Source of the DNA: Spiroplasma turonicum
Lineage (GTDB): Bacteria; Bacillota_I; Bacilli_A; Mycoplasmatales; Mycoplasmataceae
DNA length: 64,000 nucleotides
Assembly: GCF_001262715.1 (NCBI RefSeq)
Contig: NZ_CP012328.1
Coordinates: 744,001-808,000 of the forward strand
Direction of reading: 5' to 3'
Shown here piece after piece: positions 1 to 64,000 of this stretch; the stretch's first letter is position 1, and the number at the start of each line of letters is the position of its first letter. Made by a program: the position numbers and the translations under genes. The notes below the pieces were generated by a model. The model was not told the DNA's origin, did no database searches, and saw nothing but the letters and a program-made list of their open reading frames with translations.

Positions 1-2604
1 ATCATTTACATATGCATCAAAAACTTTTTTCAAATACTCATAAGTTTTTTTATCAGATTCATAAATTGATAATTTATGCATATCAGTTGTAAATAATGAT
101 TTTAAAGTCTTAAGTTTAGCATTATCTAATGTTAATAAATCAATTTTCTCTACTTTATATAATTGATTGTTAATGTTTTTACAAGTATAAATAGTATCAT
201 TAAATAACATTGTATTTGATTTTTTTTCTACTTTTTTAGTTATTTTATAATCAAATGTTAAAATGTCTTTGATTAAATTGTTTAATTCTTCTTTTTTTAT
301 AATCTGATCTTGAGATAACTCTTCATTAGACAAACTATTAATTGTTTTACCTTCAATGATATCAATTAGTGGTGCAATAGCACATACTGTTGCATCAATA
401 GCGTGATGTTTAAAGTCATCACGATCTTTTTTAGGTAAATGTAAATAGTTGTTTCTAATATAATGGGTAAAACTTCCATTTATTGTTTTTATTGAATAAC
501 TTTTATTTAACTCTTTTTTAAAGTATGTTAGGTAATTTTTTACTTCTAATGTTGCATATCTTGTATCGTTTAAATTACGGTTAATAAATGATTGTTTTAC
601 CTCATCATTATCAATATCATCTTCAAATACAAGATTTTCATATTTTTTATGACCATACTTACCAAAATTTTTGTTTTTAATATAATGGTTATATGCAAGA
701 GTCTTAAATGTTAATCAATCTCTATTAATTTCTCTAAAATATTTATATGGTGTTTTTTTACCTTTTTGTTGATTTTCACTTCATAATACTAACACTTTAT
801 TAGCTCTTGAATCATCAAGTGATACTGAAAATGGAATTATATGATCAATTTCACAATAATTTGGATCATTAAGTAATCTGTCTAAAAGAATTTCTTTATT
901 TGAATAAGCACACTTACCATCTTGTTCATTAAATAATGCTAACTTTAGTTTTGTTTTAAAGTCTTTTCTAACAGTTGAAATATTATGTTTATTTATAATT
1001 TCATTGTTTTCTTTTTCATTTTTTTTCTGAATTTCAGTTATATGTTTTCTTAAGTCTTCTGAATTTGATTCTCTAGCTAGTTCAATTACAATATCTTTTA
1101 TTTCATATTCATCCATTTTTTCTATTTCTTTAATTATTTTTATACTTTCAATTAAAGATCTTTTAACAACTGGTGATATATACATATCTGATATTTTTCT
1201 TTTTAATAATGGCATTGAATTAAATCTACGATTTATTTTAATGTTATAATCGGGTTTAATGTTTTTTTCAGAGAATATTTGCATATGGTTTTTATTTTCA
1301 TATCACATTTCTTCAATAGCAATATTCATTGTTTTATAACTTAAACTATGTGTTCCTGAAAGACTAATTAGTGAGATTGCTTCGGCTTGATCTTCATTTA
1401 AATCAAAACTATTAATTGATAATAATTTAGCTTTTCTTGAATCTGCTGTTTGAAATGTTGTTAATATATTTGCAATTTCATCTAATAATTTAACATTATT
1501 TAAGTTTATAAATGAATAATCTAGTTTTGAATTAATTAACACTGTTCTTAAATTATTTATAAACTCAAATTTAGTAAAATTAGGTTTGCTATCTTTATCA
1601 ATTCGATAACCTTTTATACTAGATTCTTCAACATCAATTAATTTAGCAATATGTTTTAAAGTAATATTTTTATTTTTATTTCCATCATGATTAATAACTG
1701 AATCAATAATTTTGTACTTTTGTTCATAACTAAGTCCGTCATTAAACTTCTCAATTTTTAAGTTATTTAAGTCATTTAAAATGTTAAACAAATATGAAGT
1801 CATTGAATGTTTTGGAGCTCTTTTTTCACTACTATCATATGTATCATATCCAGATAATCTACTATAAAATTCTTCTTCATCTTTTCAACCATATTTACTT
1901 TTTTCAATTCTTGAACTTGTTGTAAAACCAGGTCCTTCAAAATATAGTCTTTTTCTATCAAATAAGTTTAAATAATCTTCTTTAAAAGATTCACTTATTA
2001 AATTATTAGATATTTGAATATCTAAAATTTTAATTAATTCATTTTTATATCATTCATGAGCTATTAAAGAGTCCTCTGTTTTTAAACCTCTATATTTACC
2101 ATGATCTAAATAATTTTTTTGTTGTATTTCTAAAGGTAATATGTTTTCTTGAACATTTATTTGATCAAGACTTAAATTATCCATTTTAATGTTTTTTCTT
2201 TCTAATAAGTCGTCCTTAAAATTAAAACTACCCCTTTTTTTAATATAGTTGAATAATATAACCATTAATTGATCAATAGTAATTTTTTCTTTTAAAGCCT
2301 TAGTTCTTAATTCTAAAAAATTATGATTAAAATCAAGATTATAAAAATCAATTTCATTTTTTATAAAATTATATTTTTTGAATAATACTAGTAAATCTCT
2401 TTTTCTTAATATTTTTCTTCTTAAATTCCTTCTTCTTCCTCTTTGCATTCTTCTATCAGCTGTAGTTGATGATTTATTTGTTCCTGCATTGGCTTCATTG
2501 AATAATCTTGACCCAGATTTTAATATCTTTTTGTTATTTATATCAAATATTGACCAACCAACTGATGCAATTCCTATATCTAATCCTATATTTACTTTCT
2601 TCAT
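1..2604 (-). CDS. cas9: Type II CRISPR-associated endonuclease Cas9 (C-terminus beyond window)
   Basis: RNA-guided DNA endonuclease of a type II CRISPR-Cas system. One frame stays open for 868 codons from the ATG at 2604 to the window edge when UGA is read as Trp (for example at 2050-2052, 1303-1305 and 781-783). RuvC-I is [15 protein letters not shown] with D9; an arginine-rich bridge helix follows at about residues 50-70. RuvC-II contains IVIELARES with E508. The HNH domain has EIDHI with D587 and H588 and then WSENQQKG with N611. RuvC-III is HHAIDA with H733 and D737. All catalytic residues are present, so the nuclease looks functional as far as it is visible. The PAM-interacting C-terminus lies outside. 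An AAGGAG ribosome site precedes the ATG. No cas1, cas2 or repeat array is visible; they may lie to the left. Confidence 0.97.
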
Positions 2605-2610
2605 TTTTTT

Positions 2611-2640
2611 ATATCTCCTTATTAATTCTTTATTATTATA
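2611..2640 (-). promoter_or_regulatory. cas9 ribosome site and -10 box
   Basis: Reading the minus strand, TATAAT lies at 2640-2635 and AAGGAG at about 2620-2615, with the cas9 ATG at 2604. No good -35 box is seen. The end of an IS3-family element lies only about 40 bases further upstream (2679), so any upstream regulatory DNA may have been separated from the gene by that insertion. Confidence 0.5.
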
Positions 2641-2678
2641 AGATTATTTTTTAAAAAAATATACACTTTATGTATTAT

Positions 2679-4017
2679 AAAGGGTCACCCCAAACTACAA
2701 TTATTTTAACAAATTACTCTTGTACATTTCTATAGGAGTAATTTTTAATTTATTTATTATTCTATTGTTTGAATAATTTCAGATACAATTTTCCATTCAA
2801 GATAGAAATTCTGTTTTGTTTAAAAATTTGTATCCTTTAAAATAATTTTGTTTAATAATATTAAAAAAAGTTTCTACTATTGCGTTTTGTCATGAAGCAT
2901 AACCATCCGTCATACTTTGTTGTATTTTATTTGCTTTACAAAAGTCCATCATACTAATACTTCTAAATTGTGCACCTCTATCTTTATGGATAATTGAATT
3001 ACATATATTGTAGTTATTTTTTAATATATATAGCGATTTTATTATTTCTTTTGTAGTTTGATTACTTGAAAAGTAAGTTTTAAAAGTAATCTAGAATAAA
3101 CATCAATATATGCAAACATATATAATTTAGAATTATTAAACTTAAATTCTGATATATCTAAACATATTTTTTCCAATGGTCTTGAAGCAAAAAATTCTAC
3201 TTTACCAGTAATTAATTTTTCAATAAATTTGGAGCAGTATTTACAGGTTCTTTTTTGCCACTAACATAAGATTTTCACTTTCTACTTTTTTCACAATTAT
3301 CAGGAAAAAGTCCTTGACTTTTCATTGAACTTAAAACTGTTTTTCTACCAATGCCGAATTTTAAAGCTATTTTTTTATGACCTCATTTACGGTGTGTACC
3401 ATATTTTAAGTCACAATCATTAAATACTAACTTTATGAATAGATCATAAGAAGCATTTCTTTTTGTTTTATAATCTTTTGAACCATTATTAACTCAACTT
3501 TTATAAGATTTAAAGTTAATGTTTAATAAATTTAATAGTCATGAAAGTTTTATATTTTTTTGCAAGTATTTACTTATTATTTTATAAAATTCAATGTTTA
3601 TTTTTTGTTTTTTAAATCCTTTACCAGAGATGCTGTAAACTTTTCCATAATTTCGACCTTATTAATTAACTCTCTATTTTCCTTATTTTTATTTTGCATC
3701 TCTTTTCTTAAAAAATTTAACTCTTGTTTGATGTTTTCAAAGTTTTTTTGTTTATCAATATTGGACTTTCTACCTCTTTTTTGATCAAATAAACCAGAGA
3801 TCCCACTAGTTATATACCTATTCTGTCATTGATAAATAGTACATGGTTGTTTAATATTATATTTTTCTGCTTTTTTTTTGCACTTATGTCAGATGATAAA
3901 AATTCATTTACTATTTTCATTTTTTCATCTGCAGTAAATAGTTTTGTTTTAGGCATAAAAAAGACACCCTCCTATAAAATTATATACATAATTTTTGTGT
4001 AGTTTGGGTGACCCTTT
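2679..4017 (-). mobile_element. IS3-family insertion sequence, copy 1 (decayed)
   Basis: The ends form an inverted repeat: AAAGGGTCACCCCAAACTAC on the left and the complement of AAAGGGTCACCCAAACTAC on the right. Inside, on the minus strand, are an orfA (ATG at 3956, helix-turn-helix region, then coiled coil) and an orfB with the DDE integrase core (LDISEF, then DRGAxFRS). Copy 1 has nine T where the orfA-intact copy 3 has TAA plus seven T (about 3871-3880), which shifts orfA out of frame after codon 28. OrfB also has indels relative to copies 2 and 3. No clear target-site duplication was found. Copies 2 (7948-9292) and 3 (10307-11642) are nearly identical. Confidence 0.88.
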
Positions 4018-4029
4018 AAATTATAAAAG

Positions 4030-4260
4030 TATATTTAAATTATTTAATTGCATAATTAATATCATCCAATTCAGTAATAGTTTCATATATTAATTTAAAA
4101 TACTCTTTTACCACTTCTTTTGATAAAGTACTATTTTTTAAAAATCCAAAAAATAATATCTATCTTATTTATTACCTAAATTGATTGTTTTTCACCTATT
4201 TTTAAATAATTCTTTATTTTAAAACCATCTTTAATACTTATTTATTTTCCATATAATTCA
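4030..4260 (-). pseudogene. Remnant of the small acidic module protein
   Basis: The minus strand encodes pieces such as NSTLSKEVVKEYFKLIYE and ELDDIN that match the intact 71-residue gene at 28701-28916, but stops and indels break the frame. A third, also broken, relative lies near 47940-48120. The coiled-coil partner that follows the intact copy is not seen here; the IS3 copy ending at 4017 occupies that side. Confidence 0.7.
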
Positions 4261-4327
4261 TATTTTCACTTTTCTTACTTAGAAAATCACAAATAAAAAA
4301 TAACAAAATCTTGTATTTAAATTTAAA

Positions 4328-4412
4328 GAAAAAAATAGAGTACTAGTATCGCCATTACTCTATTTGCCTAATTAAACAATAACATAAAAAAATAGGGTTA
4401 ACCCCTATTTTT
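4328..4412 (-). terminator. Two terminator hairpins of the recurrent module
   Basis: On the minus strand a stem around AGAGTAC/ACTAGT with an AAATAGAG arm ends in a T run (4328-4370), and a second hairpin built on AATAGGGGTTAACCCTATT is followed by T (about 4385-4412). The same two hairpins, in the same order and with matching DNA beyond them (TTCATTATAGTATATT), recur at 48170-48330, showing a duplicated segment. Confidence 0.65.
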
Positions 4413-4566
4413 ATCTTTTACATCAAGTTTACCCCATAATTCATTATAGTATATTTTTTTACTTAAATGAATTACTTAGACCAGATATCAAACCTTTAAG
4501 TAATTTATTTTTTTATTTAGATTTATACCTTTACATTATTTTAATTTTTATCATAAAATTTGGCTT

Positions 4567-4617
4567 ATTTCCTTTCTAACAAAAAACCAGTATCTTTATA
4601 CTGGTCTACTTATCTTC
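4567..4617 (-). terminator. IS-end-derived terminator hairpin
   Basis: The minus strand carries ACCAGTATAAAGATACTGGT followed by six T, a good intrinsic terminator for the gene ending at 4679. The surrounding bases (GTAGACCAGTAT at one side, AGAAAGGAAAT at the other) match the orfA-side end of the IS at 54940-56397, so this is probably a solitary IS end kept as a terminator. Sister copies are at about 25157-25205 and 56345-56397. Confidence 0.7.
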
Positions 4618-4678
4618 CTTTTTCTTTTACAAATAGTGATATATAATTCTTATTATTATTTTCAAAGCAGTATATTAA

Positions 4679-5419
4679 TTAACTATCTAAATTAAAATTA
4701 TATTTATATATAATTTGTTTAGATCATTTAATAGAATCATTAGATTCTTTAGTACAATATTTTAATTTATCATTAATGTACATATTGGTATTTAAATACG
4801 TACCAATTATTACTCAATCCTTTTTTCTTAACAAGATTTTGTTTTTCTTGTTAATAATACTTTTAGATATTGCTTTTTCTTTTTCTAAAAAACTCATCAT
4901 ATGTGAAAAAATAATTTCAATATCATTTATAGAAAAGACGCTTTCTTCTTTAAATTTTTTTTCTATTAATTCTAAAATAAATTTATTCTCTTTATCTTTT
5001 TTTCTATGAAAAATTTCATATGAAATTAATATATACTCCATAAATTCATCCGATAACAAATATGATTCTTTGTTGTTTAATATTTTAATAAAATTATTAA
5101 TAAAATTATTAATAAATATTAGAAAATCATTAAAATTTATAATCGAATCTTCAAAAGAATTATACATTGTTTTTAAAAAAGATTCATAGTAACCTTTTTT
5201 AATTTTAAGAACTTTATACTTACTTAACGTTTCTTCTTTGTTGTTTTTTATAAAGAAATTTTTTTTAATTTTTATAGAGAATAAAATTCTGTTATTTGGT
5301 ATTAAATCAAACTCTTTTTTATTTATTAAATCGTATTCTTTTTTAAGATCTAATTTAATAATATAGTTTTCCATAACTAAAAAATCATCATTATTAATAA
5401 CTATATAAATATTTTCCAT
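4679..5419 (-). CDS. Hypothetical protein, 246 aa
   Basis: Start ATG at 5419, stop TAA at 4679-4681, reading through UGA Trp codons at 4814-4816 and 4724-4726. No family recognised. It has no signal peptide or membrane span; the sequence is Lys/Ile/Asn/Phe-rich and mostly helical from about residue 75 on, with a charged, coiled-coil-like stretch around residues 140-200. Upstream is an AAGGAAAA ribosome site. It stands alone, with a terminator hairpin just downstream and an IS1202-type element upstream. The nearby broken gene at 7048-7820 has a similar size and composition, but I could not show that they are related. Confidence 0.8.
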
Positions 5420-5654
5420 ATATATTTTCCTTTTATATATTATATACCTTTATTTTAAATAATAAAAAATATTATATTTAATGGTCGTGAGAAATTTTAA
5501 GGGGAATTCTTAGTATTATTTTAATTAGGAATAGACCTAATTAAAAATAATATACCCATAAATTATTTAAACTGCTTAAACAATTTTTATCTAAATTCAT
5601 AATATAACAGATATCCTTTAAATAAATTATAAATAAATAAATTTATTTTTTTAT

Positions 5655-7054
5655 GAATAATAAGCGAAAATGTCCCCATTTATAATAAATGAATGGAGGA
5701 ATTATGAGAAGGAACATTTTAAACACTATGAAACAAGAACAATTAAGACTAATTAGAGAAATATCTCTAAACAAAGACACAATAAAAAATACAGCTTTTT
5801 TTTAGGGTTTAGCATTAGACACACTAGAAGAAAGTTAAATGAATATAAAAACATAGGAGCAAAAGCTTTTATTCATAAAAATTCTTACAAAATACCAGCT
5901 AATAAAATTAAGCGAGACTTTAAAGATGAAATTATAGAACTATTTAAAAAGTTTTATTATGACTACAGTATCAAACATTATTGAGAAATAGTTTAAAAAG
6001 ACAAAATTAGTTATTCTTCAATAAGAAAAATATTGGTGAATCAAAAAATTATGATTAAACATTGCATAGAAAAACAAAAAAAGACATCCGTAGAAGTTTA
6101 ATAGAACCACAACAATTAAATTTCTTAGAAGATATTCTTTCAAAATCAATTATAACAAGCAATTCCCATCCAAGTCAAAGGCAAATAACAAAGTTTGGTA
6201 AAATTTTTGAAACTGATGCTTCAAACCATCAATGAATTAAAGGTTTGAGGTGTCATTTACACATTGTAATAGATAAAGCTAGCAAAAGAATTCTATAAGG
6301 TTATTTTAATGAAATATAAACTATTTAGAGTTATTACAATATTTATAAATTAGCATTTAAAAAGTATGGTTTGCCTGAATTAAATGTCAGTGATAATAGA
6401 AATGTTTTTAGCAGTAAAAACAACAGAGTTTATAAGGAAACAGTGTTTCAAAAACTCAATTACAGTCTTTTTTTCACTCACTAGGCATTAGAACAAAAAC
6501 TACTTCTATCCCTCAAGAAAAAACATTAGTGGAAAGAAAATTCAAAACTTTACAAAATAGATGACCACAAATTATAAGAACAATGGGCTTAAAAACAATT
6601 GAGCAATTAAATGAATTTTTGCCTAAGTTAATTGACGATTATAATGAGATGTTCTCAATACCAATGACTAGTTTAGTTAATGTAACAAAGGTCTTTGAAA
6701 AAGATGAAAACATTGTATTTTCTTACAAACTGAAAGAATCATAGATAATTGTCATAGTATCAATTTTCAAAACAAAAAATGATTTGTTTGCATTGGTTTT
6801 GAACCAATCTATTTAAAACCAAAATTAAAAGTAATGGTGATGCAAACTAGTGATGGTAAGCTTTATGCAACTTATGGAAATGATGTATATAACTTTTTTT
6901 GAAGTTGAAGATTACAGATTACATGAAAATAAATATACTCTACCAAAAGAAAATCCTTGAAGGTATAATAACTGATTTTTTTTTAAAAAGAAAAGAAAAA
7001 TACAAGATCTATTTATTAAATCTTGCATTTTGGGACATGATCGCTTATTATTGA
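5655..7054 (+). mobile_element. IS1202/ISNCY-type insertion sequence (dead)
   Basis: Terminal inverted repeats: GAATAATAAGCGAAAATGTCCC at the left and the complement of GTCAATAATAAGCGATCATGTCCC at the right. The interior encodes, in broken frames, a DDE transposase of the IS1202/ISNCY type. The right end lies inside the 3' part of the minus-strand gene at 7048-7820. Confidence 0.85.
5704..6980 (+). pseudogene. ISNCY (IS1202-type) transposase, multiply broken
   Basis: Starts MRRNILNTMKQEQLRLIREI after a GGAGGAATT ribosome site, then hits a TAA at about 5803. Further on, pieces typical of the family follow in shifting frames: a helix-turn-helix segment (GFSIRHTRRKLNEYKN), FETDASNHQWIKGLRCHLHI with the first catalytic Asp, LNVSDNR with the second, and GIRTKTTSIPQEKTLVER with the Glu region. 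Several TAA/TAG stops and frame changes (near 5990, 6110, 6295 and 6740) rule out a functional protein. Confidence 0.85.
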
Positions 7055-7820
7055 CATAAATTTTCCATTATATCTAATAAATTTTTATAACATAAGTCAA
7101 ACTTTTTTAGATTTTCTTTTAATATAATTTCTTCAGGATCATAATAATTTAAACATTCTGTGGTTATTTCAGTTTCCGAAGCTTTATTAGATATAAAATC
7201 AATAATCAGTTCAATAAAACTAATTATTTTATTTAAAATATTAAAATATATAAATACTAATTCACAATCTATAATTCAATTCTTTCACAAAGGGTTATTT
7301 TTAATTTTCTCTTCTTTATCTTTGTATATATTTAGATAATGTATTAAATAATCGGCTATGTTATTAACAAACTTTTGTTGATCCGCTATTAAATTATCAT
7401 CAAATAATTTTTGAGAATTTAAAGTATTTTCGTTATGATGTTCAATATTTTTAAATTCCTTTTCTAAAACTTGAGTTGTCGTTCTAATATCATAAATAAT
7501 CAATGTTATATCATCACATCATTTAAATTCATTAAAATAATATAAAAACTTTATTTTTTTTTATTATTTTCATTTACTATGTCACTTAAACAAAAATTAA
7601 TTACACATTCTAGGTTGTATCTACAATTAATTATTGTTTCTATAACATGATATTTATATTTATATTTAAATAACTCTTTTTTAATAAAATTATTGTAACT
7701 ATCATCTTTTATAAAATCTATTAATTTATTAATAATTTCTAGTTTTAACTCAACACACCTAGATTTAACATTTTTCAACAAATAATACATTTTTATAAAT
7801 TTATCGTATTTAAATAACAT
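7048..7820 (-). pseudogene. Hypothetical protein split by a poly-A frameshift and cut by an IS end
   Basis: The 5' part (7551-7820, ATG, AAAGGAAA ribosome site, 89 aa) ends in ENNKKK and TAA in a run of eight A. One base earlier or later the frame opens through KKIKFLYYFNEF and joins the downstream ORF (its annotated start at 7503 is only a TTG with no ribosome site), continuing for about 150 more residues. The downstream ORF finally stops at 7048-7050, inside the right terminal repeat of the IS1202-type element, so its natural C-terminus is missing. Helical, soluble, no recognised family. Confidence 0.65.
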
Positions 7821-7947
7821 ATAAATAATTTCCTTTTTTAAAATTATACCAGATTATCAAAAACCTATAGATAACTATATAAATAAATTAAAACTCCCTA
7901 ATAATATTAATCGTGGTTTAATAATGAAATTTATATTTCTTTTATTT

Positions 7948-9292
7948 AAAGGGTCATCCCAAACTACAATTATTTTAACAAATTACTCTTGTACATTTCT
8001 ATAGGAGTAATTTTTAATTTATTTATTATTCTATTGTTTGAATAATTTCAGATACAATTTTTCATTCAAGATAGAAATTCTGTTTTGTTTAAAAATTTGT
8101 ATCCTTTAAAATAATTTTGTTTAATATTATTAAAAAAAGTTTCTACCATTGCTTTTTGTCATGAAGCATAAGCATCTGTCATACTTTGTTGTATTTTATT
8201 TGCTTTACAAAAGCCCATCATATTAATACTTCTAAATTGGGTACCTCTATCTGTACGGATAATTGAATTACTTATATTGTAGTTATTTTTTAATATATAT
8301 AACGATTTTATTAATTCTTTTGAAGTTTTATTACTTGAAAAATAAGTTTTTAAGGTAATCTAGAATAAACATTAATATATACAAACATTTATAATTTAGA
8401 ATTTTTAAGCTTAAATTCTGATATATCTAAACATATTTTTTCCAATGGTCTTGAAGAAAAAAATTCTACTTTACCAGTAATTGGATTTTTCAATAAATTT
8501 GGAGTATTATTTACATGTTCTTTTTTTGCCACTAACATAATATTTTCACTTTCTTCTTTTTTCACAATTATCGGGAAAAAGTCCTTGACTTTTCATTGAA
8601 CTTAAAACTGTTTTTCTACCATTACCGAATTTTAAAGCTGTTTTTTTATGACCTCATTTACGGTGTGTACCATATTTGAAGTCATAATCATTAAATACTA
8701 GCTTTATGAATAGATCATAAGAATTAATTCTTTTTGTTTTATAATCTTTTGAACCATTATTAACTCAATTTTTATAAGTTTTAAAGTTAATGTTTAATAA
8801 ATTTAATAGTCATGAAAGTCTTACATTTTTTTGCAAGTATTTACTTATTATTTTATAAAATTCAATGTTTATTTTTTGTATTTTAAATCCTTTACCAAAG
8901 ATGCTGTTAACTTTTCCATAATTTCGACCTTATTAATTAACTCTCTATTTTCCTTATTTTTATTTTGCATCTCTTTTCTTAAAAAATTTAACTCTTGTTT
9001 GATGTTTTCAAAGTTATTTTGTTTATCAATATTGGATTTTCTACCTCTTTTTTGATCAAATAAACCAGAGATCCCGCTTGTTATAAACCTATTCTGTCAT
9101 TGATAAATAATACATGGTTGTTTAATATTATATTTTTCTGCTATTTTTTTTTGCACTTATGTCGGATGATAAAAATTCATTTACTATTTTCATTTTTTCA
9201 TCTGCAGTAAATAGTTTTGTTTTAGCCATAAAAAAGACACCCTCCTATAAAATTTAGATACATAATTTTTGTGTAGTTTGGGGTGACCCTTT
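7948..9292 (-). mobile_element. IS3-family insertion sequence, copy 2 (decayed)
   Basis: Same element as 2679-4017: left end AAAGGGTCATCCCAAACTAC, right end complementary to AAAGGGTCACCCCAAACTAC. orfA begins with ATG at 9229. The T run near 9143-9153 is one base longer than in copy 3, shifting orfA after codon 28. OrfB is also interrupted. Its right end abuts a solitary end of the other IS type at 9297. Confidence 0.88.
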
Positions 9293-9296
9293 ATAA

Positions 9297-9372
9297 AAAA
9301 CAACCTTTCTTTTGAATATATTAGTACTTAAAGTATCACTAATATGGTCTCTTTAAGGTTGTTTATTCTGTT
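9297..9372 (-). repeat. Solitary end of the IS type found at 25948-27295
   Basis: AAACAACCTTTCTTTTGAAT followed by GGTCTCTTTAAGGTTGTTTATTC matches the orfA-side end of the element at 25948-27295 almost base for base (27222-27295). No transposase accompanies it. On the minus strand AACAACCTTAAAGAGACC and its imperfect complement form a hairpin that could end transcription. Confidence 0.75.
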
Positions 9373-9551
9373 ATTTCAATTAAGTTTTTAATAACTTTAA
9401 CACTTTAATATATTATAACTACTAAAATTGTTACAATGCATTTAAAATAATGTTAAATAATTTAAAATGAAATATTATTGAGATAAATTATAGAATAACT
9501 TAAAATTTAATTATTAATTTAACAATAATAAATTAATCATTTAAGTTTTGT

Positions 9552-9575
9552 TATAATTCTAGTAAATATAAGGAG
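9552..9575 (+). promoter_or_regulatory. -10 box and ribosome site of the B3/B4 gene
   Basis: TATAAT at 9552-9557 is followed by AAGGAG at about 9570-9575, six bases before the ATG at 9582. No convincing -35 box. Confidence 0.55.
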
Positions 9576-9581
9576 TGCATT

Positions 9582-10283
9582 ATGAAAAAATTTATAGTTG
9601 ATAAAAGTGTATTTGAATCTATTGAAAATTTAAGTATTTTCATTTTAGTAGTTAAAAATGTAAAAAATAAATACGATGAAAAAAATAAATATAGGAAACT
9701 TATAAACGAATCAATAATAAACGCTAGAAAGTACATAACTAATGAAGTTTTTAGCGAAAATAAAATTATAAAAAAATGAAGAAATATTTTATCTTGCATA
9801 AAAACTAAAAAAGGTTCAAGATCATCAATTGAATCATTGCTAAAAAGAGTTAAAAATAATAATGAAATAAATAATATAAATCCACTAGTAGACTTATACA
9901 ACTCTGTTTCACTATTATATGGTGTTCCATTAGGTGGAGAAGATTTAGATAAGATTAAAGGTGATATATATTTAACAAAAGCACATGGAGGAGAATACTT
10001 TATAACTTTAGGGTGTGAAAAAAATGAACCACCATTAGTAGATGAAGTCATTTATAAGGATAAAGAAGGTGCAATTTGTAGATCATTAAATTGAAGAGAA
10101 GCAACAAGAACAATGCTATCTGAAGAAACAATTAATGCTATATTTTTTCTAGAAGAAACAACTGATATTGAAAATGCAAAAAAAGCAATCAATCAATTAA
10201 ATAAGCTAATAAAAATTTATTTGAGTGTAGAAGGTGAAATTTATTGTGTTAATAAAAACAATGTTATTGCAACTATTACTTAA
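9582..10283 (+). CDS. Free-standing B3/B4 tRNA-binding (editing-type) domain protein
   Basis: 233 aa with UGA Trp codons at 9777 and 10092. The core from about residue 100 to 190 resembles the B3/B4 domain of the phenylalanyl-tRNA synthetase beta chain: NPLVDLYNSVSLLYGVPLGG, then D-KGDIYL-KA-GGE-F, EVIYKDKEGAICRSLNWRE and ETTDIENAKKAINQL. Stand-alone proteins of this family are thought to act on mischarged tRNA or amino-acid derivatives in the cytoplasm; the exact substrate is unknown. It is one of the few plus-strand genes, has its own -10 box, and lies between IS3 copies 2 and 3, so it may have travelled with them. Family call fairly secure; function inferred. Confidence 0.82.
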
Positions 10284-10306
10284 TCTTTAAAAAAATATAA
10301 TCTTTT

Positions 10307-11642
10307 AAAGGGTCACCCCAAACTACAATTATTTTAACAAATTACTCTTGTACATTTCTATGGGAGTAATTTTTTAATTATTTATTATTCTATTGTTTGA
10401 ATAATTTCAGATACAATTTTCCATTAAAGATAGAAATTCTGTTATGTTTGAAAATTTATATCCTTTAAAATTTTGTTTAATAATATTAAAAAAGTTTCTA
10501 CTATTGTGGTTTGTTATGAAGCATAACCATCCATACTTTGTTGTATTTTATTTTGCTTTACAAAAGTCCATCATACTAATACTTCTAAATTTGGCTCCTC
10601 TATCTGTATAAAAAATTGAATTACATATATTGTAGTTATTTTTTAATATATATAACGATTTTATTAATTCTTTTGTAGTTTGATTACTTGAAAAATAAGT
10701 TTTTAAAGATAATCTAGAATAAACATCAATATATGCAAACATATATAATTTAGAGTTATTAAGCTTAAATTCTGATATATCTAAACATATTTTTTCCAAT
10801 GGTCTTGAAGCAAAAAATTCTACTTTACCAGTAATTGGATTTTTCAAGAAATTTGGAGCAGTATTTACAGGTTCTTTTTTGCCACTAACATAAGATTTTC
10901 ACTTTCTTCTTTTTTCACAATTATCAGGAAAAAGTCCTTGACTTTTCATTGAACTTAAAACTGTTTTCCTACAAATGCCAAATTTTAAAGATATTTTTTT
11001 ATGACCTCATTTACGGTGTGTAACATATTTTAAGTCGCAATCATTAAATACTAACTTTATGAATAGATCATAAGAAGTATTTCTTTTTGTTTTATAATCT
11101 TTTGAACCATTATTAACTCAATTTTTATAAGTTTTAAAGTTAATGTTTAATAAATTTAATAGTCATGAAAGTTTTATATTTTTTGCAAGTATTTACTTAT
11201 TATTTTATAAATTCAATGTTTATTTTTTGTTTTTTTAAATCCTTTACCAGAGATGCTGTAAACTTTTCCATAATTTCGACCTTATTAATTAACTCTCTAT
11301 TTTCCTTATTTTTATTTTGCATCTCTTTTCTTAAAAAATTTAACTCTTGTTTGATGTTTTCAAAGTTATTTTGTTTATCAATATTGAATTTTCTACCTCT
11401 TTTTTGATCAAATAAACCAGAGATCCCGCTAGTTATATACCTATTCTGTCATTGATAAATAGTACATGTTTGTTTAATATTATATTTTTCTGCTAATTTT
11501 TTTGCACTTATGTCAGATGATAAAAATTCATTTACTATTTTCATTTTTTCATCTGCAGTAAATAGTTTTGTTTTAGCCATAAAAAAGACACCCTCCTATA
11601 AAAATTATATACATAATTTTTGTGTAGTTTGGGTGACCCTTT
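10307..11642 (-). mobile_element. IS3-family insertion sequence, copy 3 (orfA intact, orfB broken)
   Basis: Left end AAAGGGTCACCCCAAACTAC at 10307, right end at 11642. Same orientation as copies 1 and 2. OrfB (about 10330-11200) includes CLDISEF and FYTDRGAKFRS but has an extra T near 10550 that stops it at 10548, and other indels upstream of 10847. OrfA is undamaged in this copy. Confidence 0.88.
11200..11580 (-). CDS. IS3-family transposase OrfA (helix-turn-helix subunit)
   Basis: 126 aa; start ATG at 11580 behind an AGGAGGGTG ribosome site, stop TAA at 11200-11202 with a second TAA right after it. Residues 1-60 form a transposase helix-turn-helix (LFTADEKMKIVNEF, ISAKKLAEKYNIKQTCTIYQW) and residues 70-115 a leucine-zipper-like coiled coil. 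In IS3 elements OrfA binds the ends and is joined to the OrfB integrase by programmed frameshifting. OrfB is broken here, so no active transposase is expected. It is the only one of the three copies whose lysine tract (AAAAAAA before TTAGCA) keeps frame. Confidence 0.8.
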
Positions 11643-11688
11643 ACATAGATATATATTAATTATAAATATGAAATTAAGAATAAATTTA

Positions 11689-13125
11689 CTATTTTTGTGA
11701 TATGTAATTCTTAAATCAATAATAACTATCTTTTAAGAATCTTTTATTAGTTCCATTTCCTAAATCATCTAAGTCCACATAAATTAAACCATATCTTTTT
11801 GACATTTCATTTGTTACACTTGAAACAGAATCGATTGGAGATCAAAGTAAATATCCAAAAACATTTACTCCATCTTTAATTGATTCTAATAATTGTTCTA
11901 TATGATCTTTTAAATAAGATATTCTATAATTATCATTTACTTTATGATCTTTAGTTAAGTCATCTTTGAAACCAACACCATTTTCTGCTATTAATAATGG
12001 TAAATTATATCTATCTCATAGATCATTTAATATATATCTCAAACCTAATGGATCAATTTGTCAACCTCAATCATTTTCAGTTAAAAATGGGTTTTTGCTT
12101 AATGTAATAAGATTTGCTTCAACTTCCTCAGTTTTTTCAACTGAGTTAATACTTGTCATATAGTAACTAAAAGATATGAAATCAACATTGTTATTTGAAA
12201 TTATTTTTAATTCATCATCTTTAATATCAATACTAATATTATTATCTTTTCAATATTTTAATATATAGTTTGGATAAATACCTTTACACATTACATCTAA
12301 ATATAAATACATTTTTAATTGTTGATCTTTTTGATTTAATATAACATTATCAGGTTTAGAATTTATTGGATAACTTGGAAATGACGCTATCATGCATCCA
12401 ATTTTAAAGTTACTATTTATAATTTTTGCAATTTTAATTGCTTTAGAATTTGCAATAAATAAGTTATGAAGAGATATATATGAAGATTGTAAGATATTGT
12501 CTTCATTATCAATTATTAAACCTGCACCAACTCATGGTGAAAACAATGCTGCGTTTATTTCATTAAAAGGTATTCAATAAGTTATTTCATTTTTAAATTC
12601 TTTAAATACAACTTTAGCATATTCAATAAATAAATCTATAACTTTTTTGTTTTTTCATCCGCCATACTTTTCAACTATTTTAAAAGGCAAATCAAAATGA
12701 GATAATGTAATAATAGGTTCTATTTTATATTTTTTAAATTCCATTATTACATTGCGATAAAATTCTAATCCTTTTTGATTTACTACTCCATCATCACAAT
12801 TTGGTATAATTCTTGCTCATGAAATAGATATTCTAAAAGAGTTTATTCCTAGCTCAGACAAAAGTTTAATATCTTCTTTATAAGTATTATAAAAGTTAAT
12901 ACCCAATCTCTTTGGAAAATATAATTCATTAAAATTTTCTAAAGCGTTTCTAAGCTTAGAGTTTGTCATTTTCTTTATTTCACTAATCGTCTTTTTTTTA
13001 TCTAAAACTAATTCATAATATTTTAAATCAGCAACTGTTAATGACTTGCCATCAATATTATATGCACCTTCTGTTTGCGGTGCAGATGAGGAACCACCCC
13101 ACAAAAAATATTTTGTAAATTTCAT
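11689..13125 (-). CDS. bglA: 6-phospho-beta-glucosidase, GH1
   Basis: Hydrolyses phosphorylated beta-glucosides delivered by the adjacent PTS transporter to glucose 6-phosphate and an aglycone or glucose, in the cytoplasm. 478 aa, normal for GH1. It opens with FLWGGSSSAPQTEGAYNIDGKS. The acid/base Glu is E189 in PFNEINAAL and the nucleophile E381 in ENGVGFKDD. Near the C-terminus, LLWSPIDSVSS, MSKRYGLIYVDLDD is the usual GH1 ending with the Ser/Lys/Tyr cluster that binds the substrate phosphate. The ATG follows the transporter stop after one base, so the two are translationally coupled. Gene symbol by family analogy. Confidence 0.93.
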
Positions 13126-13126
13126 A

Positions 13127-15568
13127 TTAAACCTGCTTCCTACTTAGATTTAATAATTTATCTTTTTTTTCAGTATATTGAAATATTATGTCTAGCTCAT
13201 GAATAGAATTAAAATAATTATTTTTTATAAGTTCTATTTTTTCATTTTTTTGTTTATCTTTTAGATCATTAATTAAATCATTTACATTATTCATAAATTT
13301 ATCTTGAAATTTAATAAAAGACTCTTTAGAGAATTTATAGTCTAAATTAATATTATTTATTTTTTCTTCATAATATTTTTCTTTATTTTTATTTTGAATA
13401 TTAGTTAACAAATTGGTCAATTTAACAACTTTAATATTTTTCGCTTTTGATTTTAATTGGTCAATTTCTATATTTAACTTTATTATCTTTTCATTATCAA
13501 TATCATTTTTATGATTCAATTTTGTTTCTAATCTTGACAATTTAGTAAAATAAATTTTACAATTTTTAATAAGCTTTTTATTATCTTTTGTTACTAAGAT
13601 TTTTTCAGATAAACTTTTTAATAATTTATTTGCATCTTCTTTATTTAAATTATTAAATTTAACTAAGTACTTTACCAATAATTTATTGTTACTTTTTATT
13701 AAAGAAATTTCATCTCTTTTTTCTTTAAATAATATAAATGTTAATAAGTATGAACAACAAATTGATATAACTGTTCCTAAGAAAAATAAACTAATTTGAT
13801 ATGCACCACCAGGAATAAATCTTGTAATGCCTAAAAGTCCCATACCACCTGGTACTAAACCTTGGATTTTAAGTAATCCAGTTACTAAACCTGCAATTCC
13901 AGCACCAAGACACCCTATTAAAAATGGTACTAAACGTGGTAAAGTAATTCCATAAATGATAGGTTCAGTTATACCGACAACTGCAGCAGGCATAGATGAA
14001 TAGGCAACTTCTTTAACTTTATAATTATTTGTTGTCATACCTACACATAATGCAGCACCAAGTTGTCCAAATATACCAAATGCTGAAGCAGCATATAATG
14101 AATTAGGCAAATTTTGTATAACAGCCATTATAACAGGTACATGCATACCTGTAAGAACTAAAGGTTGTCATAAAATTGCAAATAACATTGTGCCAATTCC
14201 AAATGGAGCATCACTAATAAAGATAACGCCTTTACCAATTAAACCTTCAAGAACTCCAAGTATAGGACCCAATATAAACATAACTGAAATCATTGTTATG
14301 ATAAATGACAATGCTGTTCTAAAACAAATATCTACCGCAGTGGGCATTCAAGATTTTACCCATTTATCTGCATAAACATATATGGCACCAGCAACAACTT
14401 GTGGAATTATAGAATTATAATAACCTCCTAATTTTATTTTTATAAAGCCTCAATCAAATAGAGTATAACTAATACCTCAAAATAAATATGGACTTGCTAT
14501 TGCTATACCAACCATAGCACCAACAACTATATTTCCCTTTAAATACTTAACTGTACTAATGCAAAAAAATATACCCAACATACCTATGCCAAGTTCAGCA
14601 GTTATATACATAAATGCAGAAAATACTGATGCTGTTTTCATTTGCTCATAATTTTTTATATCTTGAATTAATTTTGTTTCAATAAATATAGACTTTATAG
14701 CCATTAATATACCTGCGGCCAGTATAATTGGAAGAGTTGGTGTAACAACACCGCTTAAGAATGCCAAAATTTTGTCTTTAACTTTTTTATTTTTTGATAA
14801 TGTTTCAAATTTAACTTTATTATCTATTTTTATTTTTTTGTCAAAAACTTCTTTAACCTTTAGAACGTTGCCACCAATAATAATTTGTAACTCATGTCCA
14901 CTTCAATTTATTCCTTTAACTATAGGAATTTTTTTTAATTCTTGTTCATTAACTAAACTTTTATCTATAATATCGAATCTTAATCTAGTCATACAATTGT
15001 AATAATTAGAATAGTTAAATTCTTTGCCTACTAATTCATTTATTGATAGAGCAGCTTCTTCAAATTTACTTACAAGTTTATCATTTGAAAAGTTTTGCTT
15101 CTTAAGCTTTTCAAAATATCCAATTTCTTCACCTATTTTTACTTTACCGGTTTTTGTTAAATTAAACTTATAATTTATATTTTCATTTAAATCAAATACA
15201 ATTGGTGTTTGTAATGATAAGTTATTGGACTTAATTAATTCTAAATCTACTTCTAATATTAAATCACTTTTATTTACTAACTGGCCTACATTTTTTATGT
15301 ATTTAAATGGCTTACCTTTAAGTTTTACTGTATCTAACCCTACATGATACATAACTTTTGGACCGTTTAAACTTTCTAGAAAAAAAGCATGTTTTGTCTC
15401 AAAAATCATTAATATATTAGCTTTATCAAATATGCTTCCAAAGTTTCCATTATCGGGTATTACATAAAAACCATCACCAAGTAATTTATCTGAAAATGCT
15501 TTATCATCACATTTAGTTATTGAGTCAATAACCCCATCAACAGGTGAATATACTTTTATATATTCCAT
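13127..15568 (-). CDS. Beta-glucoside-type PTS transporter EIIABC with a coiled-coil tail
   Basis: Imports and phosphorylates a beta-glucoside. 813 aa in one frame through UGA Trp codons. Domain order is unusual compared with BglF (BCA): EIIA first (residues 1-150; H60 and active H75 in YHVGLDTVKLKG), then EIIB (about 165-230; C192 in NCMTRLRFD), then the EIIC membrane part (about 250-620; AVVGITEPIIYGITLP, PGGMGLLGITRFIPGG). After the last membrane span comes a 190-residue Lys/Glu/Asn-rich coiled-coil tail that standard EIIC proteins lack. Strong ribosome site AAGGAGG. It is followed one base later by the phospho-beta-glucosidase and preceded by an RpiR regulator, making a typical beta-glucoside operon. 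Confidence 0.92.
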
Positions 15569-15657
15569 AAATATACCTCCTTAATATGATGATTACAAAT
15601 TAAGGATCAAATTACTATAAAAATGTTCAACTCAATAATTACTTTCCAAAAAAGAAA

Positions 15658-16392
15658 TTAGGTTATTTTATTTATTAATTGAGAAACTAAGTACCCTACT
15701 ATAGTACTTCTATGAAATATGTTTGTAGAGTTTTTATCCTTATCAAAAATAATTTTTACATCATATTTATCAATTCTTGATGATAAAGCATATGATGTGA
15801 AAAAAACTATTTTATTATTTGATTTAACTTTATTATATAAATTAAAAATACCTTCAACTTCCATTCCGCCTGTAAAAAATAAAAATGTACAATCCTTAGT
15901 ATTTACATCTACATTATAATTAGGAAATAATTGATCAGAAAGTTCAACCTCATTATTATTATTTCTTAAATAATAATATAATAATTTTGACTTTTCAAAC
16001 AATTGATTTGAAGAAACAATTATAGTTTTATTATTTAACAAACTTCTAACATTGTCTAAGTCTTTTTCATATCTATCAAAAAAATTTATATAATCTATAA
16101 AATAATTTTTTAGTTCAGCAAATGATTTACTTTGTAAATTTTGACTCATAATTTCACTATAATTTTCTCTTTCAAACTTCAATCTATTTATTAACTCTCT
16201 ATATCCACTAAAACCAAACTTTAAGGAGAATTTAGAAATTGCAGACTTGCTTAAATAACAAGTTTTAGAAAAGTCCTCTATATTTAAAAAAACATTATTA
16301 TTAAAACTATTAAGTAAATTATCAACTATTATTTTTTTTGTTTCATTTTGGGTTGATATAGAAATATTTACTAATTTTTCTCTTAGATTCAT
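15658..16392 (-). CDS. RpiR/MurR-family transcriptional regulator
   Basis: 244 aa. Residues 1-75 hold the RpiR helix-turn-helix (FSKTCYLSKSAISKFSLKFGFSGYRELI without gaps in the pattern), residues 100-240 a sugar isomerase (SIS) fold that senses a phosphosugar (KTIIVSSNQLFEKSKLLYYYLR, TFLFFTGGMEVEG). It lies 89 bases upstream of the EIIABC gene on the same strand, so it most likely controls the beta-glucoside operon in response to its phosphorylated sugar. No operator was recognised. Confidence 0.9.
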   Translation of the reverse strand: MNLREKLVNISISTQNETKKIIVDNLLNSFNNNVFLNIEDFSKTCYLSKSAISKFSLKFGFSGYRELINRLKFERENYSEIMSQNLQSKSFAELKNYFIDYINFFDRYEKDLDNVRSLLNNKTIIVSSNQLFEKSKLLYYYLRNNNNEVELSDQLFPNYNVDVNTKDCTFLFFTGGMEVEGIFNLYNKVKSNNKIVFFTSYALSSRIDKYDVKIIFDKDKNSTNIFHRSTIVGYLVSQLINKIT

Positions 16393-16760
16393 TTTTTTCC
16401 TTTATTTACTAACTTTAAATAATACTTATATTAATTTACACTAAGTTAATATCTAGAAATATTATACATAAAATTATATTAGTATAAATTATATAAATAT
16501 ATTAAAAATGATTATAGGAAGTTTAAGATTTTTTACAATGTAAATATAGCTAACCATAATTAACTAATAACTATTTAATTATATAAAGTATTTTTAAAAT
16601 AGAATAGTTATATATTAGTACATTTTTTTTATATGCTATCCATTGTACTTTTAAAAATTTATCATATAAATATATTATTTGTTAAGTAAGATTCTAAAAA
16701 GTATTAAAATAATATAATTTATATATTAAATTTACTTTTTTAAAAAAAAATAATATATTT
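16393..16760. other. Intergenic, no gene seen
   Basis: Very AT-rich DNA between the RpiR regulator and the D-lactate dehydrogenase gene. I see no open frame with a ribosome site and no clear hairpin terminator. It probably holds the promoter of the regulator. Confidence 0.5.
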
Positions 16761-17753
16761 CTATATTATTTCATTATTACATTTATTTGATTTAATAAAA
16801 TTATTTAGATTATCAAAACTTATTTTTACCATATCATATACTGCTTGATCTGTGTAACTTCCTAAATGAGGTGTGAATAATACTCTTGGTTTTAATTCAT
16901 ATAGTTTTTGATATATTTCGTTTGGTAAATTTTCATTATGTTTTTTAAAAAATATTTCTGATTCGTTTTCTAATGTATCAAGTGCAACTTGTTTGATTTT
17001 TTTATTAATTAAATAATCATATAAATCATTATAATTAATTAATTCCCCTCTTGCTGCATTGACTATTATTGTTTGATTTTTAATTTTTTTAAATAGATCT
17101 TTATTTATAAAATAATCATTTTGACCTTTAATATATGGGCAATGGATTGAAATTAAATCACAAGATTCAAATATTTCTTCAATTGTTTTATATTCAAGTA
17201 AATCATTTAAATCATCACGTTTATATAAATCATAACCATAAATTTTTGCACCCATACCTTTTCAAGATTTAGCACATTCTATTCCAATTCTTCCAACTCC
17301 AACTATTCCAATTGTAGAGTTTCTGACTTCTTTAGAAAACATATGAGAATCCACGGTGAAATCTTTTTTTTGCATTTTATCATACATGTATAATATATTT
17401 CTAAACATAGCTAGACCTGTAGAAAAAGCAAGTTCACTTACAGAGTTTGGAGAATAAAATGGAACATAAGCCATTTTGATTCCTAATTGTTTTGCATAAT
17501 CTAAATCAATATGATTTGTTCCAACTGTTCTTGTTAATAAATATTTAACATTAAAGTTCTTAATGGTATCTAAATTGTTTTTATCTGCTACGCAGTTTGC
17601 TCTTAATAAAACTGCATCATGTCCTTTAATTAACTCGACATTATCATGATTTAATAGTTCTTTTGTTAAAGTTAATTCATAATTATAATTCTTGTTAACA
17701 TTTAAAAATATATTCTCTTCAACTTCTCTTACTCCAAAACATATTACTTTCAT
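16761..17753 (-). CDS. ldhD: D-lactate dehydrogenase (D-2-hydroxyacid dehydrogenase)
   Basis: Reduces pyruvate to D-lactate with NADH, regenerating NAD+ in fermentation. 330 aa, continuous through a UGA Trp at 17262. The N-terminal substrate domain includes YLLTRTVGTNHIDLDYAKQLGI; the nucleotide-binding motif is GIVGVGRIG; catalytic residues are R235 (NAARGELI), E262 (ALDTLENE) and H296 (TPHLGSYT), the arrangement seen in lactobacillar D-LDH. A 2-hydroxyisocaproate dehydrogenase is a possible alternative. An AAAAGGAG site lies in front of the ATG, 12 bases after the stop of the AEC carrier, so the two form an operon. Confidence 0.9.
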
Positions 17754-17765
17754 TTTCTACTCCTT

Positions 17766-18908
17766 TTATTGAACAAACATTGGTAAAGCACCAACAACAG
17801 TTGAAATAACTACTCATATTGGTAAAGTAATTATTGATAATAAAGTTGATAATGTTGTTAAATTACTTGCCATTTCTGGTGATTTATTATAAGAAATGGC
17901 ATATGCAACAACTACATTTGCTGGTGGAGCTGCTGTCATAATAACCATAGCAGCTAAACTTTTTGAATTAAATGAAAAACTATTTGTATAGTGACCAAGA
18001 CTTGCAACAGATATAATTAAAATTAAAATTATTGTTGGAGCAATTATTACTTTTATAAATGAAGCATATCAAAGTAATTTATCCTTCATAGCTAATTTTA
18101 AATTACCTTTGTTCATTGTCATACCAATTGCAAGTCAAGCTAGTGGTGTACAAATTGCTTGTAATGTTGTTAATATTTTATTCATTGGTGGGAATAATTT
18201 ATCAACCCTTAATGGAGAGAAGTAATCTTTACCATCATAAGAAACAGCGTTAATACCTGGTATTAGTTGTGTAACTCAAATTACAAAACCTAAGAATGTT
18301 GCAATTAATATTGGATTAACGAAAATATTTTTTAAGGTTTGTTTTTTTACTTTTTTAGATTCAATCAATTCAACTTCAGTCATATCACTTTTTTTCTTTT
18401 TAACAGATATGGTCATATTTTTTTTACTCATAATTATAAAAGCTAATGAGTATAAAAATATTCTATACGGGATATTAAAAATATTTGCAGTCATGTTTGT
18501 AAACTCATCATTATAAATAGATGTTACAATTGGTATACCAAAAAAAGTTGTTGAAGCTAATGCAATACACATAGCTAAAGTATCTTGAATATCTTTTTCT
18601 TTTTTTAAAAAAAAGTATTTAGATATAAACAACATAATTGTATAAAAAGCAAATCCTATTAATAAAACTGATAGTTGCTCTTTTAATGATTCAATACTTG
18701 CATTTGTTAAAAAACCTTTTAAAGCAAGTGCGGGCAATCCAACAACCATAACAATTTTAATCATAACTTTTTCTCATTCTTGTTTAAATATTTTTTTATA
18801 AGCAAGTAAGTAACCAAGAAGAATTACACTGATTGTTGCAATAATTGCAGATCAGATATTTCATGATGATAATGTATTAACTAATGCATCAGTAACACTT
18901 GTAAGCAT
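17766..18908 (-). CDS. AEC-family transporter (auxin-efflux-carrier type, malate/lactate permease-like)
   Basis: Membrane carrier, 380 aa, about ten spans in two five-helix halves separated by a lysine-rich loop (KKKKSDMTEVELIESKKVKK). Start ATG at 18908 behind AAAAGGAAA. The N-terminal half has GYLLAYKKIF and MIKIVMVVGLPALALKGF, and IALASTTFFGIPIVTSIY carries the family's FxGxP motif; the C-terminal half includes KLFPPMNKILTTLQAICTP-like sequence. AEC proteins move organic acids such as malate, citrate or lactate. Coupling to D-lactate dehydrogenase suggests export of D-lactate or uptake of its precursor; this is inference. Confidence 0.88.
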
Positions 18909-19068
18909 AAATTTTCCTTTTCTATATGAATATATAAATATAAAAACTAACAAATATATATTTATATATTGCATTCTAAAATTATTTTACCATATTATTT
19001 ATGTACATTTATATATTTACATAATCTTCATTGTATTAAATTTTATAAAGCATTTAATAAATTTTTAT

Positions 19069-20055
19069 TTATCAATTTTTAAAAAAATTATTTAATTCTT
19101 CGATACTTATATTTTCAACAATATTGTCGCTATTAGTTAAAAACATATATATTCTTTGTAATAATTCTTTTTTATTTTCAAATGAGTAATTTTGTTTTAA
19201 GTCTTCTTTATTAAATTTATTAACAACTTTCTCATTTAAATTAAACAAATAAGATAATCCAATTTTATTTATATTTAATTTATTTGAACTATTTGGTGAG
19301 TTATTTATATAATTTTTGAGTTGAGCGTATAGATGTTTATATTTTTTATCAAAATCTTTTATATTAAGTTCATCAAAAGAAGACCATTGTTTTAATTCTA
19401 GAAACAATAAATTGTACTGACTACTTGTTTTAGTCAATAATATTAAATCAGGTCTATATGGTCTTGGTTTAAAAGCACTATTTTTTATTTCTTTCTCAAA
19501 TATTAATCAGGTATTTTTTAAAAAAGTTTTATTACTTTCATGAAAAAATAAAGTGACTAATGGTCCATAATTTGCAAATCAAGATTTTTTTTCAGCTGAG
19601 CTAACATTTTTTAATTTACAACAAGCTATTAAACACATTATTATTATTCAACCAGTGTTAGAGAGAAACTCACTTAAAGTCATTATAAATTTGGAGTTGT
19701 TGTTTTCTCCTAACTCAATTTTAGTTGAACACCATTTTATAAGCTTATTAAAGTTTTTATTTTTTCAAAGTGTTTTTCTTAACTCTTCTAAAATATAATT
19801 TGTTTGAGTAGATTTATAAATTTCAATATCATATTCAAGTTTGTTTAAGAAAAATTCTTTAAAAGTGCTATCAGACTTATAACTTTCATCTATAAATTTA
19901 TTATTATTGCTTTTATCAATTTCTTTAAATAGATTTTTTAAATTATTATATTTGTCTCATAATTTTTTATTTTTTAAAAATTGAAATATTAATAATGTTA
20001 GTAATATTATAATAAATATGGAAATAAAAATTATTATAATTAAATAAATATTCAT
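19069..20055 (-). CDS. Membrane-anchored protein with a possible PD-(D/E)xK nuclease motif
   Basis: 328 aa, start ATG at 20055 (GAGGT ribosome site), stop at 19069 after several UGA Trp codons. One N-terminal span (residues 2-25, almost all Ile/Leu/Phe), then a cytoplasmic helical domain, then RPDLILL followed about 12 residues later by LLFLELKQWS. A motif Asp-(x)n-Glu-x-Lys in hydrophobic strands is the signature of PD-(D/E)xK nuclease-like folds such as the NERD domain. The C-terminal 100 residues are helical and charged. No family was recognised with certainty and a non-enzymatic role is possible. It is a single gene between the AEC carrier and the trehalose operon. Confidence 0.6.
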
Positions 20056-20493
20056 ATAACTACCTCAATTTACAGTAATATAAATTATATAATTAGACAT
20101 GCTTAAATTATTTTATACTTATATTTTATACTTTAAATATAAGTATATTATGAATTTTTGTGATGTATTAATAATAATTTAAAATAGAATTTTATGAATA
20201 TTACAATGTTATATAAAACTAATTTTTTTAATATAACACACTTAACGTTAAAGATTATTAGGAGATTAGCTTTATAATATTAAACTTTTTTATTAATATC
20301 TTTGTATTTATTAATAATTTATAAACCTTAATATTAAAAAAAATAGAATTTTAAATATTTATAATGAGAACTTTTAAAAATTTATTCAGTTTAAACTTTT
20401 TAAATTTTAAAAATAAATAAAGTCTACAGTAAAATTAAATATTAAAATTTTATTTTGAATAATTAGTTTTATTTAAAATTAAACAACATATTA
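20056..20493. other. Intergenic, no gene seen
   Basis: AT-rich spacer between the trehalose operon end and the anchored protein. No frame with a ribosome site and no strong terminator hairpin was recognised. Confidence 0.45.
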
Positions 20494-20847
20494 CTATATT
20501 GATTTATTATTCTTAACAAATAATTTAATATATGTATAGAGTCCATAAACAAATGCAAATAAATTTAAAGTAAATAGTTCTAAAAAAACTAAAATTAATA
20601 TTCATTTTATATTTTTGTCATTATTATAATTACCATATATATCTATTTTAACTTTTATATATCAAACATATATTATTGTTAGTGTTAATTGAATAGATAT
20701 AATAATTGGAAAAATGTATCAAAAACTAAATCTTTTATAAATTCCTATATATATACAACTAATCACAAACAATAATGTAGTTACAATAAAAACTGCACAG
20801 CTAGAGTTTATTACAAACTTAGAGTTTTCTCTTTCATTTAATTTCAT
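20494..20847 (-). CDS. Small membrane protein of the trehalose operon, 117 aa
   Basis: Three hydrophobic spans (about residues 15-35, 42-62, 85-108) with a short charged loop (KVKIDIYGNYNNDKNIK). Start ATG at 20847 lies one base after, and in another frame from, the stop of the trehalose-6-phosphate hydrolase gene, so it is probably translated by coupling. A UAG ends it at 20494. No family recognised. The operon position suggests an accessory role in trehalose uptake or simply co-expression. Confidence 0.72.
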
Positions 20848-20848
20848 T

Positions 20849-22465
20849 TTAAAATCTTTCTAAAACTAACAATTGATAAGGTAATAAATGTTTGAAATTT
20901 ATATTTTGATAATTATTAATAATTATTTTGTAGTTGTTAATGTTTAAAGTCAAAGGTTTGTTTTTTGATGTTCAATTAGTAATAACTAAAATTTCTCTGT
21001 TGTCAATTATTCTTTTATAACAATAGTCTAAATTATCATCAAACTCTACTTTACCCTTTGTAAATATTTCATCAGAAACTCTCAATGTTATAAGTTTTTT
21101 ATAGAAATTAAATACTGAACTTTCATCATTAATTTGGTTATTTACATTTATTATTTTATAATTTTTATTTATTAATAAATCAATTTTTTCAGCATTTGAA
21201 AAACCTGCATTTAACGAATTATCTCATTGCATTACACTACGAGCATTATCACGAGATTTAGAACTTAATATTTTTAATACAGTTTCTTCATTATGGTCTA
21301 ATAATAATTCTTTTGAATTACCTAATGTTTCAATATCTTTAAAATCACTTATGCTATTAAAACTCATATTAGTCATACCTATCTCTTCACCTTGGTATAT
21401 AAAAGGAACACCTTTTAATAATGATGTAAACCCAAAAATAGAGGTTGCACTTTGGTATCAATAATTTTTATCATCTCCAAATCTTGAAATTGATCTTGGC
21501 TGGTCATGATTATTCATAAAGAGAGCTAATGTGGAATCATTATTTTGGAAATATAATTGTCATTCTTTCAATGTATTTCAATAAGAGGTTAAATTGGGTT
21601 TCGTATAAGTTCACTTATTATTATTTATGTAATCGACTTTTAAGTGCAAAAATGTAAATACACAATCAAGTTCATTATTATTTACTTTAGCATAATTCAC
21701 TGACTTCTCTTTTGTAGTTGATGATATTTCTCCTACTGTAAAAAAGTTAGTTTCATTATTAAAAGAGTTTTTATTCATAAATTTCAAATAATTTTCTAAG
21801 CGAGCTCCGTCGGTATAAAATCTTCGACCATCACCCTCTAAGTCATCTTCAAATATATGAGGTTTATCATATAAATTACATACATCAAATCTAAAACCTT
21901 TTACTCCTTTACTTTTCCAAAAATTAAGTATTTTTAAAATTTCTAATCTTACTTCTTCGTTTTCTCAATTTAGATCTGGTTGTTCTTTTGAAAATAAATG
22001 TAAATAATACTTGTTTAATTTTGGAACAAATTCTCAAGATGAACCACCCATTTTACTTTTTCAATTTGTTGGTGGACCATCATTAACAGGATCTTTAAAA
22101 TGATAATAATTTATATATTTTTTATCACCTTCTAATGCTTTTTTAAATCATATATGTTTATTTGAAGTATGATTTACAACAATATCAATAATTATTTTTA
22201 GATTTAAATCATTAGCCTTTTTTATTAATAAATCAAAATCTTTCATATCTCCAAAAACAGGATTTATTTCATAATAATCTTCTACATCATATCCACTATC
22301 TTTGAAAGGTGATTTAGTTAAAGGTGATATCCAAATACTTGTTATTCCTAATGATTTAATATAATTCAATTTAGAAATAATTCCTTTAATATTACCTATC
22401 CCATTTTTATTATCTTTTTCACAAAATGTTTGAGGAAATATTTGATAAATAAATTCATTTTTCAT
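20849..22465 (-). CDS. treC: Trehalose-6-phosphate hydrolase, GH13 (alpha,alpha-phosphotrehalase)
   Basis: Splits trehalose 6-phosphate into glucose and glucose 6-phosphate. 538 aa, usual for the oligo-1,6-glucosidase/TreC subfamily of GH13. Conserved regions in order: IYQIFPQTF near the start, LGITSIWISPL, IDIVVNHTS, GFRFDVCNLYDKP (nucleophile Asp), FTVGEIS (acid/base Glu), FMNNHDQPRSISRFG (transition-state Asp), then a small beta C-domain. A GH13 alpha-glucosidase with another substrate cannot be excluded from sequence alone, but the neighbouring TreB-like EIIBC and LacI-type regulator make trehalose the best reading. It starts 14 bases after the transporter gene. Confidence 0.9.
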
Positions 22466-22479
22466 TTTTTATACCTACT

Positions 22480-24036
22480 TTATTTTAAAAGTTCAGCTGC
22501 TTTTACCTCTATATTAAATTTTTTAAAGTATTTAATTTTTGAAAGAACTATAGTTAGTCCAATAGAAGCACCAGCTGTTACTAGCATTGAAATCATAAAT
22601 CATAAATAACCAGTTCCTGGTCATGTTGTAACACCATTTATTTTTGATTGCACTTGTACATTTAATATACCTAGTCAAGCACCATTACCTGAATTAGTTG
22701 CACTAACTCCAGAAATTACGGCAATTTCTAATCCTATACCAGTTGCTATACATGCTGCTATAAATGGATACATATGTTTTAGATTTATACCATACATTGC
22801 AGGTTCTGTAACACCTAAATATGCAGAAACTACTGAAGGGATACCAACATCTTTTGATCTTGGATCTTTTCTATTCATTATAATATAACCTAATACTGCA
22901 CTACCTTGAGCAATTGCTTGCGCACAAGTTCCAATAAATAAGAAATTACCACCATTTTGAATAGTATCTTGTACAAATACAGCATTAAATAAATGATGAA
23001 CACCTGTTAAAACAATTGGAGCATAAATAATACCTATTATAAAACCAAATATGTATTTGGCAATTGCGTTAGTAAATGCTCAAGATATACCAAAGCTAAT
23101 TACTGATGCTACTATGAAACCAAATGGACCAATTACAAACATTGCTAATGTAAATGTTGGTAAAATAGTAACTAAAGGGACTAAAATTTGACTAACAACT
23201 GCAGGAGATTTTCTTTTAATTCATTTATTAATATATGCACCAACAATCCCAATTGCAAAAGCTGGAATAACTTGTGCTGTATATTGAATTTTCCATGGAT
23301 ACTTCATAAACCCTCAATCAAATGATCCATTTTCTAATTTACCCATTATATCTCATATTCACTCAAATTTACCTTCTGATCCTGCTGCCCCTGATACTTC
23401 ATATACATTTAATAATGGAGGCACTAATAAACAAAGACCTACGACTATACCTAAAACTTGATCTGCTTCAAGTTTCTTAAAAATACTTCAACAAATATGT
23501 ACAGGTAACCACCAAAAACAAACCTGAGCTGGTATTCATAAAAAATCATTTAGTCCTTTCCAAAACTGACCAGATTCAACAATTTTAAATCCATCAAAAT
23601 CTGCTTCAAGAATATTTCTAAATCCTAAAATTATCCCACCTGCAACTAGTACTGGCACAATTGGAATAAATATCTCACCTAAAAAATTTAAACTTTTTAA
23701 AAACCAATTACCATGTTGTTGATTTGCAATTTTTTTATTTTCTTCTTTTGAAACACCTTCTACTCCAGAAACAATTACAAATTCTTTAAAATAAGTTTCT
23801 ACAGTTGTACCAATTACTATTTGAAATTGACCTGAAGCTCTAAAAGTACCCTTAACACCTTTCATATTTTCTATTTCAGTTTTATTTATAATATTTTCAT
23901 CTTTTAGAACTAATCTTAATCTTGTTAAACAATGAGATGCTGATAAAATATTGTCTTTACCACCTAAATAATTAACAAGATTTTCTGACCACTCTTTAAG
24001 ATTAAAATCAATCTTCTCGTCTTTTTTCTTTTTCAT
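22480..24036 (-). CDS. treB: Trehalose-type PTS transporter EIIBC
   Basis: Imports trehalose as trehalose 6-phosphate. 518 aa. EIIB at residues 12-90 with C36 in SHCLTRLRLVL, then EIIC with about ten spans; VVSAYLGVTEPAMYGINLKH and CAQAIAQGSAVLGYIIMNRK are close to TreB proteins. No EIIA domain is present, so phosphate must come from an EIIA elsewhere, as in other TreB proteins. I place the start at the ATG at 24036, preceded by AAAGG; a possible earlier ATG at 24072 falls inside the operator palindrome and has no ribosome site. Confidence 0.92.
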
Positions 24037-24056
24037 AAAAAAATATAACCTTTCTA

Positions 24057-24085
24057 TTGGAAACGTTTCCAATAATTTGATTATA
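24057..24085 (-). promoter_or_regulatory. Trehalose operon promoter with LacI-type operator
   Basis: TTGGAAACGTTTCCAA (24057-24072) is a perfect 16-base palindrome with the central CG typical of LacI/TreR/CcpA-type operators. On the minus strand it lies just downstream of TATAAT (24085-24080), covering the expected transcription start, which predicts repression by the adjacent LacI-family regulator. The regulator gene ends immediately upstream. Confidence 0.8.
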
Positions 24086-24092
24086 TACCTTT

Positions 24093-25040
24093 TTATAAAA
24101 TTTTAAATAATTTTTCCATTTTTATAGATTTATTTAGTAATTTATTTCCAAGTCTATATCCTAATGAATAATAATCTATCACGATGTTTATATCAAAATT
24201 TTTAATAAATTGTGTTTTATTTAATCTTGTAATATCAGTTAATATAAATTTATTTCTTAAGTTTTTTTCAGTTAAATAATTATGTACAGATAAAGCAATT
24301 GTATGTGTTGCACTAACAATAATATCGGGTTTATCTATATTTATTATACTTTTAATAACTTTCATAACATCATCATATGAGTTGCTTTTTAATTGATAAG
24401 ATACGACTTTGTTATTTACAATATTATTAATAAAGTTAGATTTTCTAATTTTTCCTGTGGTTAAATCATCATCAGTTATACCTATAAATACAATTTTTTT
24501 GTTATTGTATGTATGATCTATTTTAAAAGCTAATTCCGTGAAAATTTGGTTATCTTCTATACCTTCTGATAAAACATTATCAATTTGTCTATTATAAACT
24601 ATTACTTTTGTTGTTCTAATTTTTTTAATTTGATCATATAATTCAGTTGTAGTTTGTTTTGGTAGTAATAATATTAATCCGTAAGAATTTCTATACTCTA
24701 AAGTTTTTAAATCTTTTTGATAATTGTTAGAGTCACCTGATGAAATGAATACAAAAAAATTGTAATTCTCTTCTGATAAAGATTTTTTTACACCATTTAC
24801 TATTTCCATATTCGCTTTTTCTTCACTATTAAATGGTAGTATTAAGTATACATCTTTGTTTGGTTTTTTAATAGATGAAGCTGCATAATTAGGTACATAT
24901 TCGACTTCATCTAATATATTTTTAATTTTTTTTCTTGATTCTTCAGATATATTATAATTATTAAAATATCTTGAAACAGTTCCTACACCTACACCAGCTT
25001 TTTTTGCAATAGTATGGTATGTAAATTTTTCTTTTTTCAT
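24093..25040 (-). CDS. treR: LacI-family transcriptional regulator, probable trehalose repressor
   Basis: 315 aa. Residues 5-60 are a LacI helix-turn-helix with hinge: YHTIAKKAGVGVGTVSRYFN, then EEVEYVPNYAASSIKK-like hinge residues. Residues 62-315 form a periplasmic-binding-protein-like effector domain (IYLILPFNSEE, LILLLPKQTT). Transcribed with the trehalose genes; its stop is about 20 bases from the operator palindrome. Probably binds that operator and releases it in the presence of trehalose 6-phosphate, as TreR does. Assignment to trehalose rests on context. Confidence 0.85.
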   Translation of the reverse strand: MKKEKFTYHTIAKKAGVGVGTVSRYFNNYNISEESRKKIKNILDEVEYVPNYAASSIKKPNKDVYLILPFNSEEKANMEIVNGVKKSLSEENYNFFVFISSGDSNNYQKDLKTLEYRNSYGLILLLPKQTTTELYDQIKKIRTTKVIVYNRQIDNVLSEGIEDNQIFTELAFKIDHTYNNKKIVFIGITDDDLTTGKIRKSNFINNIVNNKVVSYQLKSNSYDDVMKVIKSIINIDKPDIIVSATHTIALSVHNYLTEKNLRNKFILTDITRLNKTQFIKNFDINIVIDYYSLGYRLGNKLLNKSIKMEKLFKIL

Positions 25041-25156
25041 ATAGATATTTTACACTTATAAATATTAAATATAAACTAAATTATTAATGCATGCTGTATT
25101 AAACTTTTTAAAAATATTGTAAGTTTATACATAGAGCTTAATTTTAATTAAATAAA

Positions 25157-25205
25157 TTTATTGTTTCCTTTCTAACACAAAAAACCAGTATTTTTATACT
25201 GGTCT
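25157..25205 (-). terminator. IS-end-derived terminator hairpin
   Basis: ACCAGTATAAAAATACTGGT followed by TTTTTTG on the minus strand, downstream of the lipoprotein gene ending at 25278. Flanks AGCTTAGTAGACC and AGAAAGGAAAC match the orfA-side end of the IS at 54940-56397. Confidence 0.7.
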
Positions 25206-25277
25206 ACTAAGCTTACTTTTTGCTTGCTATATTTAATATATTTAACTTATTATTATTTTTTTAATTAAAAATAATAT

Positions 25278-25844
25278 TTAACTTATTTTAATTGTTTTAT
25301 AAAATAAGTGATCTACACTTAATAAATCCATTTTTTGTTCATCATAATTTATATTAACTTTTATATAAAAACAATTTAATTTAAATTCAGTATCTCCTTT
25401 ATTACCTTTAATTGTAAAAGTGTTTCAACCATTTAAATGTTCATCATTTCCATCAACTTCTTTTAAGTCCTTTGTTTGTTCGAAAAATGGTGCTTGATTA
25501 TCAAATTTAGACATTGCAGTACCTTCTAAACTAAATAAATCTCCAAGCTTAAATTCAAATAAATTATTTTTTGTATCGCCATAATCATCACCTAAACCTT
25601 TATTATCTTCACTCAACTTGAAATTTCTATATGTATTTGTATCACCACCATTTGATAATTGTAAATTATTATCGTTTTTTAATAAATTAACAAATTCTGA
25701 ATCAGTTTTTCCATCAACATAGGTTAATTCTGTTGCTTGTTTTTTTTCTTCTCCATTTGTAGAGCAAGATGTTACTGTAAATGTTGTTGATATTGAATAA
25801 ACTGATATCCCTAATAACGAAGTTATGCTCATTAATTTTTTCAT
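25278..25844 (-). CDS. Lipoprotein, 188 aa
   Basis: Signal peptide MKKLMSITSLLGISVYSIST followed by a lipobox ending FTVTSC, so it is predicted to be lipid-anchored on the outer face of the membrane. The mature part is acidic, soluble and of unknown function (KTDSEFVNLLKNDNNLQ, GDTEFKLNCFYIKVNINYD). Good GAGGAT ribosome site and a TATAAT box about 25 bases upstream suggest a single-gene unit, ended by the hairpin at 25157-25205. The lipoprotein at 62297 shares the pattern of an early K-x-D-x-x-VINLLKN segment and a late FxFxxxxxKGxxxFxL segment, so they may belong to one paralogous family. Confidence 0.85.
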
Positions 25845-25947
25845 TTTATAATCCTCTTTTCATTAAAATTATACAATATTAATATATTTTTTAAAAATTA
25901 ATTGTAATAAGCTTAAATATTCAAGAATAAAAAACTATTAAAAACCA

Positions 25948-27295
25948 GAATAAACAACCTTAAAGAGACCTAAAAATTTTATATTATTTGGCTTCTTTTT
26001 TTATTGTATATGTAAGTTTGTAAAGAGTTTCTTTTAATAATAAATTCATCAAATTTATTTAAAAATTCTTGGATAATAAGAAATATATTTCCATATTCTG
26101 CAAAAAAACATTCCTTAAATCAACCATTTAATGCTTCTGTCGGAGCATTATGTTTAAAACCAGCTTCTGACATTGATAAAACAAAATTTGGGTAACGTTC
26201 AATTATGTTTTTAACCATATTAGAAGTGTTTGCTGTACCTCTATCCATTTGGATAATTGAATAATCAACTTTATAATTACTTACTACTTGCGAATTCTCA
26301 CTGAAATCAAAATTGTAAGCAATCATATCTCGATTGTATCAATTGTATGCAAATTCTCATAATATTTTTGTTTTGTTCCCATTTATTATAAGATCTAGAT
26401 AAGAACCATCCAAACCAATTTTATGAAAATTATATTGTGATTTAAAATCTTTTTTTAATTAAGTCTGGCACATTGCCCCTTTCACTAGTATATTTTTTTG
26501 CAACTCTATTAATTTTTGGTAATTTTGCAAGCGATGTTTATTTCTTAGTTCGTTTACTATTTTATAACTAATGTTAACTGCATGATTGTCCGTAATTCAA
26601 GAACTTACATTGCGAGCGCCTGAAGCACCATTTAATTTAGTGAACTTATTAATTAATTCAATTGCACGTTTATTATACTTTCGTTTTAACTTAGTTGTCT
26701 TACCTCTTGATAAAATATCATGATATTTTATTTAACACTTAGCATAATTTGAGTAATATACAAAAAAGTGCTTTACATTTATCCTTTAAACTAAGCTCAA
26801 CTGAGTTATCATAAAAAATAATATTATAGGCATCATTTTTTCAAACCTTCTTACTTGTCTGTATCTTCATCTGTTCTTTTGATAAATTCATGCAAGAAGG
26901 CATGCACTTTTCGAAGAATTCTATTTTAGTCCTGTCATTCAATTTTTCTTTTTTTTTAAGTTTTTAATCTCTTTTTCAAGTTTTTGATTTTTTTTTAATT
27001 AATTTATTTTCTATATCTTTCTGCATATAAATATTAACCTCACAAGGCGAATAATCTAATTCACTTTCTAATTCATTAATATTATATCTTTTTACTCATT
27101 GATATATTTGAGCAACTCCACTTTTTAAATTTAAATCTTTTTTTATTAACTTTGGTTTTTCACCATTTAAAAATTTTTTTATAGCTATTAATTTTATCTT
27201 TTTATCTATTATTTTTGGCATAAAAAACAACCTTTCTTTTGAATATAATAGTATTTAAAGTATCACTAATATGGTCTCTTTAAGGTTGTTTATTC
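25948..27295 (-). mobile_element. IS3-like insertion sequence, second type (decayed)
   Basis: Inverted terminal repeats GAATAAACAACCTTAAAGAGACC at 25948 and its complement ending at 27295. The interior encodes a helix-turn-helix OrfA and a DDE OrfB in broken frames. Solitary ends lie at 9297-9372 and, much decayed, at 38866-38935, with decayed bodies near 38500-38860 and 41690-42480. The element at 54940-56397 is a distant relative (both OrfA proteins contain a PSC motif after a KS/EKxxP stretch). Confidence 0.85.
25985..27221 (-). pseudogene. Transposase OrfA/OrfB of the second IS type
   Basis: OrfA starts at the ATG ending at 27221 (MPKIIDKKIKLIAIKKFL, YQWVKRYNINELESELDYSP) and is interrupted near 26960. 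OrfB pieces include MIAYNFDFSENSQVVSN, IIQMDRGTANTS with a catalytic Asp, and FKHNAPTEALNGWFKECFF with the catalytic Glu region, but frames change and stops occur between 26330 and 26900. Not functional. Confidence 0.75.
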
Positions 27296-27463
27296 TATAT
27301 ATCATTATATTTTGAATAAAGATAATCCATCTTTTTATTTATTTCTTTACTTTATTAGAATCTTTATTATATTGTTCACCATTTTTTTCCTGGTTACTTA
27401 TATTTAGAGAAGTATCACTTATTATTTTCCCATTAGTATTAAATGTATCATTAATTGAAGAAG

Positions 27464-28144
27464 TTATCTTTTTTCAATATTACTTTGATTAAAACTAGAA
27501 TAAATTGTAACAGAATGAATTATTGGTTCATCTTTTACATCAATACCATTAGTTCCAGGAGTGTGTTTTACATAACCCCAAGCATGTCCTTCTACATACC
27601 CTTGTATAGAATTACCCGATATTCTTAACTTATATTTACTTCTACTATTTGTTGAATGATAATTTTCTTTATATACTTGATCTCTTTCATACATTATTCC
27701 ACCAGAACCTGCATCACGTAAAGTTTTTAAGTTGTAATTTTTATTATATTTATCTCTAAATCAACCTCAACTACTATATCCATAAGCGTCATGATAATAA
27801 CTTGCATCAAATTGATAACTAATACTACTATAATTATTTAAAAACTCTCCAACACTTCTTGCATAATCCAACATATTTATTATGCTAATTCAACCTGATT
27901 CTTTAACGTCTCCATGATCACCACCAGAAGTTGAAAATATATGAGCATTTGCAGTTATATTCAAGTTACTTTTACTTATAGTTGGGAATGTGGGATTATA
28001 ACTATCACCTCTTGTACTAATCTCATTTATATCATTTTTAATACTTTCAAAATTTCCAACTTTATTAACATAATATTTAGGATTTAAAATTAAAAACCCA
28101 TTTAAATTAAATAAAGCTATTAAACTTAATACTAATTTTTTCAT
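27464..28144 (-). CDS. Secreted protein of unknown function, 226 aa (possible C-terminal frameshift)
   Basis: Signal peptide of about 20-28 residues (MKKLVLSLIALFNLNGFLIL) without a lipobox Cys, so probably secreted. The mature part has Gly/Ser/Tyr-rich beta-prone segments (NITANAHIFSTSGGDHGDV, YGYSSWGWFRDKYN, GNSIQGYVEGHAWGYVKH). Start ATG at 28144 with GAGGT upstream. The frame stops at 27464 just after GAAAAAAGATAA; adding one A to that run opens a further 42 residues (KKITSSINDTFNTNG..., stop at 27339). A slippage product or a recent frameshift is therefore possible. No family recognised. Confidence 0.7.
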
Positions 28145-28170
28145 CTATGTACCTCAATTCTATAACAAAT

Positions 28171-28247
28171 AAAAAACTAGTGGAAGCTAGTATATGTTAT
28201 TAAAGGGAATAAAAAAATAGAGTACTAGTTCCACTAGTGCTCTATTT
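28171..28247 (-). terminator. Paired terminator hairpins of the module
   Basis: Two successive intrinsic terminators on the minus strand: AAATAGAGCACTAGT-GGA-ACTAGTACTCTATTT with T tail (28247-28211), then CTAGCTTCCACTAG followed by TTTTTT (28193-28171). They separate the coiled-coil gene (28271) from the secreted-protein gene (28144). The same pair occurs at 28961-29040 and 47455-47533, with decayed forms at 34276-34330, 48170-48220 and 4328-4370. Confidence 0.75.
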
Positions 28248-28270
28248 GCTACTTATATAATAACATAAAG

Positions 28271-28717
28271 TTACATTTCAAAATCAATATTATTCTTTTT
28301 TAGAACATTAACTATTTTTTGCATTTCTTCATCACGTTTTTGCATTTCTCTTTCATTATTTTCCTTAAGTTCCTTAATTTCTTGATCACGTTTTTGCATT
28401 TCTCTTTCATTATTTTCCTTAAGTTCCTTAATTTCTTGATCACGTTTTTGCATTTCTTGATCAAATTTTTCTTGTCATTCATTATTTAAGGCTTCAATTT
28501 GTTTCGCACATTTAGTCATATTAATTTTATACTCCTTTATAGCTTTATTTATAGACTCATTATATTGGTTTTTTTGACTAAAATTAAGTTCGTCTATATT
28601 AATTTTATTAAAAAATTCAATTGGTTTATTACTTTGATTTGATAAAACTATTATAGGATTATTATTTTCATCATTTGATAATTCTAAAATTATTTTTAAG
28701 TTATTTGATTCCATCAT
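28271..28717 (-). CDS. Tandem-repeat coiled-coil protein of the module, 148 aa
   Basis: Start at the ATG ending at 28717, behind GGAGGATATTA; the following ATG at 28714 is an alternative. Residues 1-65 are globular (LKIILELSNDENNNPIIVLS, KPIEFFNKINIDELNFSQKN), residues 66-148 a continuous coiled coil built of the 18-residue unit EMQKRDQEIKELKENNER repeated about 2.5 times at DNA level (54-base unit, 28290-28460), ending LKKNNIDFEM. It overlaps the upstream 71-residue gene by 17 bases in another frame. An internal AAAGGAG-ATG lies at the boundary between the two parts and is kept in the paralogue at 47556-47750. Function unknown. Confidence 0.85.
28290..28460 (-). repeat. 54-base tandem repeat inside the coiled-coil gene
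   Basis: About two and a half to three copies of a 54-base unit, almost identical in sequence, encoding the 18-residue heptad-like unit. Length is a multiple of three, so gain or loss of units would change the rod length but keep the frame. Confidence 0.85.
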
Positions 28718-28916
28718 TAATATCCTCCAATTCAGCAAGAGCTTCATATATTAATTTAAAATACTCATTTACCACTTCTTTTGATAAAGTACCATTATTT
28801 GAACATTCTATAAAATAATTTCTGTCTTCTTCGTTGCCTAAATTAATTGTTTTTTCACCTATTTTTAAATAAATATTTATTTTAAAATCGCCTTTTATTA
28901 ATTCTTCTTTTTCCAT
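28701..28916 (-). CDS. Small acidic module protein, 71 aa
   Basis: ATG at 28916 with a GAGGAATTAG ribosome site. Soluble, acidic, with GDFKINIYLKIGEKTINLG, then EVVNEYFKLIYEALAELEDIN. Its 3' end overlaps the coiled-coil gene start by 17 bases, and the overlap contains that gene's GGAGG site, so the pair is coupled. Broken relatives at 4030-4260 and 47940-48120 keep the same C-terminal helix. A two-gene layout with strong coupling and duplicated terminators resembles small accessory modules such as toxin-antitoxin pairs, but nothing in the sequence proves that. Unknown family. Confidence 0.75.
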   Translation of the reverse strand: MEKEELIKGDFKINIYLKIGEKTINLGNEEDRNYFIECSNNGTLSKEVVNEYFKLIYEALAELEDINDGIK

Positions 28917-28960
28917 CTAATTCCTCTTTTCATTTATTTCCCCGGGGAAAATCACAAATA

Positions 28961-29040
28961 AAAAACTAGCAGAAGCTAGTATGTGTATTAAATGAAAATA
29001 AAAAAAATAGAGTACTAGTTCCACTAGTGCTCTATTTGCT
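28961..29040 (-). terminator. Paired terminator hairpins of the module (second pair)
   Basis: Same two hairpins as at 28171-28247: GAGCACTAGT-GGA-ACTAGTACTC with T tail, then CTAGCTTCTGCTAG with T tail. They end transcription from the ATPase/nuclease unit before the module starts. CCCCGGGG at about 28941-28948 between the T tail and the gene is an unusual GC palindrome for this genome. Confidence 0.75.
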
Positions 29041-29058
29041 ACTTATATAATAACATAA

Positions 29059-29184
29059 TTATTCAATTTTAAAATTTTCATTTTCAAAATCATATAATTT
29101 ATTTATCTCTTTTATTCTTATTTCTATTTCTTTATTTTTATAGTTATTTTCAATTTCATAAATGATCATATTTTCATTTTTCAT
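29059..29184 (-). CDS. Small protein, 41 aa
   Basis: ATG at 29184 with a clear AGGTGAT ribosome site, stop TAA at 29059. MKNENMIIYEIENNYKNKEIEIR, highly charged, probably one helix; no signal or span. It begins 18 bases after the stop of the PIN-like gene and ends just before the terminator pair, so it is the last gene of that unit. Function unknown; an antitoxin-like or regulatory partner of the nuclease is conceivable only from position. Confidence 0.6.
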   Translation of the reverse strand: MKNENMIIYEIENNYKNKEIEIRIKEINKLYDFENENFKIE

Positions 29185-29201
29185 TTTATCACCTGTTAAT
29201 A

Positions 29202-29759
29202 TTATATAACAATTTCCTTATCTATATAAAAATTATTTGGAACTTGTAAAAAACACTTGCAGAAAACTTTTGGTAAATTTGCATTTTTGAAATATATAAT
29301 AAAGTTTTTATTTATTTTTTTAGCTAATGCCACGTCTCTTGTAAATAAGTATTTAACTTTATATTCGTATGCCACAAATATAATATGTGGATCACCTTTT
29401 AGCCTTTTTGTATAAACCTGATCTTTTCTTACTTTTCAATTATTTACAATAAAACTCTCGATTTTATTATTTAAGTTATCATTGTTGATATCAATAACCA
29501 AATTAATTGAATCACTACTATAAGTTTTATATTTTAATAAATTAATAAAATTAATTTTTGATGCATCATTATACAACTCATTATCAAAACCAGTCATTTC
29601 ATTAAACATCTTTTTACCTGCTATAATTAAGTTGAAATTTTTACCTTTATTAATTAACTTTAATAAACTTTCTTTTGTAATTTCAGATATACATTTTCTC
29701 TTATTTTTTAAATCGAATATATCTAGAATTATATTCAGATCTATTATTATATTTTCCAT
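29202..29759 (-). CDS. PIN-like domain nuclease, partner of the ATPase
   Basis: 185 aa. The N-terminus MENIIIDLNIILDIFDL gives a buried strand with D7, and the C-terminal half has DPHIIFVAYEYKVKYLFTRD with D123 and D142, the spacing and helix-strand pattern of PIN-domain ribonucleases; E54 (FNEMTG) could supply a further metal ligand. The match is by pattern, not by search. It begins two bases after the stop of the ATPase gene, so both are made together. In ATPase-plus-nuclease immune pairs the nuclease is the toxic effector and the ATPase the sensor; this assignment is inference here. Confidence 0.7.
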
Positions 29760-29761
29760 AA

Positions 29762-31189
29762 TTATATTTCTAAATTATTTATACTTTCATCTATAAAAAA
29801 TTTAAAAAAGTTTTCCATATTACCATTAAATTTACCAGAAGAATTAATTGAAATTGTATTTACAATCACTTCATTTACTTTATTTTCTAAATAAAATATT
29901 GAAACTCCTACATCTTCTTTATGTTCTTTTTCATTTAATTTTTTTTTAATTAAGAATCTTAAACGATCTAATATATGCAAAGAATGTGTTTCTATAAATA
30001 GTTGATCTCTCAATAAGTATTTTTTTAAATTATTTTTAAATAAGTAATTTGCAAAAATTTCACCAAGCTCAGCCTGAGCTTTTGGGTGAAGATGTACTTC
30101 AGGTTGTTCTATAAATATTTTATCATTATGAGCATTATACAATTCATATAAAATAGGTATAATTTGAGACACCCCTGTACCCGATATAGAGATTTTCAAA
30201 CCTTTTTTCAAAATATTTTCATACTGTAAAGATATTAGTTCAGAAATTAATCTACTACTTTCATGTTCAAGTTTAATTTCCTTAAGCATACCTGTTTTAC
30301 TAAAAAAACTATTAATCTCATTTAAAATATTTTTTTTCTTTCTTAACTGTAGCAAAAATAATAGGTCTTTATTGTTTTGCAATTCCTTTAATGAATAATA
30401 ATCTTTAAATATAGGTCTTAAAGGGGCAAGATATTTAGTATGAATATTTCTTGGAAAACTTCTCTGAGTATGTAATCTTTCTACTAAATCTCCAACTTTT
30501 TCATCCTTTTTATTTATATTTAAACTATATAAATTTATTAATATATCAAAACTTAAAGAAAGATTTGAAAAATTTAGAAAAAATAAGGTAATGTCTTCAT
30601 AATTTTTTCTAATAGTTTTATCATTATGATCATGTTTATAATTAACTTCTTTATCAAATAAAATAATATGGTCTTCACTATTTAGTATTTTAGTTAATGA
30701 TGCAATATCATTATAAATGTTTTTATTACTTAAAAAGTTTGGTTTTATAAATTCTTTAATTTTTATGTATTTAATTTTTAAACTGTCTTCATAGTAAATG
30801 TAGTCTATTTCAAATAATACAATATTTTCATGATCTAATGACACTGTTGCAAATTTAGTAATTAAAGGATATATATATTTATCTATATTTTTTAACTCAA
30901 TATACTCAAAAAAATTTTTTTCCTTTCCTTTATCAATAGGTCTTGTAAAGTAATAAAGAAATTCTACCGGTTTACTTATATCGTATTGTAAATCTTCTAA
31001 AGAATAATCAGATAAATAAGTATCTTTAAAATTTAAATACTTATTTTTGTATAAAGAATCTAATAATTTTAGTAAAGAGCTTTTACCTGTATTGTTTTCC
31101 CCTATAAAAAAATTTTCCACACCAAAATCAAGAGTAACACTTTTAAAACATCTATAATTTTTAATCTCAATTCTTTTCAAATTTATCAT
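29762..31189 (-). CDS. OLD/ABC-type AAA ATPase (AAA_15/AAA_21, DUF3696-like)
   Basis: 475 aa. MINLKRIEIKNYRCFKSVTL followed by Walker A at residues 30-38 (GENNTGKSS), the typical start of RecF/OLD-like ATPases. A long helical insertion (residues 90-310) leads to GISQIIP-type signature (SGTGVSQIIPILYEL), Walker B/D-loop IFIEQPEVHLHPKAQAELGE and the H-loop FIETHSLHILDRLRF. The EQPExHLHPxAQ form is common in ATPases of phage-defence loci. No Toprim domain is fused. It is followed two bases later by the PIN-like gene. The ribosome site is weak (AAAGATAGGA close to ATG). Function inferred from family and context. Confidence 0.88.
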   Translation of the reverse strand: MINLKRIEIKNYRCFKSVTLDFGVENFFIGENNTGKSSLLKLLDSLYKNKYLNFKDTYLSDYSLEDLQYDISKPVEFLYYFTRPIDKGKEKNFFEYIELKNIDKYIYPLITKFATVSLDHENIVLFEIDYIYYEDSLKIKYIKIKEFIKPNFLSNKNIYNDIASLTKILNSEDHIILFDKEVNYKHDHNDKTIRKNYEDITLFFLNFSNLSLSFDILINLYSLNINKKDEKVGDLVERLHTQRSFPRNIHTKYLAPLRPIFKDYYSLKELQNNKDLLFLLQLRKKKNILNEINSFFSKTGMLKEIKLEHESSRLISELISLQYENILKKGLKISISGTGVSQIIPILYELYNAHNDKIFIEQPEVHLHPKAQAELGEIFANYLFKNNLKKYLLRDQLFIETHSLHILDRLRFLIKKKLNEKEHKEDVGVSIFYLENKVNEVIVNTISINSSGKFNGNMENFFKFFIDESINNLEI

Positions 31190-31401
31190 TCCTATCTTTG
31201 TCTTTTAATATAATTTTCTTTAATTCTAATGCATTTTGTAATTTTAAAGTCTCAATTCTATAAAATTTATACCTTAAAATTACCATATGAATATAATAAA
31301 CATTATTTTTTATATAATTTTGCAATTTTTGTTAATGTTCTGAATTATTTTCTATACCTTTTTTAAACTATTAAATTATTTGCCTAATAATATAAGATGT
31401 T
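31190..31401. other. Spacer upstream of the ATPase gene
   Basis: AT-rich 212 bases without a convincing gene. It should contain the promoter of the ATPase/nuclease unit; no -35/-10 pair stands out. Confidence 0.4.
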
Positions 31402-31692
31402 TTATTCTATTGTTCAATTTAAGTTTTTAGCGTCTTTATACAATTGTGTGTAATCCTTATTGCCTTTTTTTCAATTACATTCATAATGAACTGCACATAA
31501 ATTTTTCGAAATATCATTACTTTCATTAACGTCAATATGATCTATGTTTCAACCATTATGTTGATTTAAATCACTATTTCACTTGGTGCCATGATTCATC
31601 TCAGTTTTACATATATAACACAATCTAAATTGATTCTTATTTTTATTATTTATTATAATTGCATTTTCTCATGCAACAATTTCTTTACTCAT
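31402..31692 (-). CDS. HNH endonuclease, 96 aa
   Basis: ATG at 31692 after GGGGTAAAAG, stop at 31402; five UGA Trp codons hide it from standard ORF finding. Motifs: C25xxC28 (LCYICKT), N49-I-D51-H52 (WNIDHID), N64 and H69 (NLCAVHYECNW), then C72-N73 and KKG. This is a complete small zinc-containing HNH nuclease of the McrA type. It starts 10 bases after the ICE gene at 31703 and is probably cotranscribed with it. Possible roles are DNA nicking during ICE transfer or defence. Confidence 0.82.
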
Positions 31693-31702
31693 TCTTTTAC
31701 CC

Positions 31703-32245
31703 CTATTTTTCCCTGTCTATATCTTTTTCTCCAAGTTTTGCTTTTAATTCTAATATCTCTTTCTGCAGTTTTAATATCTCAATTTCTTTATCAAGATTAT
31801 TATTATTTTGATTTACCATTTGAGTTTTAATAGCTTTTTGTTTATCAAATTCTTCTTCCCTTTCAATTGTTTCGATTAATTTTTCTAAATCTTCAATTGA
31901 TTTTTTTTGTTTTCAAATTCCTCTTAAATGTTTTTTATCAATTTCATCTTTTGAATCTTCATCTTTAGCAACTTCATATTCTTCAATAAAATCATATAAA
32001 TAATGATTAATAACTTTATCTAAATAAATACTATTATATTATACAAATTCCTTAGGAAAACTATCAAGCAAAGAAGCTCCTCCACCCAACATTTCGTCTG
32101 GAAATATCGATTCTAACATATTATTTATATAATCCACTTTTTTGTTTCATATTTTACTACATTGTTGATTAAAATTTCTTCTAGTTTCTCTATCTTCTGC
32201 ACTTGGAACTCCTAATAACCAACCTGCTGCTCTAAATATACCCAT
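31703..32245 (-). pseudogene. ICE-operon protein with an in-frame stop
   Basis: Frame from ATG at 32245 (AAAGGAGAT ribosome site) to TAG at 31703, 180 codons, with one TAA at 32039-32041. Begins MGIFRAAGWLLGVPSAEDRETR and ends in a Lys/Glu-rich coiled coil (EIEILKLQKEILELKAKLGE). It lies directly after the Mbov_0396-like gene, so it is an ICE component; no named family was recognised. The single stop implies loss of function unless two peptides are made. Confidence 0.65.
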
Positions 32246-32310
32246 CTTTTTATCTCCTTTATTTCTTTCTATTATTATAATAAAAAAATGTGATTTTAAA
32301 CACATTTTCC

Positions 32311-33878
32311 TTATTTATTCATTTTTTTATTATGTTTTCCTAATCTTTTTTCGTTTTTAATTCGTTTTTTTCTTAGTCTTTCCATTTGTGCTTCTTGGAA
32401 TTTTAAGTTTTCTTTTGCACTTTCAGCAAACATACTTCCTTTTTGTTTTGCTTTTATAACTTGTTTTTTAGAATTTTTAATTGTATTTTTTAAATCTTTA
32501 TAATTATCACTATATTTTTTACTATTTCTTTTTAATGTTTCTCCATAAGTCTCATTTGAAGCATCTCTTTTTTGTTTAAATACTCCTGCTGTATTTCCAA
32601 CAATTGCTGCACCAACTCCTGCTGCTGCACCTCCAAGTGCTGCTCCTAAATTACTTCAACCTTGTCCACTAAACATACTTTTTACATTATGTGCCCCACT
32701 CATTGTTGCTCTTGCCATTTTTCCAAAAAACCCTGGTATTCCACTAGCTCTTTGTTTTTGCATCATATCTTGACCTTTTTTTAAATTATCTAATCCACTT
32801 TTTGCGGCACTTAATCCTTCTTTACCTTTTTTACCCTTTAATAAACCTAATACAGCACTTCCACCAGCTGCTCACCCTAATGCTTTAGCACCTGTTTTAA
32901 AAATATTACCACCATGCATTGCACTTAAAATACTATTTCTACCTTCTTCATGACTTATACCTTCTCCACCTGTAAATGAAGCAACCAACTGTGGTGCTAC
33001 AAGTGAGAAAGTACATGTACCTAATATTACTACAACATATACAAAACTTCTTTCTATAAAACTAAAATCTTTAAAAGTAGTCCCTTGACTTATATTAGTT
33101 ATAAATAATGTTAAAAAATTTATCATTATCATATAACTTAATATGTTACCAATACTAATAAGACTTTTAGCCATTGTCATATCTTTTCATTGTTTTAGTC
33201 TTGCTCCATGATCATTGACCATTCATGCTGCAACCAATGGACCAATTATAAATAATAAAAATAACTCTATTAATTTTTGCACAACTCCCATACACAGCAT
33301 AATTAATAATAAAGTAAAAATCATACACCAAGAATTTCAACTATCATATTATAGTCTTTGATATTATCTGGTGAACCATAATCATTTGGAACAACTACAT
33401 TGCTTCCATCTCAATTTTTATCACCAAGTTTATATAAAATATCAGCTAAATTTCTACTATTTGTACCAAAACTTAATTGAAAAGATTTATTTAAAAACTC
33501 AATTAAAAATAATATACCATAGAAACCAATTGGTATAAAAAACACAAATACTATAGCTAATCCTGTAGATTTTAAAGACTTAGCAATTCTTTCTTTTAAT
33601 TGTAAATCTTCGTTAAATGTATATGTAAAATATTGAATTGTAAATATTAAAACTGATAAAAACAAACCTAGAATACAAAACGCTCAAAAACTAGTTGGAA
33701 TATTTTTAATGTCAAAGTCTTTTTTTCCATTAAAAATAATGTCATATACTATTCCTGTTGTTAAATATACAAAAACTTTGTGAACTGCAGAAATTAATGA
33801 TAAGGGACCTTGAATAAAAATTAATCAAATGATATTCAAAATTCCCGTCATAATTAAATCCGGTATTCAATCAAACAT
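32311..33878 (-). pseudogene. Mbov_0396-like ICE polytopic membrane protein (frameshifted)
   Basis: Starts MFDWIPDLIMTGILNIIWLIF behind AAGGAGG; about seven spans follow, then a Gly/Ala/Ser-rich region (GKMARATMSGAHNVKSMFSG, AALGGAAAGVGAAIVGN) and a basic tail ending KRLGKHNKKMNK. This is the pattern of the large membrane protein of mycoplasma ICEs (Mbov_0396 family), a VirB6/TrbL-like part of the transfer channel. The frame changes near 33327 (ILGV then MIFTLLL), so the gene is broken or the sequence has a one-base error there. It is preceded by the pilin-like gene as in intact ICEs. Confidence 0.8.
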
Positions 33879-33899
33879 TTCTTATCCTCCTTTTTATTA

Positions 33900-34250
33900 T
33901 TATGAAAAAAATATAGCTGCAAAAACACCAGCAGTTGATCCAGCAATGAAAACCAATCCTGCACCTATTAAAGCTCATATTATATCTTTTAATGCAGCAC
34001 TTCTTTCTTCAATTTCTCTATTTGCTGATGCTTTACTCATTCTTAAGCCAATTTTATTAATATAAAAGTTAAATAAATTGTAGCTATAGTACAAATTGCA
34101 GTAACAAATGCTAAACCATATCCAGTTATATAATCAACTAAAGGTTTAAAATCTTTTGGCTGATTATCATCTGAATTTTAAAATAATCTATAATTCATAA
34201 AATTATCAACTTTATTATAATTTTTCAACATCTCTATAACTCTTTTCATT
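33900..34250 (-). pseudogene. Mbov_0395-like pilin-type conjugation protein (broken)
   Basis: The C-terminal half is two hydrophobic helices joined by a charged loop: GYGLAFVTAICTIATIYLTF, then SKASANREIEERSAALKDII, then GAGLVFIAGSTAGVFAAIFF, the VirB2-pilin-like arrangement of the Mbov_0395 family. A frameshift separates the two helices (TAA at 34043-34045) and another TAA interrupts the N-terminus near 34180. It ends just before the ribosome site of the Mbov_0396-like gene. Confidence 0.72.
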
Positions 34251-34275
34251 TATTTTCCATTAGGAAAACACAAAT

Positions 34276-34330
34276 AAAATACTAGCTATAGCTAGTATTT
34301 GAATTTAATAAAAAAAAGGAGTACTAGTGC
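34276..34330 (-). terminator. Paired terminator hairpins (partly decayed)
   Basis: ACTAGCTATAGCTAGTATTT gives a perfect short stem with T tail on the minus strand; the second hairpin (GAGTACTAGTGCTTTATTTG) has lost one arm. Same module as 28171-28247. Confidence 0.6.
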
Positions 34331-34440
34331 TTTATTTGTTGCTTATAAATTAACATAATTATTAACATAGTTTTATTTTTTACAAATAATTTTAATAAAT
34401 AATTAAGATATATTATTAATAAAATATTTCAAAAATATAA

Positions 34441-36747
34441 CTAATTAAATAAAGATTCGATATCAACAAAAAATTCCTTACCTTCGATTCAAAATACACC
34501 AAATTTAAAACTAGTTTCATTTTTTATATCATTTTGATTATCTTTTGCTTTAATTATTAAATTATATAATCCTTCTGCATTCCCACTAGAGTTTTTGTTA
34601 ACAGCTGAACCTTTCTTAATCTCTACATTTTTAATGTTCATTGGATTTAAATCTTTATTTAAACTTATAAAATATTGCAAAATGCTATTACTTACTTTGT
34701 TCTTATCAGATAGTTCATTTGATTTTAAATCTGTTATATTTGAACCAACAGTTTTTATTTGGTTTTCCTTGTCTGATAAATCTAAAGGGCTGGCTCTAAA
34801 AAATACATCTACTAATTTTCCTTTAACTAATTTAGATCCTGATTTTGAAGATAAGTTAAATTTTCTATTTATTTTTTGACCTTGAATTGTGTGAAAGTTA
34901 TTTAGAATTAAGTCATTTTTATATTTTTTATATTCATTATTTACATAACCATTTAATTTAAAAAGTTCTGAAATCAAAAGTTCTTTGTCTTTATCATTTA
35001 AATCTTGATCTTTTGTTTTTTCTTCAAAACCTTGTACGTAATCCATTATTATTTCAAATTTAGATATATCAAATAAATCAACAACTGTTACTTTAAAATA
35101 TCTATTTGTTGCATTTTTGTATTTCAAAGTAATATTAGTTGACCCAATTTCTAAAGGTTTTATAGTCAAGACACTTTTATTATCATCATAAGTTACTTCC
35201 GCTATATTTGATGATTTATTATTGATATCTAATTTTTCTCCTTCGATTTTATTTTTTATCTGTACTGTTTTATTGATTGGATCATCTTTAATTGATAACT
35301 CTATATCACTAACTTCATCAATTATTGGGGTATTTATTTCATTAACATTTACTTTTAGAAATTCTGATTCTATAGCATTATCTGCATAAAACTCTAAATT
35401 ACTGAATCCCTCGCTTAAAGCTTCAACTATAATAATTGATGATTCAATTGTGACTTTTAAGAAATCAGGACTTTGTTTTAATTTTAAATTATTAATTTTA
35501 CTATTATAAGATATAGTTTCTTTTGGTCTGACTCCATCAATTATATCTAATGTTAATTCTTTCTTATCTAAATTTATTTTTTCTTTTGATTCATCATTAT
35601 AGACAATTACTATAATGCTTTCTTTTAATGCATTAGTAGCACTAAAAGTTATTGTAGTTTCTCCAATATCTAATCCATTTAAAATCACTTTAAAGTTATT
35701 TGTATTTATTGAAGCATTTACAATACCCAGCTTAGAGTAAGATACAATTTGAAGTTCATCTACCTGCTTGTTATAATTTATTTCTAAACTAGTATTTACA
35801 GTAACTCTTATTGGAGATATATCTTTATCAAATATATTTACTGGTTCTTTAACATTTATCTTTATCTGTTCTTCTAAATTAAACTCAACTGTTTTAAATT
35901 TTAAATTATAATTACCAATTAAAGTTTCTTCTTTAACTTCAATATTAATTAAATTATTTGTTGTATCAAATGTAACAATAAACTCGTCTTCATAATTTTT
36001 ATCAACAACTTCTAGATCTTTTATTTGTTCATCATATGAGATTGATTTAACATAATCTATTTTTTTTATAAAATCAATTTCATTATTATCAAATATTTTC
36101 TCTATTTCATTATTAGGATTATTACCATTATTTGTATTACCATTAGAATTATTATTAAGTAAAAATAAATATAATCCAACCCCTATTAAAGATGATACTA
36201 ATAAGATAATTATTAGTAAAAATATAACTCAGTAAAGTTTTTTAGAACTTTTTTTCTTTTTGATATTATCATTGATTATATTATTTTCACTTTTTAACTT
36301 TTCAAATTGTTTATTTTTTAAATTTTTTATTTTTATAGAATTTAAAACTTCTGGTTGGATTTGTTTTATTAACTCTTCTTTTTTTACTTCTTCATCAAAT
36401 TTTTCTTCGATTACTTCATTAGATTCATAATTTTGGATGTTATTGTAACCATAAGTGTCATGATAATTATAATTATGTAATAAGTTAGGATATATTCATA
36501 AATTACTAAGCTCTACAAACATTAATTCATTATATAAAAAATTATAATTAGGGTTATATTTAATTGTATTTATATATACAGGTACTTTTATAAGTACAAT
36601 ACTTGTTTTTAAAATATAATTATTAGATATATATAGTTCTGCAATGTATGCAAAAGCATCTCTTACAAAGTTAAATCCAAGTAAAATTTTATTATCTCTA
36701 ACATTTACAACATAATAAAAGTTGTTATTTACAATGATACAAAACAA
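34441..36747 (-). CDS. Large single-pass surface protein with Ig-like repeats, ICE-associated
   Basis: 768 aa in one frame through UGA Trp codons. I start it at TTG 36747 because AGGAG lies eight bases upstream and no ATG fits. Residues 1-170 are cytoplasmic, with a compact domain (NNNFYYVVNVRDNKILLGFN) and a Lys/Glu-rich stretch. One span (about 185-205, WVIFLLIIILLVSSLIGVGL) is followed by an Asn/Gly linker and 550 extracellular residues with repeats resembling bacterial Ig-like (BIG2) domains (EIGSTNITLKYKNATNRYFK, NGLDIGETTITFSATNA). It is upstream of the pilin-like gene on the same strand; a cell-contact role in transfer is plausible but unproven. Confidence 0.75.
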
Positions 36748-39037
36748 ATGTCTATCTCCTACTTAAATAAATAAATTTAATTTTTTAATATTAATAAAAC
36801 AATAATTCTGCTATAAAAAATAAAAATAAAACAATTATCCAAGTATTAAAGTATTTTTAAATACATTATTATTATAATATGCATCTGTGAAAAGATTATT
36901 TTTTATTAATAATTTACAAATATATAACAAAAAAATAAATGATATATAACAATATTTTTTTATATTATCTTAACTTTTAAATATATTTTATAGATATATT
37001 TTTTTGATGTACTTTGATATTCTAAATTGATTTATATTAATTAAATAACTCTACTGATCTTAAAAAAAATACTTTTGTACCTGTCCACTTAGATTTATTT
37101 TGTTGATTGATTATTTATTTAATAAATTAAATTTAACTATTCTAATAAAAAGTATTATTAAAAAAACTTATTAAATTTAAAAAATAACTTAGATGTTAAT
37201 TATGTTGCTTATATAAAAAATTATATTTTTCAAGAAGAAGCTACTTATAATTTAAATAAAAATTATAAATAAATATTTAATTTAATAATATTTGTATTTC
37301 ACTTTTATATTAGACGTGAAAATATTAACAATAAACTAATAGTGCAACAGAAACAAAAAATTGTGTACAACAAGAAATTCTAACATTAAGAAAAAATAAA
37401 ATTAACTTTACTTAATTTAAAAAATAAGGTTAAATAACTATTTAATGAAAAGTTATAAATTTAATTAATAAGTTAAATACACTTAAAAAGATAATGACTT
37501 TATAATACTCATTGATATTTAAAAAGAACTAAAAATAAATCTTTGTTAATATAATTATGGAATGAAAAATCATAATAATAAAAAAAATCTATATAATGAC
37601 ATAAAAAGAGAGATTATATAATAACGAGTCAAAAACAAGAGAAAAGAACAAGAAAAAACATTTTCTAACAAAATAAGTTATTAAACACAACAATCAAAGT
37701 AAGAACTATATAATACATATAACATTTTTTATAATAATTTTTTTATAATGTGTAATTATAGCCATTTAAAAGCATAAATCGAATTTATTTTAATATAGTT
37801 ATTTTTATTTAATTTAATAAAAAAATATCTCTTTCTTATAAAAGTATTTAATATCAATTACTTAATATTAATACTTCATTTAAAAAATTTAGGTTTTATA
37901 CTTTAAATAATTTAATAAAAAGTAAACATAAGTCATAGAATACTAAGGTTAAATGTATTTATTGATCTAGTTAAGCAAATTTATAGTTAAGAACAATACA
38001 GCCTAATAGAAATTGATGTTTATGATAATGGTGTATTAGCTAAAGGTATTAATTAATATTTATCTGCATCTATTAGTAATAATACTAAAAAATAGAGTCT
38101 TGATGCTTATTAAAAAAAGATATTTAATTAGTTGTAGACACATTAAACAAATCTAATATAACTAATTTTATACCAAATTTAAATTATGAATAATAATATA
38201 TAAACTCTTAGGTAAAAGACAAAATAAAATAACGAAAAGTATAAATTAACGATTAGAATAGATAACTCATTATTTAATATAAAAATAAAATATTTGTTTG
38301 GTTGTTTAAAAGGAGAAAATTTAAATTACATTAATACTATATAATGAAGTTTAATGAAAACTATAAACACATAAATTTTTTCATTAATTGGTATAATAAT
38401 ACAAAAATTTATAAATTTAAAAAGAGCAAAATGGAAGTAATTAAAAAAAATAAAATTTAATTTCTAATTTTAGTAGTCAAAAATTTTTTTAAAACTTTTT
38501 CACTTGTCTATATCTCCATCTATTTTTTGATTAATTTAGAAAAAAAAGATCTTCTTTAAAAAAATATTTTATACTCCTATCTTTTAATTATAAATTTTTA
38601 AATATTAATATTTTTTTTTGCTTCTTTATATTATTTAGATTATTTTTTAAATCTTTTAGCACATAATTAATACCCTTAGAAGTTAGATAATTGAATTTTA
38701 TTTTTAAATAATTAATAATAAATACTTTTAATTATTGTTATACCAGAGTAAAAATACTTTTAAATTTAATTTTTACGTTTTTTATCTTTTTTATATTAAC
38801 ATTTTTTCTAATAAATTACGTTTTATTGCTATTATTTTGTAGCAATTTATTTTATCAAATAAAAACAACCTTTATATTTAATATATTAGTAATAAAAGTA
38901 TTACCAATATAATTTCTATAAGGTTGTATAATCTAAATAACTAATTTGTTTTTATTAATGCTTTACTTTAATATGTATCTGTTTATTTTTTTAATAATCT
39001 ATATATTTAAAAAATAAGTACTATGATCATAATAGTT
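36748..39037. other. Long decayed region with IS debris, no intact gene
   Basis: More than 2 kb of extremely AT-rich DNA. Stops are dense in all frames. At 37900-38470 (plus strand) broken transposase-like pieces can be read (EIDVYDNGVLAKGIN, FINWYNN-like end). At 38500-38935 (minus strand) lies a worn-down copy of the IS type at 25948-27295, with its terminal AAACAACCTT...AAGGTTGT end at about 38866-38935. No RNA gene was recognised. Confidence 0.6.
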
Positions 39038-39640
39038 TTAAGAACTTACAGTTAAAGGCACATAAATATCTTTGATTCAATTTTCAACATTAACTAAATT
39101 AGTTGAAAAAATTTCCTTTTCAATTATAGTACCTTTTGTGGAATTATCATTTAAATATTGTATTGCTCTTTGCCTGTGTTCTTCTAAATATCCAGAAGAA
39201 GTCATAAATGGTAATATATGTATATTATCTAAATTATAGTAATTTAAAAAACTCCCAATTATCATTGGTGCTAAATGTCATCAAATCGGGAAACCTAAAA
39301 ATATATATTTATAATTTTTTATAAAGTCTGGTGTTTCTTTTAGTTCAGGTCTTAAGTTATTTATTGCTTCATTCTTAGCTTCTAAAGATAGTTCATTATA
39401 ATTTTTTGGATAATCTTTTTTTCTTTTTAATTCAAATTTATCCAAATTTAATTTACTTGATATATAGTTAGCTATACTTTTCGTATTATTTGATCATGAG
39501 AAATAAATAACTATAGTATCTTTTCTTGTATTATCTGTTAAATTATATTCTTGTTCACTTTTATTGCTACAACTTATTGTATTTATTAAAAATATATTAC
39601 TACTAAATATTACGCTAAATAATTTTAATAATTTTTTCAT
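39038..39640 (-). CDS. Flavodoxin-domain lipoprotein
   Basis: 200 aa. Signal peptide MKKLLKLFSVIFSSNIFLIN and lipobox TISC, so anchored outside the membrane. The mature part is a flavodoxin fold: DTIVIYFSWSNNTKSIANYI (FMN phosphate loop), KYIFLGFPIWWHLAPMIIG (the W/Y flavin-stacking loop), LPFMTSSGYLEE. It is a flavodoxin_4-type protein of the sort often found beside aldo/keto reductases and MerR regulators. It probably takes part in quinone or disulphide-linked redox chemistry; an extracytoplasmic flavodoxin is unusual. AAAGGAG ribosome site. Confidence 0.85.
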
Positions 39641-39731
39641 AAAAAACTCCTTTTTATAATTAATAGAAATATTTATCTACTAATTATAAAAAAAATTATA
39701 TTGCATTAGACTAAGTCTAATGCAATAATTT

Positions 39732-40103
39732 TTAATCATTATTTAAAATTTTTTTAAATATATCAACTTTTTTTACTAAATATTTAATTTGTAACTCTAT
39801 ATCCATTTTTAAATCTTTTGCAATTTTAAGTTGATTTTTTATAATTTCATATCGTTCTTTCATTGTTGAATCACCTTTATTAACTAGTTCTAAATATAAA
39901 GTTATTTCTTTTAAACTTAAATTTGTTTTTTTTAAACATATTATTAATTCAATTTTTTTTAAATCATTTTCATCTAAGTATCTATAACCATTTTGATCCC
40001 TTTTAAAACAGTTTAATACCATTTTTTTATCATAATATCTTAAAGTATGTTCTGAAATATTATAAATCTTACATATATCATTAATATAATATTTTTTACT
40101 CAT
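39732..40103 (-). CDS. MerR-family transcriptional regulator
   Basis: 123 aa. The winged helix-turn-helix is YYINDICKIYNISEHTLRYY with Arg-Tyr-Tyr, followed by RDQNGYRYLDENDLKKIELI and the coiled-coil dimer helix. No effector cysteine cluster is present, as in AdhR/NmlR-type members that respond to aldehydes or thiol stress. Divergent from the aldo/keto reductase gene, with a MerR-type promoter between them; it lies downstream-to-upstream with the flavodoxin lipoprotein, which may be cotranscribed. Confidence 0.93.
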   Translation of the reverse strand: MSKKYYINDICKIYNISEHTLRYYDKKMVLNCFKRDQNGYRYLDENDLKKIELIICLKKTNLSLKEITLYLELVNKGDSTMKERYEIIKNQLKIAKDLKMDIELQIKYLVKKVDIFKKILNND

Positions 40104-40153
40104 TTTTTCACCTAATTCAAATATACCATATTTTTTTTTTTTTCTTAAATAAC

Positions 40154-40184
40154 TTGACTTAGAGTAACTCTAATCTAATAATAT
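40154..40184 (+). promoter_or_regulatory. MerR-type promoter of the aldo/keto reductase
   Basis: TTGACT (-35, 40154-40159) and TAATAT (-10, 40179-40184) are separated by 19 bases instead of 17, and the spacer contains the dyad TTAGAGT-A-ACTCTAA. An elongated spacer holding a regulator dyad is the mark of promoters activated by MerR-family proteins through DNA untwisting. GGAGGT precedes the ATG at 40216. Confidence 0.82.
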
Positions 40185-40215
40185 AAATAATATAAATATA
40201 AATTGGAGGTAGATT

Positions 40216-41085
40216 ATGAAAAAAATTAGATTAAATGATGGTAATGAAATGCCAATTATTTCATTTGGTACTTATCAAATGACAAATTTATTAGAATGTG
40301 AAGAAGCGGTTTTAAATGCACTAGATGCAGGTTATAGAGCAATTGACACTGCACAAAGTTATTATAATGAAGAAGCTGTTGGTAATGCATTATCCAAAAC
40401 TAATATTGGACGTGAAAATATATTTATAACTACAAAAATTTGAGTTAGTAATTATAATTATAATAAAACGATTGATTCTTTCATGGTTTCATTAAAAAAA
40501 TTACAAGTATCGTATGTAGATTTAATTCTTATTCATCAACCATTTGGTTATTATAGAGAATCCTTGGAAGCTTTAAAATTTTTAAGAAGTAAAGGTTATA
40601 TAAAGTCAATTGGTATTTCAAATTTTTATGATGATAAATTAGCAGACCTTTGTTTATTTAACGATGATAATTTTGCCCCAGCAGTAAATCAAATTGAAAT
40701 AAACCCGTTTTTTCAAAGAAGTAATAATATTAATAACAACTTAAAATTTAATGTTGTACCTCAAGCATGAGCTCCATTTGCTGAAGGAAGAAATGATATA
40801 TTTAATAATCAAATATTAACTACTATTGCTAAAAAACATAATAAGTCAGTTGCACAAGTAATACTTAGATGATTAATTGAGAGAAATATACCTTTTGTAA
40901 CAAAAAGTATAAATAAAAATAGAATACTTGAAAATATTTCAATCTTTGATTTTAAGTTAGACGCATCTGATTTAAGTGAAATATGTAATCTTGATTTAAA
41001 TGAATCACAATTTTTTAAACATAATGAAATATCAGGGGTTGAATTAATGTACAACTTAGTAAAGAAGAGAGATAATAATAAATAA
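40216..41085 (+). CDS. Aldo/keto reductase
   Basis: NADPH-dependent carbonyl reductase, 289 aa, AKR5-like. Catalytic tetrad: D44 and Y49 ([12 protein letters not shown]), K74 (ITTKIW), H107 (LILIHQPF). Cofactor-binding elements [17 protein letters not shown] and [18 protein letters not shown] are present. Probably detoxifies aldehydes or methylglyoxal, or reduces 2,5-diketo-gluconate-type substrates; the true substrate is unknown. Activated from the MerR-type promoter upstream. Confidence 0.94.
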
Positions 41086-42562
41086 TAGATTGTTTTGATA
41101 TTTATATATAAAGTTAAAAATAAAATTATATTATAATTTATATTTAAGGATTTTTTTATATACTAAATTTATAAACAAAATAAATATCTTGAATAAAAAT
41201 TGTATTTTATATTACAAAAAACAATATAATAATAAATAAATTTAATATTAATCCTATACAAGTTTGAAAAGTTACTTTGTTGTATTCTAAATTAGGTGAC
41301 CCATTATTATAATTTTATTGATTATAAGAAAAGGCACTTTGTTCTATTTCAATTATTACTATAACTACAATTAAGTTAAGATTAATTTAAATGGTTTATT
41401 TTAATATAAAAAGCTTTTCTTTATGTTACGCTGAGATGAATATAACTTTTAACATTACTTTTTCTAAAAAATTTTAAAGATTAATTTTTTTTATCTTTTA
41501 TAATAAACAAACTAAAATTTAACATATTGGTGATAATTATGTAAATAATATAATAAATAGAAAGACTGTTTTTATAAGACAAAAATAATAGATAAAAAAT
41601 AATAAAATTAATAGCTGTTAAAATTTTTTTAAATGTTGATAAATTAAAGGTAATAATAGAAAAATTAAATTTAAAAAGTGGTGTTATTCAGACATATCAT
41701 TGAGTGAAAAGAAATAGAAAATACAATAAATAACCAAAAAATGAAAAGTTAAAAGATAAATTAAAAATAAAAATTTTTTAAAAGTGCATGCCTTCTTGCA
41801 TTAATTTATCGAAAAATAAAAGGATATAAACACATGTAAGAAGATTTGAAAAATGATCCTATAATAGTATTTTCCATCACTTCAAATAAACTTATTTTAA
41901 AATTTAACTTGTATCACTTTTTGTAAAATAATTAAATTATGCTGTATGAAAAAAATATGATATTTAATTAAAAGGTGGGAAAAATAAGTCACAGAGAAAG
42001 TATAATAAATATAAAATTAATTTATTTAATAATTTCGTTGAGTTTATTTTTCTTTATTCTTGAATTGCAAACAATCATTCAATTAATATTAATTAAAAAA
42101 ATAATAAAAGAAATAAGAAATATTGATCTTGTAAAACTACCTTAAATTATGAGATTCATAAAAAAAATATAATGCTCTTAGTGTCAATGTTGTACAAGAG
42201 ATGGTCTTATAAAGATTTAAAAAAAACATTAATATAAATAAAAACTATATGGATATTCATTATTTAGAAACCTTGTTAAAGATGTAACTAATACAAGAGT
42301 TTTAATAGAGTTAATACATAACCGATATATAAATATAATATTGCTTATAATCATGATTTCATTAAAAATTAAAGGTTATAAGTAAAAAATAAGAATATCA
42401 CTAAATTTGTAAATAATTAAAAAATTTATATACTCTTTATTTATTAATCTTTTAATTTGGAACATAATAGATTATTATTTAAATAATATATTTACAATAA
42501 ATATAAATAAAGATTATTTTAATAAATAATAATATGAATATTTATAAATTAAATTATAATAA
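41086..42562. other. Decayed region with a plus-strand IS remnant
   Basis: No intact gene. From about 41690 to 42480 the plus strand resembles the interior of the IS at 25948-27295; the match is plain at 41790-41900 (GTGCATGCCTTCTTGCAT and the following region equal the complement of 26760-26910 with many changes). Stops are frequent. Confidence 0.6.
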
Positions 42563-44467
42563 TTACAACCTTAAATTTTTTAAAATAAAAGAATTTAAAA
42601 GTACTAAAAATGAAGATAAAAACATTAATGCCATACCAATCATTGGAGTTAAAACTGAAAATATTGCTAAAGGTATTACAATGCTATTATAGATGAAGGC
42701 CCAAAATAAATTTGTAATAATAATTTTTTTAGTAAACTTAGCTAATTTAAATGATTCATAAATCAATCAAATATTTGGATTTAATAAACTTACATCTGAT
42801 TCTAAGTTTAAAAAAGAGCTATTAGTAATTATAGATATAGATAAATCTGCCTTTTGAATTGCTAATATATCATTCATACCATCACCAACATATAAAACTT
42901 TTTTATTCTGTTTTTGAATATTATTTATAACATCTAATTTTTCTTCAATTGTTTTCTCGTAATAAACTTTATCTACTTTTAATTCCAATCCTAATTTTTC
43001 TGAAACTTTTTTATTATCACCAGTAATTATAAAAACTTCAAGACCAAGGCTTTTAAACTTTTGAATTGATTCTTCAACATTTTCTCTTAACTTATCTTTA
43101 AACTCGATTAAACAAACTATTACATCATTTTCAATTAAAAATGTTGTTGTATTTTCTAATTTATTTATATCAAAATTAATTACTTTATCAAAAGATTCAC
43201 TATATTTAGAAATTGGCAAAAGTTTATAGTTTTTATTATTTAATATAAATTCAAACCTATTAACTTTTTTAAAGTTATTTTCCTTATTAAATATTAAATT
43301 TTTATCTCTTATATAATTAAGTATTCCATCAGCTAAAGGATGAGTTAAATTAGATTCAATTATTCACAATATTTCAAGAAATGACTCATCTCCAATAAAA
43401 TTAACTACTTTAACTTCACCTTTTGTTAAGGTACCTGTTTTATCAAAAGCTATTACATTAATTTTAATTAATTTTTCAAATGCGTCAGGCTTATTAAATA
43501 TAATATTTTTCTTAGCAGCTTTCAAAGAGCCTATCATAATAGCTAATGGTATTGCAATACCTAATGAACATGGACAAGCAGTTACTAATATTGTAATTGC
43601 AATTTTTATTGCAATATAAATATTTCCATAATTTAAAACAAGATATGATAAAACAAACCCACATATTGCTAAAAGTATTATTAATGGTGTGAATCATATA
43701 ATAATTTTATCAATTATAGTTTGTAATTTAGTTTTTTCTGATTGAACTAGTGCAACTTTATTAATTATCTTAGTTAAGAACGAGTTTTTAATAGTTGTAG
43801 TTGATTTCATTATTAAATCAATATCTTTATTTATCATACCTGCAAATAAAGTATCATGCTTAAAAAATGTTTTATTATTATTTTCACCATCAATTATTTG
43901 GGTATTTATTTTTCTATTTTCACTTACTAAAAAACCATCAATTGGAATGACTTGATCTTTTAATACCTTAACTAATTCATTTTCTTTAACTAAACTTAGT
44001 TTTTTTAATTTTTCTGTATTATTTACAACTGTAATTACTTCATTCGGAATTAAAGAAATTAAACTTTTTAAATCTTTTGAAACTAATTTTCTAAGTTTAT
44101 TGTTAATTATATCACCCGTTTTTACAAATAAAACTACAAAAATGTTTACCTCAATTAGTTCTGGAAAGTTATTTATCGCCAATTGATAAGATGAATAAAT
44201 AAATGCAGTTTGAGTTGATATAAATATTAATAGATTCATACCTATTTTTCTTCAAACAAATAATTCATAGTAGGTTTTTTTAATAAAATTAAAACCATAT
44301 ATATATGTAGAAAATATTGCAATTGAGAATAAAAAATATTTATTATAAAAAATAGTTGAAAATATGTTTTTAGTATAATAATGACTAACTATCATTGCAC
44401 ATATTATTAACAAACCAAATAATCATAGAATTATTAAGGTTATTATATTAACATTATTATTCTTCAA
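42563..44467 (-). CDS. copA: Copper-exporting P1B-type ATPase
   Basis: Uses ATP to pump Cu(I) out of the cell. About 634 aa, without an N-terminal metal-binding domain, which is instead supplied by the preceding separate gene. Motifs: TACPCSLGIAIPLAIM (CPC metal site), D342 in AFDKTGTLTKGE (phosphorylation), THPLAD (HP site), ITGDNKK and VGDGMNDI; the last spans have NLFWAFIYN and MALMFLSS, the Cu-type residues. The start is uncertain: a TTG at 44467 overlapping the chaperone's stop by 11 bases is the only in-frame candidate at the gene junction. Confidence 0.92.
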
Positions 44468-44672
44468 TCATTTCACAATCAAAACCTTGTTTTTTTAGGT
44501 GTTTTATAATAGTTTCTAAAGAGATATTTGCTTCATTATACTCAAAATGTACTTCTTTTAAAGGTATTAAAACTTTAACATTAATTATATTTATTTTTTT
44601 AAGTGATTTTTCAACTGATAATGCACAATTTGGACAGTCAAGATTGTTTATTAATAATTTAATTTCTTTCAT
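44457..44672 (-). CDS. copZ: Heavy-metal-associated (HMA) copper chaperone, CopZ-like
   Basis: 71 aa, a single ferredoxin-like HMA domain with the metal-binding motif NLDCPNCALSVEKSL (C16 and C19). It delivers Cu(I) to the ATPase encoded immediately downstream, whose start overlaps this gene's end. The overlap suggests that an original multidomain CopA has been split into two coupled genes. Confidence 0.9.
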   Translation of the reverse strand: MKEIKLLINNLDCPNCALSVEKSLKKINIINVKVLIPLKEVHFEYNEANISLETIIKHLKKQGFDCEMIEE

Positions 44673-44714
44673 ATTTTCACCTTATTTAATAATTATAAAC
44701 CTAATTTAACTAAA

Positions 44715-44742
44715 AAAATAAAAAAATGAGTATAACTCATTT
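44715..44742 (-). terminator. Rho-independent terminator
   Basis: AAATGAGTTATACTCATTT stem followed by TTTTATTTTTTT on the minus strand, 7 bases after the small membrane-protein gene. Confidence 0.85.
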
Positions 44743-44748
44743 TAAGTA

Positions 44749-45060
44749 TTAATCAATTACGTTAGCATTATTTACTTCTTGGTTTTGATTAATAGATGTT
44801 GTTCCTAATGAAGTATAACTATTTTCATTATTGCATAATAATAATATACCTGCAATTAAACCTAAAATAGGCATAAAGATTATAGCACAAACTCCTAAAC
44901 CTGTTGCTGGAGTGTAACTTGTGATTCTTTTTTTAGCATTTAATGTCATAGGAATAGTTCATGCTAACGAAATTGGTATTATACAAAATGATATTGTTGC
45001 AAGTATCATTAATATGTATGCCCCTTGTGCTAAGCCACTTTCTTTTTGATTGTTGTTCAT
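44749..45060 (-). CDS. Small membrane protein, 103 aa
   Basis: ATG at 45060 with a perfect AAGGAG ribosome site, UGA Trp near residue 34. Two hydrophobic spans (ILMILATISFCIIPISLAW and GLGVCAIIFMPILGLIAGIL) joined by a basic loop (NAKKRITSYTP), then a polar Asn/Ser-rich tail. Resembles a DUF4190/SPW-like two-helix protein but I do not recognise the family. Single-gene unit with its own terminator. Confidence 0.8.
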
Positions 45061-45599
45061 ATATTTTTTCTCCTTATAAGTGTTACTTCTAATAAAAATA
45101 TTATACATAAAAAAATTTAAAATTACTTTAAAAAAATATTTTAGAAATCATGGTTACATTATTATCTTTTATATATAAACTATTGTGTATCAATTATAAA
45201 TATAAATTTTAAGATAAATTTATTTTAAAATTTCAACTTTTATTTTGATATAATTTTCCATAAAAAACTGACTTGTATTAGTTTACTTTATTTTTTTAAT
45301 TTTATTTATTAAGTTAAAAAGACTTTATTTTATTTATAATATTTTTATTCTTATATAAGAATATAATTAAACCTTTTCTAATGCCATAGTTTTTTTTCTC
45401 CCTAAAAACTGCATCATTTATTAAACTATCATCTTTAACTATTATTTAATTCAGCAAGTTCATTTAATAACTTTATATTATTTAATCATATTTATAATAC
45501 AATCTAAACCAATTGATTACTACATTAAAAAAATATATTAATTACTTATTATAAAAAAACTTTTAGCAAAATGATTCGCTAAAATTACTATAAATTTAA
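45061..45599. other. Intergenic, no gene seen
   Basis: AT-rich, no frame with a ribosome site. It probably holds the promoter of the small membrane-protein gene at its left end. Confidence 0.45.
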
Positions 45600-46100
45600 T
45601 GTATGTTTTATTGTATTAATAATTACTGTAAAAAAATTATATTTATTGGATTCATAATGTAGTTCATATTTATTATTTGACTAAATATAATAACTAAAAT
45701 ATTTATACTCATAAGATCAATTATGTGAATCATTTATTAAAACTAGCTTTAATTTTTTATCAATATATTTAAATGATGAATTATTTTTTAAATATTCTGT
45801 ATAACTATTTGTTGAATTGCTTCCTACAAGTGTTACTACTAATGAAAGTTCCTATTAATTTGTTTCTAAATCAACATAATTATCTACACATAATATTGTA
45901 AAATCATTAACATATTTAACATCTGCTGGTTTATTTGAATTATTATATTTAACTTCACTAACATCAATATTAGGTATAATTTTTTTTTTTTTTGTTAGAA
46001 TAATATCATCTTTATAAAAAAATAAATAACTAACTCCTATAGTAGGTAATACAATAATAATTTGACCCATAATCATTACATATACATGTAATTTATTCAT
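45600..46100 (-). pseudogene. Broken secreted/anchored protein gene
   Basis: The 5' part (45855-46100, 81 aa) starts MNKLHVYVMIMGQIIIVLPT and ends ...NYVDLETN with TAA. Just beyond, in another frame, ELSLVVTLVGSNSTNSYTEY and FKYIDKKLKLVLINDSHNW continue the same kind of sequence down to about 45600 before further stops. I read this as one former gene with an N-terminal span and an extracellular domain, disabled by frameshifts. No family recognised. Confidence 0.6.
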
Positions 46101-46866
46101 TTTATAAATTTTCTTTCTTTTCTTTATTACTTTACATTTAAAAAGAAATCTGAATTTATATTTTTATTTATAACTTATATTAAATTAAATAGAAGTAAAG
46201 TATTTTATTAATAAACAAAGGTTTTTAAGGATTAAAATTATTTTAATTGTGCTAATAACAAGTAATTATAATCAAATAAAATTCAACTATATTTAATGTA
46301 ATTTTTAATTTATTAAGATAAATATTATTTTATTAGTTAAGTAAAAATATAATTAAAATAATTTAGTTTTTGTATTGTGAAAGTTTAATTACTATATTTA
46401 TTTTGCAGTTAGATTTGATTTTTTAATTTTAATTATAAAAAAATGTTAAAAGTATCTTTTGAGTTAAACAATAAATGTTACTTAATCATTAAATGGTTAG
46501 GAAATAAAATCTTGATTGAACTATATTTATTTTATATTATATAAAACAATGAGAATAAAATATTATGAATAAGTAAATATTTATATTAGCTATATTAGTT
46601 TTTTGTTATAGTTTTCATTTTTATATATTAATTATTGATATTTATTATTTTAGCAAATAACCAAAAAAATTCTATATGCTTCTTATAAGAAGGATTAATT
46701 TTTTTTCAAATTTCAAATAAATATATATTTTAAAACTATTATTTCTTTCTTTTTTATTATATATAAACTTTATTCTTTATTTATTAACTAAAAAATAATC
46801 TAAAATAAATAAATGAAGTTTAGTCACCAATACTCTATTGATTATATATACATTAATAAGATAAAT
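46101..46866. other. Intergenic, no gene seen
   Basis: Very AT-rich; a short stretch near 46680-46700 (CTTCTTATAAGAAG) is a palindrome but lacks context. No gene supported. Confidence 0.4.
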
Positions 46867-47133
46867 TTAAATTTCAAAATTAATATTGTTCTTTTTTAAA
46901 ACCTTAATTAATTTTTGAAATTCTTGATCATATTTTTGAAGTTCTTGATCATATTTTTGAAATTCTTGATCAAACTTTTCTTGCCATTTTTTAATTAATG
47001 CTTCGATTTGTTTTTCACAGTTTTTATTCATTATTAGATACAACTTATAAACAAAATGATGTGATTGTTTAATTTTTTCCTTTATATTTTTATTATAAAT
47101 GATTCTTTCTTCATTACAAAATTTTTTCAACAT
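46867..47133 (-). CDS. Coiled-coil module protein, second locus, 88 aa
   Basis: Paralogue of the C-terminal half of the 28271-28717 product: CEKQIEALIKKWQEKFDQE, then the short unit FQKYDQELQKYDQEFQK (an 8-residue repeat instead of 18), ending KVLKKNNINFEI. The N-terminal 34 residues differ from the other locus. Start ATG 47133 lies inside the end of the 47114-47251 gene, reproducing the overlapping two-gene layout. Function unknown. Confidence 0.75.
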   Translation of the reverse strand: MLKKFCNEERIIYNKNIKEKIKQSHHFVYKLYLIMNKNCEKQIEALIKKWQEKFDQEFQKYDQELQKYDQEFQKLIKVLKKNNINFEI

Positions 47134-47251
47134 TTATTGCTTCAAAAATTTCTTCAGAAGTATTTGTTTCTTTATTAAATTGAAAATTAATCTCATTGTT
47201 AATATCATCTTTAAATAAATCAAATATTACTATTTTATTTAATTTAGTCAT
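47114..47251 (-). CDS. Small module protein, second locus, 45 aa
   Basis: ATG at 47251 behind GGGGTGAA, stop at 47114. MTKLNKIVIFDLFKDDINNE..., ending EEIFEAINVEKIL, acidic. It overlaps the coiled-coil gene by 20 bases, as the 71-residue gene does at 28701-28717, and has a similar helical C-terminus, but is otherwise not alignable by eye. Confidence 0.6.
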   Translation of the reverse strand: MTKLNKIVIFDLFKDDINNEINFQFNKETNTSEEIFEAINVEKIL

Positions 47252-47454
47252 TTTTCACCCCAAATATATCTTTTAATACATTATTTATTTATCTTAATTT
47301 TGCTTCTTTAGGAGATATTTTACTTGCTTCAATTAAATCAATTATTACCAGAAAATCATTTTTTTGATAAGTACTATAAGACTTTCATCAATCTCAACAT
47401 ATTTAATTCTTTATTTATTTTTACATCTATGCGCCTAAATTCTATAACAATTAA

Positions 47455-47533
47455 AAAACTAGCATAAGCTAGTATTTATCTTTAATGAAAATAAAAAAAT
47501 AGAGTACTAGTAGTTCCACTAATGCTCTATTTG
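47455..47533 (-). terminator. Paired terminator hairpins of the module (third pair)
   Basis: GAGCATTAGTGG-A-ACTACTAGTACTC stem plus T tail, then CTAGCTTATGCTAG followed by TTTTTT. The bases downstream (TTGTTATAGAATTTAGGCGCAT) match those in front of the secreted-protein gene at 28144, so the duplication extends beyond the hairpins. Confidence 0.72.
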
Positions 47534-47555
47534 CTACTTATATAATAACATATTT

Positions 47556-47750
47556 TTACATATCAAAATCAATATTGTTCTTTTTTAAAACATTAACTAA
47601 TTTTTGCATTTCTTGATCACGTTTTTGCATTTCTCTTTCATTATTTTCCTTGAGTTCCTTAAATTTAGCATCACTCTTTTTTAACTCTTTATTTAATTTA
47701 TCTTGTCATTCTTTATTTAATGCTTCAATTTGTTTTTCACAGTTAGTCAT
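47556..47750 (-). CDS. Coiled-coil module protein, third locus, 64 aa (truncated form)
   Basis: MTNCEKQIEALNKEWQDKL, then one copy of ENNEREMQKRDQEMQKL and the ending LKKNNIDFDM; it corresponds to the C-terminal half of the 28271-28717 product. The ATG at 47750 has AAAGGAG ten bases upstream, a site that lies inside the coding region of the full-length gene. The former N-terminal half upstream (47751-47955) is broken. Confidence 0.65.
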
Positions 47751-48125
47751 TTTAATTTTTTACTCCTTTAAAGCTTTATTTATAGACTCATTATATAGTT
47801 TTTTTCATTAAATTTAAGTTCTTCTACATTAATTTCTTAAAAAATTCAATTGGTTTATTACTTTGGTTTGATAAGACTATTATAAGATTTTTTTAATCAG
47901 TTGATAATTCTAAAAATATTTTTAATTTATTTGATTCCATCATTAATATCATCCAATTCAGCAAGAACTTCATATATTAATTTAGACACTCATTTACTAC
48001 TTCTTTTGATAAAGTATTATTTTTTGAACATTCAAAAAAAATAACTTCTGTCTTCTTCATTACCTAAATTGACTGTTTTTCACCTATTTTTAAATAAATA
48101 GTTATTTTAAAACTATTTTTTGTTT
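47751..48125 (-). pseudogene. Remnants of the N-terminal half of the coiled-coil gene and of the small acidic gene
   Basis: 47751-47955 keeps MMESNKLKIFLELSTD and IIVLSNQSNKPIEFF in broken frames; 47940-48125 keeps NTLSKEVVNE and AELDDINDGIK. Both match 28475-28916, so the whole two-gene module was once present here. Confidence 0.75.
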
Positions 48126-48169
48126 GTGAGTTTTTCAAAGTAAAAAAATAATAAAATTTTGTATTAGAA

Positions 48170-48268
48170 TTTAACAAAAATAAAAAAATATAGTACTAGT
48201 AACACTAGTACTATATTTACCAAATTAAACAAAACATAAAAAAATAGGGTTTAACCCTATTTTTAGCT
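48170..48268 (-). terminator. Module hairpins, same segment as at 4328-4412
   Basis: ATAGTACTAGTGTTACTAGTACTAT with T tail (48190-48225) and AATAGGGTTAAACCCTATTTTTTT (48238-48268) on the minus strand. The flank GTATATTATATT...GACCAGATAT continues the match to 4440-4490. Confidence 0.65.
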
Positions 48269-48536
48269 TTTGCAAAAAGCTTACCCATAATTCATTATAG
48301 TATATTATATTTATACAAATGAATTATTTAGACCAGATATCGCAATCAGTCAATATTATAGAACCAAGATTTAACTTGCATATTTATATTATCAAAATAC
48401 ATTTAAATTTTCAATAATATTTTATTTAATTTTACTTAATTTTATCTAATAATTATTTACTTAAGTTATAATATTTTTTTCCTTTTTTAAAAATAATTTT
48501 GTTCATAAATAATCCAGTTGTTGTTTTGCTTTTTTG

Positions 48537-48662
48537 TTAATTTTTATATTCAACTCATTCATTTAAAAAATGCAAAATATAACTCGTATTCCCCATCCTA
48601 GAAGATAATAATTCCATATATCCTGCTATTAATCTAACTAAATCATTATTATTTATATCCAT
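48537..48662 (-). pseudogene. Short coding fragment, 41 codons
   Basis: MDINNNDLVRLIAGYMELLS, then GNTSYILHFLNEWVEYKN and TAA. The frame continues upstream of the ATG without a ribosome site (KAIAELYLNFDTIIN lies in the same region), so it looks like the tail of a decayed gene. Unrecognised. Confidence 0.4.
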
Positions 48663-48833
48663 TATACTTTGAATAAATATTCATCACTTTCATATTTTGT
48701 TTATATAAATATAAATAAAATATTAATTTATAATAGTATCAAAATTTAAGTATAGTTCAGCAATTGCTTTCATTTGTTCACCTTAATTTTTAGCAATTTT
48801 CATCGTCAATGTTAATAATTTTTTGTATATTAC

Positions 48834-49121
48834 TTATACTTTTTTTACATTTTCAATTTCATTATTGTAGGTTTTATTAATTGTTTTTCAATCAGTTTCA
48901 TTATTTGCAAATACATCTAGATCTTCAAATTCACATTCTAATATTTTCACTGACTTGCTAGATTTAGAGTTTTGTTCAGGATTAGTTTTTTCTACTTCAC
49001 CACCATTTGGCATTGAATTACACCCACTCATTGCGTTATTATTAAAATCACAACTTATTAAACTTGCAGTTGAACTGACCATTAAACCAAATGAGATTAA
49101 TATGTATGATAATTTTTTCAT
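48834..49121 (-). CDS. Short lipoprotein, 95 aa (possibly frameshifted)
   Basis: MKKLSYILISFGLMVSSTAS with lipobox LISC. I prefer the ATG at 49121 over 49127 because GAAGGA lies seven bases in front. The mature part is polar and acidic (VKILECEFEDLDVFANNETD). The frame ends after NVKKV at 48834; dropping one A from the preceding A run would add SISNIQKIINIDDENC, suggesting a recent truncation. Function unknown. Confidence 0.7.
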
Positions 49122-49330
49122 ATTCATTCCTTCAATAGTATTTCATAATAGTTTTTAAGTTTATTTTCTTTAGTTAAAAAAATCTTTTTAAAACTTTGTG
49201 AGTTTAAAATATTGTAAAGGTAATAAATTATTATATTTTTTATAGATAAATAAAGAGTTAATTTTTAAATCCTGTATTATTGAAATAATTAATAATTATT
49301 GGTGCGAATTTTATTATGTAAATATTATAA

Positions 49331-50371
49331 TTAAACTATTTTTACACAATTAAATAATTGTAAAAATAAATCAAAATCATCAATTATTTTATTTACTAAT
49401 TTATTAATAAAAGTATTCATATTTATAACATCTATTGTATTAAATGAACAAATATCTTCTTTATAATCAAAATCGCTTACAAGAAATCAATCAGCATATA
49501 TTTCGTCATTTATCCCAATTGAATATAAATTTTTCAATTCTATATTAGCAAGATAATCAATTAACTTTGGTGATAAAACTCTAGCAGCTCTAATATCATT
49601 ATTTTTAAGATTAATATAATACTTTTCATTAAACTTTATGGATTCAGATTGAAAAAGATCTTTTTCCGGATCTTTTCCTTGAACTATTTTAATATTATTA
49701 AAAGTTTTATCAAACTTTTTATTATCATAAAATATCAAAGCTCTAGACACATAAGTTTCTTCTTTTCTATTGTTTTTACCTCTAAATGTTATATATCTTT
49801 TAGGAGTTAATATATAAAAATAGATTTTTTTACCTTTATAAGTAATATTGAATGAGTTTTGCATGTATTTGTTTAATCGATTGCAATCATCAGTTAAATA
49901 TCCATAATGGTTATCATATATATCAACCATATCTGGCAAATATTTAACAATATTAACTTTAAAATTATCATTTCTATCATTATTAATATATTTATAATAA
50001 TATTCTTCATAGATTTTTTGAATTACGTTATTATTATATAAATATTTTGTTACATTTTGATCTATATAAGTATTTTTTAATAAATACTTATATCTTCTAT
50101 AACCAATAAATCCAATAAATCCCATTATTATTAATATGAAAATAATAAAATATATAATATAAGTTATTACACTTATACCTGTTAAATTTAAACCTAACTT
50201 TGTAAACAAAAATAGAAAAATAATACTTAATGATAAGCCAATAATAATAAATCAACAAAACATTTCTTTTAACTTTTTATACTTTTGAATTATGTTTATT
50301 AACTTCTTTAATTCTGGGTTTAAATCAATTAAAGACTTTATTTTATTATTTAAAAAGGTTAAATTATCCAT
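49331..50371 (-). CDS. Two-span membrane protein, DUF3137-like, 346 aa
   Basis: An N-terminal helical segment (residues 1-45) is followed by two close spans (about 48-66 and 72-97, FIIIGLSLSIIFLFLF and SVITYIIYFIIFILIIMGFI) and a 250-residue cytoplasmic domain with Tyr-rich strands (YKYLLKNTYIDQNVTKYLY, KGKKIYFYILTPKRYITFRG). This layout resembles DUF3137 proteins common in Mollicutes, whose function is unknown. The frame runs through UGA codons; the ATG at 50371 has only a weak ribosome site. Confidence 0.7.
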
Positions 50372-50502
50372 TTATTAATTTCTTTCTATTAATTGTGTAA
50401 TTTGATTATTAATATTTAATAATAAATAATTTTATTGTTTTGAAAATATTTTTAAACTAAAAGATAACTTTTAAATTCTTTATTTTTATTACTTAAACTT
50501 AA

Positions 50503-52257
50503 TTATACTTCTAAATTAATTAATTCGTTATATTTTAAAAACATTTGACTTAAGTATTCAAAAATAGATAATAAGTATTTAATTTTAATTAAATAAGCAT
50601 AAAATAACTTATATATTTGATTTTCATCTAATTCATTTATATCAAAATCATTATTTTCAAGCATAATTAATTCTTCAAAGGTGCAGTTATCAATTAAAAG
50701 TGAAGGTTGATAAAATTTTATACTTTTTATTTTTTCATAAATTTTTAAATCATTGAATAAATTATTATACTCTTGATAAATTTCTGAGAATGAATTAATA
50801 TCAAGTTCTTTATAATATAACAACTTATTTATTATGTGTTTATAATCTTTTTTAATTTTAGAGTTTATTTCTGATAAATTTGCACATACGTAAATTGATT
50901 CATTTAATGTATTTTTTAACATTCATATAAAATTATTATAAATAATGTTGTTGTTAAAATCATTTATGTTAATGTCACCTACAATAATATGATACTTCAT
51001 AATATGTTTTAATCATATATTTGATTTTAGTGTTATTAAGAATTCAAATAAGTCATATTTTAATGTATTGTCTTTATTTTTATATATATTTGAATTATCA
51101 GTTTCATCTAGAAATTTATAGATTTCATTATTTTTATCATTAAAATTTAATGTATAAGTATTTATAACCGATCTTAAAAAATAATCGCAATAATTTCTAA
51201 TTTCAGAATTATAATTATCCAAATTATAATTATTTCAATTTTTTTCTAAATATTTTGTTTGATAATTATCAATTAAATAAACAAAATCAAAGTAATCTTT
51301 ATTTATTTTATTTACATAAGGTTTAAGTTCTATTGATAAATAAAATATTAATCTATCAACTTCTTCTTTTTCTCAAGGGTCTCTACGAAACATCTTAAAA
51401 ACTGAGTACTTTAAATTTTCTTTAATTATATTTATAACATTATTATCGTTTTTAAATTCTTCAATTTCATAACCACAAAATAATCATATATCTTGAATAT
51501 ATAAATTAACTACAGAATATTTAAAGTTATTAGTGGGATATTTTGTAATTACATGAATAAAAATATTTGCAAATAAAAGTACATATACTGATGTAAGTGA
51601 CTCATAAGTTAATTCATTAACTATATCATTATTTTCTTCAAATTGTTTATTAAAATAATAAACAGCTTCATCAAAATTTAATCTTTCTTTGAAAAAGCTT
51701 AAAAAATAATTATAAACAGTATATTTTTTTAAATTTTCAGGTTCTATATGCATATAGTTATAAAATAGATTTTTAAATAAATAATCATTAAAGTTATACT
51801 CATAATCATGAAGTTTATTATATTCACAAATTTTATTATATGATTTTTTAAATGAGAAATTAACTACTTTAAAACAACTATCAATCAAATCGTTTAAACC
51901 ATTTTCATTTGTAATATTTTCTACTTTTAAATTATTATTAATAACATTATTATAGAATCTTAAAAATGAATCACATATTATTGAAACTAAATAAATATAA
52001 TGATTATAATATTCTTTTTTAGTTTTTTTAATTTTATGAGTAGTAAAAAATTTTTTATAAATATCTTGAAACAACTTAAAATCTTCAATGCTACTTATTT
52101 TTTTAAGACTTGAAATAAATTGATCAAATTCTGAGTTTTTAATGAATATACTTAAATAATTCTCTTTAAAATCTAAATAAAAACTATTAAAAATCCTGAT
52201 TAATGCTTTTTTGTATGAAAAATTTAAGTTTTTTGTTTTGAGTAATAACATAAGCAT
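50503..52257 (-). CDS. Large helical protein of unknown function, about 584 aa
   Basis: Three apparent ORFs (52266-51484, 51222-51013, 50922-50503) lie in one frame joined only by UGA Trp codons, giving one protein. It is rich in Phe, Tyr, Asn and Leu and appears all-helical, with no signal peptide or clear membrane span (some segments such as LTSVYVLLFANIFIHVITKY are hydrophobic enough for one). The start is uncertain: ATG at 52257 directly follows TATAAT (52263-52258), so the mRNA may be leaderless or start at a later ATG. No family recognised. Confidence 0.7.
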
Positions 52258-52313
52258 ATTATACAATAATTTTGTATGAATACTTTTTTATAATTATTTA
52301 ATTAAATATTAAA

Positions 52314-52374
52314 AAAAACCTCTTTATAAAGATAGATTTAGAATATAAGCTTATCTATATATTGAGGATTTTAA
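52314..52374 (-). terminator. Rho-independent terminator of the ABC exporter gene
   Basis: On the minus strand CCTCAATATATAGATAAG and CTATCTTTATAAAGAGG pair around a short loop and are followed by eight T. Confidence 0.75.
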
Positions 52375-52379
52375 AAATA

Positions 52380-54113
52380 TTATAAATGTAAATCTTTTTT
52401 AATGAATACAAAATATGATGAAATATAACATGATATTGATATTATAATTAAAAATATTATTTTTGATATGTATTTTGAAACTTCATTTGCATTTGTCATA
52501 TTAAAGTTTGTAAGTGAATTTATTGATAAATATTTTAAAACTTTTAAAGAGTCCACTGTTTGTCCTAAAACAGCGAAAAAGAAAAATATAACACATAAAC
52601 CACCACCAACAGCTAATGATATTGCACTTTTATTAAAAATACTACTACATAAGAATACTATTGAAATTAAAGCAATTAATAATAAGTATAATCCTAAGAA
52701 ATTAATTATTATAATTCCTATATCAACTGAATTTGATTTACTTGATGCTAATATTAATATTATGTTAAATATAAATAAAAGCAATATTGATAAAGTATAT
52801 CCAAGTATTAATGTAAACATTTTTGTTAAAATTATGCTTTTTCTAGATTGATTTGCAATTAATATATTTACCAAAGTACCCTTCTCAACTTCACTAACCA
52901 GAATTGAGTTACCTGAAATTATAATATGCACTAAATATATTAAGAATATAAATGAAGTTGAACTAGTTATACTTCCAGCTACTAAACCTGAAACTGAAGA
53001 GTCAGAATCACTACTAATAAAACTATCAGAATATAATGTAAATCCTAATATGCTTGAACTAAATAGAATAGTCATTAAAGTTGTGACTAATCAATATATG
53101 TAATGTTTTCTCAAAGTAACTGTAAATAAGTTATGTTTTTTTGATTTAGTTTTGATTAAAGTTTTTTCAGCACTTTGATTTATGCTTTTTTCTTTGGTTT
53201 GATCATAGTAACTCATAAAATAATCTTCTAGATCAAATTTTATTTCTTGTATCTTGACAACATTAAACGTTGATAAAACATCAATTAATTTATTGTGATC
53301 GTCATTATTAATTTCAACTTTAAAATCGTTTTTACTATAACTGATGACATTTATATTTTTATTAGATAATTGTTCAATATTAATACTATTTTTAACTTTT
53401 ATTATGTATGAACTTTTATTACTTTGTTGTAATTCATTTATATTAATCAATGAAATTATTTTACCTTGTTTAATAATTGCTACATTATCACATACTTTTT
53501 CAATCTCTGAGAATACATGTGAAGAAAGTATAATTGCTTTACCTTCATTCTTAGATTTATTTACTAAATCTATAAATTTTTGTTGCATCAAAGGGTCTAG
53601 ACCAGTTGTTGGTTCATCTAAAATTATTATATCTGGATTATGCATTCAAGCTGTAATTAAAGCAATTTTTTGTTTATTACCTTTTGATAATTTTTTAATT
53701 TTTATCGAAACATCAACATTTCAATATTGTATTAATTCATTTACATAGTCTCAATTATCTAGTTTTCTTAATCCATAAATTTCTTTAATGAATTGTATTC
53801 CTGTTAAATTTTCTGGAAATGCAATTTCTCCAGGTACATAACCTACTTTTCTATTTACCTTACTAGAATCAGTCCATGAATCATATGAAGTAAATTTATT
53901 TATTTTATCTTCATCAATTAATATATTTGCATTTCCAGATGTTGGTTTAATAAAACCTAATAAAGCTCTAATGCTTGTAGACTTACCAGCACCATTTGGC
54001 CCTAAATAGCCAAATACACTACCATAATTAATTATTAAATCTATATCAAATATACCATAACCATTTTTGTATTTTTTTGTTAATTTCTTTGTTTCTATAA
54101 CATTTTCTTTCAT
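52380..54113 (-). CDS. ABC exporter with ATPase and permease fused in one protein
   Basis: 577 aa in one frame; UGA Trp codons at 53751 and 53091 make it look like three ORFs. ATPase first: Walker A GPNGAGKST at about residue 40, signature LSKGNKQKI, Walker B IIILDEPTTGLDP, H-loop LSSHVF. Residues 225-340 are a linker typical of ABC-2 ATPases, then six spans (residues 345-577: SFIFLIYLVHIIISGNSILV, FLGLYLLLIALISIVFL). This is the ABC-2/NatAB-type layout but with both halves fused ATPase-first, which is uncommon. Substrate unknown; possibly a peptide or drug. Preceded by a GGAGG ribosome site and by the membrane protein at 54137. Confidence 0.88.
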
Positions 54114-54136
54114 TTTTTACCTCCTTGTCAAAAAAA

Positions 54137-54760
54137 TTAACAAAGAGATTTAAACATATCATAATATTTTAGCTTTAATAGTTTTTTTTGCTTAGTAATA
54201 GAATAAAGAATTTTAAATGAAAAGAAATGAAGTTTGTATTTAATCTTTTTAAATAAGTTTATAAATACTAATAATATTTTATAAATTAAGCATATGTAAT
54301 TTTCTAATCGTTTTTTTAGATTAGTCAAAACTTTTTTATAAACTAATTTTAATTTAGTTATTTCATAATCACATTTATTAAAAAATATTATATATATATT
54401 TACACAAAAATAAAGAATAATAATAATATCAATAAATCTAAATACATCAAAAGATTTATATGGGGCTTTAATTCCTAAATAAAAAATATACAAATATAGT
54501 ATACCTAATAATAAATCTTTTTTATTGAATGTCAAAGTATCAATAATAATTGAGTTTTTATTGATTTTGTAATTAAAAATCTTTTTAGTAATATATTTAA
54601 ATTGAAATATATAAAGTAATATTATTAAAAATGAAAATGATATAAACATAATTTGTTCCATGTAAGAATCAGATAAATCTAGTTGTACAGGAAACAAAAA
54701 TATAATTATACATATTATTAGTATTATTAATAATTTTCTTTTGATTATATTATATTTCAT
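54137..54760 (-). CDS. Membrane protein, 207 aa
   Basis: Four hydrophobic spans (residues 8-25, 35-55, 82-98, 108-128) followed by a very basic amphipathic tail (KLVYKKVLTNLKKRLENYIC, FFSFKILYSITKQKKLLKLK). ATG at 54760. Its stop is 23 bases in front of the fused ABC exporter gene, so the two form a unit. No family recognised. Confidence 0.75.
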   Translation of the reverse strand: MKYNIIKRKLLIILIICIIIFLFPVQLDLSDSYMEQIMFISFSFLIILLYIFQFKYITKKIFNYKINKNSIIIDTLTFNKKDLLLGILYLYIFYLGIKAPYKSFDVFRFIDIIIILYFCVNIYIIFFNKCDYEITKLKLVYKKVLTNLKKRLENYICLIYKILLVFINLFKKIKYKLHFFSFKILYSITKQKKLLKLKYYDMFKSLC

Positions 54761-54939
54761 AGTATTAATTATACAAAATATTTAACACAAATGAAGTATT
54801 AATATTAATTTAAAAGTATTTTACAAAATAATTACATTATTAAATTTCTAACTAAAGTTTTATAGTAATAAAATATTTTTTCTATTTATTTTGTACTATT
54901 TTATAAAAAATCTACCTTTTAAAATTAGCATCGTGTAAC

Positions 54940-56397
54940 CTAAGTAAACCAGTTATTTTATAAATGTTGTTTTTTTTGATCAAATATATTATATTTCAAA
55001 AATTGTAATTTATTAAAGTTATAAACAAATTTTCTAAAAGTATCATAAAAATTTGTATATTTTTAAATTTACACCCAAAAGTTTTAAAAAACTTTTCTTT
55101 TACTCATCTATTTAAACTTTCGGTTGAGGCGTTATTTAAAAACTCTTCTAGACATAGAATGCACTATATTATTATTCTTATTTACATATTCAAATATTTT
55201 TTTACATGAAAAAGCTAAACCTTTGCCAGATTGTATTACTTTGTTTGATTTAGTGTTTATTGAATACTCATTTATTCTATTAAAAACCTTTAACGAGCTG
55301 TTTGAATTTTCGTTTTTATCAAAGTTATATGCAACAATAGTTTTTAAATCCCAGTCATAAGATATCATGCAATTTAATTTTGTTTTATAAGAAGAATTAT
55401 TTAATTCTATTTTTAGATTAGTACCATCAACTCCAACTACATTAGGAGTATTGTAATTCATTTAAATCAAATCATCTCTAACATAAGAGTTATGTTTTTT
55501 AGATTCATTGAAATAACTTGATTTTTTAAAATTATCCCTACTAAATAAGTTTTTAAATATCTTAGGTTTTTCTCTTTTGATAAGGTTAATCATTTTTTCA
55601 GAGACTCTTCTATTCTTATTAACAAAAATTCATCTCCTTATTAATAGATAACCTGTTTGTAAATCATTATTTGCTTCTTTAAAATCTTTTTCTAAATCTA
55701 CTGCATTTTCAAATCTTTCATTTTCAAAGCTATTAATAGTTGGAATCTTTAGCTTGAATTTGTATAACAAAATAGGGTTTTCTAATTTTAATCTTATTTT
55801 AAATTTCGAATATGTATTTTTATGAACTTTAAAATACTTTATTAACCTATTGGTTCCCATAACATAATTAGCAATTAAATAATATATTTGAAATCTTACA
55901 TAATATTTATAAGCTTTTGTTGCCATTATCATTATCTTTTCCTTCTTGCTCATTTTCAATAAATTCATCAATATTGTTGCCGTGCAAGAAGGAATGGACT
56001 TTTCCAATATTTCTTTACTCGCTATTGCTAACATTTTTTCTTCAATCTCAAACTTTAAGTTTTTTTTCTAATTTTTTTATTCGGTCCTTAAGTAATTTAT
56101 TTTCTTTATTTTTTTCTTTAAGTTCCTTAGAAATAAAATTTTTTTTAACTTTTGACTCATCAATTTAACCTCTTTGCAATCCTTATATATAATATAAGAA
56201 TAACAAGATTTTGAGGACTTATATCAGATTCTTATTAATTGCTATCCTGCTTTAATATTTAAATCATTAGCTATTTTGTCTATATTTTCGCCGTTTTTGT
56301 ACCTTTTTACGGCTTCAGTTTTTTTATTCTTTTCATAAATTTTTGGCATTATTTCCTTTCTATCAAAAAAACCAGTAATTTTATACTGGTCTACTTA
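54940..56397 (-). mobile_element. IS3-like insertion sequence, third type (decayed)
   Basis: Ends related by inverted repeat: CTAAGTAAACCAGT at 54940 and the complement of CTAAGTAGACCAGTAT at 56397. The orfA-side end includes an ACCAGTA...TACTGGT hairpin with T tail, which here also serves as terminator of the ABC ATPase gene at 56431. Solitary copies of that end are at 4567-4617 and 25157-25205. Confidence 0.78.
54990..56347 (-). pseudogene. Transposase of the third IS type (broken)
   Basis: The ATG ending at 56347 follows AGAAAGGAAATA. A readable stretch from 56034 to 55465 (LEKSIPSCTATILMNLLKMS, VMGTNRLIKYFKVHKNTYSK) ends in TAA at 55462; it resumes at 55461 with PNVVGVDGTNLKIEL (catalytic Asp) and shifts frame near 55140 before LNNASTESLNRWVKEKFF (catalytic Glu region). 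Not functional. Confidence 0.78.
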
Positions 56398-56430
56398 GCT
56401 TCATTTTTACTAGTATTTATCTGTAAATAT

Positions 56431-57138
56431 TTATTTATTAATAATTTCAATATTGTAATATTTTATTAATCTCTTTCTTAAAGACCCGTGTTCTTTTAAA
56501 ATTTGGCTCATTTTTTTATCTTCAAAAACTACACCATCTTTTAAAATTATAACTCTATCACATAATTCTTCAACTTCTTCAGGTATATGAGAAACAACTA
56601 AAAGTGATAAGTTATTTTTATTTTTGTAATTTTTAAAATAATTAACTAATTTTATTTGCATTTCTAAATCTAAACCAGTTATAAGTTCATCAAGTATTAG
56701 TACTTCAGGTTTATTTATTATAGATAAAAAACAATTTGCCCTTTGCCTTTCACCACCAGATAAAGAGTCAATTGTTTTATTTATAAACTTTTCAAGACTA
56801 AAAGAAGCAACTAAATCATTAAATTCATCTGTTTTTAAAAATGCTTTATTTTTATAAAATTTAACTAAATCCAAGATTTTAGTTCCTGGTGGTCAACTTC
56901 CATCTTGAAATTGCATACCAACTCTTTTTTTAATTACATTGTTTGTGGCATCATCAATGTATTTTACTGTTCCAGAAGTCGGTTTTAATAATTCTGCGAT
57001 AATTTCAACTAAAGTTGTTTTACCACTCCCATTAGAACCAATAAATGCAACAGAAGAATTATCTTTAATAACCAAATCTACATCTTTTAAAACATGCTTC
57101 TTACCATAAAATTTATTTACTTTTTCAATTTTAATCAT
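56431..57138 (-). CDS. ABC transporter ATP-binding protein
   Basis: 235 aa. Walker A GSNGSGKTT (about residues 35-43), Q-loop MQFQDGSW, signature LSGGERQRA, Walker B VLILDELITGLD, H-loop VVSHIPEE. The Glu after Walker B is present (LDE). It drives the permeases encoded at 57156 and 60669, last gene of the six-gene glycosidase operon, 17 bases after the permease gene. Its transcript probably ends in the IS hairpin at 56397. Confidence 0.93.
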
Positions 57139-57155
57139 AATACTCCTTTTTATAA

Positions 57156-57992
57156 TTACTTTCTAAGTGATATATTGAAACTATAATAACTTAATAAAGA
57201 AATTGTTGATAATAAAATAATCATAGAAAATAATGGAACAAATATATTCTTAAATGCAATAATAATATCAATATTATTCACAATTTTAAATAAGTTCTGC
57301 CCACCTAATCATGAGTTAGTATATGCTATATAAAAAATTCAGTTGAAATATTTTTGGGGATTCAAATAACTAATAATTTGATAAAAAGTACTGTTATAAA
57401 ATTTCAGATCCATTAATGCATCTGAAGTAAATAATGTAAATAATAAAAATAAAATCATCAATGACTGTACAATATAAATATTTCTTAAAAAACCAGAAAT
57501 TAATATTGACGTTAAATAAACATAAATTATCATTAAAAAAATATTAAATATTACCATAACTACTGATGCGCTACTGAATAGTTTAACAAACATATCTATA
57601 ACCATACTTGTGCCTCTTATTTTATCTATTGATAAAAATATAGACAAAATTATTATAAGAACTCCAAGTGAGTATATTAAATAAACAACAAATAGTGATA
57701 ACAAAAATGTTAATTTATTTATTCCAAAATTTTTTAATTGTTTTATAAAGATAGTTTCTCTTCAAGTTATTATTAAATATGAAATAAATAATGAAGAAAT
57801 ATTTAATATGAAAAAAATAAATGGCATTATTAATATTAATCTTTTTGAAGACAAATAATTATAAATATAATAATTATAAATAAGTAATCCAAAAATTAAA
57901 GGCAATATTAAACAATATATATAAGTATAAATGTTTAATAAAGTTGTTTTAAAAATATATTTTACACAATTATTAAAATTAGTTATTTTCAT
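57156..57992 (-). CDS. ABC-2-type permease, downstream copy, 278 aa
   Basis: Six spans (for example ILIMPFIFFILNISSLFISY, FVVYLIYSLGVLIIILSIFL, LMILFLLFTLFTSD). The segment TSDALMDLKFYN and the following IISYLNPQKYF match SDTLLDPNLFN and IIGYLNPAKYF in the permease at 60669, so the two are diverged paralogues that probably form a heterodimer with the ATPase. It starts two bases before the stop-proximal region of the GH85 gene ends (57994), i.e. immediately adjacent. Confidence 0.87.
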
Positions 57993-57993
57993 A

Positions 57994-60669
57994 TTAAACT
58001 AGATTTATAAAGAATTTATAAATCTTACCTTCCTTATCATTTTTATATATTGGTTTTATTGCAATATTTAATTTACCATCAATTAATTCTAAATCTTTTA
58101 AATAATACTGTAATTGATTTGTTTCACCAATTTTATAATATTCATTTTCATTTGTGTATATTAATATATCAAAATAACTTAACGAATCTAAATTATCACT
58201 ATTTCAATTAAATCTTAAACTATATTTATAAGTATTTTCAAAATCACGATATATTATATATTCAGATTTAACTTTTGAAATAATTACTTCTAATTTTTTA
58301 TCTTTATAGCTTATATCAGAAATACTTAATTCACCAACATTAAGTTTAAAATCTTCTGAATTTGGTTTAATATTTAGTCCAACCATAGCTAATGGGTTGT
58401 TCTCTGAAATATTTATGTTATCTAAGTTTAAAGTGATTCTTCTTCAACCATTATCTAACTTTTCAACTTCATCGGGTTGAATACTTTTTATAGTTTCATT
58501 ATTTAAATTTCCTAAATTATCTGCAAATGATAATCTAAATGAAACTAATGTATTATTATCTTTGCTATTATCTTTATAAACTATATTGATTTTCTTTTTA
58601 TTATCTTTAATATTTGTACCAATTATATCTCAACCATAGGTTTCATTTAAGTCTCAAGATGATGAGTTTAAAATTTCTCCTGCCTCATTAAAACCATTAC
58701 CGATTACAATTGAATTACCTTTTTTATAGACTTCATCATAGTCATAACCACCAGAAAATTGATTGATTGGTAAAGCAGTTTTTGGATTTTTTACATTAAA
58801 AAATCTTCATTTATAAGTCGGTAGTATGTCAGCTAATCTTCTGTTTGTTCAAGGATATTCATTAAAAACATTTGCATTAACAAATTTTATACCACTACCA
58901 GTTGAAAAGTTAGTTTTTAAATTATTATCTTTAATATTTTCATCATTAAATACTGTTTTTTCCTGAATTAAATTACCAATACCATAACTATTAGTATTAA
59001 TATTTTTTTTATTTGTAGAAAAGTCATAAATGTTTTCAAGTATATTTTTATTGACTTCATATTCTTCGTCAAAATGAATTCTTGGATCTGCTTTAATAAA
59101 CTCACTTCTATAATCAATACCATTAGTATATTTTTTTAATTTAGATGCATTTACACCGTTGTCATCTTCACTTAAAAATAAATTTGTTCCACTATATTGA
59201 ATATCATTAAATAAATGACCAACTTGTGCTTCAAATATAAATTTTCTATTATCAGATAAGTCTCTTGTTGTTAATTTTAAAGCAGGCAATGCAAAACTTC
59301 CTGAACCTTCATCTAAATAAGTAGAGAAACTGCTGTAAATTGATTTGTCATAAACAGCGCCATTATTTGCAGAATCTGCAGATTTTTTATATGCTAAATT
59401 TCTATAGTCATATGATCCTGATATATATCCATTATATCCACCGTCAATCATTGTATATAAATTTTCAGGATTGTAGTCTGGGTTTTGCTCTAAAAAGTGG
59501 AGCGCTCTTTCTGGTAATTCACCAAAATTAACTTGTAATTCAGTTAATTTATTTACATTTTCGTCTTTATAACCTGTTGAAGCCATTCTTACTGTTTCAT
59601 TATCATAATATTTATTACCATTATAAGATACAGTTGAATCATTTCTATAGTATATTAGATTTAAGTTTTTTATATCTTCATTTTTAGAAAGTGCTGTTTT
59701 AGCATTAAAATCTGAAATAATTTTTGCCATTACTTCATAATCTAATACAGTGCCATTTGGACTAACTCCATTAGATTCATTATTTATAAACCACCCATTA
59801 AAACCAATATAATTAGCAATTTCAATTAGTTTATCTACAATTAAATAGTTACCATTAGAATCTTTTTTAACAAAATCTTTTATCATTTCTTTTGTTAAAC
59901 CATGATAACCATCTAAAAATATATTTCCAAATATTTTTGAGCCATTTAAGTGTGCTAATTCAATAACATCTGCTGGTGGTGGAATAATTGGTCCTTCAAA
60001 TCAAGAACCAGATCAATTAATAAATATATTATTGTATTGTCAGTTTAAATTTGTATTTTCAAAAGGGTTTTTTGTTCCAACAATTGTATTGTCAAAAGTT
60101 CTATGCTTTCTGGTAGAAAATCCTAAATAATTATATTTAAGTTTTTGGTCTTGAGTACTAACATTTTTAGCTGAAGTAAATTCAGATTTTAATAATTTTT
60201 TTTCTGATTTATTGTACTTAGAATCATTATCTACATTTGGATCTCAATCTAATATTGAATTTAATCTTCTAAATGATTGTGCTGGTGAATTAGTTCCAAA
60301 ATCTTTTGCATAATTACCATTTGGCATAAAACCTTTATTTAATGGAACTCCAGTTACTGCTTGTTTATCAATATTTTGTTTTCATTGAAAACCAGTATTA
60401 AAATTATTATAATCAATGTAATTACCAACATTGTCATAAGTTACTTCTCCTAAATTTTTAACATCTGTATTAATTTCATCAACTTTATTTACATCGTCGT
60501 AAGGATCGAAATTTGTTCCATCTCCAAGGTTTGGATCTTTTCAATTAAAGTTTTCTAAATCTTTAATGTAATTTGAATCCTTACTAAAATCTAAACTACA
60601 TGATATAGATTGAGTTACAAAAACTATTGGCAATGAAGTCAATAATAGTACTGATAATAGTTTTTTCAT
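57994..60669 (-). CDS. GH85 endo-beta-N-acetylglucosaminidase lipoprotein
   Basis: 891 aa. Signal peptide MKKLLSVLLLTSLPIVFVTQ and lipobox SISC put it on the cell surface. Residues 200-560 form a GH85 barrel: GPIIPPPADVIELAHLNGSK, FGNIFLDGYHG, and FNGWFINNES with catalytic pair N296 and E298; then beta-sandwich domains. GH85 enzymes cut between the two core GlcNAc residues of N-glycans, releasing host high-mannose or related chains. The start codon overlaps the stop of the upstream permease (TAATG), so they are coupled. Position between two ABC permeases suggests release plus transport of glycans or export of the enzyme system. Confidence 0.9.
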
Positions 60670-61520
60670 TATTTTTTAACCCCCCATTTAAAGAATTTAA
60701 TATATAAAAAGATTGATAAAACAATAAATGCAATTGATGGTATTATAGTTGAATAAATATTAGTAAATGGTGAAAAACTACCTTGAAAATATTTTTCAAT
60801 TATTTGAGTTATTCCATAAAAATCATAAAATGTATATGAAGTAAATAACATTCCAGTTCATATAAAATATTTTGCAGGGTTTAAATAACCAATTATTATA
60901 TAAAACATATTTTGATTAAATAAATTCGGGTCTAATAAAGTATCGGAGAATAAAACTGTCATTAGAATAAACACTATTAAAAAAATTATATTAAAAGCTG
61001 ATTTTGTAAAAATAGAACTTATTAATAAAACTATTACTGTTAAAAATATAATAAGTAAGATTAAATTTAAAAAGAAAATTGAAAAAACAAAGCTATTTAA
61101 ATTGCCCAATATTGAAGAATCGATAATTAAAATATCGTAATTTATCAATATACTAAATATTAATAAATTTAATAAAAAACTAAGAATAAATAGAATAGAA
61201 TTTAATATTATCAAAACTACACCAAAGTTATAAACATTAATTTCTCCTAATTTAAGCTTTAATAAATACATTCTTTTTTTTCATTCAATTATAACTAAAC
61301 CGATATAAAAAGATGTGCAAAATATTGAGATACAAAATAAGTTCATTAATAATGGAGGTAATATTAAATTATAATTAATATTATAGTTAAAAAATAAGAA
61401 TAAAATAAATAAGAATGATGATAGAACAAAGCAATAAATATAAGTTTTTAAACTTAAAAAAATATTTTTGAAAACTAAATTAAACAATATCATAAATGAT
61501 ATAAAATTATTTTTTATCAT
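60669..61520 (-). CDS. ABC-2-type permease, upstream copy, 283 aa
   Basis: One frame through UGA codons at 61281 and 60855. Six spans; KKRMYLLKLKLGEINVYNFG loop, then FSDTLLDPNLFNQNMFYIII and YLNPAKYFIW as in the paralogue at 57156. AGGAGTTAG in front of the ATG; it starts four bases after the anchored-protein gene and its stop overlaps the GH85 start. Confidence 0.87.
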
Positions 61521-61524
61521 ATTC

Positions 61525-62280
61525 CTAACTCCTATTTTTTATAAAAACAAAATTATATAAATTGTCAATAAATTCTTTTAATACACCATTAATCCTAGTA
61601 ACAGGAATTGGTTCATTATTATTAAAAATTGGTGGCAAATCTCATCTTTCTCTTCCCAATTCATCACCTCTAATATAGCTTCCAAAAGTGTAAAAATCTA
61701 TGCTTAAAGGTTTTTCAACAGTTCTACCCAAATCTTGGACTCAGATTTTTAATCAATTAAAAAAAACTAAAGCATTAAAATATTTGAATGATCATAAAAC
61801 AATTTCACTTGTAGGATTTATTAGATTATTAAAATTTCCTTTAATATAGTTAATTTGAGCTTCAATAAATAAAGACTTCAATAAATAAGCACTTTGAAAT
61901 TGAACTTCATCTGAATTATAAATATCTTGAAGTAGATTATCAAGTTCATAGTTTGGTACTCCAAATTCATCTTTATTACCACTATATTTATTATCCTTAT
62001 AGATTGAAAATAATCTAACATAATTAGAAGAATAATAATTTGTTATCCTACTTGAAGAATTATTCAATTCATCAAGAGTCTTTTCTTGTAAGTCTTCTCA
62101 AATATTTAAATAATCATAAGATGTATCAGGTCAAATATCATTTTTTCTAATTATTGTTTCTAAACGACCTTCTAGTGTATAATCTATTTTCTTAAATGAA
62201 GATATAAATAATGCAATATTTATGATAAATACAATTATAATTGGAAGTAATAATAATAATAATTTAAGTTTTGCTTTCAT
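61525..62280 (-). CDS. N-terminally anchored extracellular protein, 251 aa
   Basis: One span (MKAKLKLLLLLLPIIIVFII), then a soluble outer domain rich in Tyr, Asn and Trp (WPDTSYDYLNIWEDLQEKTL, FGVPNYELDNLLQDIYNSDE, FNWLKIWVQDLGRTVEKPLS). Good GGGGAT ribosome site. Part of the GH85 operon between a lipoprotein and a permease; it could be a binding or assembly component. Family not recognised. Confidence 0.75.
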
Positions 62281-62296
62281 AATCATCCCCTATTTA

Positions 62297-62878
62297 TTAA
62301 TTGATATAAATATTTTTTATAAATCTCAAGTTATATATATATTTATAACAGTTAGAAGTTTCGTTAAAAGTAATTACTTCTTGATTTACAAATAATGTAA
62401 AATAGTTATTTCCTTTCTTGCCTTCAATTGAAAAGAAATAGTTTATTCACTCATAATCACTTTCTTTATTTTTATAACTATCAATAACATAAAATATTTC
62501 TTTTAATTCATTAGAAAATGATGCATACTCACTTGAGAACTCACCATTAACAAGTAAAAATGTGCCTTTATATGAATCAATGTCATATTTATACTGATCT
62601 TTATCAGTATATTCATTAGAAGGTGTATCAATATAATCCTTTGTCAATTTTTTGTCAACAATACTTAATGGTGACTCATCATCTTCATTGTAAATTGTAG
62701 TTATTTCATTTTTTAGTAGATTTATTACATTTAAATCGGTCTTTTTTTCTTTATATTCTAATTCTTTTGGATTTGAATTTATTGTATCTTGTGAATAATT
62801 TGTTGTTTCACCACAAGAAATAACATTTAAACATAAAAAAATAACAAAAAAATTTATCAAAAAAAATTTTAATTTCAT
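62297..62878 (-). CDS. Lipoprotein, 193 aa, first gene of the GH85 operon
   Basis: MKLKFFLINFFVIFLCLNV with lipobox VISC. I choose the ATG at 62878, seven bases after GGGGAA, over the one at 62890. The mature part is acidic (KTDLNVINLLKNEITTIYNE, LLVNGEFSSEYASFS) and ends in a strand-rich segment (NYFFSIEGKKGNNYFTLFVN) similar in pattern to the lipoprotein at 25278. Likely exposed on the surface; function unknown. Confidence 0.8.
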
Positions 62879-63319
62879 AATATTCCCCATATAAATATAT
62901 TAACATAATAATGAATTATATTAAACAAAATATATTAATTAAAAATTTACAAATAAAAAGTAAAAACAAAATTTTTTTTACATTACAAAAATGTTTTATT
63001 AATAAAATAATTTATACATTATTTAAAAATTACTTTTTATTAATTTTATATGCAGTTACAGTCTTAATGTATAATATATAAAAAATAAGTAATTATAGTT
63101 ATAAATAAAGGTATTGCTACTCAAATTTATGAATAATTTTTATCATAATATAATAAAAAACCAATGATTTTACATTGGTCAAACAAATTATTTTTATTAA
63201 TAATTTAATTTTCAAAAATTACTTTATATATGAATACAATAATTTTTTGTAAATATTTTTTGAATTTAATATTTTTTGAATTTAATATTTTTTTAATTAA
63301 TTTTAAATTGTTGCTAATT
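62879..63319. other. Intergenic: operon promoter region and terminator
   Basis: AT-rich spacer between the GH85 operon and the PTS gene. It contains a terminator (63155-63180) and should contain the operon promoter, but no -35/-10 pair stands out. No gene seen. Confidence 0.5.
63152..63182 (-). terminator. Rho-independent terminator of the PTS gene
   Basis: GACCAATGTAAAATCATTGG then TTTTTTATTATA on the minus strand, about 140 bases after the PTS stop codon. Confidence 0.8.
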
Positions 63320-64000
63320 TTATTTTTTTATTTGTTTAGTTTTATTTTTCAAATAGTTTAAGTAATCAGTTTTCTTCATTAATCTTAATTCAAATATATC
63401 TTCATTAAAATCTTCTAATAATAAGTTTCTGCTTCTATTAGAAAAATATTTTATTTTTCCAAGTAAAATGGTTGTCATAAATGTTACAAGACAACTAACA
63501 AGAATTGAAATAGCTCCTCATAAAAAACCACCACCAACTCAAGTATCAACCCCAGTTAAAACAGGTGCTTTGTGTTGAAACATTAAATAACCAAATATAG
63601 AACTAGCTCCTTGTAAGGCATAGGTGTTTGATGCAACTAATACAATGCTTCCACAAAAAACTCCTATTGAACAAGAAATTAATGGATAAAGGTGTTTCAA
63701 ATTTACTGTAAATAAAGATGGTTCAGTTATTCCACCCACTATAGCAGATACTCCATTTGAAATACCTAATTCTCTTAATTGTTTTATTTTCCTATTTAAA
63801 ACTACAAATGCAATCGTAGCAACACCTTGTGAAACATTTGACAAAGTACATAACCCTTGAATAATTGTTGCTCCATAAGTTGCTTGACCTTGCAAAATTA
63901 TAGGTGTAAGTGAATGATGCAATCCAGTAATTACAAGAGGTCCATATAATGCTCCTAAAAGTGGTAAAGCAATATATTTTGCAATATAATTAGTACTTAA
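63320..64000 (-). CDS. PTS transporter EIIC (glucose/sucrose/beta-glucoside superfamily), N-terminus beyond window
   Basis: Membrane component of a sugar phosphotransferase system; the visible 226 residues are the C-terminal half of EIIC: YGPLVITGLHHSLTPIILQG, LSNVSQGVATIAFVVLNRK, GGITEPSLFTVNLKHLYPLI. It lacks an EIIA domain at this end and finishes in a short basic tail. The GITEP motif is conserved, but LFTVN replaces the YGxN/YGIT of TreB and BglF-type proteins, so the sugar cannot be named; sucrose or trehalose-like is a guess. Confidence 0.85.

What the first reader, a model, noticed from the sequence alone, without database searches (positions are those of the whole stretch)
57994..60669. 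Surface GH85 N-glycan endoglycosidase embedded in an ABC transporter operon
A lipid-anchored GH85 enzyme with its N-x-E catalytic pair lies between two paralogous permeases, an ATPase, an anchored protein and a lipoprotein, with overlapping start/stop codons. The set has no classical sugar-binding lipoprotein and its permeases look like ABC-2 exporters. It could cleave host N-glycans, or the ABC unit may export or extract the lipoproteins.
Basis: partly seen in the sequence, partly recalled or inferred. Interest (0 to 1): 0.62.

Follow-up and report, generated by a model that had tools for sequence, protein, structure and literature searches.

The report
Surface N-glycan-cutting enzyme with ABC transporter
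A horse-fly spiroplasma carries, as one operon, a surface enzyme predicted to cut sugar chains off host proteins together with an ATP-driven membrane machine, and the same partnership recurs across dozens of insect-associated relatives although apparently nobody has described it.

Summary
The window is from the Spiroplasma turonicum Tab4c chromosome (length match; genetic code 4). Window 57994-60669(-) encodes an 891-aa lipoprotein with a GH85 (ENGase) domain and an intact N-x-E catalytic pair. It sits in a six-gene unit, lipoprotein / single-span protein / permease / GH85 / permease / ATPase, bracketed by two intrinsic terminators.

The pairing is not local. In this bacterial family 53 of 57 GH85 genes lie within 6 kb of a permease of this family. 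GH85, ATPase and permease trees recover nearly the same architecture classes, so the set is inherited as a module. In one genome the ATPase has moved away but is retained. The permease has the ABC-2/type V fold, and no solute-binding protein is present. Outside this group GH85 sits in classical N-glycan uptake/degradation loci.

GH92 and GH125 mannosidases are absent from all 60 genomes, and GH38 shows no association with GH85. So ordinary sugar scavenging is unlikely to be the general role.

Best reading: an ATP-driven surface deglycosylation complex that works on host glycoproteins. The module is well supported; the mechanism is inferred. Lipoprotein export is not supported.

The parts
57994..60669 (-). 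GH85 endo-beta-N-acetylglucosaminidase, lipid-anchored, 891 aa (code 4)
   Evidence: Pfam PF03644 E=2.5e-24; PDB GH85 enzymes E to 1.6e-52; lipobox Cys24
59776..59784 (-). codons of the catalytic pair N296-x-E298
   Evidence: N 55/55 and E 54/55 in relatives
59797..59799 (-). codon of N291, Asp in 54 of 55 relatives: a change unique to this copy
   Evidence: alignment of 55 GH85 proteins
60669..61520 (-). permease 1, ABC-2 / type V fold, 283 aa; shares one base with the GH85 start
   Evidence: AlphaFold2 pLDDT 94, pTM 0.91; structural matches to KpsM, NosY, ABCG, ABCA, Z 16-19
57156..57992 (-). permease 2, paralog of permease 1, 278 aa
   Evidence: Pfam ABC2_membrane E=1.6e-5, just under cut-off; reciprocal similarity to permease 1 family
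56431..57138 (-). ABC ATPase, 235 aa, Walker A, Q-loop, signature, Walker B with catalytic Glu and His intact; family-specific DELITGLD instead of DEPTxGLD
   Evidence: Pfam ABC_tran E=1.6e-24; alignment A5
61525..62286 (-). single-span protein with extracellular helical domain ('TMX'), 253 aa
   Evidence: orthologs in 12 other type A loci; model pLDDT 90 without a convincing PDB match; distant homology to anchored proteins of type C modules (prob 93.5) and, via type C, of type B
62297..62890 (-). small lipoprotein ('LPX'), 197 aa; accessory, not part of the conserved core
   Evidence: found directly upstream of TMX only in G000, G005 and G010; paralogs near some other modules
63159..63180 (-). 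terminator-like hairpin upstream of the unit (after the PTS gene)
   Evidence: 8 pairs + T tail
56369..56392 (-). terminator-like hairpin closing the unit
   Evidence: 9 pairs + T tail

Best explanation
The locus encodes an envelope complex that is inherited as a module: a surface-anchored GH85 endoglycosidase, a type V (ABC-2 fold) ABC transporter of two paralogous permeases and an ATPase, and a single-span extracellular helical protein (TMX) as probable adaptor. Shown here: the composition, the operon, the conservation, the co-inheritance, the intact catalytic and ATPase motifs, and the permease fold. Inferred: GH85 cleaves the chitobiose core of high-mannose or paucimannose N-glycans on arthropod host glycoproteins at the spiroplasma surface. 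ATP-driven movements of the ABC unit, passed on by TMX, power turnover of the complex (release of bound glycoprotein or product) rather than uptake of sugar as food. This would parallel ATP-driven machines coupled to a surface or periplasmic partner (NosDFY, YbbAP-TesA, MIB-MIP with the F1-like X0 ATPase), helping the cell evade or remodel host surfaces and haemolymph proteins.
For: 53 of 57 GH85 places in the family lie within 6 kb of a permease; also 5 of 5 in a second family f5. GH85, ATPase and permease trees recover the same architecture classes, except that class C is not a clade in the permease tree (Mantel r 0.57-0.69, p=0.0005). The five operons that seemed to lack the ATPase all have one of this family: four adjacent, and one (G011) about 375 kb away that groups with type A ATPases. 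N-x-E conserved, ATPase motifs intact, permease of ABC-2 fold, no SBP in the unit. GH125 and GH92 absent in 60 of 60 genomes; GH38 in only 8 of 33 GH85-positive genomes and not associated with GH85 (Fisher p=1). The GH38 of this genome sits with a fructose/mannosylglycerate-type PTS and sugar genes, not with GH85. In G004 a GH85 without the ABC unit is flanked by two GH38 genes, so the two settings look distinct. Precedents: PMC12994834, PMC12646458.
Against: No experiment shows GH85 activity, complex formation or host targets for any spiroplasma. In other bacteria the transporter next to GH85 is an importer, so uptake cannot be excluded. Other mannosidases or phosphorylases (GH130, GH76, GH47) were not searched. 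The copy in this window has N291 in place of a nearly invariant Asp next to the catalytic pair, so its activity is less certain than that of its relatives. One architecture (type D) has a single permease and no recognisable TMX.
Confidence: 0.45

Rival explanations
1. N-glycan import: GH85 releases ManxGlcNAc and the ABC unit, although of ABC-2 fold, takes the oligosaccharide into the cell; TMX or GH85 itself serves as the substrate-binding part. The ABC-2 unit would have replaced the usual binding-protein-dependent importer.
For: GH85 in a related mollicute family (L109) is followed by MalF/G-like permeases and a MalK-type ATPase, and in Acholeplasmatales by MalF/G-like permeases; in Streptococcus pneumoniae EndoD product is imported by NgtS-P1-P2 (PMC5215778).
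Against: No solute-binding protein; ABC-2/type V transporters are overwhelmingly exporters (general knowledge); no GH92 or GH125 in any genome and no GH38 in 25 of 33 GH85-positive genomes.
Confidence: 0.25
2. Export or extraction pump: the ABC unit removes hydrophobic peptides or lipids (for example host antimicrobial peptides) from the membrane, as lantibiotic-immunity LanFEG/LanI systems do, and GH85 acts in the same defence on glycosylated host factors.
For: Similar part list (ATPase, two small ABC-2 permeases, lipoprotein); ATPase scores against DrrA (E=2.7e-34) and lantibiotic-protection models; structural matches include lipid and drug exporters.
Against: The scores are generic to ABC ATPases and none reaches a curated cut-off; the ATPase keeps the Q-loop Gln, whereas LanF-type ATPases are reported to carry Glu there (from memory); no reason why such a pump should be tied to a GH85.
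Confidence: 0.15
3. The ABC unit exports, sorts or releases the lipoproteins.
For: GH85, LPX and some partners are lipoproteins encoded in the same unit.
Against: GH85 lipoproteins occur without the unit; GH85 has its own signal peptide; the ABC unit is linked to GH85, not to lipoproteins in general; the fold is ABC-2, not the LolCDE/MacB type.
Confidence: 0.05
4. The genes are neighbours without functional link, kept together by module-wise duplication and transfer.
For: Flanking genes of type A modules differ between species, so the block changes location as a unit.
Against: Linkage persists over several genera plus a second family through several rearrangements of order and strand; the displaced ATPase of G011 is retained.
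Confidence: 0.06

Closest known systems
GH85 endoglycosidases (PDB 3fha/3fhq; EndoD of Streptococcus pneumoniae)
   Same: Catalytic barrel with N-x-E pair, downstream beta and Fn3-like regions
   Different: Lipid-anchored; coupled to an ABC-2 unit; this copy has N291 for the usual Asp
Pneumococcal N-glycan system EndoD + NgtS-P1-P2 (PMC5215778)
   Same: GH85 functionally paired with an ABC transporter
   Different: There: solute-binding protein and importer permeases, with GH92, GH38 and GH125; here: ABC-2 permeases, no binding protein, no GH92/GH125
MIB-MIP with F1-like X0 ATPase of mycoplasmas (PMC12994834)
   Same: Surface enzyme acting on host proteins, in multiple paralogous sets, tied to an ATP-driven machine; mutating the ATPase abolishes the effect there
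   Different: Protease and F-type ATPase, not glycosidase and ABC; the paper found no homologs in Spiroplasma, Mesoplasma, Entomoplasma or Acholeplasma
YbbAP-TesA of Escherichia coli (PMC12646458)
   Same: ABC transporter in complex with an extracytoplasmic hydrolase
   Different: Type VII (MacB-like) ABC and a lipase/thioesterase
NosDFY(L)
   Same: Permease fold match (Z about 16.5); ABC-2 unit with extracytoplasmic partner and lipoprotein
   Different: Partner NosD serves copper-site assembly (from memory); no glycosidase
Lantibiotic immunity LanFEG/LanI
   Same: ATPase, two small ABC-2 permeases, lipoprotein (from memory)
   Different: No enzyme; no lantibiotic genes here; Q-loop differs

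Membership tests
GH85 endo-beta-N-acetylglucosaminidase | Match to the GH85 profile above curated cut-off | tested here: met
   86.8 bits against cut-off 22.2
GH85 endo-beta-N-acetylglucosaminidase | Catalytic Asn-x-Glu pair | tested here: met
   N296, E298
GH85 endo-beta-N-acetylglucosaminidase | Asp five residues before the catalytic Asn (DGW[FL]xNxE); usual but not known to be essential | tested here: not met
   N291 in this copy, D in 54 of 55 relatives and in 3fha/3fhq; consequence unknown
GH85 endo-beta-N-acetylglucosaminidase | Hydrolysis of the chitobiose core of N-glycans | not testable with these tools
   needs an enzyme assay
ABC-2 / type V ABC transporter | Six-helix ABC-2 fold without large extracellular domain | tested here: met
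   model pLDDT 94; best matches ABCH, ABCG, KpsM, NosY, ABCA with Z 16-19
ABC-2 / type V ABC transporter | Functional ABC ATPase motifs | tested here: met
   Walker A, Q-loop, LSGGE, DE, His switch
Pneumococcal-type N-glycan import system (Ngt + EndoD) | Solute-binding protein and BPD_transp_1 permeases | tested here: not met
   none of the six genes matches
Pneumococcal-type N-glycan import system (Ngt + EndoD) | GH92 / GH125 / GH38 mannosidases for the released glycan | tested here: not met
   GH92 and GH125 0 of 60; GH38 of this genome lies in a separate PTS cluster
LanFEG/LanI lantibiotic immunity | ATPase with E-loop (Glu instead of Q-loop Gln) | tested here: not met
   Gln invariant at position 78 of the ATPase; the E-loop criterion is recalled from memory
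YbbAP-TesA (type VII ABC + hydrolase) | MacB-like type VII permease | tested here: not met
   whole permease aligns with the ABC-2/type V fold and has no large extracellular domain
MIB-MIP / F1-like X0 | F-type ATPase alpha/beta-like subunits with MIB and MIP | tested here: not met
   none among the six genes

The most novel reading that the evidence does not exclude
Insect-associated mollicutes evolved an ATP-driven surface deglycosylation machine, in several parallel versions per cell, in which an ABC-2 transporter either mechanically powers an endoglycosidase on host glycoproteins or imports whole N-glycans without a binding protein. Either would be a new use of the ABC-2 fold, and the first would be a glycan-directed counterpart of MIB-MIP.
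Probability: 0.4. Interest if true: 0.8.

Novelty: new variant of a known kind. Interest (0 to 1): 0.62.

Why it matters
Which molecules spiroplasmas use at the interface with their arthropod hosts is poorly known. A module tied to GH85, which is present in 33 of 60 sampled species of the family and often in two or more diverged versions per genome, is a strong candidate. It links a defined enzymatic activity (N-glycan cleavage) to an ATP-driven machine, so the coupling is directly testable. The open-access papers searched mention the enzyme only as an annotation (for example SPE_0847/SMM_0801 in PMC9666726), and none combines GH85 with Spiroplasma.

Tried and rejected
Sugar scavenging as the general role: tested through GH38, GH92 and GH125 in 60 genomes; not supported.

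Apparent loss of the ATPase in five operons (three of them counted as missing): an artefact of my ORF picking in four; in the fifth the gene has moved.

TMX fold: the model is confident, but Foldseek gave no match with E <= 0.001 and VIA-align gave only low Z (best 7.4, coiled-coil-like helices), so its fold class stays open.

TMX to type B anchored proteins: direct profile comparison weak (prob 7), better through type C (type C to type B 99; joint TMX+type C profile to type B 95); reversed controls under 1. Homology is likely but not certain.

A Pfam call with a wrong stretch of L009 was rejected and not repeated. The genome-contig scan gave only five loci, because few degenerate patterns could be built.

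Circularity: the permease profile was built from GH85-linked permeases, so their top scores are expected; the independent direction (GH85 found by Pfam, then its neighbours) is the one that counts.

Full report
WHAT IS THERE. The window lies in a 1,261,374-bp one-contig genome. That length is exactly the one published for the Spiroplasma turonicum Tab4c chromosome, isolated from a horse fly (PMC4653801). The organism reads TGA as Trp. Gaps are 10, 4, -1, 1 and 17 bp. Strong terminator-like hairpins on the same strand flank the set (63180-63159 after the upstream PTS gene, 56392-56369 after the ATPase); 5 terminator-like sites on both strands against 0.7 expected, one of them a weaker same-strand hairpin overlapping the ATPase gene. 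A single transcription unit is therefore likely; it was not measured.

THE ENZYME. GH85 matches Pfam PF03644 at E=2.5e-24. A family profile matches solved GH85 enzymes at E down to 1.6e-52, over the catalytic barrel and again over the downstream domains. The catalytic Asn and Glu are present and conserved in 55/55 and 54/55 relatives. This copy alone has Asn291 where the others have Asp, five residues before the catalytic Asn. Its effect is unknown.

THE TRANSPORTER. Permease 1 alone matches no Pfam family, permease 2 matches ABC2_membrane weakly, and relatives match ABC2_membrane and ABC2_membrane_3 down to 8e-14. The AlphaFold2 model of permease 1 (pLDDT 94, pTM 0.91) aligns over almost its whole length with ABC-2/type V transporters: ABCH-9C, ABCG, KpsM, NosY and ABCA, Z 16-19. 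The ATPase has all canonical motifs, with a family-specific DELITGLD in place of DEPTxGLD. TMX models confidently as one membrane span plus a helical extracellular domain, without a convincing structural match. Profile comparison relates TMX to anchored proteins in other architectures: TMX to type C prob 93.5, type C to type B prob 99, reversed controls under 1.

CONSERVATION. GH85 occurs in 18 of 20 genomes of the genus and 33 of 60 of the family. I fetched the surroundings of these genes and read the gene order. Six recurring architectures appear: (A) TMX-ATPase-permease-GH85-permease, with the ATPase at different places, as in this window; (B) anchored protein-ATPase-permease-permease-GH85; (C) ATPase-permease-permease-anchored protein-GH85; (D) GH85-ATPase-permease; (E) ATPase-permease-GH85; (F) anchored protein-ATPase-permease-GH85-permease. 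In an independent whole-genome search, 53 of 57 GH85 places have a permease of this family within 6 kb. The exceptions are two copies in G004, one in G011 and a broken one in G019. Five of five GH85 loci in a second family (f5) also carry the unit. Trees of GH85 and ATPase each recover classes A-E as clades (class A weakly in the GH85 tree, support 0.29), and the permease tree recovers all but C; distances correlate (Mantel r 0.61, 0.69, 0.57; p=0.0005 each). The module therefore duplicates and diverges as a unit. Several genomes hold two or more versions; this one holds three GH85 genes and a type D set at 600-618 kb.

A TEST OF THE LINK. Five operons first seemed to lack the ATPase. A genome search found it adjacent in four (missed by my ORF picking). 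In G011 it lies about 375 kb away, near a recA-like gene, and groups with type A ATPases. A gene that moves yet is kept supports a functional link over mere neighbourhood. Of the GH85-negative genomes, G002 and G013 were checked for the ATPase and have only a distinct paralog, which in this genome is an ATPase+permease pair beside dnaJ/dnaK.

WHAT GH85 SITS WITH ELSEWHERE. In mollicute family f7 (L109) GH85 is followed by MalF/G-type permeases and a MalK-type ATPase; in Acholeplasmatales it sits with MalF/G-type permeases. In further Bacilli it sits with binding proteins, ROK kinases and glycosidases in some loci and beside unrelated genes in others; none of ten loci examined has the ABC-2 permease. 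This resembles the pneumococcal N-glycan pathway, in which EndoD product is taken up by NgtS-P1-P2 and mannosidases follow (PMC5215778). The ABC-2 pairing is thus special to the spiroplasma group, as far as sampled.

WHY NOT FOOD. In 60 genomes GH125 and GH92 are absent and GH38 occurs in 15, independent of GH85 (8 of 33 against 7 of 27; Fisher p=1). The GH38 gene of this genome lies with a fructose/mannosylglycerate-type PTS, a ROK kinase and GH1 genes, which suggests PTS-imported mannosides (my reading of the neighbours). In G004 a GH85 without the ABC unit is flanked by two GH38 genes, as expected for a scavenging locus. The ABC-linked GH85 genes generally lack this context. Families GH130, GH76 and GH47 were not tested.

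HOW IT MOST LIKELY WORKS. I commit to a membrane complex in which GH85 cuts N-glycans of host glycoproteins at the cell surface and the ABC-2 unit supplies ATP-driven motion (or product release) through TMX. Shown: parts, fold, motifs, linkage, co-inheritance. Inferred: physical complex, host target, direction and nature of the ATP-driven step. Precedents for coupling an ATP machine to an extracytoplasmic partner or enzyme are YbbAP-TesA (PMC12646458), MIB-MIP with the F1-like X0 ATPase (PMC12994834; no homologs found by its authors in Spiroplasma) and NosDFY (fold match). Uptake of the glycan remains the main rival.

NOVELTY. GH85 enzymes and ABC-2 transporters are known, and ABC-hydrolase complexes are known in another ABC type. 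A GH85/ABC-2 module was not found in the searchable open-access literature (subscription papers not covered). I call it a new variant of a known kind, with a serious chance of being more.

Noticed in passing
L009:8839-10414 (own genome, about 937 kb): A GH85-free ATPase+permease pair of the same ABC family lies just downstream of dnaK/dnaJ; permeases of similar score, away from GH85, occur in most genomes of the family, including many without GH85.
   Followed up: partly
L110 (Spiroplasma poulsonii MSRO_BK), L112 (Spiroplasma ixodetis SHM): Both carry broken copies of the module: GH85, permease and ATPase in fragments; in L112 several same-sized 273-aa frames, possibly mobile elements, lie between them.
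   Followed up: partly
window 59797-59799: Asn291 replaces an otherwise nearly invariant Asp beside the catalytic pair, only in this copy.
   Followed up: partly
L121:9168-11807: GH38 mannosidase with a fructose/mannosylglycerate-like PTS, EIIA, ROK kinase and GH1 about 13 kb from the GH85 operon.
   Followed up: partly
L039 (G004, 165-183 kb): GH85 without ABC unit flanked by two GH38 genes: a classical-looking N-glycan locus in the same genus.
   Followed up: partly
window 52380-54113: 577-aa single-chain protein with ABC ATPase followed by a membrane domain.
   Followed up: no
window 55132-56034: Two adjoining frames that look like a broken transposase directly downstream of the operon.
   Followed up: no
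L050 (G011, about 822 kb): A GH85 lipoprotein alone among LPX-type lipoproteins, without ABC genes.
   Followed up: no
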